A stretch of 43,891 bases of DNA, taken from Candidatus Saccharibacteria bacterium GW2011_GWC2_48_9 (GTDB lineage: Bacteria > Patescibacteriota > Saccharimonadia > Saccharimonadales > Saccharimonadaceae). Below the pieces are notes generated by a model. It was not told the DNA's origin, ran no database searches, and saw only the letters and a list, made by a program, of their open reading frames with translations. The position numbers and the translations under genes are program-made. Below, in pieces: positions 1-43,891 of the stretch. The stretch lies in the NCBI GenBank assembly GCA_001003725.1, contig LCPR01000014.1:1-43891 (forward strand), in the 5' to 3' direction. Position 1 is the first letter of the stretch, and the number at the start of each line of letters is the position of its first letter.

Positions 1-470
1 TGTACAGTTGGCTGCAATTTTACTCGGTAGCGCTTGCCCTCATCGAGCACACTATAGTTTTCGGCAAGATCACCTCGTAAACTACCGGTAGTATCGTAGG
101 TTAATAAGCTAGAAAACATGAGCCTGGAGGCAGCTTGCTCACCTGGTGTCACTGCATAGAGTGGATTGAGCGTTTCAACCGAACCCTTTACTCCCTCCGC
201 ATAGGTACCCCCACCAACACCCGCCGTGGCTGTGTACGAAGACTGATACAAAAAAAATTGTGCTGTCGCGATAGCGATGAGCACACCCATACCCAGAAGC
301 CAAATTGCAATATGGCGTCGCACTTCACGAGCACTGTGTGCCCGCTCGACTATAAACTTTCGCGCATGCTTCATAGAAGCATCTTCTGCGCGTTTGGCAC
401 GCTGAGAAAACTTACCAGGCCTTACCGAGAGACGCTGAAATTTATTCCATTTTTTCTCAGAGTCTGCCAC
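1..470 (-). CDS. ABC transporter substrate-binding protein (oligopeptide/SBP family 5-like), 3' end cut by window edge
   Basis: Hand translation of the minus strand from GTG at 468-470: VADSEKKWNKFQRLSVRPGK...VKGSVETLNPLYAVTPGEQAASRLMFSSLLTYDTTGSLRGDLAENYSVLDEGKRYRVKL; the TLNPL..S.L..D..G.L...LAE motif is typical of SBP_bac_5. N-terminal TM segment. Confidence 0.8.
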   Translation of the reverse strand, partial: MADSEKKWNKFQRLSVRPGKFSQRAKRAEDASMKHARKFIVERAHSAREVRRHIAIWLLGMGVLIAIATAQFFLYQSSYTATAGVGGGTYAEGVKGSVETLNPLYAVTPGEQAASRLMFSSLLTYDTTGSLRGDLAENYSVLDEGKRYRVKLQPTV

Positions 471-476
471 TGCGCG

Positions 477-710
477 CTACGCTCCGAGCGAAGGAATGAA
501 CAATGATGCCAAGATAGACAACACAAAGAGCACCGCCATGATAATAGTAAATTCAAAAAGATTTTTGTCGATACCACGTCGAGAGGTAAACAACTCACCA
601 GAGCTACCGAAGCCTGCGCCAAGTGACGCGCCGCGCTGTTGCAGCAAGATAGATACTGTCATCAGCACACCCGAACCTACCATTACTACTTGCAAAAACA
701 AATCCATCAC
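477..710 (-). CDS. secG: Preprotein translocase subunit SecG
   Basis: 77 aa, two TM segments, SILLQQRGASLGAGFGSSGELFTSRRGIDKNLF is a typical SecG core. Confidence 0.9.
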   Translation of the reverse strand: MMDLFLQVVMVGSGVLMTVSILLQQRGASLGAGFGSSGELFTSRRGIDKNLFEFTIIMAVLFVLSILASLFIPSLGA

Positions 711-1108
711 GCTCTCTCTTTCTTTTTGATTACCTGCAACTCCAGTGCACTACTTACTATATAGTTTACCAGACTGAGTAGCATTCCTGCAAAAATTGAG
801 TTCAAAAATGTCATAGATAGTCCGGGAGTTAGCTGAAGCGCAAGCCACACCATTGCGCCGTTGACAACCAGGATAAAAAGTCCGAGCGTCAGAAGGATCG
901 CTGGCAAAGACAATATGATGATAATAGGTCGAAGGATTGTATTGAGTAGCGAGAATACTAGCCCGGCTAGTAGAAATACAGCCACGCTATTGTCGACTTG
1001 CTCTATGGATACACCACTACCCAGCAGGCGAACCGCTACCCACAACCCGAAAGAGTTCAATATCCAACGTACGATAAATACAGCCAATTGTTGTCTCATT
1101 ATAAACAC
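707..1108 (-). CDS. Phage holin family / YvlD-like 4-TM membrane protein
   Basis: 133 aa, hydrophobic, pattern RWILNSFGLWVAVRLLGSG...FSLLNTILRPIIIILSLPAILLTLGLFILVVNGAMVWL. Confidence 0.75.
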   Translation of the reverse strand: MFIMRQQLAVFIVRWILNSFGLWVAVRLLGSGVSIEQVDNSVAVFLLAGLVFSLLNTILRPIIIILSLPAILLTLGLFILVVNGAMVWLALQLTPGLSMTFLNSIFAGMLLSLVNYIVSSALELQVIKKKERA

Positions 1109-1115
1109 AAGTATA

Positions 1116-2330
1116 TCACAGCGTCGATGGTATGTGGCGACTCAGATTGCGATGCCCGCTGCTAGTGATCAATATATCGTCTTCTATGCGTACCCCGATA
1201 CCTTCCGAAGGAATATAAATACCTGGCTCAACAGTCAGCACCATACCAGGCTCAAACTGCGCCGGCCCACCAAGACTGTCGTGGACATCCAGACCAAGAC
1301 CGTGGCTAATTGCATGCGGGAAATACACCCGATACTTCTCGTCGTCGGGAGAGTCAATCAAACCCAAGTCGATGAGCGCCTGCTTCATGCGAACGTCTAC
1401 TTTTTGACTATACTCTTGCACACTAAGTCCTGGGCGCAGCATAGCTACTATATCTGTGCGAGCTGCGCATACAGCCTCGTGCACATCTATCTGTCGTTTT
1501 GTCGGCGCACCCACACTCAATGTACGGGTGATATCTGCCGCATAATGCTCCACTTGCGCACCAACATCAAGTAACAAAAGTGAACGTTTTTTGAGCTTGT
1601 CGTTGTTTTCTACGTAGTGCAATGTACAGGCATTTGCCGCTCCCGCAACAATCGGGTCGTACGCATGCCCCGTGGCGCCGCGACGACGAAACTCGCCGCT
1701 CAAATCGGCTTCTATTTGATACTCATGCGAGTAGGTCGTCATGCTGTCGCGCACTAGCTTGAGCGCATCGGCCGTGATGTCGATAGCAGTCTGTATGGCC
1801 TTTATCTCGACAGGCTGTTTGATAGCTCGCAGGCTAGCTAGCTTTGGGCGAAAGTCTTGTACATCGGCAAATATACGCTCGAGCTTGTCGCGTAGCTCTC
1901 GCTGCGCAGGGTTAAGCACAAAGTCAAAATGGTCATGATCTGGTTGATTAACCGTGTAGGCAAGCCGATGCTGTCGAGCTGTTTGCGCGAGCAACTCTTC
2001 GGCTTCTCGCTGAGAGATAACTTCCTGCACACCGCTAATATCCATGGCGCGCTCTGGCGATAAGCTGCCATCAAACAGTGCATGCACTGGGTCAACATCT
2101 GGCTGGACAAGCCAACTTTTACTGCGAGATGCATCTATAATCACCCACCAGCCAGGTCGTTCGATACCCGTCAGATACCAAAAATTACTTTCTTGCTCAA
2201 ATTTATGCGCCGCATCGTTACTCCGTTGCATAGATTTGTATGCAGTAGCAACGAGCACACCGCCCTCGAGCGCGTGCATCGCGGCCATACGATTGCCGGC
2301 AAAAAAATCTGCGGTTATGATACGTTTCAT
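1116..2330 (-). CDS. pepP: Aminopeptidase P family protein (Xaa-Pro aminopeptidase)
   Basis: 404 aa; metallopeptidase M24 motifs LLDVGAQVEHYAADITRTLSVG, HGLGLDVHD, LTVEPGIYIP, GVRIEDDILIT. Confidence 0.9.
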   Translation of the reverse strand: MKRIITADFFAGNRMAAMHALEGGVLVATAYKSMQRSNDAAHKFEQESNFWYLTGIERPGWWVIIDASRSKSWLVQPDVDPVHALFDGSLSPERAMDISGVQEVISQREAEELLAQTARQHRLAYTVNQPDHDHFDFVLNPAQRELRDKLERIFADVQDFRPKLASLRAIKQPVEIKAIQTAIDITADALKLVRDSMTTYSHEYQIEADLSGEFRRRGATGHAYDPIVAGAANACTLHYVENNDKLKKRSLLLLDVGAQVEHYAADITRTLSVGAPTKRQIDVHEAVCAARTDIVAMLRPGLSVQEYSQKVDVRMKQALIDLGLIDSPDDEKYRVYFPHAISHGLGLDVHDSLGGPAQFEPGMVLTVEPGIYIPSEGIGVRIEDDILITSSGHRNLSRHIPSTL

Positions 2331-2342
2331 CTCTCTAGCCTA

Positions 2343-3887
2343 TCACAAAAACTTCTTGATATTGGCGGCTTTTGCCTCGCCTATAAGCAGCGCAATCTGT
2401 TCGGTTTCTGCGAGCTTCAGTCCGCGCACACTACCGAAATGCTTGAGTAGTTTTTTGCGAGTCGCCGGGCCAATGCCGGGTATTTCTTCGAGTGCGCCAG
2501 CGGTCTGCTTTTGACGCTTGAGCACCGTATGGTAACTCACAGCAAATCGGTGCGATTCGTCGCGGACCCGCTGAAAAAGCTTGACTACGTCGCTATGAGG
2601 ATAGGCCATAGCACCACCGCGTAAATTGCGTGAGTGAGCCGATGCGTTCATCTGACCTGGGTGCAAATTGACCACCAGGTACTCCCCGCTTCTGTCGACT
2701 CGTACCCCTTCGCGGATGTTTTGTGCTATTTCATCGAGATACGTTACATCGATATGTGAGCGAACCCGGTGTACGATCACCTCTTCTTCGCGCTTCGCAA
2801 TACTGATAACCGGACAGATAATTTCACGCTCAGACAATGCACGAATCGCTGCCTCAAGCTGTCCTTTGCCTCCGTCTATCAGCAGTAAGTCCGGCATGCC
2901 CCAGCTTTGGATATTTTTTGGACTAAACCGGCGGTGCAACGTTTCGTACATATTATGATAATCATCATTTTGCTGCAGCTTGGTCTTAAACTTGCGATAC
3001 TCGGCGCGGTCACTCACGCCATTGGTAAACACCACCATACTCGCCACCACGTTCGTACCACCCATATGGCTGATGTCGTAGCCTTCTATACGAGCCGGCA
3101 ACTTAGTGAGCTGAAATAATTGTTTGATATCGGTAAGCGCTTTGTCTTTACTGATATCAAGAAATTCACGGTCTCCAAACATCACACGTCTTTGCAACTC
3201 GCGCATGTGCTGCAACTTATTGCGTAGTCGCGCCGCGCGTTCAAATTCATGTAACCCTGCTGCGGTTTTCATGTCGCGCTCAATCTCGTTGGCGAGCTGC
3301 ACACGGTTGCCCTTGATGTAACTTACCAGTTTGCGCAAATTCGCTTTATACAGCTCGTTGCCATCTTCTCGTCGTGGACTCAAGCCAAGATCTTCGTCGA
3401 GTCTCGACTGCCCAGGCTTTGGCTCGCGCGTAAAATAGGGAAAGACCTTTCGTAGATAACGTAGTGCTTTTTTAAGTGCGTAGCTATTGTAGAACGGCCC
3501 GTAGTATTCGGCGTTGTCATCGGCTGGATTGCGGGTAAAAGATACTGTGGGCCATTCACTTTTCATGTCGATACGCACAAACATCTGCGATTTATCGTCT
3601 CGCAGCAAAATATTGTAGCGCGGCATATAGCGCTTGACCATTTCGCTCTCCAGAAACAAGGCATCGATTTCGCTTTCTGTCTCGACCCAATCTGTATCGT
3701 ATATCTCAGCGACCAGGGCTTGTGTCTTTATATCTTTATCACGGGCATCTTGAAAGTACTGGCGTACACGATTACGCAGTACGGCTGCCTTGCCGACATA
3801 GATGATTTCACCGGTTGCATCTTTATGAAAATATACACCGGGATTTCTCGGAAGAGTTTTAAGTTTGGCTTCTAGCTGTGCATTCAC
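2343..3887 (-). CDS. uvrC: Excinuclease ABC subunit C
   Basis: 514 aa; GIY-YIG N-terminus (PRNPGVYFHKDATGEIIYVGKA), YDISHMGG, DLLLIDGGKGQL, C-terminal HhH IPGIGPATRKKLLKHFGS. Confidence 0.95.
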   Translation of the reverse strand: MNAQLEAKLKTLPRNPGVYFHKDATGEIIYVGKAAVLRNRVRQYFQDARDKDIKTQALVAEIYDTDWVETESEIDALFLESEMVKRYMPRYNILLRDDKSQMFVRIDMKSEWPTVSFTRNPADDNAEYYGPFYNSYALKKALRYLRKVFPYFTREPKPGQSRLDEDLGLSPRREDGNELYKANLRKLVSYIKGNRVQLANEIERDMKTAAGLHEFERAARLRNKLQHMRELQRRVMFGDREFLDISKDKALTDIKQLFQLTKLPARIEGYDISHMGGTNVVASMVVFTNGVSDRAEYRKFKTKLQQNDDYHNMYETLHRRFSPKNIQSWGMPDLLLIDGGKGQLEAAIRALSEREIICPVISIAKREEEVIVHRVRSHIDVTYLDEIAQNIREGVRVDRSGEYLVVNLHPGQMNASAHSRNLRGGAMAYPHSDVVKLFQRVRDESHRFAVSYHTVLKRQKQTAGALEEIPGIGPATRKKLLKHFGSVRGLKLAETEQIALLIGEAKAANIKKFL

Positions 3888-3917
3888 TACTACTAGTATA
3901 CAACGACCAGCCGCGTG

Positions 3918-4826
3918 CTACTGTTTGCCGTTGATATCGTGGCCACCAAATTTGTTACGCATAGCTGCAAGCAGTTTGGTAGAAAAGTCTACTTCGCCCT
4001 GCTGCGATGCGAGACGAACGTCAAAAGATGCCTGTATAGCGGGTAGTGCAATGCCTAGGTCTTTTGCTGTTTCGAGTGTCCACCTAGCTTCGCCACTTTC
4101 GGCCACAACTCCCTCGATACCCTCGAGTTCCGATGATTCGTGCAACGATTCGGCACATAGCTCGTTGAGCCAAGATGTGATAACGCTACTCTGCTGCCAT
4201 ACGTCACCTGCTCGTGCAAGATCTATCCCTTCGATCGGACCTTCTCGTAGCATACGGTAGCCTTCGGCTAAGCTTTGCATCATTCCATATTCGATGGCGT
4301 TATGCACCATCTTGACGTAGTGGCCTGCGCCATTGGTACCAAAATAATCATGTGCGCCACTAGGTGCCGCAAGTATGTCGAGTACTGGGACGATACGCCC
4401 ATACGACGCCTTGTCACCGCCAACCATCATACAAAAGCCACGCTTCAGGCCATGCACACCTCCGCTCGTGCCGATGTCGAGCAGTGTACTACCAGCTGCA
4501 GCGGCTCGTGCTGCGCGTGCTGCATCGCCTCGGTAGTCGCTGTTACCGCCATCAATTACCACACTACCCTGCGGCAAAATCTTCAACCATTCGTCGAGCT
4601 CTGTATCTATAACGCTTGCTGGTATCATGAGCCACACAACAGCCGGTTCGCCGTCAAATGCTGCTACTGCCTCTTCGCGAGTATGCGCAGGAATGCCGCC
4701 TTTTTGCGCCAACGACTCAACTGGCTCAGGGTGGCGATTGTAGCCAACAACTTCGTGTTCAGCATCTACCAATTTTTCAGCAATCTGATAGCCCATGCGG
4801 CCAAGTCCAGCAATAATAATCTTCAT
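3918..4826 (-). CDS. gnd: 6-phosphogluconate dehydrogenase (decarboxylating)
   Basis: 302 aa; GLGRMGYQIAEKLV, DGGNSDYRGDAARA, DIGTSGGVHGLKRGFCMMVGG, GAGHYVKMVHNAIEYGMMQ. Confidence 0.92.
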   Translation of the reverse strand: MKIIIAGLGRMGYQIAEKLVDAEHEVVGYNRHPEPVESLAQKGGIPAHTREEAVAAFDGEPAVVWLMIPASVIDTELDEWLKILPQGSVVIDGGNSDYRGDAARAARAAAAGSTLLDIGTSGGVHGLKRGFCMMVGGDKASYGRIVPVLDILAAPSGAHDYFGTNGAGHYVKMVHNAIEYGMMQSLAEGYRMLREGPIEGIDLARAGDVWQQSSVITSWLNELCAESLHESSELEGIEGVVAESGEARWTLETAKDLGIALPAIQASFDVRLASQQGEVDFSTKLLAAMRNKFGGHDINGKQ

Positions 4827-4849
4827 AATTTCCTCCTTTGTTTTATCTG

Positions 4850-5509
4850 TTACGCAGCGAAATCACTAAACAACGTACTGCGCGTTACCGATTTGAGTAT
4901 CTGCGCAGGTTGTTCGTCGAGTGATATATCTTCGCTAAGTAGCTGTCGCAGTGCTTCATGCTTTTCTGCGCCATGCGCATATGCCACCACTTCGTCTAGC
5001 TGCGTGATAGCAAGCGGAGTCATGGTTACACGAGCGAAGTCTTCTCCCGCAAACTGCGCCGCGAAATCTTCGCTTGATACGGCGGCACTATGCGGCTTGA
5101 TGCCTGCGGTATGGCCATCGGCACCGATACCAAATAAGCCAATCTTGTATTGATACGTCGTAAAAAGATCACTCAATTTGTGAGAAAAGTCTTGAGCCGT
5201 CACTTCTATATCTTCGCCGCGCAGTATACGGTATGCATTGATAGAGCTTAGTGTGAAGCCCATCTGTTCGAGCTGAGACCAGTTTTCATCGTCATGACCA
5301 GGTCGGCCATATCGTTCATCGGTAAGTGTGATACAAAGTTTCGAGGTGTCGACATCTTCGAGCGCGCTCAGTACTTGGGTTGCTACTTTCATAGCAGAGC
5401 CTCCTGGCACAAGCCACAGTACAGATTCGTCGGCCTTCAAGTGCTCGACAAGAGTGGAGGTTAGGTAGTCTACAATTTGTTGGTCGTCCTGCTGCGTCAC
5501 TAACTTCAT
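4850..5509 (-). CDS. 6-phosphogluconolactonase/glucosamine-6-phosphate isomerase family protein
   Basis: 219 aa; WLVPGGSAMKV, LTDERYG, LFGIGADGHTAGIKPHS. Confidence 0.85.
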   Translation of the reverse strand: MKLVTQQDDQQIVDYLTSTLVEHLKADESVLWLVPGGSAMKVATQVLSALEDVDTSKLCITLTDERYGRPGHDDENWSQLEQMGFTLSSINAYRILRGEDIEVTAQDFSHKLSDLFTTYQYKIGLFGIGADGHTAGIKPHSAAVSSEDFAAQFAGEDFARVTMTPLAITQLDEVVAYAHGAEKHEALRQLLSEDISLDEQPAQILKSVTRSTLFSDFAA

Positions 5510-5573
5510 AGATATCCTTCTTTATTCGAGTATACCCCCTAGTGCCGACCAATACAAGCAAGCTGCTATACTA

Positions 5574-6287
5574 GTGATAATGAAACGTCTGCATACAAAA
5601 TCTCAAAATTTCTTACGCCGCCCTAGTTTGGTAAAAACTCTCGTCGGACACTCTACGCTCAAAAAAACTGACACTGTCTACGATATAGGTGCAGGGAGCG
5701 GCATCATCTCGTCGGTTTTGGCAAACAAATGCGCTCACGTCGTGGCGGTAGAATCCGACACACGACTACTCGAGACGCTGCGTGACAACCTGGGCGCGCA
5801 GCCGCATGTCAGTATAGTACATGGCGATGCGCTCACATTTGAACTTCCCACCTCTGCGTACAAAGTATTTGCCAATATCCCCTTTCACCTGAGCTCCCCT
5901 ATTGTTCACCGCCTCACAGAGGCAGACAACCCGCCAGAAGCCATATATCTCATACTACAAAAACAGTTTGCGCAAAAGTTACTCATAGACGACTACTCTT
6001 TTACCGGCCTACTTGGCGCATGCATTGCACCCACCTTTGAATCGCGCATTCGCTTCAAGCTCAAACCAACCGATTTTTGGCCACACCCAGCGGTTGATAC
6101 GGTCTTTATCGAACTATTGCGTCGTGAGATACCGCTACTTGCTACACGTGATATGCCGCGATACCGCGAGTTTGTAGAGAAGTGTTTTTCGCGTCAAAAA
6201 TACTTTGGCACACTCGGCGTAGGCGACGTCAAACCATCAGAAATGACTACTGAGCAATGGATACAATTGTTCAACGCAAAAGCTTAA
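5574..6287 (+). CDS. rRNA adenine N6-methyltransferase (Erm/KsgA superfamily, Erm-like)
   Basis: 237 aa; KSQNFLRRPSLV, DIGAGSGIIS, VAVESD, FANIPFHLSSPIV, FWPHPAVDTVFIEL. Confidence 0.82.
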   Translation: MIMKRLHTKSQNFLRRPSLVKTLVGHSTLKKTDTVYDIGAGSGIISSVLANKCAHVVAVESDTRLLETLRDNLGAQPHVSIVHGDALTFELPTSAYKVFANIPFHLSSPIVHRLTEADNPPEAIYLILQKQFAQKLLIDDYSFTGLLGACIAPTFESRIRFKLKPTDFWPHPAVDTVFIELLRREIPLLATRDMPRYREFVEKCFSRQKYFGTLGVGDVKPSEMTTEQWIQLFNAKA

Positions 6288-6820
6288 AATAGACCGAGGA
6301 GTTTTTTTGCGGTCGTTGAGCTACGGATGGTAATTCGCTTGTATATTGGCGTTCCTACGATTTTTGGTACTACGCTTTTGCTATAGTCGGCCATCGGCAA
6401 CGTCCAGAACACTACCTGGCCATGCGAATCTAGCCTATCCACACGAGACGTCTTCTTTGCGAGCTCGTCGAGCACTTCTTGGGTGGTCGTAGGGGGTATC
6501 ACAAACAGTGCGTCATTACGAGTTTCGAGTGTACCATCCGCCCACCAACTCGGTGCGTGTTGCATGGCATCTTTGTACTCATCCTGCGAGATAACCGTCA
6601 CTCCTACCGCAAAACCAAATGTGCCTTCTATAGCCCCCTCACACCGCTGCACCAGATCCACAATGTCGATGACATCACTTTCGAAAAATATATTGCCACT
6701 ATTGATATATGTCGACACACCTGTAAAACCTGCACGCTCAAAGCACGCTCGCAACTCGCTCATAGCGACTTTGTTATTACCACCTACATTGATACCCCTA
6801 AGTAGTGCGAGGTACTTCAT
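6284..6820 (-). CDS. DUF1697 domain-containing protein
   Basis: From the internal ATG: MKYLALLRGINVGGNNKVAMSELRACFERAGFTGVSTYINSGNIFF, the DUF1697 signature. The ORF track extends the start upstream to 6937, which I consider less likely. Confidence 0.88.
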   Translation of the reverse strand: MKYLALLRGINVGGNNKVAMSELRACFERAGFTGVSTYINSGNIFFESDVIDIVDLVQRCEGAIEGTFGFAVGVTVISQDEYKDAMQHAPSWWADGTLETRNDALFVIPPTTTQEVLDELAKKTSRVDRLDSHGQVVFWTLPMADYSKSVVPKIVGTPIYKRITIRSSTTAKKLLGLF

Positions 6821-6851
6821 AGCGTTCGCATACCTGGGTTCGCAGTTTGGT

Positions 6852-7958
6852 TCATGGCGTAAACCGGATAATCTTATCGTCGTCTGCGCTCGGACTACCT
6901 CGACCATCTCTATTTGAAGTAGTGAAATATATATCACCTTCGTGCGCGGTTACCGCGCGTAAACGCCCATATTCGTCCGCGAATAGGCGCGATAAGTCCG
7001 AGAGCGACACATCGTTTGGCGAAGAGATATCGACTTTATATAAACTCTGTCCTCGAAGCCCAGCAAAATACAACGCTCCATCCACGTAAGCCATACCTCC
7101 TGGAGCCCACGTTTCATCTACTCCCGAGTTGGCAACCGGCGCCTGCATACCGTCGCGCGATTCATCGCCCGTAATCACCGGCCACCCATAGTTTGCGCCG
7201 CGTTTGATTTGGTTCAGTTCGTCCCTACCCGTGTCAGCTCCCGATGGGCCGTGCTCGACAGACCACAATCGGCCATCGCCATCCCATGCAATACCCTGCG
7301 GGTTCCGGTGCCCATAACTCCAGACTTCGTTTTCGAACGGATTGTCACTCGGCACGGACCCGTCTGGGTTGAGTCGCAATATTTTTCCTGCAAGTGAATC
7401 GGTGTCCTGTGCACTATCTGGAGTAGCTGCGTCACCCGTGGTGACATAGAGCTTCTCGTCGGGACCAAACGCGATATCGCCACCATTGTGATTGCTCGCA
7501 GCCGGTATATTTGCAATGATTGTTGTACGGTCTGTCAGCGCATCACCACCAAGCACATAGCGATCTACCTGATTTGTCAGTGTGCCACTGCGATTTGTTG
7601 TGTAGTAAAGATATATTTGTTTGCTCTGCCCGAAGTTCGGCGCCAGCGCAGTACCGAGCAAGCCTCCTTCGCTTGTCTCTTGGACTCCCTCGATAGCAAA
7701 ACGAGTACCGTCATCACCTATGCGCTGGAGCTGACCCTCTCGCTCGGGCACCAGCATGTCGCCATTAGGTAAAAACGCTATTGACCACGGCGTTACCAGG
7801 TTTTGTGCAACAACTTCTTTTTCTCCCGATACAGTCTCGCTATTGAGCGACGATTCGGTTGGTCGAAAGAACAACCTCATCAAATCATCTCTATACACAT
7901 ACCCAAACCCTGCGAGTAAGACAACCACAACCGCCAGCCCCTGTAGTAACTTTTTCAT
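6852..7958 (-). CDS. PQQ-dependent sugar dehydrogenase family (glucose/sorbosone dehydrogenase, membrane-anchored)
   Basis: 368 aa; LVTPWSIAFLPNGDMLVPEREG, NHNGGDIAFGPDEKLYVTTGDA, GKILRLNPDGSVP, SYGHRNPQGIAWD. Confidence 0.88.
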   Translation of the reverse strand: MKKLLQGLAVVVVLLAGFGYVYRDDLMRLFFRPTESSLNSETVSGEKEVVAQNLVTPWSIAFLPNGDMLVPEREGQLQRIGDDGTRFAIEGVQETSEGGLLGTALAPNFGQSKQIYLYYTTNRSGTLTNQVDRYVLGGDALTDRTTIIANIPAASNHNGGDIAFGPDEKLYVTTGDAATPDSAQDTDSLAGKILRLNPDGSVPSDNPFENEVWSYGHRNPQGIAWDGDGRLWSVEHGPSGADTGRDELNQIKRGANYGWPVITGDESRDGMQAPVANSGVDETWAPGGMAYVDGALYFAGLRGQSLYKVDISSPNDVSLSDLSRLFADEYGRLRAVTAHEGDIYFTTSNRDGRGSPSADDDKIIRFTP

Positions 7959-8012
7959 ATATCTAGTATATCACTACCAACTTATAGCAACAGCTTATAC
8001 TAAATAGCAGTA

Positions 8013-8489
8013 CTAAGAATTGTTGAGACTATTTTGCCGAACTTCTACCGTAGGGTTACTCTCAAGTCGGTACGACAATGCATAGCTGATGCACGTTTCA
8101 TTAGGATCAACTGAACCCGTACAATCATAGTTGCCAGCGACAGGTACCGCGCGCCGCGAAACATAGCAATATCTATCTGGAGCATTCGACCAACAGTAGC
8201 CGAGCGACGAACCGTTACCTGGTGGAGTAAGAGTACCAACACTAAGTCCCATATCTTGACGAAATGTCGCATTCATCATTTGCGTGCTTGTGGGATAGTA
8301 GCCTTTTTCAGCATGATACATCTCTAGCTTTTTATGTATAGATTTTATCTCGGAAACCCGCTCGCTGTCTCTTGCGCGAGCCTGCACACCATTGAACGCT
8401 ACTATGGTAATCGCCGCCAGTATGCCTATCACTACAATCACTATCAGTAACTCAACAATAGTAAAGCCGTTTTGCTTGGTGCGTGTCAT
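8013..8489 (-). CDS. Type IV pilin-like protein
   Basis: Class III prepilin signal GFTIVELLIVIVVIGILAAITIVAFNGVQARARDSERVSEIKSIHKKLEMYHAEKGYYPT. Confidence 0.88.
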   Translation of the reverse strand: MTRTKQNGFTIVELLIVIVVIGILAAITIVAFNGVQARARDSERVSEIKSIHKKLEMYHAEKGYYPTSTQMMNATFRQDMGLSVGTLTPPGNGSSLGYCWSNAPDRYCYVSRRAVPVAGNYDCTGSVDPNETCISYALSYRLESNPTVEVRQNSLNNS

Positions 8490-8686
8490 ATATTGCCTAG
8501 TATACTACATTGCGCTCATGCTTAATATCGGGCTGTAGCTACACGGCTGCGTATATATTTAAGTCATATCAATCTATAGGCATCAGTATGTATAGCTTTA
8601 TATAAGGTTTGTGTTATAATATTCTTTAGCTGCAATCACGCAGTCGTTCGTTTTTGTCTAGCCGTTCTACAGATAAGGTAACAACA

Positions 8687-9040
8687 GTGACCACTGGTAT
8701 ATACGAAGCCGTCTGGCACGCCGACTGGAAAGTCGAGCTGAAGCTCGATGACGCGCTGTTCAACAGCGCACGCGAAGGCAGCGTGCAAGCAATTGCCAAG
8801 ATCGTGCATCGCTTCAAATACAAGTGCCGGAAAGTACACAATCGAAAGCTCGAGGCTTTCATCGACTGGAAAGATCCGCACTTCGACATCAAGCGAGTGC
8901 GAGATGCGACCGAATCCCCTGTTGCAGCCGCCCCCACACTCGCAACGCTCGACCAGCAAGAATGCCCCTGCCCCGACAGCTGCGTACTGTGCGATCGCAA
9001 CGATCACGGCTGGTGCACCGACTGTCCGCGGCACTTCTAG
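8687..9040 (+). CDS. Hypothetical protein, GC-rich orphan with C-terminal Cys-rich putative zinc-binding motif (module A)
   Basis: Open frame (ORF track 8654..9040). GTG at 8687 follows AAGG with good spacing. C-terminus CPCPDSCVLCDRNDHGWCTDCPRHF. TATAAT-type -10 upstream, hairpin terminator downstream. Confidence 0.65.
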   Translation: MTTGIYEAVWHADWKVELKLDDALFNSAREGSVQAIAKIVHRFKYKCRKVHNRKLEAFIDWKDPHFDIKRVRDATESPVAAAPTLATLDQQECPCPDSCVLCDRNDHGWCTDCPRHF

Positions 9041-9051
9041 GCAAAACGATA

Positions 9052-9098
9052 GCCCTTCTTTTCCCGACACTTCTACACGAAGCGCCCAGAAGGAGGGC
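9052..9098 (+). terminator. Putative hairpin terminator of module A
   Basis: GCCCTTCTT...AGAAGGAGGGC stem (with G.U pairs) followed by GTTTCT; starts 11 nt after the stop codon. Confidence 0.5.
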
Positions 9099-9239
9099 GT
9101 TTCTATTTCAGTCACAATCTATTGCTAAAATATCTAGATTATATTTATTGGTTATATTGGCTAAAAAGTAAACTTTGATGTATTATACATATTACGACAG
9201 CACCGCGCTGTCTTTTGTTCTTTGAAAGGAAGTGGTGGT

Positions 9240-9803
9240 GTGAGTAGCACCGACCCAGAGGTAATCGCCGCAGTAGACGAGATTGTCGAGAAGCGCTTCG
9301 CACTAGAAGTCGAGCGAGACGCCGTGAACCGTCGATTTCAGGCAGCGATCGCCGAGATCACGAAGTTCCACGAGGAAGCGCTCAGAGAGCTCACGCTACT
9401 CGAGCGTCAGCTCGATCCGGCCATCTGGCGAGCAATCGACAGCAATCGCGCCACGCTTATCGAGCGAGGCAAGCGGTCGTTCATCACAATGGCGGCCAAG
9501 TTCCAACTGCGCGACGTGCCTGCAAAAATCGAGGTGCTCGACAAGTTGGGCATCATGGAAGCCGCCCGCAATTTGGGCGTGGTTCGACAAATCGCCAATC
9601 CGCCCAAGGGAGAATGGCGTTTCAATCAGAAGAAGTTTCTCGCGTGGCTCGGTAAAAACAACGAGCTACATGGACACTTCGAACAGTTCATCGATCACGC
9701 AGATGGGGGCGAATCCTTGACCATCCAGCCCAACGCCAACTACACCGTACTGCACGACAGCAAGCGCGTGTCACCGCCCTCCATCTCCATCAAAAAGAGC
9801 TAG
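9240..9803 (+). CDS. Host-nuclease inhibitor Gam-like protein (candidate; module B)
   Basis: SD GGAAGTGGTG before GTG 9240. N-terminal coiled coil (AAVDEIVEKRFALEVERDAVNRRFQAAIAEITKFHEEALRELTLLERQ), then IERGKRSFITMAAKFQLRD...KIEVLDKLGIMEAARNL...GEWRFNQKKFLAWLGKNNEL...ESLTIQP, resembling the Mu Gam-like fold layout. Confidence 0.6.
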   Translation: MSSTDPEVIAAVDEIVEKRFALEVERDAVNRRFQAAIAEITKFHEEALRELTLLERQLDPAIWRAIDSNRATLIERGKRSFITMAAKFQLRDVPAKIEVLDKLGIMEAARNLGVVRQIANPPKGEWRFNQKKFLAWLGKNNELHGHFEQFIDHADGGESLTIQPNANYTVLHDSKRVSPPSISIKKS

Positions 9804-9851
9804 CCCCGCAGCTGCTCTGCCCTATTACCGGCAGAGTCTCGTTCGCGGGGC
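9803..9851 (+). terminator. Hairpin terminator of module B
   Basis: GCCCCGC..CTCTGCC(ctattacc)GGCAGAG..GCGGGGC followed by TTTG; begins at the stop codon. Confidence 0.7.
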
Positions 9852-10040
9852 TTTGTCATGCACCGCTGGTGGAGCCCACTGGACACTTCGTATACCAAAA
9901 GACGGGCGTTTGTGGCCTGACACGGAAGAACTTAGATTCGAACACTGACTTATAGCGCGGACATTGTCATAATATTTTAATATGTTATAATATAAAAAGC
10001 CTGTGCAGCCGCATAGGTCGTTTCCTATCGAGGAGCAACT

Positions 10041-10520
10041 GTGGAGTATTTCTTCAGCAAGTTTGTGCTAGAAACTACCGATGCACTCGGTATGAAAGAC
10101 GTGGCGGCTATTCGCGGCGCGCGCACGGTGCCAGATGACGCGGCGAGCCCAAAAGCTTTCGCCCGTGTAGCCGAGTTCATCGATGGTCGCCAAATTGATC
10201 ATGTGGAATTTCTTCACCGACGAAGAGGCGATTTCGGTGCTCGTGAGCTCAGGGGAGCAATCCTCTACGACACGTCGTCGCCCGAGCCAGAGCCGTGTCT
10301 CCACGTGCTCAATGCACTGCTCGGATACCAGGGAAGCGGCCCACTACTGTCGAAGTTGATCATGAAACACCTTGGCATGTCTGAGGGTATGTTCGACCAG
10401 ATGAACCGCAGTGTCAACGACATCCACTCGACAAACAAGAGCTACGCAATTTCGGCGGGCAACCTGGATGTCGACTGGCTGTACGACACGAGCGTGCCGC
10501 TCATTCTGTACAAGCGCTAG
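10041..10520 (+). CDS. Hypothetical protein, GC-rich orphan (module C)
   Basis: GTG start with GAGGAG SD (atcGAGGAGcaactGTG), open 159-aa frame, TATAAT-type -10 (GTTATAATAT) about 55 nt upstream, strong terminator downstream. Confidence 0.7.
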   Translation: MEYFFSKFVLETTDALGMKDVAAIRGARTVPDDAASPKAFARVAEFIDGRQIDHVEFLHRRRGDFGARELRGAILYDTSSPEPEPCLHVLNALLGYQGSGPLLSKLIMKHLGMSEGMFDQMNRSVNDIHSTNKSYAISAGNLDVDWLYDTSVPLILYKR

Positions 10521-10567
10521 CCGACCGCACGGCGACTCTCCGTCTAGGTACGACGGCAAAACTACCT

Positions 10568-10603
10568 GCCCGCCCTTGCGCACTTCGGTGCGCAAGGGCG
10601 GGC
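10568..10603 (+). terminator. Rho-independent terminator of module C
   Basis: Perfect 16-bp stem GCCCGCCCTTGCGCAC-TTCG-GTGCGCAAGGGCGGGC followed by GTTTTGC. Confidence 0.85.
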
Positions 10604-10752
10604 GTTTTGCATTTCAGACACCACAAACAATCAATGCTGACACAAATTTCACACATGAGATTAGTTTCAATTTACTCAAGAATATTTACAAAAGACCACT
10701 ATTATGATATAAATGATCTGTCAGTCCCAAAACTACCGCAGGAGTGCAAGAC

Positions 10753-11214
10753 ATGGATTTCCTTGACATCATCAACGCCAGGAGTAATGCAGAGCTGGAC
10801 AAAGAGCAGCAGAAGCTTTTCGACGACGTGGAACACGCTGCCGAAGTTGCAAGAATCCGTGCCGACATCATCGGTAAGAAGATTGCAGCTTTTGCCGACA
10901 GTCTCGCCATGGAGCATCTTCGCCTTTCGTCGATCTCACCAGACATGTACATTGTCGGCGGCTTCGTGTTTTCGGTGCGCATTCATGGAATGATCGACCC
11001 CGACAAGAGGCGTGAGGTTGCTCGGTCCGAAGTACTGTGGCAACACCTCATCTACCTCGTCGGGTTCGACTTGACAGAAAGAACTCAGGAGGTGCGAGTT
11101 GGCCCATTGGCACTGCTGAATTTCGATGGAGTCCGCAATGCGTACGACAGGTACCGCGACAGCCTGAACTTCAATTCGTCGGAAGTGATCACTCGGATCA
11201 AGGACAGGTCGTAA
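10753..11214 (+). CDS. Hypothetical protein, GC-rich orphan (module D)
   Basis: ATG 10753 preceded by GCAGGAG at 8 nt (ORF track starts at GTG 10744). Open frame MDFLDIINARSNAELDKEQQKLFDDVEHAAEVARIRADIIGKK... Confidence 0.7.
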   Translation: MDFLDIINARSNAELDKEQQKLFDDVEHAAEVARIRADIIGKKIAAFADSLAMEHLRLSSISPDMYIVGGFVFSVRIHGMIDPDKRREVARSEVLWQHLIYLVGFDLTERTQEVRVGPLALLNFDGVRNAYDRYRDSLNFNSSEVITRIKDRS

Positions 11215-11354
11215 ACCTTTCTCCGCTTCGAGGCGGCTGTTCACAGGGCAGACAAAGTTGAGCTATAGATTGAGCTGAGGACTAAACTCGCATCTCAGTC
11301 TTAGACTCACTCGCTGACCGAGCGGTCTGTTCATAGGTGCGACGCAAACCTACC

Positions 11355-11388
11355 GCCCGCGTTGGACACTTCGGTGTTCAACGCGGGC
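11355..11388 (+). terminator. Rho-independent terminator of module D
   Basis: GCCCGCGTTGGACAC-TTCG-GTGTTCAACGCGGGC followed by GTTTTGCTTTTT; near-copy in design of the module C terminator. Confidence 0.8.
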
Positions 11389-11410
11389 GTTTTGCTTTTT
11401 GTATAATTTG

Positions 11411-12064
11411 TTATCTTTTCCGCCTTTTGCGCCGACGCGTAGTTTTCATTGCAGGCATAAGACTACGCACAAAAGTACTCAAGCCTTTTTCGACCATATC
11501 CAATGTAAACAGCAGGCTTCGTCTACCCAATTCGAGTCGCTGGCGATATGTATGATTCCATGCGCCCGCGCCCTTGCGCGTCAGTGGTCGGTAGAGCTTG
11601 TCGATCGGAATTTTACCAGGATTTGGCACAGAATCAGACAGCACCTCACCTGTTTTGATATCTATACTTTGCCATGATTTGAAATCGTGCGTATAGAGTA
11701 GCAATACATTGGTGTGGTAAAATTTCGCTGTTTTACGCATCGCGAGTTTCTGCTTTTCGCCTAGATGCGCCATTGTCGGTTTGCTCTCTACAATGGCACG
11801 AATTGTCATACCATCCGGGGTTTGGATCGAGATTTCTACGTCCGGCGTGTATCGATAAAGACCGACTTGTATTCCCTCCTCAGGTCGTCGCCATTTCCCA
11901 TGAAAGCCATTCGCCTCGAGCCAGCGGATAAGTTTCTCTTCTTGGTTTGAGTCAACCCAAAAGATTGAGTCTCCTATGTTTACTTGATGTTGATTGCCTC
12001 GCGAGTTGTACATGTTATTTATGATATCAGGCCAAAAGAGATTCGCAGTACGGAGTTTTGGCAT
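11411..12064 (-). CDS. Putative PD-(D/E)xK endonuclease, TnsA-N-like
   Basis: 217 aa; SNQEEKLIRWLEANGF, RYTPDVEISIQTPDGMTIRAIVESKP (PD...ESK catalytic-type pattern), Arg/Lys-rich C-terminus. Confidence 0.55.
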   Translation of the reverse strand: MPKLRTANLFWPDIINNMYNSRGNQHQVNIGDSIFWVDSNQEEKLIRWLEANGFHGKWRRPEEGIQVGLYRYTPDVEISIQTPDGMTIRAIVESKPTMAHLGEKQKLAMRKTAKFYHTNVLLLYTHDFKSWQSIDIKTGEVLSDSVPNPGKIPIDKLYRPLTRKGAGAWNHTYRQRLELGRRSLLFTLDMVEKGLSTFVRSLMPAMKTTRRRKRRKR

Positions 12065-12160
12065 TGAAAATTAGTAGCAGCGCACCAAGTCCGACGATTG
12101 TCATGGAGTGAGGAGCATTTCTTCTGATTTTTGTTATAATAAGCAGTATCTATAATAGGC

Positions 12161-12943
12161 TTAGCTGTCCAACTTGATTAGTTTGACGTATTTGGAATCT
12201 AAGTTATTAAGTTGAATTGCATTCGTTAAAATTGTAAAGAGATCAATAAAGTCGTTGCGTGCTTGAATATAGTCTCGCTTAATAACACTTACCCTCTTGC
12301 CGACCCTCTCTCCGGCTTCTAACAGTTGAACCTTTTTGACATTATTCACGAAGTTGTCGTCTATAACAGAATCGTTGTGTGCAATAAGGTGTCGCACTTG
12401 CCAGTGTCTATGGATTCTGTTAAGCAAATCATCATTATCTATGTTAATACCAAAATACGCATCAAAGATGCCCTCCATTTGTTTAACATTCTGAAAGTTA
12501 ATTTTTCTTTCTGGGTCTTTTGTTGATTGTAGTTTGCTATACATATGACGACCAAATTGTGCTGCAACATGTTTGGGTGAGTCAAGCCCAGATTCCTCAC
12601 ATTTTACGAGAATTTCCTGCACCTCTCCAGCTGAAAAGTTAATGTTTGAGCTTTTAATGACTTTTGCAAAATCCTCTATCAGTAAACTTTTAAATACGTC
12701 CTTAAGTAAGCTCTCTGCGGCTCCGACCATAATTACGAAACCTTGCTTGTAAAGCATGTCCGATATCTCTTTCTGCTTGGTATCTGCACTCTTTTTCATA
12801 CTTTTATATGCAGCATCGGCATTGGTACCCTGCTTCAGTAATCCACCGTAAATACCATAAAGTGTACCGTACGAATCAAAAATGGAATCAACCTCCTTTA
12901 TTCGCTCGACAAAGAAATCTTCAATAGTTCGTAGTTTCTTCAT
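12161..12943 (-). CDS. HEPN domain-containing protein, putative RNase (RiboL-PSP-HEPN/MAE_28990-like)
   Basis: 260 aa; RHWQVRHLIAHNDSVIDDNFV contains the R-X4-H HEPN catalytic motif with a following N. AT-rich gene overlapping the upstream MmeI-like gene by ATGA. Confidence 0.65.
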   Translation of the reverse strand: MKKLRTIEDFFVERIKEVDSIFDSYGTLYGIYGGLLKQGTNADAAYKSMKKSADTKQKEISDMLYKQGFVIMVGAAESLLKDVFKSLLIEDFAKVIKSSNINFSAGEVQEILVKCEESGLDSPKHVAAQFGRHMYSKLQSTKDPERKINFQNVKQMEGIFDAYFGINIDNDDLLNRIHRHWQVRHLIAHNDSVIDDNFVNNVKKVQLLEAGERVGKRVSVIKRDYIQARNDFIDLFTILTNAIQLNNLDSKYVKLIKLDS

Positions 12944-15681
12944 AATGTAACTTCCTGATACTTTTCAAAAAGCATCGTGACACGGTCGGCTTCGGAGGCG
13001 AAGGGTTCGCGGCGATAGAGGCGGTCGACGGCTTTGTCCAGAGCAGTGTGAGCTTTTGCTAATACTGGGGGCATAGCGAGGGGGTCGTAGAGGTCAGCTA
13101 ATGAACTACCTGGGAATTGGGCGCGGGCGTCGAGGATGGTTTGGGCGAGCCGGGAGATTTCGGTCTTTTGCGCTTCGGTGGCTTCTGGCCAGATGAAGTT
13201 GTTGTAGACGATTCCCGCAGAATACTGATAGTCACTTTTCATACGACCGGAGACGGTGCGCATCCAAGCCATGTGCATCGTCGATTGGAGCACACCAAAG
13301 TGATAAAGTGACGCGCTTGGCACAACCAGCGATGAGCCGTTTGCGATAATATCTGTCGACATAAAACCGATGGGCATGTAGTTGCGGTTCTCAGAAGACA
13401 CCTTCGGCAGTAAGAGATAGTCGGACCGGGGCTGGCGAATTTCTCCAAAAAGCGTTGGCGTCTTGGCCATATCCAGAGTTTGCGGACGTTCACTAGTGAG
13501 GCGGTATGCACGTGTTTGTTCGACTCTCTTCATGACAAAGCTATTGCTTCTGATGTCGGATGGATTTACGCCTTCGAGCCACAAGCAATAGCGCACGGTA
13601 TTATTAATAAATTCATTACCGCCGACGTATCGACGTACCAAATGTTCAGTTTGCGGCTCATCTGCGACAAGCTGCCGATAGTCTTCTTGGCTCAGGATAA
13701 GATTACCTTTGTCGATTGGCATACTACCATAGTTCATACGAGGGACCCCGTAGCAGATCTGATTTGAGCGATTCTCAATAAAAATTGATGGCGCATCAAT
13801 TCCATAGCCGTTGATATTCTTTGCGAGCACTTCATTTGGTTCTCCGCGTATATCTTCGTACTCAAAAATTCGTCGCTCCGGTTTACCAGATAGCCCGAAG
13901 CCGACTATCACACAATACACTGCGGCATTGCCCTTTGCGTCATTACTCCATTTGAATGTTTGATGCAAAAAATTAATATGAAAGTCTTTGCCAAACAAGT
14001 ACTTCCATAGCACAGGAACTTGCTCGCCCTGGATAATGGAGTTTGTCGATACGAGCGCAGATTGTATTGCTGAATTTTGCTTCATAATTCCTGCAGCCTT
14101 GACGTACCATGCTGACACAAAGTCCAGAATTCCGGCCGATTTCACTCCATTGAAAGCCTGAAATACGAGGTCTTTTTGCTCTTTAGATTGCTCTTTCTTG
14201 CCCAGGAATGGTGGATTACCCAGAATGTAACTCAGCTCACTTGGCGCAACAACACTTGCCCAGTCTGTCGTGAGCGCATTTGCATGTACAATCGTGGCAC
14301 TAACAGTCAATGGCAACCGCTTAAACATCTTGCCGCTCTGGTGGCTGTATTCCATATTCATCTGATGATCTGTGAGCCAGATGGCTGTTTGTGCGACAAG
14401 GCTCGGGAACTCGTCGATTTCTATACCGTACATTTGATCCACATTCACCTTGAGCGTACCCACACCTTCGCCGGCGTTTGCAAACATGTCTTGCTGTTCA
14501 GAGTTTTTGGCGAGCTGCGCAACAACCTTGTGTTCGAGTCGACGTAGCTCGCGATACGTGATGACCAGGAAGTTACCCGATCCACAAGCTGGGTCAAGAA
14601 ACTTGAGGCTTGCTAACTTATCCTGAAACTTACGCAATTCATCATACTTCTTGCGTGGGCCTGCAGCGAGTGCGTGAGCAAATTCTACATAGAGATCGTC
14701 TAGAAATAATGGCTTGATGACACGCAATATATTTTTCTCGCTCGTATAGTGTGCGCCTAAGTTGCGGCGGGCTTTAGCGTCCATGACGCCCTGAAACATA
14801 CTACCGAAGATAGCCGGAGACACCTTTGACCAGTCGAGACGCATCGCCTCGAGTAGCTGGGTACGCATACTACTGGTAAAGTATGGCGTCTGGATAGATT
14901 CGGCGAATAGGCCGCCGTTGACATAGGGCAAGCTAGCCATCTCTTCGTCGAGTGAACCTTGTCGCCTGTCTACTGGTGTGTTGAGTGCCTGGAATACCTG
15001 CATCAGACGTGGGCCAAGATCAGAGCCATCGTCGCTCGTGCGATTTGCCAAGTAGTGCTGTAGCAGTTGGTGATCAAAGATACCACTATCGTCTGCAAAC
15101 ATACAAAAAACGAGACGAACGAGCAGAACTTCGAGATCATGGCCAGTGTAGTTATCTGCTTTGAGTTGATTGTGCAGGCTCGCCATAGCTTCGGCAGCTT
15201 TGATGTTGACTGGGTTTTCTTCGGCTAGGTTTTTGGATTGTTGCTCTATCATGAAGCCAAAGAGCTTGACATGCTGCGGTAGTTTATCGATCGTGAACTC
15301 TACTTGCTCACGTGTATCGAGATCGATACAGAGGAAACTTGCAAAATCACTCAGTACGATAGCATGAGGCAAGTCATGGTCTGGCATGGTTTCTAGATAT
15401 TCGTAGGCTTGAATACTCGCTTTCGTGAGGTCTTTACCACCAGATTTCTGCTCCGCGAGAAGTTTGCCGGGCCAGAACATATCGATAAAACCTTGTCTGC
15501 CACTCCCTTTTTTGATTGCATATTCAAAGAAAGCACCGTGCCTGCGACGATCGACTCCGTATACCGACAGGAAATCACTCCAAAAGCTCTGACTCTCGCC
15601 TTTTTCATACGTCTCGCCCTGCCACTTACTCGCAAACTCGGTTGCGCGGTCTTGAATCTCGTTCCAGCTTAAATTCGCCAT
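12940..15681 (-). CDS. MmeI-like (type IIL/IIG) restriction-methylation enzyme / class I SAM-dependent DNA methyltransferase
   Basis: 913 aa; N-terminal FIDMFWPGKLLAEQKS (D-X9-ExK nuclease pattern), helical linker, methylase motif I FLDPACGSGNFL, motif IV ILGNPPFLGKKEQ, C-terminal target-recognition region. Confidence 0.88.
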   Translation of the reverse strand: MANLSWNEIQDRATEFASKWQGETYEKGESQSFWSDFLSVYGVDRRRHGAFFEYAIKKGSGRQGFIDMFWPGKLLAEQKSGGKDLTKASIQAYEYLETMPDHDLPHAIVLSDFASFLCIDLDTREQVEFTIDKLPQHVKLFGFMIEQQSKNLAEENPVNIKAAEAMASLHNQLKADNYTGHDLEVLLVRLVFCMFADDSGIFDHQLLQHYLANRTSDDGSDLGPRLMQVFQALNTPVDRRQGSLDEEMASLPYVNGGLFAESIQTPYFTSSMRTQLLEAMRLDWSKVSPAIFGSMFQGVMDAKARRNLGAHYTSEKNILRVIKPLFLDDLYVEFAHALAAGPRKKYDELRKFQDKLASLKFLDPACGSGNFLVITYRELRRLEHKVVAQLAKNSEQQDMFANAGEGVGTLKVNVDQMYGIEIDEFPSLVAQTAIWLTDHQMNMEYSHQSGKMFKRLPLTVSATIVHANALTTDWASVVAPSELSYILGNPPFLGKKEQSKEQKDLVFQAFNGVKSAGILDFVSAWYVKAAGIMKQNSAIQSALVSTNSIIQGEQVPVLWKYLFGKDFHINFLHQTFKWSNDAKGNAAVYCVIVGFGLSGKPERRIFEYEDIRGEPNEVLAKNINGYGIDAPSIFIENRSNQICYGVPRMNYGSMPIDKGNLILSQEDYRQLVADEPQTEHLVRRYVGGNEFINNTVRYCLWLEGVNPSDIRSNSFVMKRVEQTRAYRLTSERPQTLDMAKTPTLFGEIRQPRSDYLLLPKVSSENRNYMPIGFMSTDIIANGSSLVVPSASLYHFGVLQSTMHMAWMRTVSGRMKSDYQYSAGIVYNNFIWPEATEAQKTEISRLAQTILDARAQFPGSSLADLYDPLAMPPVLAKAHTALDKAVDRLYRREPFASEADRVTMLFEKYQEVTL

Positions 15682-15781
15682 AGTATCTGTAGTATAGCTT
15701 TTGAGGGGTTATTTTGCCAGTGAACAGAATTTCATCAACAAATAACAAAACACCCATTGGGTGCTGTGAGTCTAGGGCAGT

Positions 15782-15817
15782 CACGCGGTGGTCTCGACGA
15801 ATCGAGACCACCGCGTG
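15782..15817 (-). terminator. Rho-independent-like terminator hairpin of module E
   Basis: Perfect 16-bp stem CACGCGGTGGTCTCGA-(CGAA on +, TTCG on -)-TCGAGACCACCGCGTG, downstream of the minus-strand gene. A second hairpin AGCACCCAATGGGTGTTTTGTT follows on the minus strand. Confidence 0.75.
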
Positions 15818-15836
15818 CGTGGAGATGAGGTGCGGA

Positions 15837-16247
15837 CTACGACGTCCCGAAGACCCCGATGGCCACCTGCACGGTGCAGTAGCGCGGCGAACCGAGCTCG
15901 TCACGATCGTCGTGCGTGAGCGTCAGCTCGTCGCGCGACGGATCGAGCACCGCGGCCTGCACCGCTTCGTGTGCCGAACCCGGAGCCGCCACGGCGCCGT
16001 GCTCCATGATCTTGTCGAAGATCTCGTAGTCCCGGCCGGCCATCTGGCCGGTGGTCGGGTACTGCCAGGAGTAGTTGGTGCACCGGGCGGCCTCGACGAA
16101 TCCGCTGATCCAGCCGAGGCACGACGCGGCCTCTTGCGGTGTGCAGCTCGTCTCGGCGACGATCTTGTCGACAGCGATGTCGGTCGGGCTCTGAACGGTT
16201 TCCTCCACGGGAGCCGGTGCGATACCGGTCTTGATGGATACGGACAT
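15837..16247 (-). CDS. Hypothetical protein, GC-rich orphan (module E)
   Basis: 136-aa open frame MSVSIKTGIAPAPVEETVQSPTDIAVDKIVAETSCTPQEAASCLGWISGFVEAARC...; very high GC3 compared with neighbours; own terminator. Confidence 0.65.
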   Translation of the reverse strand: MSVSIKTGIAPAPVEETVQSPTDIAVDKIVAETSCTPQEAASCLGWISGFVEAARCTNYSWQYPTTGQMAGRDYEIFDKIMEHGAVAAPGSAHEAVQAAVLDPSRDELTLTHDDRDELGSPRYCTVQVAIGVFGTS

Positions 16248-16362
16248 ATGCCTACCTCTTCCACTAGGTCAACTCCTGGTTGGAGTCGATCTAAAAATAA
16301 TATACAATATATCAGTATACTTGACAATAGTCATATCAAAAGACCGAGATAATAACAGACTT

Positions 16363-17262
16363 TTAGTATTCAGCGATAACTATCTTATGCTGATTCATCA
16401 TCGTCTTATACGCATCTGGCTTCTTCATCAGCTCACTCATATTTTCGGGTACTATTTGCCAGCTCACCCCATACTTGTCTTTGCACCAGCCACATTGTTC
16501 GGCTGCTGGCACTGCGGAAAGTTTACTCCATAACTCGTCTATTTCTGCTTGATCTTTGCAACTAACCTCTAATGAAACTGCTTCGTTGAACGTAAAATCT
16601 TGCTCGGCGCCAGAGTCGTTTGCCGTGAACCACTGACCAGCGAGTGTAAAATCCGAAAACATCAACGACTCAGACGTCGCCGGACCCGTAGGCTGTCCGT
16701 AAGAATATTGCATACCCTTCTCCGAATTCGCAAACACACTTGTATAGAAGTCGACTGCTTCGCTGGCCTTGTTTTGTACGGCAGCGCCAAACATGAGTGA
16801 AGGAATAATAAACGGCCGAGGCTCACCATCCGGATCGGTGAGTATGAGCTGCCATGAAAAACCATACTTGTCTTGCACCCAGCCATAATGCTGACTGAAT
16901 TCATACGTATCAAGCGGCATGAGTGCCGTGCCACCGTCGATGAGCTTTGCCCATAGCGTATCGAGATGTTCCCTGGCTTGCTCGTCACGAGAAGGGTCAA
17001 AATTCACCATAAATGACATAGCTGGTGTTGGCTTGAATTCCGGACCAGCATTGATAGCCATAAACTTCAGATCACCGAGACAGAACACCGCTGACAACAT
17101 CTTACCTGCGAGCTCCAGTTGAAAATCCGCTAAGCCTTCGTCTGCAGAATTCGGATAATGATCTACCGAGAGCACTTCACCCCCGAAAGCATCTGTATAA
17201 AACTGAATCGCCTCGTCTGCATTGCCCTCAAACCATAAACTTGGTGTAATCTTTTGCGTCAT
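16363..17262 (-). CDS. Tandem-domain VOC/PhnB-like protein
   Basis: 299 aa; two repeats of the PhnB-like motif: ITPSLWFEGNADEAIQFYTDAFGGEV... and FGAAVQNKASEAVDFYTSVFANSEKGMQY...; W.QDKYGFSWQL and WCKDKYGVSWQIVP. Confidence 0.88.
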   Translation of the reverse strand: MTQKITPSLWFEGNADEAIQFYTDAFGGEVLSVDHYPNSADEGLADFQLELAGKMLSAVFCLGDLKFMAINAGPEFKPTPAMSFMVNFDPSRDEQAREHLDTLWAKLIDGGTALMPLDTYEFSQHYGWVQDKYGFSWQLILTDPDGEPRPFIIPSLMFGAAVQNKASEAVDFYTSVFANSEKGMQYSYGQPTGPATSESLMFSDFTLAGQWFTANDSGAEQDFTFNEAVSLEVSCKDQAEIDELWSKLSAVPAAEQCGWCKDKYGVSWQIVPENMSELMKKPDAYKTMMNQHKIVIAEY

Positions 17263-17343
17263 ATGCCCTCCTATTCCTTATGAATCCAGTATACTACTTT
17301 TTACCTAACAGCCTCGCGCACAAACATGCCGTACATCCACCTA

Positions 17344-17372
17344 TTGACTATATATTCATATTGTGTTAAAAT
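17344..17372 (+). promoter_or_regulatory. Putative sigma70-type promoter for module F
   Basis: TTGACT - 17 bp - TAAAAT. Confidence 0.65.
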
Positions 17373-17421
17373 ACACATGCTGAATATTATATTCATGCAC
17401 CTTGACAGAGTAGCAAACAAT

Positions 17422-17473
17422 TCTGGGTATCAATAGTTGCACACTCTATACTGTGCGTCAATTGATACCCAGA
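17422..17473 (+). promoter_or_regulatory. Long leader hairpin upstream of module F
   Basis: TCTGGGTATCAAT...ATTGATACCCAGA perfect 13-bp arms with an inner TGCACA/TGTGCG stem, located in the 5' leader. Confidence 0.7.
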
Positions 17474-17505
17474 AAAGCTGGGTGCACTTACAGTGGGGGT
17501 ACATC

Positions 17506-17919
17506 ATGCAAGGTATGCAGATCACCGAAAGCCTCAGCATTCTCGACTTCACAAGGATTGGCCAAGCCATCCTGCCGGGCGACACGCTGCCGACGATCTA
17601 CATCGTTGATCATGTCGAACCGCGGAAGACCTTCTTGAGCTTACTCGCCTACAACCTCAACATCGACGTCGAGCAGATCGGAACTACGGATCACGTGATC
17701 GAAGTCGTCGTCAATGCCCTGCTTGCACCGCGTGACAGCCCGGAGAGCCTCATCAGGTTCATCGATACACTGTACTTGTCGGAGCAGTCGATGGACGACG
17801 ACCACACAGAGGCACTCCTCGATGCAATCCAAGAACGCCAGGGGCTGAGTCCGCTCAACGTCTGGGTATGGAAGACCGAACGCCAGGAATGGGAGAAGGT
17901 CAGACCGCTGCGACAGTAA
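17506..17919 (+). CDS. Hypothetical protein, GC-rich orphan (module F)
   Basis: ATG 17506 with SD-like GTGGGGGT; open frame MQGMQITESLSILDFTRIGQAILPGDTLPTIYIVDHVEPRKTFLSLLAYNLNIDVEQIG...; own promoter and terminator. Confidence 0.7.
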   Translation: MQGMQITESLSILDFTRIGQAILPGDTLPTIYIVDHVEPRKTFLSLLAYNLNIDVEQIGTTDHVIEVVVNALLAPRDSPESLIRFIDTLYLSEQSMDDDHTEALLDAIQERQGLSPLNVWVWKTERQEWEKVRPLRQ

Positions 17920-17939
17920 TGGTCCAGCCCGAGTTAGCC

Positions 17940-17968
17940 GGGGGCGAACAGATCTATTGTTCGCCCCC
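17940..17968 (+). terminator. Hairpin terminator of module F
   Basis: GGGGGCGAACA...TGTTCGCCCCC 11-bp stem about 20 nt after the stop; no long U tract. Confidence 0.6.
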
Positions 17969-18039
17969 ACGGCACCACATGCTACTCTGTCACTTCACCA
18001 AAAATTTTAATGTTGCTTGAAGTTTTTGGTGAAGATAAT

Positions 18040-18337
18040 TTATAAAAGCTGTTCTTTTCTAAACTGCACCATGCGGACTATCAAATCTTCGGGTAGTGGC
18101 TGACCCAGGGGGAATTGCACAGAGCCCTTGCCCTGCTTATATTGCGATAAGTCACTCAGGAATGCTTCGTGCCCCTGCGGAGTGGCGTAAAAACCAATAT
18201 GTTTTGCAAAACCACCAAAATACACTAGCGGTTTTTTTTGCTTCGGGTACTTCACGCCGCACGATTTCACGCAGGCGTAGCAAACGTTTTTTTGCCTCAC
18301 CATCAAACTTGTCGATATATGTGTCAACTTCGCTCAT
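18040..18337 (-). pseudogene. DUF1801 (YdhG-like) family protein, disrupted
   Basis: N-terminal MSEVDTYIDKFDGEAKKRLLRLREIVRREVPEA in one frame (18152..18337) and KKPLVYFGGFAKHIGFYATPQGHEAFLSDLSQYKQGKGSVQFPLGQPLPEDLIVRMV in another (18040..). The usual intervening ISYxMPAFKxNG segment is missing and an A8 tract sits at the junction. Confidence 0.78.
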
Positions 18338-18370
18338 TCTCCCCCTAGCATGCTTTATTAATGTCTATTA

Positions 18371-19282
18371 CTATGCCGCGGCGCCGAGTTTTGCGTAGTG
18401 CTTATCTTTGCACGCTGCCGTATGAAAAAGCAACTCAGGGTTTTGCTTGCAGTTGAGGCATATCAGCACCAAGTCATTACATTCCATGTGCGCGCAGTTT
18501 TCAAAATTATTTGTCGGTCCCTGGCAGTGCGTACAAACTCCAATAGTTTTAGTGTGATCACTAAAGTCTACGGTCATGCGGTCGTCAAACACTCGAAGTG
18601 AACCTTCCCATAGGCCGTCATCGCCATAGGCCTCGCCGTATTTTACGATACCACCGTCTATCTGATAGACGTCTTTAAACCCACGCTTTTTCATCATGGC
18701 GGATATTACTTCACAGCGAATACCCCCGGTGCAGTAGGTGACAACCTTCTTATCTTTGATGTCATCGTATTTTGCACTCTCAAGCTCTTCGATAAAATCA
18801 CGCGAAGTATCGGTGTTCGGCACGATGGCGTTTTTAAATTTGCCTATCTTTGCCTCGTGCTCGTTGCGTCCGTCGAAAAAGATCACATCGTCACCATATT
18901 GCTCGACCAGTTCGTGCACCTGTGCGGGCTTAAGGTGTTGACCACCACCCACTACACCGTTTTCATCAACATCAAACTCATCGTCGCTATTTTTAAACCC
19001 GACAAGTTCTTTGCGATTTTTTACACTCATGCGCGGAAAATCTTCGCGCGATCCGTCCGACCATTTAAATACAACGTCTTTAAAACCCGGAAACTTTTTT
19101 GTTTCTTTGACGTATTTCTTGAGGTCTTCTATCTCACCACCGACTGTGCCGTTGAGTCCGTGTTGACTCACCAATATTCGTCCCCGAAGATTAAGGCTAT
19201 CGCAGAGAGTTTTTTGCCATAGCTTGACAGCCTCCGGGTCGCCGAGCGGAGTGAATTTGTAGTAGAGTAATATCTTTTGCAT
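18371..19282 (-). CDS. trhO: Rhodanese-related protein, tRNA uridine(34) hydroxylase TrhO (YceA) family
   Basis: 303 aa; GRILVSQHGLNGTVGG, FFDGRNEHEAKIGKFKNAI, VVTYCTGGIRCEVISAMMKKRGFKDVYQIDGGIVKYGE, C-terminal Cys-rich zinc-like segment. Confidence 0.92.
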   Translation of the reverse strand: MQKILLYYKFTPLGDPEAVKLWQKTLCDSLNLRGRILVSQHGLNGTVGGEIEDLKKYVKETKKFPGFKDVVFKWSDGSREDFPRMSVKNRKELVGFKNSDDEFDVDENGVVGGGQHLKPAQVHELVEQYGDDVIFFDGRNEHEAKIGKFKNAIVPNTDTSRDFIEELESAKYDDIKDKKVVTYCTGGIRCEVISAMMKKRGFKDVYQIDGGIVKYGEAYGDDGLWEGSLRVFDDRMTVDFSDHTKTIGVCTHCQGPTNNFENCAHMECNDLVLICLNCKQNPELLFHTAACKDKHYAKLGAAA

Positions 19283-19320
19283 CGCTGTTATTATAGCATT
19301 TTACACGGTATTATGCAGCC

Positions 19321-19502
19321 ATGAGCACGTTCGAAACATTCGACCATAGCTCCATTGTGTTCGCTAAAAAGAACTACGCCTGGATAGCACGAGTATCCTT
19401 GAAAGCTAATATATCATAAAAAATGCAGCTCTCGTAGCACTTGCACTTGGGCTAGTAGCACAGACGGCGCCGCTCACAAAAACGCGCACCAAAGCCGTTT
19501 AA
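19321..19502 (+). pseudogene. Possible remnant of a small membrane-protein gene (both ends retained, middle lost)
   Basis: ATG frame MSTFETFDHSSIVFAKKNYAWIARVSLKA, then in another frame NAALVALALGLVAQTAPLTKTRTKAV*, fused around 19408-19425. Confidence 0.4.
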
Positions 19503-20797
19503 GATTTCGTGTAAAACGCTGAGATTTGACGATATGTCTTGGTCGTAAATGCAAGCAATGCGGCCACCACAAGCAGTAAACCTGAAATCAGAAATATGAA
19601 CGCAATACCACGTGCCTCGCCCTCGCCCAGCAGCCAACCGTACTGCATCTTACCGGCATCTGAGTTCATATAAGGTATCACGATAAACTCGGCTATCGGC
19701 GCGACGATAAATGCAGTAATAGGCGCTGCTGATGATTCCAGAGCCTGCGCAAAGCCGAATACTCGACCCTGTCTTTCGTAGGGAACAACCCTCTGAATCA
19801 CCGTTTGCTCAGCAGATTCGATGACAGGTATGAGCACCATATACAACCAGATACCGATGGCATACAGCCACCACCATTCACGTATAGTAAAGAACGCACC
19901 AAGCAGCCCCATAACAACCGCTGCAAGCAGAAGTGTCTTGATCGGCTTTTTACCTAGACCAAACTTGGCAATCAGTAAGCCACCAATCACAAATCCCGTA
20001 CCAGCGACTCCGAACAAGATCCCCCACATTTCTACCGAAAATAACGTCAATCCATACGGATCCATAAGCGCCATGTACGACCCGCCGATAAAGTTGTTGA
20101 GCATAGAGAAAAACAGTAGGCCGAATAGTCCCGGCACCACAGTGATAGCCGCAATACTGCCTTTGATATCAACTTTCTTATTTTCAAGTTCAGGGTCGTG
20201 CGCCACACCCTTTTCTGGAATTTTTACAAATAACATATGGACAAATACGGCTGCCGTTAACACACATGCGATTGCGAGCGTCCAACCCATACCAAGTAGG
20301 CCAATAGACAATCCACTAAACACACTCGTCACAATGAAGCCAAGGCCTTGCACGGTTCCTACGAGGCCATTTGCATTAGCACGTTTTTCTTTTTTTACCA
20401 GCAGTGTGACGATAGTCGATAGTGCTATGTTGCGCATATTTTCTACTACTGCACCGATGAGGATGATTGCCGTAAATAGCCAGAACCATGGCTGGTTGAG
20501 CTGAAGTAGTGTCGCATCCGACAACAGAGCGTAAAACGCGGCTGCAGCCAAGAATAGCGCCAAGGTAAACGCTGAAGCAAATATCATAACGCTTCGTTTT
20601 TTGTGGCGATCGACAACCGTACCGAACCAAATACTACAGAGTGCAACGAGCAGCATATATGAACCGCCGATGATACCTGTAGCAAGCACAGATTTTGTTT
20701 CCAAGTACACCCAAAAAGTCAACGCAAACCAAAGATAACTCGTCGTGACATTCGCGACAAGCGTGTTAATAAGAACTTGGTAGAAATTTCTCATCAC
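19499..20797 (-). CDS. MFS transporter
   Basis: 432 aa, 12 TM-like segments, GTVVDRHKKRSVMIFASAF motif, VPYERQGRVFGFAQAL. Confidence 0.88.
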   Translation of the reverse strand: MMRNFYQVLINTLVANVTTSYLWFALTFWVYLETKSVLATGIIGGSYMLLVALCSIWFGTVVDRHKKRSVMIFASAFTLALFLAAAAFYALLSDATLLQLNQPWFWLFTAIILIGAVVENMRNIALSTIVTLLVKKEKRANANGLVGTVQGLGFIVTSVFSGLSIGLLGMGWTLAIACVLTAAVFVHMLFVKIPEKGVAHDPELENKKVDIKGSIAAITVVPGLFGLLFFSMLNNFIGGSYMALMDPYGLTLFSVEMWGILFGVAGTGFVIGGLLIAKFGLGKKPIKTLLLAAVVMGLLGAFFTIREWWWLYAIGIWLYMVLIPVIESAEQTVIQRVVPYERQGRVFGFAQALESSAAPITAFIVAPIAEFIVIPYMNSDAGKMQYGWLLGEGEARGIAFIFLISGLLLVVAALLAFTTKTYRQISAFYTKS

Positions 20798-20817
20798 CTT
20801 TACTATACATTACGAAG

Positions 20818-20846
20818 TTGTCAATTCTACATATTTTGTATATAAT
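20818..20846 (+). promoter_or_regulatory. Near-consensus sigma70-type promoter of the ABC transporter unit
   Basis: TTGTCA - 17 bp - TATAAT. Confidence 0.8.
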
Positions 20847-20892
20847 CAAAATTACTATGATCTAAAAAGATCCTCTACTCGCCAACGTCCGG

Positions 20893-20952
20893 ATGAGCCG
20901 AACCAATAGCGACTACAAAAAAACCATAGTCACATATCAAGGAGGAGCGTGA
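20893..20952 (+). CDS. Possible 19-aa leader peptide overlapping the ABC transporter start
   Basis: ATG AGC CGA ACC AAT AGC GAC TAC AAA AAA ACC ATA GTC ACA TAT CAA GGA GGA GCG TGA; its TGA overlaps the GTG start (GTGA). Weak SD. Confidence 0.4.
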   Translation: MSRTNSDYKKTIVTYQGGA

Positions 20953-22700
20953 GTTTAAATACCCAAACATTAAAACAGTATTGGCGTCAATCAAGAAAAT
21001 ATAAAGGCTCATACCTGCTGATGATGCTCTTTATTCCTATCGGCGTCGCGTCGATCGATATGGCTCTGCCGTATTTTCTTAGCCAAGCCGTAGGAGCTAT
21101 CGCCGAGAAAAATCCCGACGCCGTTTCTCAGGCTCTCACATTTGCAGCTGTAGTTGGGGTTGTCGGTGTAATATGCAACCTTGTCGGATTTCAGGCGCTC
21201 ACCCGCCATACTGCGCACGTTGTTGCAAGGTTGCGTGAGGCAACATTTCAGCAGCTGCTACAAAAAGATCACGCTTTCTTCACCAACCAAAAAGTAGGTG
21301 CAATGACGGGCCGATACATCGACTATGTCCGAAGTGCCATGACAATCAACGACCTCTTCGTCATACGAACCGTAGGATTCCTATTGTCCGTTGGTGCCGG
21401 CATCACAGTCCTATGGCTTCAATCGTGGCTGCTCGCATGCGTAGTATTGGGTTTTATATTTGTACTGATCTTACAAATTCGCTGGAGTGCGAAATTTCGT
21501 GCACCATGGCGACACGAGCGCAAAACACTTGTCAGTGAAATACATGGCGAAGTTGCCGATGCACTCACCAACAACCTTGTCGTGCGAACGTTTGGTGGTG
21601 AAAAACGTGAGGTAGAATATCTACTCTCAAAAACACATCGGTTTGAAAAGATTTTCACAAAAGATATCGGCTTTGCTCTCGGCGAAGGTTCTGCGCGCGT
21701 TGCGCTCATGGCAACTATACAAATTACTACTATTGTCATAGCGACCTCGATGGTGCAAGATGGTACGCTCACTATCGCGGCCGCTATATTTACCGTTGCC
21801 TACCTTCAGCGACTAGGCTCGCAGATCTTTACGCTTGGTGAAATGATCAACGGTTACGATCAAGCATTCCTCGATGCCCAGCCCATGACAGAAATGCTGC
21901 TCGCCGAAAATGTGATAAACGACAAGGACGATGCACAAGAATTAACGGGAGTATCTCCAACAGTACAGTTCGACCATGCGAGCTACCGATATAGTGACGG
22001 CAACGAAGATGTACTCAAAGATATTGACGTTACTATTCCTGCTGGCCAAAAGGTTGGACTTGTTGGTCCGAGTGGCGCCGGCAAAACAACAATATCTCAA
22101 CTGTTGCTGCGCTTTGCTGATGTGACAAATGGCGCTATCAAGATATCGGGCCACGACATACGAAACATAACCCAAGAAAGTCTGCGTGCACATATCGCCT
22201 ACGTTCCCCAGGAGCCCATGCTGTTTCATCGAAGCCTTCGCGAAAACATCGCGTACGGTCGGCCCAATGCAAGCGACGAAGAAATCATACAGGCAGCCAA
22301 ACAAGCCAACGCGTTTGAGTTCATACAAGATTTGCCGGAAGGCCTTGATACTACGGTCGGTGAACGTGGCGTAAAACTAAGTGGCGGCCAAAGGCAGCGC
22401 ATCGCCATCGCCCGTGCCATACTTAAAGATGCACCGATATTGGTACTTGACGAAGCGACCTCTGCACTCGATAGTGAGAGCGAGAAGCTCATTCAAGACT
22501 CACTCGAGAAGCTCATGCACGGGCGCACTAGTATCGTCATTGCGCACCGACTCTCTACTATCGCCAAACTCGACCGCATCATAGTGCTCGATAAAGGTCG
22601 GGTAAAAGAAGATGGTACCCACCAAGAGCTACTACGCAAAAAGAACGGTATATATGCTTCTCTTTGGAGCCACCAGAGCGGCGGTTTTATCGAAGAATAG
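20949..22700 (+). CDS. ABC transporter, fused permease/ATP-binding (MsbA/LmrA-like exporter)
   Basis: 583 aa; six-TM N-terminal domain; Walker A GPSGAGKTT, Q-loop YVPQEPMLF, signature LSGGQRQR, Walker B ILVLDEATSALD. GTG start with GGAGGAG. Confidence 0.93.
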   Translation: MSLNTQTLKQYWRQSRKYKGSYLLMMLFIPIGVASIDMALPYFLSQAVGAIAEKNPDAVSQALTFAAVVGVVGVICNLVGFQALTRHTAHVVARLREATFQQLLQKDHAFFTNQKVGAMTGRYIDYVRSAMTINDLFVIRTVGFLLSVGAGITVLWLQSWLLACVVLGFIFVLILQIRWSAKFRAPWRHERKTLVSEIHGEVADALTNNLVVRTFGGEKREVEYLLSKTHRFEKIFTKDIGFALGEGSARVALMATIQITTIVIATSMVQDGTLTIAAAIFTVAYLQRLGSQIFTLGEMINGYDQAFLDAQPMTEMLLAENVINDKDDAQELTGVSPTVQFDHASYRYSDGNEDVLKDIDVTIPAGQKVGLVGPSGAGKTTISQLLLRFADVTNGAIKISGHDIRNITQESLRAHIAYVPQEPMLFHRSLRENIAYGRPNASDEEIIQAAKQANAFEFIQDLPEGLDTTVGERGVKLSGGQRQRIAIARAILKDAPILVLDEATSALDSESEKLIQDSLEKLMHGRTSIVIAHRLSTIAKLDRIIVLDKGRVKEDGTHQELLRKKNGIYASLWSHQSGGFIEE

Positions 22701-22748
22701 AAGTAAGCTTTACTAGCATGCTCTGCGCCCCTCAGATATTCTATAGAT

Positions 22749-23663
22749 ATGAGCGAAACACCAACCCACACACGAGTCCGCGAACAGATGAATCTCAGCA
22801 ATGCGGTGTACGAGGCTATCGACACGCCAACGGCGAGCGGTGAACATGCCCACAAAGTTATACTGCGCGATTGTTTAGGCACGCTGGCTGTTGCACTCGA
22901 AAATTCCTATAAATTTGGCTGTGCAAGCGATGCGACTCACAGTCGTATGCTTGGACACTTTGCGCAAAATGGACTCACCACAAACAACATTACCTACGCT
23001 CCCTACCCAGAATATAGAGCATATGCTCGCAACATACGCCGCACTAAACCAAAGTTATATAGCGCACCAGATGCGGCACTTGCAGAAGTATTTGCAGCGT
23101 ACGGAGATATCGCTCGTGCAACCTGGGACACGCAAGGTAACCCAGAGCCTGATTCGCGCCATGCAGTACATGTGACAGCACTAGCCGCACCCTATGCGCT
23201 ACGCGAATATCCCGATCTAGACGCATCGCTTGTTTCAAGCTATAGTCTAGTCCACGACATACTCGAGTGGCACGCGGGCGACACACCCACACTAAATTTA
23301 TCGACACAAGGCCACGTTGAAAAAGAGACGAAAGAAGCAGAAGCGCTCGAGCTATTCTGTACTACATTTTCACCAGAATACCCCAAGCTTGTCACACTAG
23401 TAACAGACTACGAAGAACTGGTAAACGACGAGGCCAAGTACGTCAAAACATTCGACAAACTAGACCCCGGGTTCACCCACTTTGGCAATAAAGGAAAAGC
23501 CATCAAAGAGCTTGGTATCGATAGTCCAGAAACATTTTGGCGCGAACATCACAATACGTACGTGCGAATGTCTCGCTATGCGCTAGATTTTCCAAGAATA
23601 CTCGAAGACAGGGATACTCGTGCGCAGATGATCGAAGAACTTGCCTGGCCAAGCGCTCAGTAA
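22749..23663 (+). CDS. HD-domain phosphohydrolase-like protein (YfbR-like/HD_3)
   Basis: DSRHAVHVTALA...SYSLVHDILEWHAGDT...EKETKEAEALELF...DEAKYVKTFDKLDP gives an H...HD...D pattern. Confidence 0.7.
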   Translation: MSETPTHTRVREQMNLSNAVYEAIDTPTASGEHAHKVILRDCLGTLAVALENSYKFGCASDATHSRMLGHFAQNGLTTNNITYAPYPEYRAYARNIRRTKPKLYSAPDAALAEVFAAYGDIARATWDTQGNPEPDSRHAVHVTALAAPYALREYPDLDASLVSSYSLVHDILEWHAGDTPTLNLSTQGHVEKETKEAEALELFCTTFSPEYPKLVTLVTDYEELVNDEAKYVKTFDKLDPGFTHFGNKGKAIKELGIDSPETFWREHHNTYVRMSRYALDFPRILEDRDTRAQMIEELAWPSAQ

Positions 23664-23684
23664 CGCAGCCTATCGCAACAAAAA

Positions 23685-23703
23685 ACACCCCTTTACGGGG
23701 TGT
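23685..23703. terminator. Bidirectional rho-independent terminator
   Basis: AAAAAACACCCC-TTTAC-GGGGTGTTTTTT between convergent genes. Confidence 0.9.
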
Positions 23704-23724
23704 TTTTTGCAGTACTATCTAGAG

Positions 23725-24450
23725 CTACTTAGAATCTGTATTGTTCTGCTCTTGAGTTTCCTCAGGAGTCTCCGCACCGTTTTCAGCCTCTACGCTATCA
23801 ACATCCGCTTCGGCGTCACCGCCAGCAGCATCGTTGGCAGCCTGCAATGCGCTTGGCTCATAGACACTTGCTATCACAAGCTCCGTGATACTATGTTGCT
23901 CTTCGTCGTCATTTGCACGTTGGTCGACATGGTCAACAAGCTCAACGTTTTCTGGCAACGTGATATCAGCAACCGTCAGGCGCTCACCTGGCTCAGCCAA
24001 GTTGGCGATAGAAACTTCAAGCGACTCTGGAAGATCCATAGGCAGTGCCTTCACTTCGATTTTCTCGAGTGACTGCAGCACAACGTAGCCAGATTTCTCT
24101 GCTTCGCTCTCACCTACACCTGTGAGGTGGATTGGTATTTCTGCTACCACGGTTTCTTTTGCGTTTACTGCGTGAAACGATACGTGATTGATGCGGTGCT
24201 TGACCACGTCAAATTCGACGTCTTTGATCATCGCAATACGCTTTTTGCTACCAATAGTGAGGTGCACCGGTGAGTGGCTCCCTGCTTGGCGATAGATTTT
24301 TTCTAGTAGGTTATGATCTGCTTGCACACTCACTGGAGTCATACCAGGACCATATACAACTGCAGGCACTATCGATTGTTTGCGAAGTTGCGCGACTTTT
24401 TTACCGTGCACTTCTCGTTCGTCTAATTTTAATTCAATTTTATTTCCCAT
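23725..24450 (-). CDS. rplY: 50S ribosomal protein L25/general stress protein Ctc
   Basis: 241 aa; KLDEREVHGKKVAQLRKQSIVPAVVYGPG, DVEFDVVKHRINHVSFHAV, acidic C-terminal tail. Confidence 0.93.
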   Translation of the reverse strand: MGNKIELKLDEREVHGKKVAQLRKQSIVPAVVYGPGMTPVSVQADHNLLEKIYRQAGSHSPVHLTIGSKKRIAMIKDVEFDVVKHRINHVSFHAVNAKETVVAEIPIHLTGVGESEAEKSGYVVLQSLEKIEVKALPMDLPESLEVSIANLAEPGERLTVADITLPENVELVDHVDQRANDDEEQHSITELVIASVYEPSALQAANDAAGGDAEADVDSVEAENGAETPEETQEQNNTDSK

Positions 24451-24531
24451 ATCTCTCCTTTTCGATTAGGATACTTTTACGGAAACAACCGTCTTTTTAT
24501 TATACCATTTACGTGAGCCCTTTCCTAATGT

Positions 24532-25287
24532 GTGATAAAATTGTACTATATAAACCTGCGACGTTTTTTGCCTTTTATCATTCTTGCTTTCGTGGTAGCA
24601 CTCGGAGCCTACGGATATCTCAGTATCGAGCATTACGGCCTACAAAATCTAGTGTCGCTTATCAGTATTTACGGTGTAGCGGCAATCATCTTTGCAGAAT
24701 CAGGGCTGCTGATAGGATTCTTTCTTCCCGGCGACAGTTTGTTGTTCACTGTAGGTTTCTTGATTTATCAAGGTGTTATCGACTTCAATATTCACACAGC
24801 AGTCGTCATCTTTTTTCTGGCAGCAGTACTTGGAGACAGTGTAGGCTATACGTTTGGCAATCGTGTTGGGCGTAAACTTTTTAAACGCAAGAATTCACTG
24901 CTATTTAATCGTGAAAACCTTGAGTACGCCGAGGCCTTCTATACCAAGCACGGCGGCAAAACAATTATCATCGCAAGATTTGTACCTGTGGTTCGTACAT
25001 TTGCCCCTATCGTCGCTGGTATTGGCCATATGAGCTACAAGCGTTTTCTCGCGTTTAATGTCATCGGTGCGTTTATCTGGGCAGTTGGCGCTACATACTT
25101 AGGCTACTATGCGGGTACGTGGATCGAACGCTACAATATCAATATTGAGTACGTCATCATCGGCATCATCATCGTGACACTGGCTCCTATTTTTATTCAT
25201 CTCTTTAAAGATAAGAAGCAGCGTCGGGCGATCTTAAAGCTTTTCAAACAGCAAATTCGTGCATTCACAGGAAATAACAAAAAATAA
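24532..25287 (+). CDS. DedA family membrane protein
   Basis: 251 aa; FAESGLLIGFFLPGDSLLFTVGFL, GDSVGYTFGNRVGRKLF, ARFVPVVRTFAPIVAGIGHMSYKRFLAFNVIGAFIW. Confidence 0.93.
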   Translation: MIKLYYINLRRFLPFIILAFVVALGAYGYLSIEHYGLQNLVSLISIYGVAAIIFAESGLLIGFFLPGDSLLFTVGFLIYQGVIDFNIHTAVVIFFLAAVLGDSVGYTFGNRVGRKLFKRKNSLLFNRENLEYAEAFYTKHGGKTIIIARFVPVVRTFAPIVAGIGHMSYKRFLAFNVIGAFIWAVGATYLGYYAGTWIERYNINIEYVIIGIIIVTLAPIFIHLFKDKKQRRAILKLFKQQIRAFTGNNKK

Positions 25288-25296
25288 CTCTCACGC

Positions 25297-25326
25297 TTGC
25301 AGCTCTGCAAACATTCGAGCTATAGT
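25297..25326 (+). promoter_or_regulatory. Putative promoter for the sRNA between dedA and uvrA
   Basis: TTGCAG - 18 bp - TATAGT. Confidence 0.5.
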
Positions 25327-25332
25327 TGTGAT

Positions 25333-25468
25333 AGCCGCGCATGCGCGGGGCAACACAGTGACATCCGAGAGGATTGGTTAAGAAGCAGCCTTCCTTGACA
25401 GCGTAAGTAATAGCGCCTCGGACGAGTGTTTGTCGCCCAGCCAACTTATTTGTTGGCTGGGCCTTTTA
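25333..25468 (+). ncRNA. Putative standalone structured sRNA of unknown family
   Basis: No ORF. Palindrome CCGCGCATGCGCGG; long-range pairing TCCGAG/CTCGGA; internal hairpin GTTAAGAAG-CAGC-CTTcCTTGAC; ends in terminator GCCCAGCCAAC-TTATT-TGTTGGCTGGGC-CTTTT. Confidence 0.55.
25435..25462 (+). terminator. Rho-independent terminator of the putative sRNA
   Basis: GCCCAGCCAAC-TTATT-TGTTGGCTGGGC followed by CTTTT. Confidence 0.85.
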
Positions 25469-25471
25469 CCT

Positions 25472-28285
25472 TTAGAGCAATGCTTTGAGATATTTTCCGG
25501 TGAAAGATTTGGCAACTTTTATGACAGCCTCTGGTGTGCCCGTAGCTACGACGGTACCGCCGCCAGAACCACCTTCAGGCCCCATGTCTATCAGGTGATC
25601 TGCCGTCTTGATGACGTCAAGATTATGCTCGATGATCACCATACTGTTACCACCTTCAACGAGCTTTTGCAGAATCCCAAGTAAGCGTTTGACGTCAGCC
25701 GAGTGCAGTCCGGTGGTTGGCTCGTCAAGAATATACATCGTCTTGCCCGTATTACGCCGGGAAAGCTCGGTTGCTAGCTTGATGCGCTGTGCCTCGCCGC
25801 CACTAAAAGTTGTTGCTGGCTGACCGAGACGTATATACCCTAGCCCAACATCTACGAGTGTCTCGAGTTTACGCTGCACCGTCGGCACATTTTGGAAAAA
25901 CTCGGCAGCTGTTTCGACCGTCATGTCGAGCACATCGCTAATCGTTTTGTTCTTGTACTTTATTTCGAGCGCCTCTTGGTTATAGCGCTTACCGTTGCAG
26001 ACGTCGCAAGTAACGTACACATCTGGCAAGAAATGCATTTCGATTTTTATCATACCATCACCTTGGCAGTTTTCGCAGCGACCGCCTTTGACATTGAAGC
26101 TAAATCGTCCCGCTTTGTAGCCTCGTACGTTTGCTTCGTTCGTGCCGGCAAAAAGTTCGCGAATCGGGGTAAAAATACCTGTATAGGTAGCCGGGTTTGA
26201 ACGGGGTGTTCGGCCGATAGCCGACTGATCAATGATAATTACTTTGTCTAGCTGATCTATGCCTTCGATATTGTCGTGCGACCCAGGTACCGTTTGTGCA
26301 CGATGTAGGCGTGCCGATAGTTCTTTTGCCAAGATGTCATTCACTAGCGTCGACTTGCCGCTGCCGCTCACACCACTCACTACCGTAATAAGCCCAAGAG
26401 GAAACTCCACATCGACATTCTTGAGGTTGTTTTCTCGTGCTCCACGTATCGTGAGCATGCGATCTTTGACAATCTTGCGGCGTTTTTTTGGTACATCGAT
26501 TTTCTCGGCTCCACTCAAATAGCGACCAGTGATACTTTCTGTATTTGCCGCCACTTCGCTCGGCGTACCAGCGGCAACAACATGGCCACCTTTCACACCC
26601 GCGCCAGGGCCGATATCGAGTAGGTAGTCTGCTTCGCGAATAGTATCTTCGTCATGCTCAACGACGAGCACAGTGTTGCCGAGATCCCGCAGGCGTTTGA
26701 GTGTTGCTATCAAGCGATCGTTGTCACGCTGATGCAAGCCTATCGATGGTTCGTCGAGTACATAGAGTACACCTTGCAAGCCAGAGCCAATCTGTGTCGC
26801 TAAGCGTATACGCTGCGCTTCTCCACCGCTCAGTGTGTTTGCGGCACGTCCAAGCTCAAGGTAATTCAAGCCAACGTTGCTCATAAATGTGAGCCTCGAT
26901 ACAATTTCTTTGAGAATCTGCTTCGCAATTTGCTCTTCTTGTTCGTTTAGTTCAAAGTGATTTTTAAACAGCTCCAACGCTTCGTCGATACCAAGATTAC
27001 AAATATCCATGATGTTATGACCGTGTACAGTGACAGCCAGTACCACAGGTTTGAGCCGCGCACCTTTACAAGCATGGCATTTGCGCTCACGCATAAACCG
27101 TTCGATGTCTTTTCGCATAAACTCGCTGTCGGTTTCTTTGTGTCGACGTTCGAGGTTTGGTATCACCCCTTCGTAAGTAGAATCGTAATAACGACCACTA
27201 CCGAGCTGCACGCGGTACTTCTGATTGCCTGTACCGTAGAGGATTTTTTGCAGCGCGCTATCGTCAAGGTCGCTCACCGGTACTTGCAAGTCAAACTTGT
27301 GCGCATCGCCCACTTCTTTAAGTCGTTTGAGCCACCACGCGTCGTTGTTGACACGGTTGTATGGGCGAATTGCACCCTCGGCTATCGTCAAGTTGGGATT
27401 GAAAACCAAGTCGGGGTCAACTTCAAGTCGTGTACCAAGTCCCGTACATACAGGACATGCACCCTGCGGAGCGTTAAAGCTAAATAGTCGCGGCTCGAGT
27501 TCTGGAATTTCTATGTCTGGATTGTCAAGGGACGCATAGCGTTGACTCATCACCTGCACTTCGTCTGTATCGACATGATACACGCCTAAAATACCGCCGC
27601 CCACCTCGAGCGCTTGTTCTACACTCTGCGCAACGCGCGTACGCATATCCGCTGCCATCACAAGCCTGTCAACTACGACTTCAATAGTGTGACGTTCGTT
27701 CTTTTTCAGCTCTGGAAACTCTTCAAGCGCATACACAACACCGTCTACGCGAGCACGAGCAAACCCTAGCCGAGTGTACTGTTCGGGAACATGCGCAAAC
27801 TCACCTTTTTTATCGTTGGCGATTGGTGCGAGCAGCATAAGACGAGTGCCTTCTGCTATATTCATAACTTCGTCAATAATGTCATCTTTTGTACGGCGAC
27901 TGACCGCGCGACCTGTAATAGGGTCATGCGGCACGCCAATACGCGCAAACAATAGGCGCATGTAGTCATAAATCTCTGTCACAGTGGCCACGGTAGAGCG
28001 TGGGTTACGGCTTGTTGATTTCTGATCTATTGAAATAGCCGGGCTAAGTCCGTCGATACTCTCAACATCTGGCTTATCCATGATGCCTAAAAATTGTCGG
28101 GCGTAGCTGCTGAGGCTTTCTACATAGCGTCTCTGACCTTCGGCGTAAATTGTATCAAACGCTAAGCTCGATTTACCCGAGCCCGACAAACCCGTAATAA
28201 CCACCAACTTGTCTCGTGGAATTTCTACAGATACATTCTTTAGGTTGTGCTCACGTGCACCAACTACTTTTATCACCTCTGGCAT
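25472..28285 (-). CDS. uvrA: Excinuclease ABC subunit A
   Basis: 937 aa; [36 protein letters not shown], two ABC signatures ([24 protein letters not shown]), zinc-finger Cys motifs. Confidence 0.97.
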
Positions 28286-28432
28286 ATCCGTTCCATTATA
28301 TCATCATACGCCGAGTTGTCACCAGGGTCGGCTCACATTTACTGCCCAGAGTATGGTACAAAGTGCTTATCTTTGCATCTTTTTGACTCTACTGCTACAT
28401 TATGAATTAGATAACTAACGGTGGAGACTCAC

Positions 28433-28729
28433 ATGAAAAAAATCGTCATAGCAGCTTGCAGTATTTTTCTGACATTTTATGTGCTGAGCAAATCTGGCGT
28501 ACTAAGCGCACTTTTAATATTCTTGCTAGCTGGTGTCGTTCCGGGCACCAACTGGTCCCTTCCGGCCGGACTCATGCTTGGCATATGTGCTGCACTCGCT
28601 TTTGTATTCACCGTGCACTTCGTCGTATTTAGCATCGCAGAAGAGCTTGATCTCCGTCGACTGACTCGCAAATACATAGCTCGCAAAAACCGCATGCCAA
28701 AAAAGCGATTCTTGAGCGTCAGTCGCTAG
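28433..28729 (+). CDS. Small membrane protein of unknown function
   Basis: GGTGGAG SD before ATG 28433; MKKIVIAACSIFLTFYVLSKSGVLSALLIFLLAGVVPGTNWSLPAGLMLGICAALAFVFTVHFVVF, basic C-terminus. Confidence 0.65.
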   Translation: MKKIVIAACSIFLTFYVLSKSGVLSALLIFLLAGVVPGTNWSLPAGLMLGICAALAFVFTVHFVVFSIAEELDLRRLTRKYIARKNRMPKKRFLSVSR

Positions 28730-30147
28730 CTCTCCTCGGCGATCGGCATGATTGATTCTAACCACAGTTTCAACTCTTCGCATACGTATTGTTGGTGATC
28801 GCTAAGGTCGGCTTGTTTCGACACAGTCTGTAAATCTTGCAGAAACTTAGGCGCGCGTGCTGTTAATCTTGCGGCTCGCCATTGCTCATATGCACCAAGT
28901 TCATCGGCGGTGGCAATCCGCGAAAAATTGCGTGCTTTATAGCGCGGAAACATTTCCATAAGGCGAGCATCGTCAAATTCAGGCTTATAAGCTTTCAGTT
29001 CTTTTTCATCTGCATTTCGTAGCACTTCGCTACGGAGTTTGTCGCGGTCACTCACAAACCCATCGTACAGTTGAGACTCTGCGTCTGCGGCGGCAGGAAA
29101 ATCAGGTCTTTTGAGCAGCACTTGTGCTACCCGCTGCGCAAAGTCTGGGTGGGCAAGCAAGAGCTTCCTATGTTTTTCGACGGTCGCCATATCTAGCTGC
29201 AGCTTGCTCCAGCCGTCTGCCTGTTCGAGCACACCGACAGGCGCTACCGCAGGAGCACGGTTGTATTGCAACTTTTTAACAGGTAATTTTTGGTAGTCAT
29301 CACCTCGTTCGGCGTACGGAGTAAATAGAATTTCAGCTAGCTCTCGCTCGGACATGGCAAGCCAAGCCGTAGGGTTGTAGCGCAGATCGTACACAAACAC
29401 ATTACCATAATCAGCCTCGGCAATAGGCAGCGCTACCGTCGCCTTATTAAACTCGACGTCATAGCGACCAGACGCATACACAAATGGCTTTTGCTCATCG
29501 AGATTTACAAGTGCGTGAATAGCTTTCTTATCTCGCATTTTCAGTAAGTAGTCAAACAACTGCGGCTGTTTCTCTGCGATAAGCTTAGTCACCCCTATCA
29601 GCGCACCGACATCACTCAAGGCATCGTGCGCTTTTGCATGATCTAAGCTGTTTTCTGCGCTCAAAAGCTCTAATTTATTAACGGGCTTGCCGTCGACGGT
29701 CGGCCAATTAATCCCATCTGGACGGAGTGCACGCGTCATACGCACGACATCGAGCATATCCCATCGACTACGACCATCTTTCCAAGTCCATTCATACGGG
29801 TCGTAATAGTTACGCCACAATAATGCGCGCATAAATTCATCGTCGAAACGAATACTGTTGTAGCCGAGGATGATTGTGTCCGGTGTCGCGATTTCTTCTA
29901 TAAATATTTTTGCAAACTGCGCTTCGGTATACCCATCCGCTACAGTCTCTTGCGGTGTGACACCTGTCACCATCAACGCATACGGGCTTGGCAGGGTATC
30001 GTCGTTGAGTGCAACAAGTAAGTTGTATGGCTCGCCTATAGGATTAAAATCCATGTCGGTTCGCTGCCCAGCAAATTGCATAACACGATCTTCGCGGGGG
30101 TCGAGGCCGGTAGTTTCTAGGTCGTAGAAGAAATATGTTGCTGTCAT
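28726..30147 (-). CDS. sbcB: Exodeoxyribonuclease I
   Basis: 473 aa; DEDD exonuclease FFYDLETTGLDPREDRVMQFAGQRTD, ILGYNSIRFDDEFMR, AHDALSDVGALI; ExoI C-terminal domains. Confidence 0.92.
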   Translation of the reverse strand: MTATYFFYDLETTGLDPREDRVMQFAGQRTDMDFNPIGEPYNLLVALNDDTLPSPYALMVTGVTPQETVADGYTEAQFAKIFIEEIATPDTIILGYNSIRFDDEFMRALLWRNYYDPYEWTWKDGRSRWDMLDVVRMTRALRPDGINWPTVDGKPVNKLELLSAENSLDHAKAHDALSDVGALIGVTKLIAEKQPQLFDYLLKMRDKKAIHALVNLDEQKPFVYASGRYDVEFNKATVALPIAEADYGNVFVYDLRYNPTAWLAMSERELAEILFTPYAERGDDYQKLPVKKLQYNRAPAVAPVGVLEQADGWSKLQLDMATVEKHRKLLLAHPDFAQRVAQVLLKRPDFPAAADAESQLYDGFVSDRDKLRSEVLRNADEKELKAYKPEFDDARLMEMFPRYKARNFSRIATADELGAYEQWRAARLTARAPKFLQDLQTVSKQADLSDHQQYVCEELKLWLESIMPIAEES

Positions 30148-30180
30148 CTACTTCCACTATACACTACCCGGAAAAAGGAA

Positions 30181-30207
30181 TAAGCCCCGTGTAGTACCGG
30201 GGCTTGT
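30181..30207 (-). terminator. Hairpin terminator (likely of the small minus-strand unit at 30366-30560)
   Basis: AAGCCCCGGTACTACACGGGGCTT followed by ATTCCTTTTTCC on the minus strand. Confidence 0.65.
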
Positions 30208-30312
30208 ATGGATTAAAAAAATATTGATTTTGAAAGCGTATCGAAACACTACAGCACTAGCTATCTGCTAAACTCACTGCACGAGTAGCGCAATCTTGAA
30301 GATGCGCCTGGC

Positions 30313-30350
30313 GCGGCGGAACACAGCATAAAGCTGCTGCATTCCGCCGC
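30313..30350 (-). terminator. Hairpin downstream of module G
   Basis: GCGGCGGAA...CAGC..GCTG...TTCCGCCGC. Confidence 0.5.
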
Positions 30351-30365
30351 ACCGAGTGCGTGGGC

Positions 30366-30560
30366 TCAGAAGACGTAAACCGTCCTCTTCTCCCGAATAC
30401 TCGCCGCCGATGCCCTGGAACCCAGGATTCCGGACATCCCGTACATCACGTACCGGTAGCTACCGATGGTGCCGATGGTGCCGAGAGCACAGATTGCTGC
30501 AAGCTTCATTTTCTCTCTTCTTTCATCACGCGCGACCTTGTCGTCGAGCTGTCCGACCAT
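30366..30560 (-). CDS. Hypothetical small protein (module G; start at 30560 or the internal ATG MKLAAICALG)
   Basis: Open frame MVGQLDDKVARDERREKMKLAAICALGTIGTIGSYRYVMYGMSGILGSRASAASIREKRTVYVF; GC-rich third positions; the internal ATG has a purine-rich SD (GAAAGAAGAGAGAAA). Confidence 0.5.
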   Translation of the reverse strand: MVGQLDDKVARDERREKMKLAAICALGTIGTIGSYRYVMYGMSGILGSRASAASIREKRTVYVF

Positions 30561-30761
30561 CTCAAAAAAAGATGAACAAGCAGCTCGACAATAATGCCTA
30601 CCGCAAAAATCACATATCTATATATCAACATACTTCGTCACAATTGAACGATATTAATATATTACAATTTATATAAAACCTTGTCAAGGAGACATCTGTG
30701 TAGATATCTGCAGCAGGGAATTCGACGCCTTGCCTGCTGCACACAGCCCAGGAAAAGGAAA

Positions 30762-30785
30762 AAGCCCCGTCAAATGACGAGGCTT
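30762..30785 (-). terminator. Terminator of the 31 kb small minus-strand unit
   Basis: AAGCCTCGTCATTTGACGGGGCTTTTTCCTTTTCC on the minus strand; same design as 30181-30207. Confidence 0.7.
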
Positions 30786-30819
30786 GGTAAGTACGGACTA
30801 CTTAGATATTTATTCACAG

Positions 30820-31100
30820 CCCGCAGAGGGGTCACAATACACGCTTCCACGTTCTGACTCGATAGTCAGGCTTGTATTGTTCCAGCACTCTGCGGGCGTC
30901 TTCTCGCGTATCTACACGGTAGCGAGGCGCTCATATGTACGAGCACACTCTAGCTAGCGGATACGCTAGCAAAAAAGTTCGTGTGACGCGGGAGGTCACC
31001 CGAGACAGAAGAGCCGGCAAGGCTCTCGATGCTGTCTCGGGTGACCCCGGATGAGTTGCGCGACTAGCGGGGGCCTCTAGGGCCCCAGATCGCTAGTCGC
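30820..31100 (-). repeat. Chain of four inverted repeats / hairpins downstream of a small peptide gene
   Basis: 31060-31100 GCGACTAGCG...CGCTAGTCGC; 30994-31046 GGTCACCCGAGACAG...CTGTCTCGGGTGACC; 30953-30970 GCTAGCG-GATA-CGCTAGC; 30820-30896 CCCGCAGAG...CTCTGCGGG with inner ACAATACA...TGTATTGT. Confidence 0.8.
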
Positions 31101-31257
31101 AGCCACCGCCGCCCGACGAACCGCTCGAATCGCAGCCGCCCGAGGTGTTGGGCGACGACACGGTGCCGACGATGGTCGAGGAGACATCGGAGGAAGTGTT
31201 CGAGGTGGGGCGACTGCCGGGCTTCGGCTTCGACGGTTTGCGACTCATGCTGATCAT
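31093..31257 (-). CDS. 54-aa Ser/Gly-rich peptide ending GGCDSSGSSGGGGCD (module H; RiPP/bacteriocin-like precursor candidate)
   Basis: ATG 31257 after purine-rich AAGAAAGAGCC: MISMSRKPSKPKPGSRPTSNTSSDVSSTIVGTVSSPNTSGGCDSSGSSGGGGCD*. The ORF track extends the frame to 31317. Confidence 0.55.
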   Translation of the reverse strand: MISMSRKPSKPKPGSRPTSNTSSDVSSTIVGTVSSPNTSGGCDSSGSSGGGGCD

Positions 31258-31481
31258 ATTTTGGCTCTTTCTTTCGAAGGGTGCGCAAACACAGGTTGTG
31301 TAGGGCTTACACAGCACCTTTACTATGAAAGATACTATTTGAAGCCCAACACAAAACTAAACACTTTTATGCATATATCTAAATTATCAACGTACATGTG
31401 TCAAAGGAGGCTTTCACCTCGACCCTAACAGTTTTTACATATTATCACAAATATATTATTAAGTCAATGCTTATTGCAAAC

Positions 31482-32786
<1,305 letters not shown>

Positions 32787-32797
32787 TCAGTATAACA

Positions 32798-32827
32798 AAA
32801 TTACCCCTATATTGATAGGGGTAATTT
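32798..32827 (-). terminator. Rho-independent terminator
   Basis: AAATTACCCCTAT...ATAGGGGTAATTT followed by T's on the minus strand, downstream of the CHAP gene. Confidence 0.8.
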
Positions 32828-32849
32828 GCATATTTGTCAAAACTAGATT

Positions 32850-34022
32850 CTAGTGAATAAAACTATAGTTGCCGGCTTGACTCATCGGGATTGTTCGACT
32901 AGAAATAACATTGAATCCAGCGTAGTTCATCTCACTCACAGTAAATGAATCACCGTTGATTGTTTCGACAATCGCTACGTGACCATACCCTGCATAGCCG
33001 CCGCCATTTTGTAAGATTGCGCCAGGTGCAGGAGTGTTATTGACCGTGAAGCCTGCAGCTCTTGCGTTCATACTCCATGTAGAAGCATTACCCCAGAAGC
33101 TACCGATAGGACGGCCAAGCTGTGAGCGTCGCTCAAATGCATACCATGTACAGTTGCCGGGTGCATAGGCGTTGCCAGCAGAAGCGTTTGCCAATGCTAG
33201 ATTTGCTGTACTGTTAAACGTGCCCGTCGTCTGGTTGTTCGAAGCGTAGTTGTTGTAGCTAGGCACTGGCTCTGGAGCTGGCGCAGATGGCTGGACACCG
33301 CCAGGAATAACAATTTGCATGCTATTTTTTACGCCTTCAACCTCTAAGTCATTGAAACTAATGATACGCTCGGGCAATGCTTTGTATTCTTCTGCGATAG
33401 AGGCAATAGTGTCTCCCTCTTCGACAGTGTATACAACACCATCTACTGGAGGAACTATGATGTCACGGCCGTTTTCAACACTGTCCGACTCCATATCGTT
33501 TGCCTACTTAATAGTTTGAGGGGATACCTCATGAGCGGCCGCTATAGACTGTACAGTATCACCAGTCTTTGCTTTGTAGGTAACAACAGTACGATTGTCC
33601 GCAGTCGGTTGTACGATTTGCGGCTTCGATATGATAGTGTCGTCTGTTTGTGCAATTTCTTGCTTTGCCTGCAGCGATGTCGAGAGGTTCGCAACGTTTG
33701 GCGCAACCGGCATTTGTGTTTGCATAGCAAAGTTAGCAGCGATGTCCGTTGCCATTTTTTGGTCTACATTTGCCGACGAAGAGGCGCCATTAGCTGCTCC
33801 AGGAGCAACGTTTGCCGTAGGCTGAGTGCTACTAGCAGAAGGTCGGTAGTAACCGATAGAAATAATTGAAAGAAATAGTACAAACACACCGCTATAAAGG
33901 AGCGTTTGACGAATAATTGCTTGTTTACTTGAAGATGTAGCCGTAGCTACTCTAGAACCCGAGGGTTGCTGTGAAACACTCTTGAGTGAACGTTTGTTCG
34001 ATTCTTGAGATGTAATAGTCAT
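32850..34022 (-). pseudogene. LysM-LysM-CHAP cell-wall hydrolase gene interrupted by one in-frame amber codon (ORFs 33504..34022 and 32850..33494)
   Basis: Same-frame reading across the TAG: TM segment ... VVTYKAKTGDTVQSIAAAHEVSPQTIK-[TAG]-ANDMESDSVENGRDIIVPPVDGVVYTVEEGDTIASIAEEYK ... CHAP (GNCTWYAFERR...GGYAGYGHVAIVETI). The second ORF could also start independently at ATG 33494. Confidence 0.8.
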
Positions 34023-34304
34023 TCTCCTGCAATCTCATTACTGTGATTACTAATACCGTACTTTGTCTTTCTTCTCGCAACAGAACAGGGCACTTGTCGA
34101 CCAAATATTATGTGATATTAGTGTATAAAGTGCTGATTGAGCATAGCTCACGTACCCGTACGACAGTTCCGGCAGGCGCATTTGTGGGGTTAGATACTTT
34201 TTATTTTGATTACCCACCAAAGTTCTTTTCACAAATGTGCTAACACTTATACTATCAAAGTTCGCTGCAAATGTCAATGTTTAGCACAAGCAAGTCGGAC
34301 CACA

Positions 34305-35462
34305 TCAACGAGCTGGTAGCAAACAATTCGCCTGGCAGTGCTCACGGGTAAGCCGCTCATGTTCTTCGTTCGTTTCAGAAAAATACGTCACACCGTCGTC
34401 GCCCGACACAAAATATAGGTCGTCAGTGTCGGAAGGGTTTGCACCAGCTATAAGTGCGTCCAGCCCTGGATTCGAAACAGGAGTCGGCGTTAAGCCTGGC
34501 ACTACTCGCGTATTATACGGAGAGTCTAGATCGACAGAAGGTTGGACGCCGAGCTTACGTGCACCATAGATAAACGTCACGTCGGAACCCAATACCATAT
34601 CAATGTCTAATCGCTTGTGAAAAACTTGTGACACATGTGCCATTTCAGACTTGTTGGCAACTTCACCCTGCACAATAGATGCGAATATTATGCCCTCGTA
34701 CAGCGACATACCCTGGGCCGCATACGCTGCCTCAAGGTTATTTGCTTCTATATCGGCATACATATGATCAAATAATTTAGTCAGTACATCTTCTACCGTA
34801 GAGCCTGTAAAGAAGTTGTACGTGTCTCCGTATATATACCCCTCTAGATCGGCTTCAGCGGGCTTACCTTTTAGAAGCGGATGGTCGTAATCTGCACCAA
34901 ATGCAGACTCTATCTCTGTTTCGTTGTAACCTGCGGCGAGTAATACTTGCTTGGCATCGGTAAGGGTAGCTCCTGGCAAGAACGTAAGTGTAAACTCGTC
35001 TGACTTACCCTCTTCGAGGTGAGTGACTATATCTTGTACGGACGCGCTTCTATCGACAATATATACACCTGCTTTCAAACCGCTTGCTTGATTGAGCCTG
35101 TAGTACAACTCAAATGCAAACTGATTTTTGATGACCTTATCTTCTATAAGTTTTGCCGCGACATCCGAGCTTGTGTCACCGTCGCCTACGACAATGCGAG
35201 CAGTCTCCTGTGAACCCGGAGCCGGAGAGGATAGCTGATCTTTATACCACACATATGCCGCACCGACAGCGAATACCGCAAAAACGAGTAACACGGCAAA
35301 GCTAGTCCATAGCCAGCGCCGTTTATTAGACCTCTTCTTTACGGGCGCATCTTCAACACCAGTGCCTTCACTGCGTATTTGCTCGAGCAGCTCGTCTGAG
35401 ACTTGTGGCCGAGTGATAGTTTCTCTTTCGCGCGGTGGTACCGGGGGGCGTTCAGGCTGCAT
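34305..35462 (-). CDS. mltG: Endolytic transglycosylase MltG
   Basis: 385 aa; single TM, LEGYIYGDTYNFFTGSTVEDVLTKLFDHM, IIFASIVQGEVANKSEMAHVSQVFHKRLDIDMVLGSDVTFIYG, SPYNTRVVPGLTPTPVSNPGLDALIAGANPS. Confidence 0.93.
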   Translation of the reverse strand: MQPERPPVPPRERETITRPQVSDELLEQIRSEGTGVEDAPVKKRSNKRRWLWTSFAVLLVFAVFAVGAAYVWYKDQLSSPAPGSQETARIVVGDGDTSSDVAAKLIEDKVIKNQFAFELYYRLNQASGLKAGVYIVDRSASVQDIVTHLEEGKSDEFTLTFLPGATLTDAKQVLLAAGYNETEIESAFGADYDHPLLKGKPAEADLEGYIYGDTYNFFTGSTVEDVLTKLFDHMYADIEANNLEAAYAAQGMSLYEGIIFASIVQGEVANKSEMAHVSQVFHKRLDIDMVLGSDVTFIYGARKLGVQPSVDLDSPYNTRVVPGLTPTPVSNPGLDALIAGANPSDTDDLYFVSGDDGVTYFSETNEEHERLTREHCQANCLLPAR

Positions 35463-35811
35463 AGTGCTCCTCTAAATAATCTTGTAGTATTATTGCTGCT
35501 GCTTCTTTATCGATATCTGCTTTTGAGTAGTTTTTACCCCGAGCTTGCAGACGCTTTTCGGCATGCACACTCGTGAGTGATTCATCTTGAAACTCCAACT
35601 TTGCTATGTCTCGCAACTGACGCGCGAATTGTTCGACATACTGAGTCTGTGCGGATGCCTCACCTTGCTGGTTGCGTGGATACCCGACCATTTCCTTGCC
35701 GCTCACTTCGATTGTGTCGTAGGGTATCGCGATACGAACACTGGTATCTGCTACAGCAACACCGATGCGTCGCTCGCCCACATCAAGGCACATAAGACTC
35801 TGTTTACTCAT
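35452..35811 (-). CDS. ruvX: Putative pre-16S rRNA nuclease / Holliday junction resolvase RuvX (YqgF)
   Basis: 119 aa; MCLDVGERRIGVAVADTSVRIAIP, VGYPRNQQGEASAQTQYVEQFA, DESLTSVHAEKRL, KEAAAIILQDYLE. Confidence 0.92.
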   Translation of the reverse strand: MSKQSLMCLDVGERRIGVAVADTSVRIAIPYDTIEVSGKEMVGYPRNQQGEASAQTQYVEQFARQLRDIAKLEFQDESLTSVHAEKRLQARGKNYSKADIDKEAAAIILQDYLEEHYAA

Positions 35812-37453
35812 CGTTCGCAGATGCTCTATCGAGATTAAACTTAACGGTGATTTTATTAGTATCCTCGGGGACGGTATTGACCCAGAATGGGAAGAACTTT
35901 ACATCTACATCATCGACGCCTTGTATCGACTTGAGGTCCTCTTGGATATCACCAAAGCGCTTAGTTTTAACTCGGTTTTTGATGTCATTGTCTTTTATCT
36001 CTGGACCAACTTGAGCCACAGCAGTAAGATTAACCGTACCACCAGCTTCGTTTGCGGCAAAATCGGCCAGCTGAGCTTCGGCTACACCAGATTCGTACAC
36101 CCGCTGGTCACTCTCCTGAGATACACGACTTTTTGCAGCTGCTTCGATGTATTTCTCTAGCTCAGAGGTACTGATACCGTCCATTAGATAGGTTACAGAA
36201 GACGTCAATGTAGCGTTGCCGTCTGGCGCCTCTTTGCCAACTTCCGGCGCAGCTGCGGTCTCCGCCTGTCCTGTGCGGAAACTTGAGTCTATTGCTTTTA
36301 CGCTACTAGGAAATTTCTTCTTTAGTGCCGCTTTTATCTCATCGCTGTTTTTTGCGGCAATTTGTTCAGAGGCCTTCTGTACATCTGCCTGCGTCACGAT
36401 CTTTACTGTCTTTTTACTACCGCCAGACATTGCACTACCCGAAGCCTCAACACCGCGTACTGTAGCATCGTAGTCTCTCGCGGAAAGGTTATACTCGCCA
36501 CCTATATTCACCGCCCTCACGCCAACTTTTACGGTGTCCTGCACTATGTCACCCTCTCCAATTTCGGTCCCGCCCAGTGTCGCACTCTCTGTGGTAGTGT
36601 ACGTATAGTCGCCACTACTAAAACCAGTACCTACTGGAATTGATATTGGCCGAGCGCCTATGGAAGTTCGAGTGATTTCCATTGTTCCCGTTGCACGCTC
36701 ACCTTGCTCCTCTGTGCCAGTCGCGGCAAATTCTACACTTGACTCTTCTTTTGTCTGCACCTGAACAGCTTTTATAGTAGCGTTGTCGACATTTGTCGTC
36801 AGAGCCGTACCCACAGTCAGCGCCGTCGATATACGCTCATCGCTAGTCTTAGCGGTGATTGTGACGGTCGCGTGAGGCGCAAAAAATATCGCCCATACCA
36901 AAAACCCTATTAGTAGTAGTACGCCAAGAATGATAAATATTAGTTTTTTGCGAAAACTCGAAAAGTTCGGTACTTTACCAGCCACTTTTGACTTACGGGG
37001 AGATTCATCTCCCTGCGGCGGTTTGGCATATGATTTTTTTTCTGGTGTGGCAGCCGATGTCACCGGAATATGTTTGGCTGCCTGTTTTGTACGATCTGTA
37101 CTGGCAGCATGTTCACCAACTGGCAATAGCGACCCATCGATAATATCATCGTCGTCATCGACTTGCAGGGCGGCAATTTCGGGCACTTCAGGCTTAGTTT
37201 GAAGGTTTTTGGCTATCGGTAGCCCCGCACCTGCCGCCAGTGGAATAAGTGACTGATCGTTGGTGATGAGCACTAGATGTTTGCCGGCGTTTTTAGCCGT
37301 ACGCTGAAGAATGCGTAGGTTAACTGCACTTTGCAGCGCACCAGTTCGTTTAGGCGGTACGAGTGCGACAACCTTTTCTTTGGCGTCTTTAACCTTACCG
37401 GTTATCGCGGTTACGTCGTCTTCGACATCGATATAGATTACATCTTTATTCAT
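35804..37453 (-). CDS. Large single-TM protein with baseplate J-like extracellular region (CPR-conserved type)
   Basis: 549 aa; cytoplasmic N-terminal segment, TM KKLIFIILGVLLLIGFLVWAIFFAPHATVTITAKT, then repeats like GTMEITRTSIGARPISIPVGTGFSSGDYTYTTTESATLGGTEIGEGDIVQDTVKVGVRAVNIGGEYNL. Confidence 0.65.
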   Translation of the reverse strand: MNKDVIYIDVEDDVTAITGKVKDAKEKVVALVPPKRTGALQSAVNLRILQRTAKNAGKHLVLITNDQSLIPLAAGAGLPIAKNLQTKPEVPEIAALQVDDDDDIIDGSLLPVGEHAASTDRTKQAAKHIPVTSAATPEKKSYAKPPQGDESPRKSKVAGKVPNFSSFRKKLIFIILGVLLLIGFLVWAIFFAPHATVTITAKTSDERISTALTVGTALTTNVDNATIKAVQVQTKEESSVEFAATGTEEQGERATGTMEITRTSIGARPISIPVGTGFSSGDYTYTTTESATLGGTEIGEGDIVQDTVKVGVRAVNIGGEYNLSARDYDATVRGVEASGSAMSGGSKKTVKIVTQADVQKASEQIAAKNSDEIKAALKKKFPSSVKAIDSSFRTGQAETAAAPEVGKEAPDGNATLTSSVTYLMDGISTSELEKYIEAAAKSRVSQESDQRVYESGVAEAQLADFAANEAGGTVNLTAVAQVGPEIKDNDIKNRVKTKRFGDIQEDLKSIQGVDDVDVKFFPFWVNTVPEDTNKITVKFNLDRASANDE

Positions 37454-37454
37454 G

Positions 37455-38720
37455 CTATATTTTTAGGATTCGATTTAGTTTTTCTTTTATATTGTCTGTA
37501 TCACTACTGCCTAATATTGTATCATACCCCACGCGCAGCAAGCCCATGGCTGTGATGTACGTATGGTCGTTGATTGTGCCCGTTTTGTCCGTTATACCTA
37601 CTACTTCCGAAGGTTGAATATGATGAACGGTAGGCTTACGTGTAAATGGCAGCTCTTTGTACCAGTCACGTTCAGATAGAGCATCCACGAGCTCTTGTAA
37701 GCTCGCACCACCACCACAAAGCAATATGCGATTTGGCAAGTGGTCTACGGAGTCAAACTCACTAAGTGCCAACTCTACCCCGGATATCCATACGTCGAGC
37801 GTCTTATCGATAGCTACTCCGAGATGCTTTTTGATAGTTGGCTTAATATTTTCATGATCGATATTGAGTTTGAGTTTTTCTGCTTGCGCATATGTCAGGT
37901 CGAGCTCACTTGCAATGGTTCGCGTAAAACTTCGTCCGCCAATGCCAAACATCATCGTACCTTCTACGCCGCCGTCGTTAACAACCGCGATATCTGTCGT
38001 ACCACCACCGACATCCGCGAGTATAGCGGTAAAATTACTACTTGCGTCTGTGCCGAGCAAGCTGCGACTCACTGCAAAAGGCTCCGCTGCGACAGCGACA
38101 AGTTCTAGAGCAAGCTCGTCTGCGACGCGCTCAAGCGCACCGATATGCACCATTGGTGCGAATGCCGTGTATATCTGTACTGACACGTCCTTACCCTGAA
38201 ACCCTAGTGGGTTTGATACCTTATATCCATCTATATGGATACCAACAAGTGCGCTATTCACCAGCTTAATCTCTACGTCTTCATTTCCCGTCTCAAGTGC
38301 AATCTGTCGCTGAGCTTTTACCTGCGCACGCTCTTGTACTTTGTCGATGATAAACTCCATCTCTGCTTCGTCGAGCGGCCTGTCCGGCTGCGGGCGGCGA
38401 TAACGAATAGTGTTGGTAGTGCCTTTTACAAGCTCCCCCGCAATACCGATAACCGCACGCTTAGCCTGCAATCCTGCTTGGTCTTCCGCTTCCGCTAGGG
38501 CTTCTTCGCAGTTGCGCACAACTCCCGATATGTCGGCGATAGCGCCAGAGTGCATGTCGCTGACATCTTGACGAGCTCGGCCAACGCCCACCACCTCAAG
38601 GTCATCACCCTCCACCTTAGCTATCATTGCTTTTACAAATTCTGTACCAATATCGACAGCTACGATGTAGTTTCTGTCGATAGAGTCATTTGCTCGTCTG
38701 CGTATTTTATCAAAAACCAT
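37455..38720 (-). CDS. FtsA/PilM-like actin-fold cell division/pilus ATPase
   Basis: 421 aa; YIVAVDIGTEFVKAMIAKV, AVIGIAGELVKGTTNTI, AILADVGGGTTDIAVVNDGGVEGTMMFGIGGRSFTRTIASEL, ILLCGGGASLQEL. Confidence 0.85.
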   Translation of the reverse strand: MVFDKIRRRANDSIDRNYIVAVDIGTEFVKAMIAKVEGDDLEVVGVGRARQDVSDMHSGAIADISGVVRNCEEALAEAEDQAGLQAKRAVIGIAGELVKGTTNTIRYRRPQPDRPLDEAEMEFIIDKVQERAQVKAQRQIALETGNEDVEIKLVNSALVGIHIDGYKVSNPLGFQGKDVSVQIYTAFAPMVHIGALERVADELALELVAVAAEPFAVSRSLLGTDASSNFTAILADVGGGTTDIAVVNDGGVEGTMMFGIGGRSFTRTIASELDLTYAQAEKLKLNIDHENIKPTIKKHLGVAIDKTLDVWISGVELALSEFDSVDHLPNRILLCGGGASLQELVDALSERDWYKELPFTRKPTVHHIQPSEVVGITDKTGTINDHTYITAMGLLRVGYDTILGSSDTDNIKEKLNRILKI

Positions 38721-38799
38721 ATTTACAACTATTATATACTAGTTGCGCTTATGGTGCCAAAGTATTGTGTAATGTTATTTTTATGCTATAATAATTTTT

Positions 38800-39669
38800 A
38801 TGACTTCCCAGGAAAAAATTCGTGCTCAAGAGCGAGACTTCTACCATACCGTAATGCTCGGTGCTGACGCGATGCTGCCCGGAAGCGGTTCACGGATCGA
38901 CCTGCATCGAGTTGATGCGCCGAATCTAGTAAATGAACTGCGCAAAGATAGCTTTAGCACCCTCGATACTGGTGCACCTATTGATTACTTGCAACTACGC
39001 TACAACTCTCGATTAGAAACATTTTGCATTCACACTATGTCGCTCCTAGCTAGCCAAGGCAGAAAAGTGCGACTTAATAGAAAGAGCGAAGGATATGACG
39101 TAGCAATTACGTCCGGCAATATAGCTTCACCCAAGCCACGTCTGGATTTTCTCTCAAATCACGACGTCGCGCTCGCGTTTGGCGAACTTGGCATGCCGCT
39201 TCATCCGCCGACGGATGATCCTCTAGAGTATCAGAGCTGGCTACACTCCGTTACAGAGAAGGCACAGGCGTGGGGCACAAGAGACGAGTCGGTGATTCGA
39301 CGTGCAAAAGCAGGCAGTATCACTGCAAGACTTGCCACCAAGCGCGAAGCCGATAGATTTCCAGATGGGAATCTAGTCGAGCGTGGTGGCGTTGAATACC
39401 GCATTACAGACAGCACACCACCGCTTAGTCCAGCGCAGGAGCCCGTAAACATCACCAATGTTGCCTACGTAGGCGAAACACGATCACTGACCGACATAGA
39501 CTTTTCTTCATATATGCACGAAGAGCGATATTACCCGACGACCAGACAACGTGACCCCCGCACAAAGCGACACGAAGTATTACTAACACCAAAAAATCAA
39601 AGCGTATGGCTTAGAAGGCTCGTAGACGAAAACACCGGTATACCTTACGCAGCACCTACTTTAGAATAG
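38800..39669 (+). CDS. Hypothetical protein
   Basis: 289-aa open frame from ATG 38800 with a -10 TATAAT immediately upstream (TGCTATAATAATTTTTATG); no recognised domain. Confidence 0.7.
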   Translation: MTSQEKIRAQERDFYHTVMLGADAMLPGSGSRIDLHRVDAPNLVNELRKDSFSTLDTGAPIDYLQLRYNSRLETFCIHTMSLLASQGRKVRLNRKSEGYDVAITSGNIASPKPRLDFLSNHDVALAFGELGMPLHPPTDDPLEYQSWLHSVTEKAQAWGTRDESVIRRAKAGSITARLATKREADRFPDGNLVERGGVEYRITDSTPPLSPAQEPVNITNVAYVGETRSLTDIDFSSYMHEERYYPTTRQRDPRTKRHEVLLTPKNQSVWLRRLVDENTGIPYAAPTLE

Positions 39670-41581
39670 CTTTCACTCGTCGAATACCCGCCGAGCTAGA
39701 TTCTTCTTTAGTAATCTTAAACACTTTGCCGTCTTCGGCTAGCTGACCCGTATGGTCGACATGCGGGCCGCCACAAATCTCAAAACTCACTCGTTTTGGC
39801 TCGTCGCCCATCTTATATACCTTTACCGTATCGCCGTATTTATCACCAAATGCACCGATTGCGCCCATTTCAAAGGCCTGGTCGGTCGGATATTCTTGAA
39901 AAGAAACCGGTAGATCCCATGAAATCCATTCGTTCACGAGCCGCTCAACTTCGTCGAGTTGTTCGCGCGTCACTTTCTCGTCGTTATTAAAATCAAATCG
40001 CAAGCGCTCCTCTGTGATGTTGCTGCCGTGCTGCGTAACATGGTCGCCAACGACTTGTTTAAGCGCAGCATACATCAAGTGAGTCGCAGTGTGGTACTTT
40101 TTGTGCTGGAGTGTTTGCCCACCGAGACCACCTTTGAATTCACCTTTCGTGGCCGTCCTAGATCGGTTGCGCTGTTCTTCTAGTTTTTCGTCAAACTCTG
40201 CAACCCAATCCTCAGACATGACACCCCGGTTCTGCATCAATATAATCTCAACCGATAATTCCTTAGGGAATCCGTATGTATCCTGAAATTTAAATATATC
40301 CCCACCTGTAACAATAGGTGGTTTTGGCGCAGCAGCACCCGCCGGAACAAAACCAGCAATAGGGAATTGTTTGCCCAATTCTTTGATACCTTTACTCAAA
40401 GTTTGACGAAACGCCTTCTCTTCTTTAACAAGAGTCACAATAACTTCGTCTCGTTTTGCTTTTACTTCCGGATAATCGTCTACGTAAAGATCGGCAATGA
40501 GTGGCACAATTTGTTCAAGGAAATTTTGCTCAATCCCAAGTTCAAATGCAAAACGAATTGCACGGCGCAGGAGTCGTCGCATGACATAACCCTGCTCTTT
40601 ATTGCTCGGCACACAGCCATCTACCGCGAGGAATGTTGCGCCGCGAAGATGATCGGCAATCACGCGCATGCTCTCCGTATGAGATTCGTATTTTTTACCG
40701 CTCAGCTCCTGGAGCTTTTCGATGATAGGCCACAGGAGGCTGATGCGATACACGTCTGGATTTTTATTTGCAGCGGCTGCAATTCGTTCGAGTCCACCGC
40801 CAAAGTCGACATTCTTTTTTTCGAGTGGCTCAAATGAACCATCTTCGAGGCGTCGATATTGCATAAACACTTGGTTGCCTATTTCCATAAACTGGCCGCT
40901 GTCGCTCGCAGGGTGCGCCAAACCGTAACCCTCGGCGTGATGCTCGGAGCCAAAATCGTAGAATACTTCGCTGTCAGGCCCACACGGGTCCCCTATCGGT
41001 GTTTTTTCGAGCCCCCCACCACGGCTCCACCAGTTTTCACCATCGTCGTAGTAGAAGATGCGCTCGCCAGGCTTGATACCGCGTTCGTCGCCATCCTCGG
41101 CGCTACCAATCTCTGCTATGTCTGCGCTCAGGCCTTTTTCTTGAAATATTTTTTGCCATATTTCCGCAGCTTCTGTGTCGCGAGGTATTCCTCGTGCTTC
41201 GTCCCCGATAAAACAAGTAACGTAGATTTTTTCTGGGTCGACGCCTGCTTTTTCTGTCAGAAACTCAAAGAACCAGCGAATCTGCTGCTCTTTAAAATAA
41301 TCACCCATACTCCAGTTTCCAAGCATCTCGAAGAACGTCGTATGGCGATTGTCACCGACATCTTCGATATCTTGAGCACGCAGACAAGTTTGACTGTCGA
41401 CAAGTCGCACACCAGCGGGGTGCGGCTGTCCCAGTAGGTATGGTAACAGTGGCTGCATACCACTGCCAGTAAACAGTGTCGTCGGATCATCTTTTAGTAC
41501 AAGTGGCGCACGAGATATTACGGCATGCTGGCGCTCGTTGAAAAATTTCAGGTATTCGTTTCGGATTTGCTGTGCGTTCAT
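39656..41581 (-). CDS. alaS: Alanyl-tRNA synthetase, compact form lacking the C-terminal C-Ala region
   Basis: 641 aa; IRNEYLKFFNERQHAVISRAPLVLKDDPTTLFTGSGMQPLLPYLLG, HTATHLMYAALKQVVG, CGGPHVDHTGQL; ends SSSAGIRRVKAILK. Confidence 0.96.
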   Translation of the reverse strand: MNAQQIRNEYLKFFNERQHAVISRAPLVLKDDPTTLFTGSGMQPLLPYLLGQPHPAGVRLVDSQTCLRAQDIEDVGDNRHTTFFEMLGNWSMGDYFKEQQIRWFFEFLTEKAGVDPEKIYVTCFIGDEARGIPRDTEAAEIWQKIFQEKGLSADIAEIGSAEDGDERGIKPGERIFYYDDGENWWSRGGGLEKTPIGDPCGPDSEVFYDFGSEHHAEGYGLAHPASDSGQFMEIGNQVFMQYRRLEDGSFEPLEKKNVDFGGGLERIAAAANKNPDVYRISLLWPIIEKLQELSGKKYESHTESMRVIADHLRGATFLAVDGCVPSNKEQGYVMRRLLRRAIRFAFELGIEQNFLEQIVPLIADLYVDDYPEVKAKRDEVIVTLVKEEKAFRQTLSKGIKELGKQFPIAGFVPAGAAAPKPPIVTGGDIFKFQDTYGFPKELSVEIILMQNRGVMSEDWVAEFDEKLEEQRNRSRTATKGEFKGGLGGQTLQHKKYHTATHLMYAALKQVVGDHVTQHGSNITEERLRFDFNNDEKVTREQLDEVERLVNEWISWDLPVSFQEYPTDQAFEMGAIGAFGDKYGDTVKVYKMGDEPKRVSFEICGGPHVDHTGQLAEDGKVFKITKEESSSAGIRRVKAILK

Positions 41582-41624
41582 ATACTCACATTATAACAGA
41601 GATAGACGCACCGACAACGAAGCC

Positions 41625-42113
41625 CTAGGCACAAGTTCCGGTTATCTGCCCAGCCTGGTAACTCATACTGGGAGCTGTATTCGAATAGACACCACGAGTA
41701 TAATCCCAGTAAGTTATCTCTATACCAACGTTGCTTCCCGCTGAATTGCACACTAAGTAAGCGATCGTGTTGTTGCCACTAATTGCGCTCAGCGCACCAC
41801 CCGCGGCGGCACCGTAGGTGATAATGTTCGTGTTTGCTGGAAGTGCAGCTTCGGTGCCAGCGGCCGCTCCTGCAGTACCCGCTGCCGCAGTAAAGTTGCC
41901 AATCGAAGGATACTGTCCATAGTTTGCATTATAAATCTCAGCTTTCTTCAAAACAGAGTTGGCTAGAGAACGTGCAGAGGTCGCTTTGGCGCGATTCTGA
42001 ACGCCATTAAACGCTACTATGGTGATAGCCGCCAAGATACCGATTACCACAATTACAATTAAAAGCTCAACAATAGTAAATCCTGAGCTGTTAGATGTGC
42101 GTGTAGTGTTCAT
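41625..42113 (-). CDS. Type IV pilin-like protein
   Basis: From ATG 42113: MNTTRTSNSSGFTIVELLIVIVVIGILAAITIVAFNGVQNRAKATSARSLANSVLKKAEIYNANYGQYPS. Confidence 0.88.
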   Translation of the reverse strand: MNTTRTSNSSGFTIVELLIVIVVIGILAAITIVAFNGVQNRAKATSARSLANSVLKKAEIYNANYGQYPSIGNFTAAAGTAGAAAGTEAALPANTNIITYGAAAGGALSAISGNNTIAYLVCNSAGSNVGIEITYWDYTRGVYSNTAPSMSYQAGQITGTCA

Positions 42114-42174
42114 GTTGCTTATGATTATATCACAAGACCATAGGTAACTGCCGTGGAGATGATGTAATCCGTAT

Positions 42175-42252
42175 TTACTTCTTCTGTGCTTTGAGTTTCT
42201 TTTTGAGTAGACGCTTGCGAGAGGCGCCATGCCAGTTTTTGTGCTTAGCCAT
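42175..42252 (-). CDS. 25-aa highly basic microprotein
   Basis: Complete frame MAKHKNWHGASRKRLLKKKLKAQKK* on the minus strand, not in the ORF track because it is short; 11 Lys/Arg of 25 plus 2 His. Confidence 0.5.
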   Translation of the reverse strand: MAKHKNWHGASRKRLLKKKLKAQKK

Positions 42253-42313
42253 AACTATTCTTTCGTTCAATTTATTAATTACTTACACCATCTTAACACA
42301 TGCGAAGCAACTT

Positions 42314-42754
42314 TTAGCATACAGGAACAGCCGTACCCCACCAACCTGTATTGACGTTGTAGCCTGTTTTGCACGAAGGTATGCCTTCGTAGTAGATTCG
42401 AATCGCATAGCTATCGTTCGCAACCGTTCCGCGCACATAATCGTACGAGCGAGACGGAGCCTTTGGATCCTGCGGAATGCTAGGAATATATTTCGGTACC
42501 AAGAAGCTATTGAGCGCGCCGACACTGCAGCCCGAGTTGTCTGCTCCACATGCTGCCGGGTACTGCCCCTCATCGACCTTATACATCTCTAACGCTTTTT
42601 TTATACCGGCAACATCGTTGGTGCGTCGACTATCGTAACCTCGTGTCTGCACGCCGTTAAATGCGACTATCGTGATAGCCGCCAAGATACCAATGACGAC
42701 TATGACGATAAGGAGTTCGACGATAGTGAAGCCTGATTGTGTCTTAATTCTCAT
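42314..42754 (-). CDS. Type IV pilin-like protein
   Basis: MRIKTQSGFTIVELLIVIVVIGILAAITIVAFNGVQTRGYDSRRTNDVAGIKKALEMYKVDEGQYPAACG.... Confidence 0.88.
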   Translation of the reverse strand: MRIKTQSGFTIVELLIVIVVIGILAAITIVAFNGVQTRGYDSRRTNDVAGIKKALEMYKVDEGQYPAACGADNSGCSVGALNSFLVPKYIPSIPQDPKAPSRSYDYVRGTVANDSYAIRIYYEGIPSCKTGYNVNTGWWGTAVPVC

Positions 42755-42952
42755 GTTGTTATTTTCGCTTATGGTTATTTATTTACTATATCATATCGCA
42801 CGGATAGTCTACCGGCTACTCATACTATTTTAGCAATTGGCAACTATATTGATGCCGAATGCCCAACACCTTGCTTTGCAGCCATAAGCACATTGTTATA
42901 TATAACTATTATGATATAATAAATTTAATTTTGAAATCAAATACGGAGTCAC

Positions 42953-43891
42953 ATGTCACTGCAAGAAAATAAATTTTATAGACAACCTCAAGAGTCGGCT
43001 TCACGCGAGACTTTTGGCGAAAAAGCCAAGCGATATTCTATCAATATCATAGGTGGAACCGCGATAGCATCTACAGCGTTGACTGGATATAATTTTGCCA
43101 CAAATTCTGATACGCCCGAATCGCTTCGCGTTGCAGAAGCTAACACAAACAGTGACCAGGAATCTTACGCCAGTGAAGATAACTTTCTAAGCAATGAGCG
43201 ACAAGATTTTCAACCGCAAGCATCTTCGTATCGCGACACAGTCACGATACACAGCGCCATACCAACTAGCGGTAATGCAGCAAGCTTTGATATACCGCAA
43301 ATTGACATTGCAAGCGTACAGACAATTGCAGCGAGTACTCTCGAGACAGCCGCTGGACTTTCAGATGTAAAAATAACCTTCGCTATCGACGCAACAACCT
43401 CAGACGAAAGCCGAGCGGACTCACTCAACGGAGACAGCAACCTTGGAAAACCATCGCGCAACAATCAAATGCTTGCAGAGGGTGTCGCAGGCGCCACACG
43501 CGACTCCCTGAATGAAGCATTGGATACATCTTCTCTTGCAGATAACTACAACATAACAACGACCACATCTGGACGAGAGCACATACTTGATGCCAGCGAA
43601 GTCGCCGAAGTTCAACGCATAGCAGACGAACACTCAATGACAGCCATAGAGCTGACAAGTGCTCACAACGACAAACAACTCGAGTTAAATAATCCTGATC
43701 ATGTTAACACAGTCATCGATCTACTAGACGAGGCGAGAAAACTGACAATAACCGCTACTATAGAGCACTCAAAAACAATACCTCAAAATTTTGAATCCAA
43801 ATACGCATTATTTAAATCTTTGTGCATAAAAAAACACCAACTTTCAAATGAAATGCTCAAAACAATTATAGAAATAAAAAGTCTTTTGGAT
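42953..43891 (+). CDS. Putative surface/secreted protein, single N-terminal hydrophobic segment; runs off the window
   Basis: ATG 42953 after CGGAG SD, open for 313 codons to the window end: MSLQENKFYRQPQESASRETFGEKAKRYSINIIGGTAIASTALTGYNFATNS...; missing from the ORF track because there is no stop. Confidence 0.75.
   Translation, partial: MSLQENKFYRQPQESASRETFGEKAKRYSINIIGGTAIASTALTGYNFATNSDTPESLRVAEANTNSDQESYASEDNFLSNERQDFQPQASSYRDTVTIHSAIPTSGNAASFDIPQIDIASVQTIAASTLETAAGLSDVKITFAIDATTSDESRADSLNGDSNLGKPSRNNQMLAEGVAGATRDSLNEALDTSSLADNYNITTTTSGREHILDASEVAEVQRIADEHSMTAIELTSAHNDKQLELNNPDHVNTVIDLLDEARKLTITATIEHSKTIPQNFESKYALFKSLCIKKHQLSNEMLKTIIEIKSLLD

Follow-up and report, generated by a model that had tools for sequence, protein, structure and literature searches.

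Our analysis suggests that the locus studied here is a two-gene defence operon, in which an MmeI-type restriction enzyme is backed by a HEPN protein acting as a PrrC-like second layer, the HEPN gene itself being a mobile add-on. We give this explanation, taken as a whole, a probability of roughly one half. The window, i.e. the complete stretch of 43,891 nucleotides that was analysed, corresponds to contig 14 in the genome (1.07 Mb, labelled G000 below) of an ultra-small bacterium, a Candidatus Saccharibacteria. The two open reading frames are co-directional and overlap by 4 nt. At their junction (GTATCAGGAAGTTACATTATGAAG) the TGA of the MmeI gene lies inside the ATG of the HEPN gene, exactly as the earlier note had described it, and the coordinates and lengths given there for both genes are correct (Table 1). 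A Shine-Dalgarno-like AGGAAG is present 7 nt upstream of the HEPN start.

Table 1. Features of the MmeI-HEPN locus, with positions in the window
Feature	Position	Strand	Basis or remark
MmeI-type (Type IIL) single-chain restriction-modification (R-M) enzyme, 913 aa	12940..15681	(-)	Pfam, PDB 5hr4, PADLOC
HEPN-clade protein, 260 aa, predicted metal-independent RNase (E77-x3-K81, R184-H185-x3-H189, NFQ149-151, D195, G215)	12161..12943	(-)	Alignment, AlphaFold, PF18735 match of a relative
ATGA overlap, MmeI stop within HEPN start codon, translational coupling	12940..12943	(-)	Sequence
Possible promoter CTGGCA-18-TATACT, just 5' of the MmeI start (15681)	15691..15720	(-)	Weak: such sites occur in the region at shuffle expectation
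217-aa gene, TPD...VESK, possible PD-(D/E)XK nuclease, 96 nt downstream of HEPN	11411..12064	(-)	Co-directional

The first gene encodes an MmeI-type enzyme. All five Pfam domains are found in order (MmeI_N, hel, Mtase, TRD and C; E-values from 5e-24 to 6e-89), phmmer aligned residues 4-912 with the solved MmeI (5hr4; E = 2.5e-278, 929 bits) and the PADLOC model REase_MTase_IIG was matched with 1162 bits. The nuclease residues of MmeI are D70, E80 and K82 (PMC4833311); D66...E77-Q-K79 of the window enzyme align with D70...E80-M-K82, so that the PD-(D/E)XK set is present, together with the methylase motifs DPACGSGNF (363) and NPPF (489). The specificity positions of the TRD, taken from PMC4833311 and transferred via the alignment with 5hr4, are also present. 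R723/E738 would specify C at base 1, Y642/M645 A at base 2 and K806/D808 G at base 6, K751 with G773 probably specifies G at base 3, and base 4 (S774/Q810) was read as N. The recognition site predicted from these residues is roughly 5'-CAGNAG-3' (C-A-G?-N-A-G), whereas that of MmeI is TCCRAC; the coupled 3' gene is a further difference from MmeI. Type IIL enzymes such as MmeI cleave about 20 nt from their site and methylate one strand.

The protein encoded by the second gene very likely belongs to the HEPN superfamily, as judged from alignments of its relatives. HEPN RNase sites combine Rx4-6H, with a polar residue after the R, and an upstream Ex3[KR], according to the HEPN survey of Anantharaman et al. 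(2013; PMC3710099). The RHLIAH motif pointed out in the earlier note is indeed present at R184-H189. Alone it is weak, because R-x4-H occurs in 23% and R[HND]x3H in 3.7% of shuffled proteins of the same composition; the weight rests on its invariance in divergent relatives. R184 and H189 are conserved in all 11 aligned relatives, with identity down to ~20%, a polar residue (H/N) occupies position 185 in every one of them, and the Ex3[KR] motif is retained in most (E77 in 10/11, K/R81 in 9/11). Further invariant residues include N149-F150-Q151, D195 and G215. The relative encoded by genome G241 could be aligned with positions 17-190 of the 191 positions of PF18735 (HEPN_RiboL-PSP; genome E = 7e-4), with a score of 18.7 bits that lies under the curated cut-off of 28.4 bits, whereas the window protein itself, when scanned directly against Pfam, matched no HEPN family. 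It is the conservation of the motif, the Ex3K and this sub-threshold but near-full-length match that uphold the HEPN assignment.

Other comparisons were less informative. Pfam, NCBIfam and PADLOC hold no model specific to this clade, hhalign against two other, single HEPN-like proteins gave no match, and a PDB profile search returned chance matches only. The AlphaFold model, obtained from an alignment of six sequences, is all-helical (pLDDT 84.5). Foldseek detected no significant match for it in the PDB (best E = 0.4), Csm6, a HEPN protein, ranking fifth with a non-significant E of 0.66; one phage protein was matched at E = 2.7e-4, helical folds being poorly discriminated by Foldseek here. A search of 99 genomes for PF18737 (MAE_28990) retrieved nothing and is uninformative, since control genomes also remained empty.

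Relatives of the HEPN protein were identified in 4 of 101 near relatives (whole-genome search) and in 12 of the 393 genomes of the class, the window's own genome being counted each time. Remote relatives occur elsewhere in the phylum, and profile comparison revealed distant ones in plasmids of Sinorhizobium and Parageobacillus; the weak plasmid matches of the G169 protein are distant HEPN relatives by the same approach. A direct search for HEPN relatives in the viral_contigs, phages and plasmids sets retrieved none. Two alphaproteobacterial plasmid proteins (L091:5341-6330 and L093:5290-6288) carry the same C-terminal RHLLAH..GIVD signature; one of the two has zinc-ribbon matches, and the L091 protein comes after a P-loop NTPase gene.

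The genomic contexts of the clade bear out the proposed link between the HEPN protein and restriction, although in a broader form than a partnership with MmeI. Three members reside in type I R-M loci: in G037 a UG13b reverse transcriptase lies directly upstream of the HEPN gene, in G266 this gene overlaps HsdS by 4 nt and in G153 it is located between HsdS and HsdR. In the type III locus of G136, a HEPN gene interrupted by stops is found between Mod and Res and overlaps Res by 4 nt, and in G169 the HEPN gene adjoins a type II methylase. Three further copies have no R-M genes in view (G001, G241 and G305); in G001, a species of the same genus, an intact gene (L005:8448-9200) sits between rpsH and rplF in the ribosomal protein operon. 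The type I island of G037 (L006:3567-15536) encodes two more HEPN-like proteins, one AbiU2-like (12163-12852) and the other RiboL-PSP-HEPN-like (12881-14107).

The pairing with MmeI is not unique to the window's genome; the earlier note had named such uniqueness as grounds for refutation, and its proposal was not refuted on this point. In G116, which belongs to another genus, MmeI and HEPN genes follow each other in the same order with a 7-nt gap. At the beginning of contig C12 of this genome, the 215 C-terminal residues of an MmeI, comprising its TRD and C domains, are encoded ahead of HEPN, and contig C6 ends in the front part of an MmeI; the two most likely represent one gene split between contigs, as the TRD profile positions that they cover are complementary (3-65 in C6, 68-206 in C12). 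Nevertheless, the dedicated MmeI-HEPN unit envisaged in that note is not supported, and the pair is not a fixed one. Only 2 of the 14 MmeI-bearing genomes of the class (G000 and G116) carry the pair, and the clade is also associated with other R-M types or stands alone. If ~1000 genes per genome and independence are assumed, the probability of finding HEPN directly behind 2 of 14 MmeI genes by chance can be roughly estimated at 8e-8. By contrast, co-occurrence of the two genes at the genome level (2 of 393, P = 0.06) is not significant; only their adjacency is.

Between G000 and G116, MmeI is ~71% identical and HEPN 33%, and the G116 HEPN is nearer to those of G001, G169 and G241 than to that of G000. 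In the HEPN tree, G116 groups with G001 with moderate support; the position of G000 is not settled by this tree. Recurrent acquisition of HEPN behind MmeI is likely, albeit not proven, the alternative being a fast divergence of HEPN. Among the closest MmeI orthologues (65-71% identical), those of G047 and G126 have nothing coupled to them, and no HEPN of this clade was found near 16 further MmeI loci (15 on plasmids, one in a phage). A protein resembling the Mu Gam-like one of the window (see below) is encoded near the G047 MmeI locus (L042:12789-13394).

The HEPN gene is more AT-rich than the MmeI gene (G+C of 0.375 and 0.485, respectively, with 0.482 for the window), an observation that had previously been taken to suggest a secondary addition. 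The observation is correct, but it does not carry this conclusion: all ten measured members of the clade lie 5-13 points of G+C below their own flanks. AT-richness is therefore a property of the whole clade that does not date the arrival of HEPN at this locus, and we rejected it as a sign of recent addition. Better evidence for an add-on is that the gene is missing behind most MmeI orthologues.

How could such an operon work? As expected from its family, the MmeI-type enzyme would methylate host sites and cleave unmethylated entering DNA. The HEPN protein, a predicted endoRNase co-translated with it, would stay silent as long as restriction works, MmeI either restraining it or setting its dose. 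Once restriction is blocked or overwhelmed, HEPN would cut cellular or phage RNA and the infected cell would stop. Of this picture, the layout of the operon, the identity of MmeI, the conservation of the catalytic motif and the recurrence next to R-M genes are shown, whereas we infer that HEPN is active as an RNase, what it cuts, how it is silenced and what triggers it. As a mobile add-on, the HEPN gene would have joined restriction operons of several types. Since relatives recur inside R-M systems of several types, HEPN probably acts as a fail-safe, shutting down a cell in which DNA restriction has failed.

This scenario is reminiscent of PrrC, a HEPN anticodon nuclease that is silenced by the type Ic R-M system EcoprrI and released by phage Stp (PMC2610378). 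In both cases a HEPN RNase, here a predicted one, is encoded in an R-M operon, and DNA restriction would be complemented by an RNA-cutting second layer. However, the partner of PrrC is a three-subunit type I enzyme and that of the window protein a single-chain IIL enzyme. Moreover, PrrC possesses an N-terminal ABC-ATPase regulator, for which the all-helical window protein has no match; the mode of action of the latter may therefore resemble that of PrrC, although it is not itself a PrrC. Anantharaman et al. (2013; PMC3710099) linked at least 16 HEPN clades to R-M systems and proposed such RNases as a second, suicidal layer of a multi-pronged defence. The R-M-linked clades described there (AbiJ solos, AbiU2, RiboL-PSP-HEPN, MAE_28990) share with ours the Rx4-6H and Ex3[KR] motifs and the location in R-M operons. 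In contrast, our clade does not match any of the Pfam HEPN models significantly, and neither an MmeI-type partner nor Saccharibacteria hosts are named in the passages of the survey considered here.

The principle of an R-M-linked HEPN RNase as second layer is thus already published (PMC3710099). New here are a HEPN clade without a name, its IIL partner, its Saccharibacteria hosts and the distribution of one clade across type I, II, IIL and III systems, to which a swappable effector slot behind MmeI genes may possibly be added. None of the papers listed by a search of the open literature had both HEPN and MmeI, which is not proof of absence. If our reading is correct, the PrrC principle, restriction backed by an RNA-cutting shutdown, would extend to the simplest, single-protein restriction enzymes, and would do so in organisms whose genomes measure only about 1 Mb, so that each gene is costly. 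A two-gene unit of under 4 kb would also make an easy test bed for a restriction enzyme restraining a toxic partner, and a swappable slot would offer a route to new effectors.

The main competing explanation, which we consider possible but clearly less probable, is that HEPN is a real RNase toxin but a mobile passenger in its own right: it would be encoded by an addiction or abortive-infection gene that settles in defence islands, uses the R-M operon for its expression and has no physical or regulatory contact with MmeI. The R-M-free copies of G001 (between rpsH and rplF), G241 and G305 keep this explanation alive, as silencing cannot always need an R-M system. It would also account for the mutually unrelated types of the R-M partners, for the AT-richness of the gene relative to every host flank and for the much lower conservation of HEPN than of MmeI between both paired genomes. 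On the other hand, co-expression seems to matter, to judge from the repeated tight overlaps and from the location of the gene within hsd and mod-res operons, and an Rfam search beside HEPN detected no antitoxin RNA.

That the HEPN-like protein is instead a non-catalytic or regulatory partner, binding RNA or serving as an accessory subunit that tunes MmeI expression or cleavage, seems improbable to us. Some HEPN domains are non-catalytic (PMC3710099), and RNase activity is a prediction in the present case; but the catalytic R and H never vary in a protein that otherwise diverges to about 20% identity, and a single subunit is unlikely to serve four unrelated R-M architectures. It is far less probable still that the two genes are chance neighbours, i.e. 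that an ordinary restriction gene happens to be followed by one for a helical hypothetical protein whose RxxxxH is fortuitous. The frequency of the motif in shuffled proteins (4-23%) and the fold search of the PDB, which yielded no significant match, would be compatible with this, but the motif is invariant in 11 relatives, and members of the clade follow MmeI in another genus as well and also lie within R-M loci of types I, II and III. This recurrence argues against mere coincidence.

The gene following HEPN in the window encodes a 217-aa protein with no Pfam or PADLOC match. We rejected it as a fixed third component: its homologues, present in 3 of 150 relatives (G031, G049 and G116), are scattered and do not consistently adjoin MmeI or HEPN, the one in G049 being ~1.6 kb from the MmeI gene. 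It is thus probably not an obligate part of the unit. Elsewhere in the window, positions 9222-9803 encode a Mu Gam-like DNA end-protection protein (phrog_491, E = 3e-5).

Genes other than HEPN were observed behind MmeI enzymes. In G049, whose MmeI is also among the closest orthologues, the gene for a 276-aa membrane protein follows MmeI with a TTGA overlap of 4 nt (L040:5386-6216), and overlaps of the same length with MmeI were observed for a TIR protein gene in Deinococcus radiophilus (L120:5314-5763) and for a PLD-like nuclease gene in Methylobacterium currus (L118, after 5311). The MmeI of G267 is a more distant one; behind it come genes for a 173-aa protein and for an Abi_C protein (PF14355, 9e-17). 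Possibly, a swappable effector slot exists at the 3' end of MmeI genes. A bolder and rather doubtful extension of this idea is that single-chain MmeI-type enzymes have a modular 3' slot, translationally coupled through the 4-nt overlap, whose occupants (HEPN, TIR, PLD-like and membrane proteins) are suicide or nuclease effectors that are unrelated to one another and can replace each other. MmeI would then sense the failure of restriction and gate the effector, and the HEPN clade would be a portable RNase module for type I, II, IIL and III systems. Finally, several Saccharibacteria contain a three-gene set (L038, L039, L110 and L112) composed of an MmeI-like methylase (~930 aa), a helicase-like protein of ~650 aa and a ~385-aa protein, which is reminiscent of a restriction or DISARM-like system in its own right.
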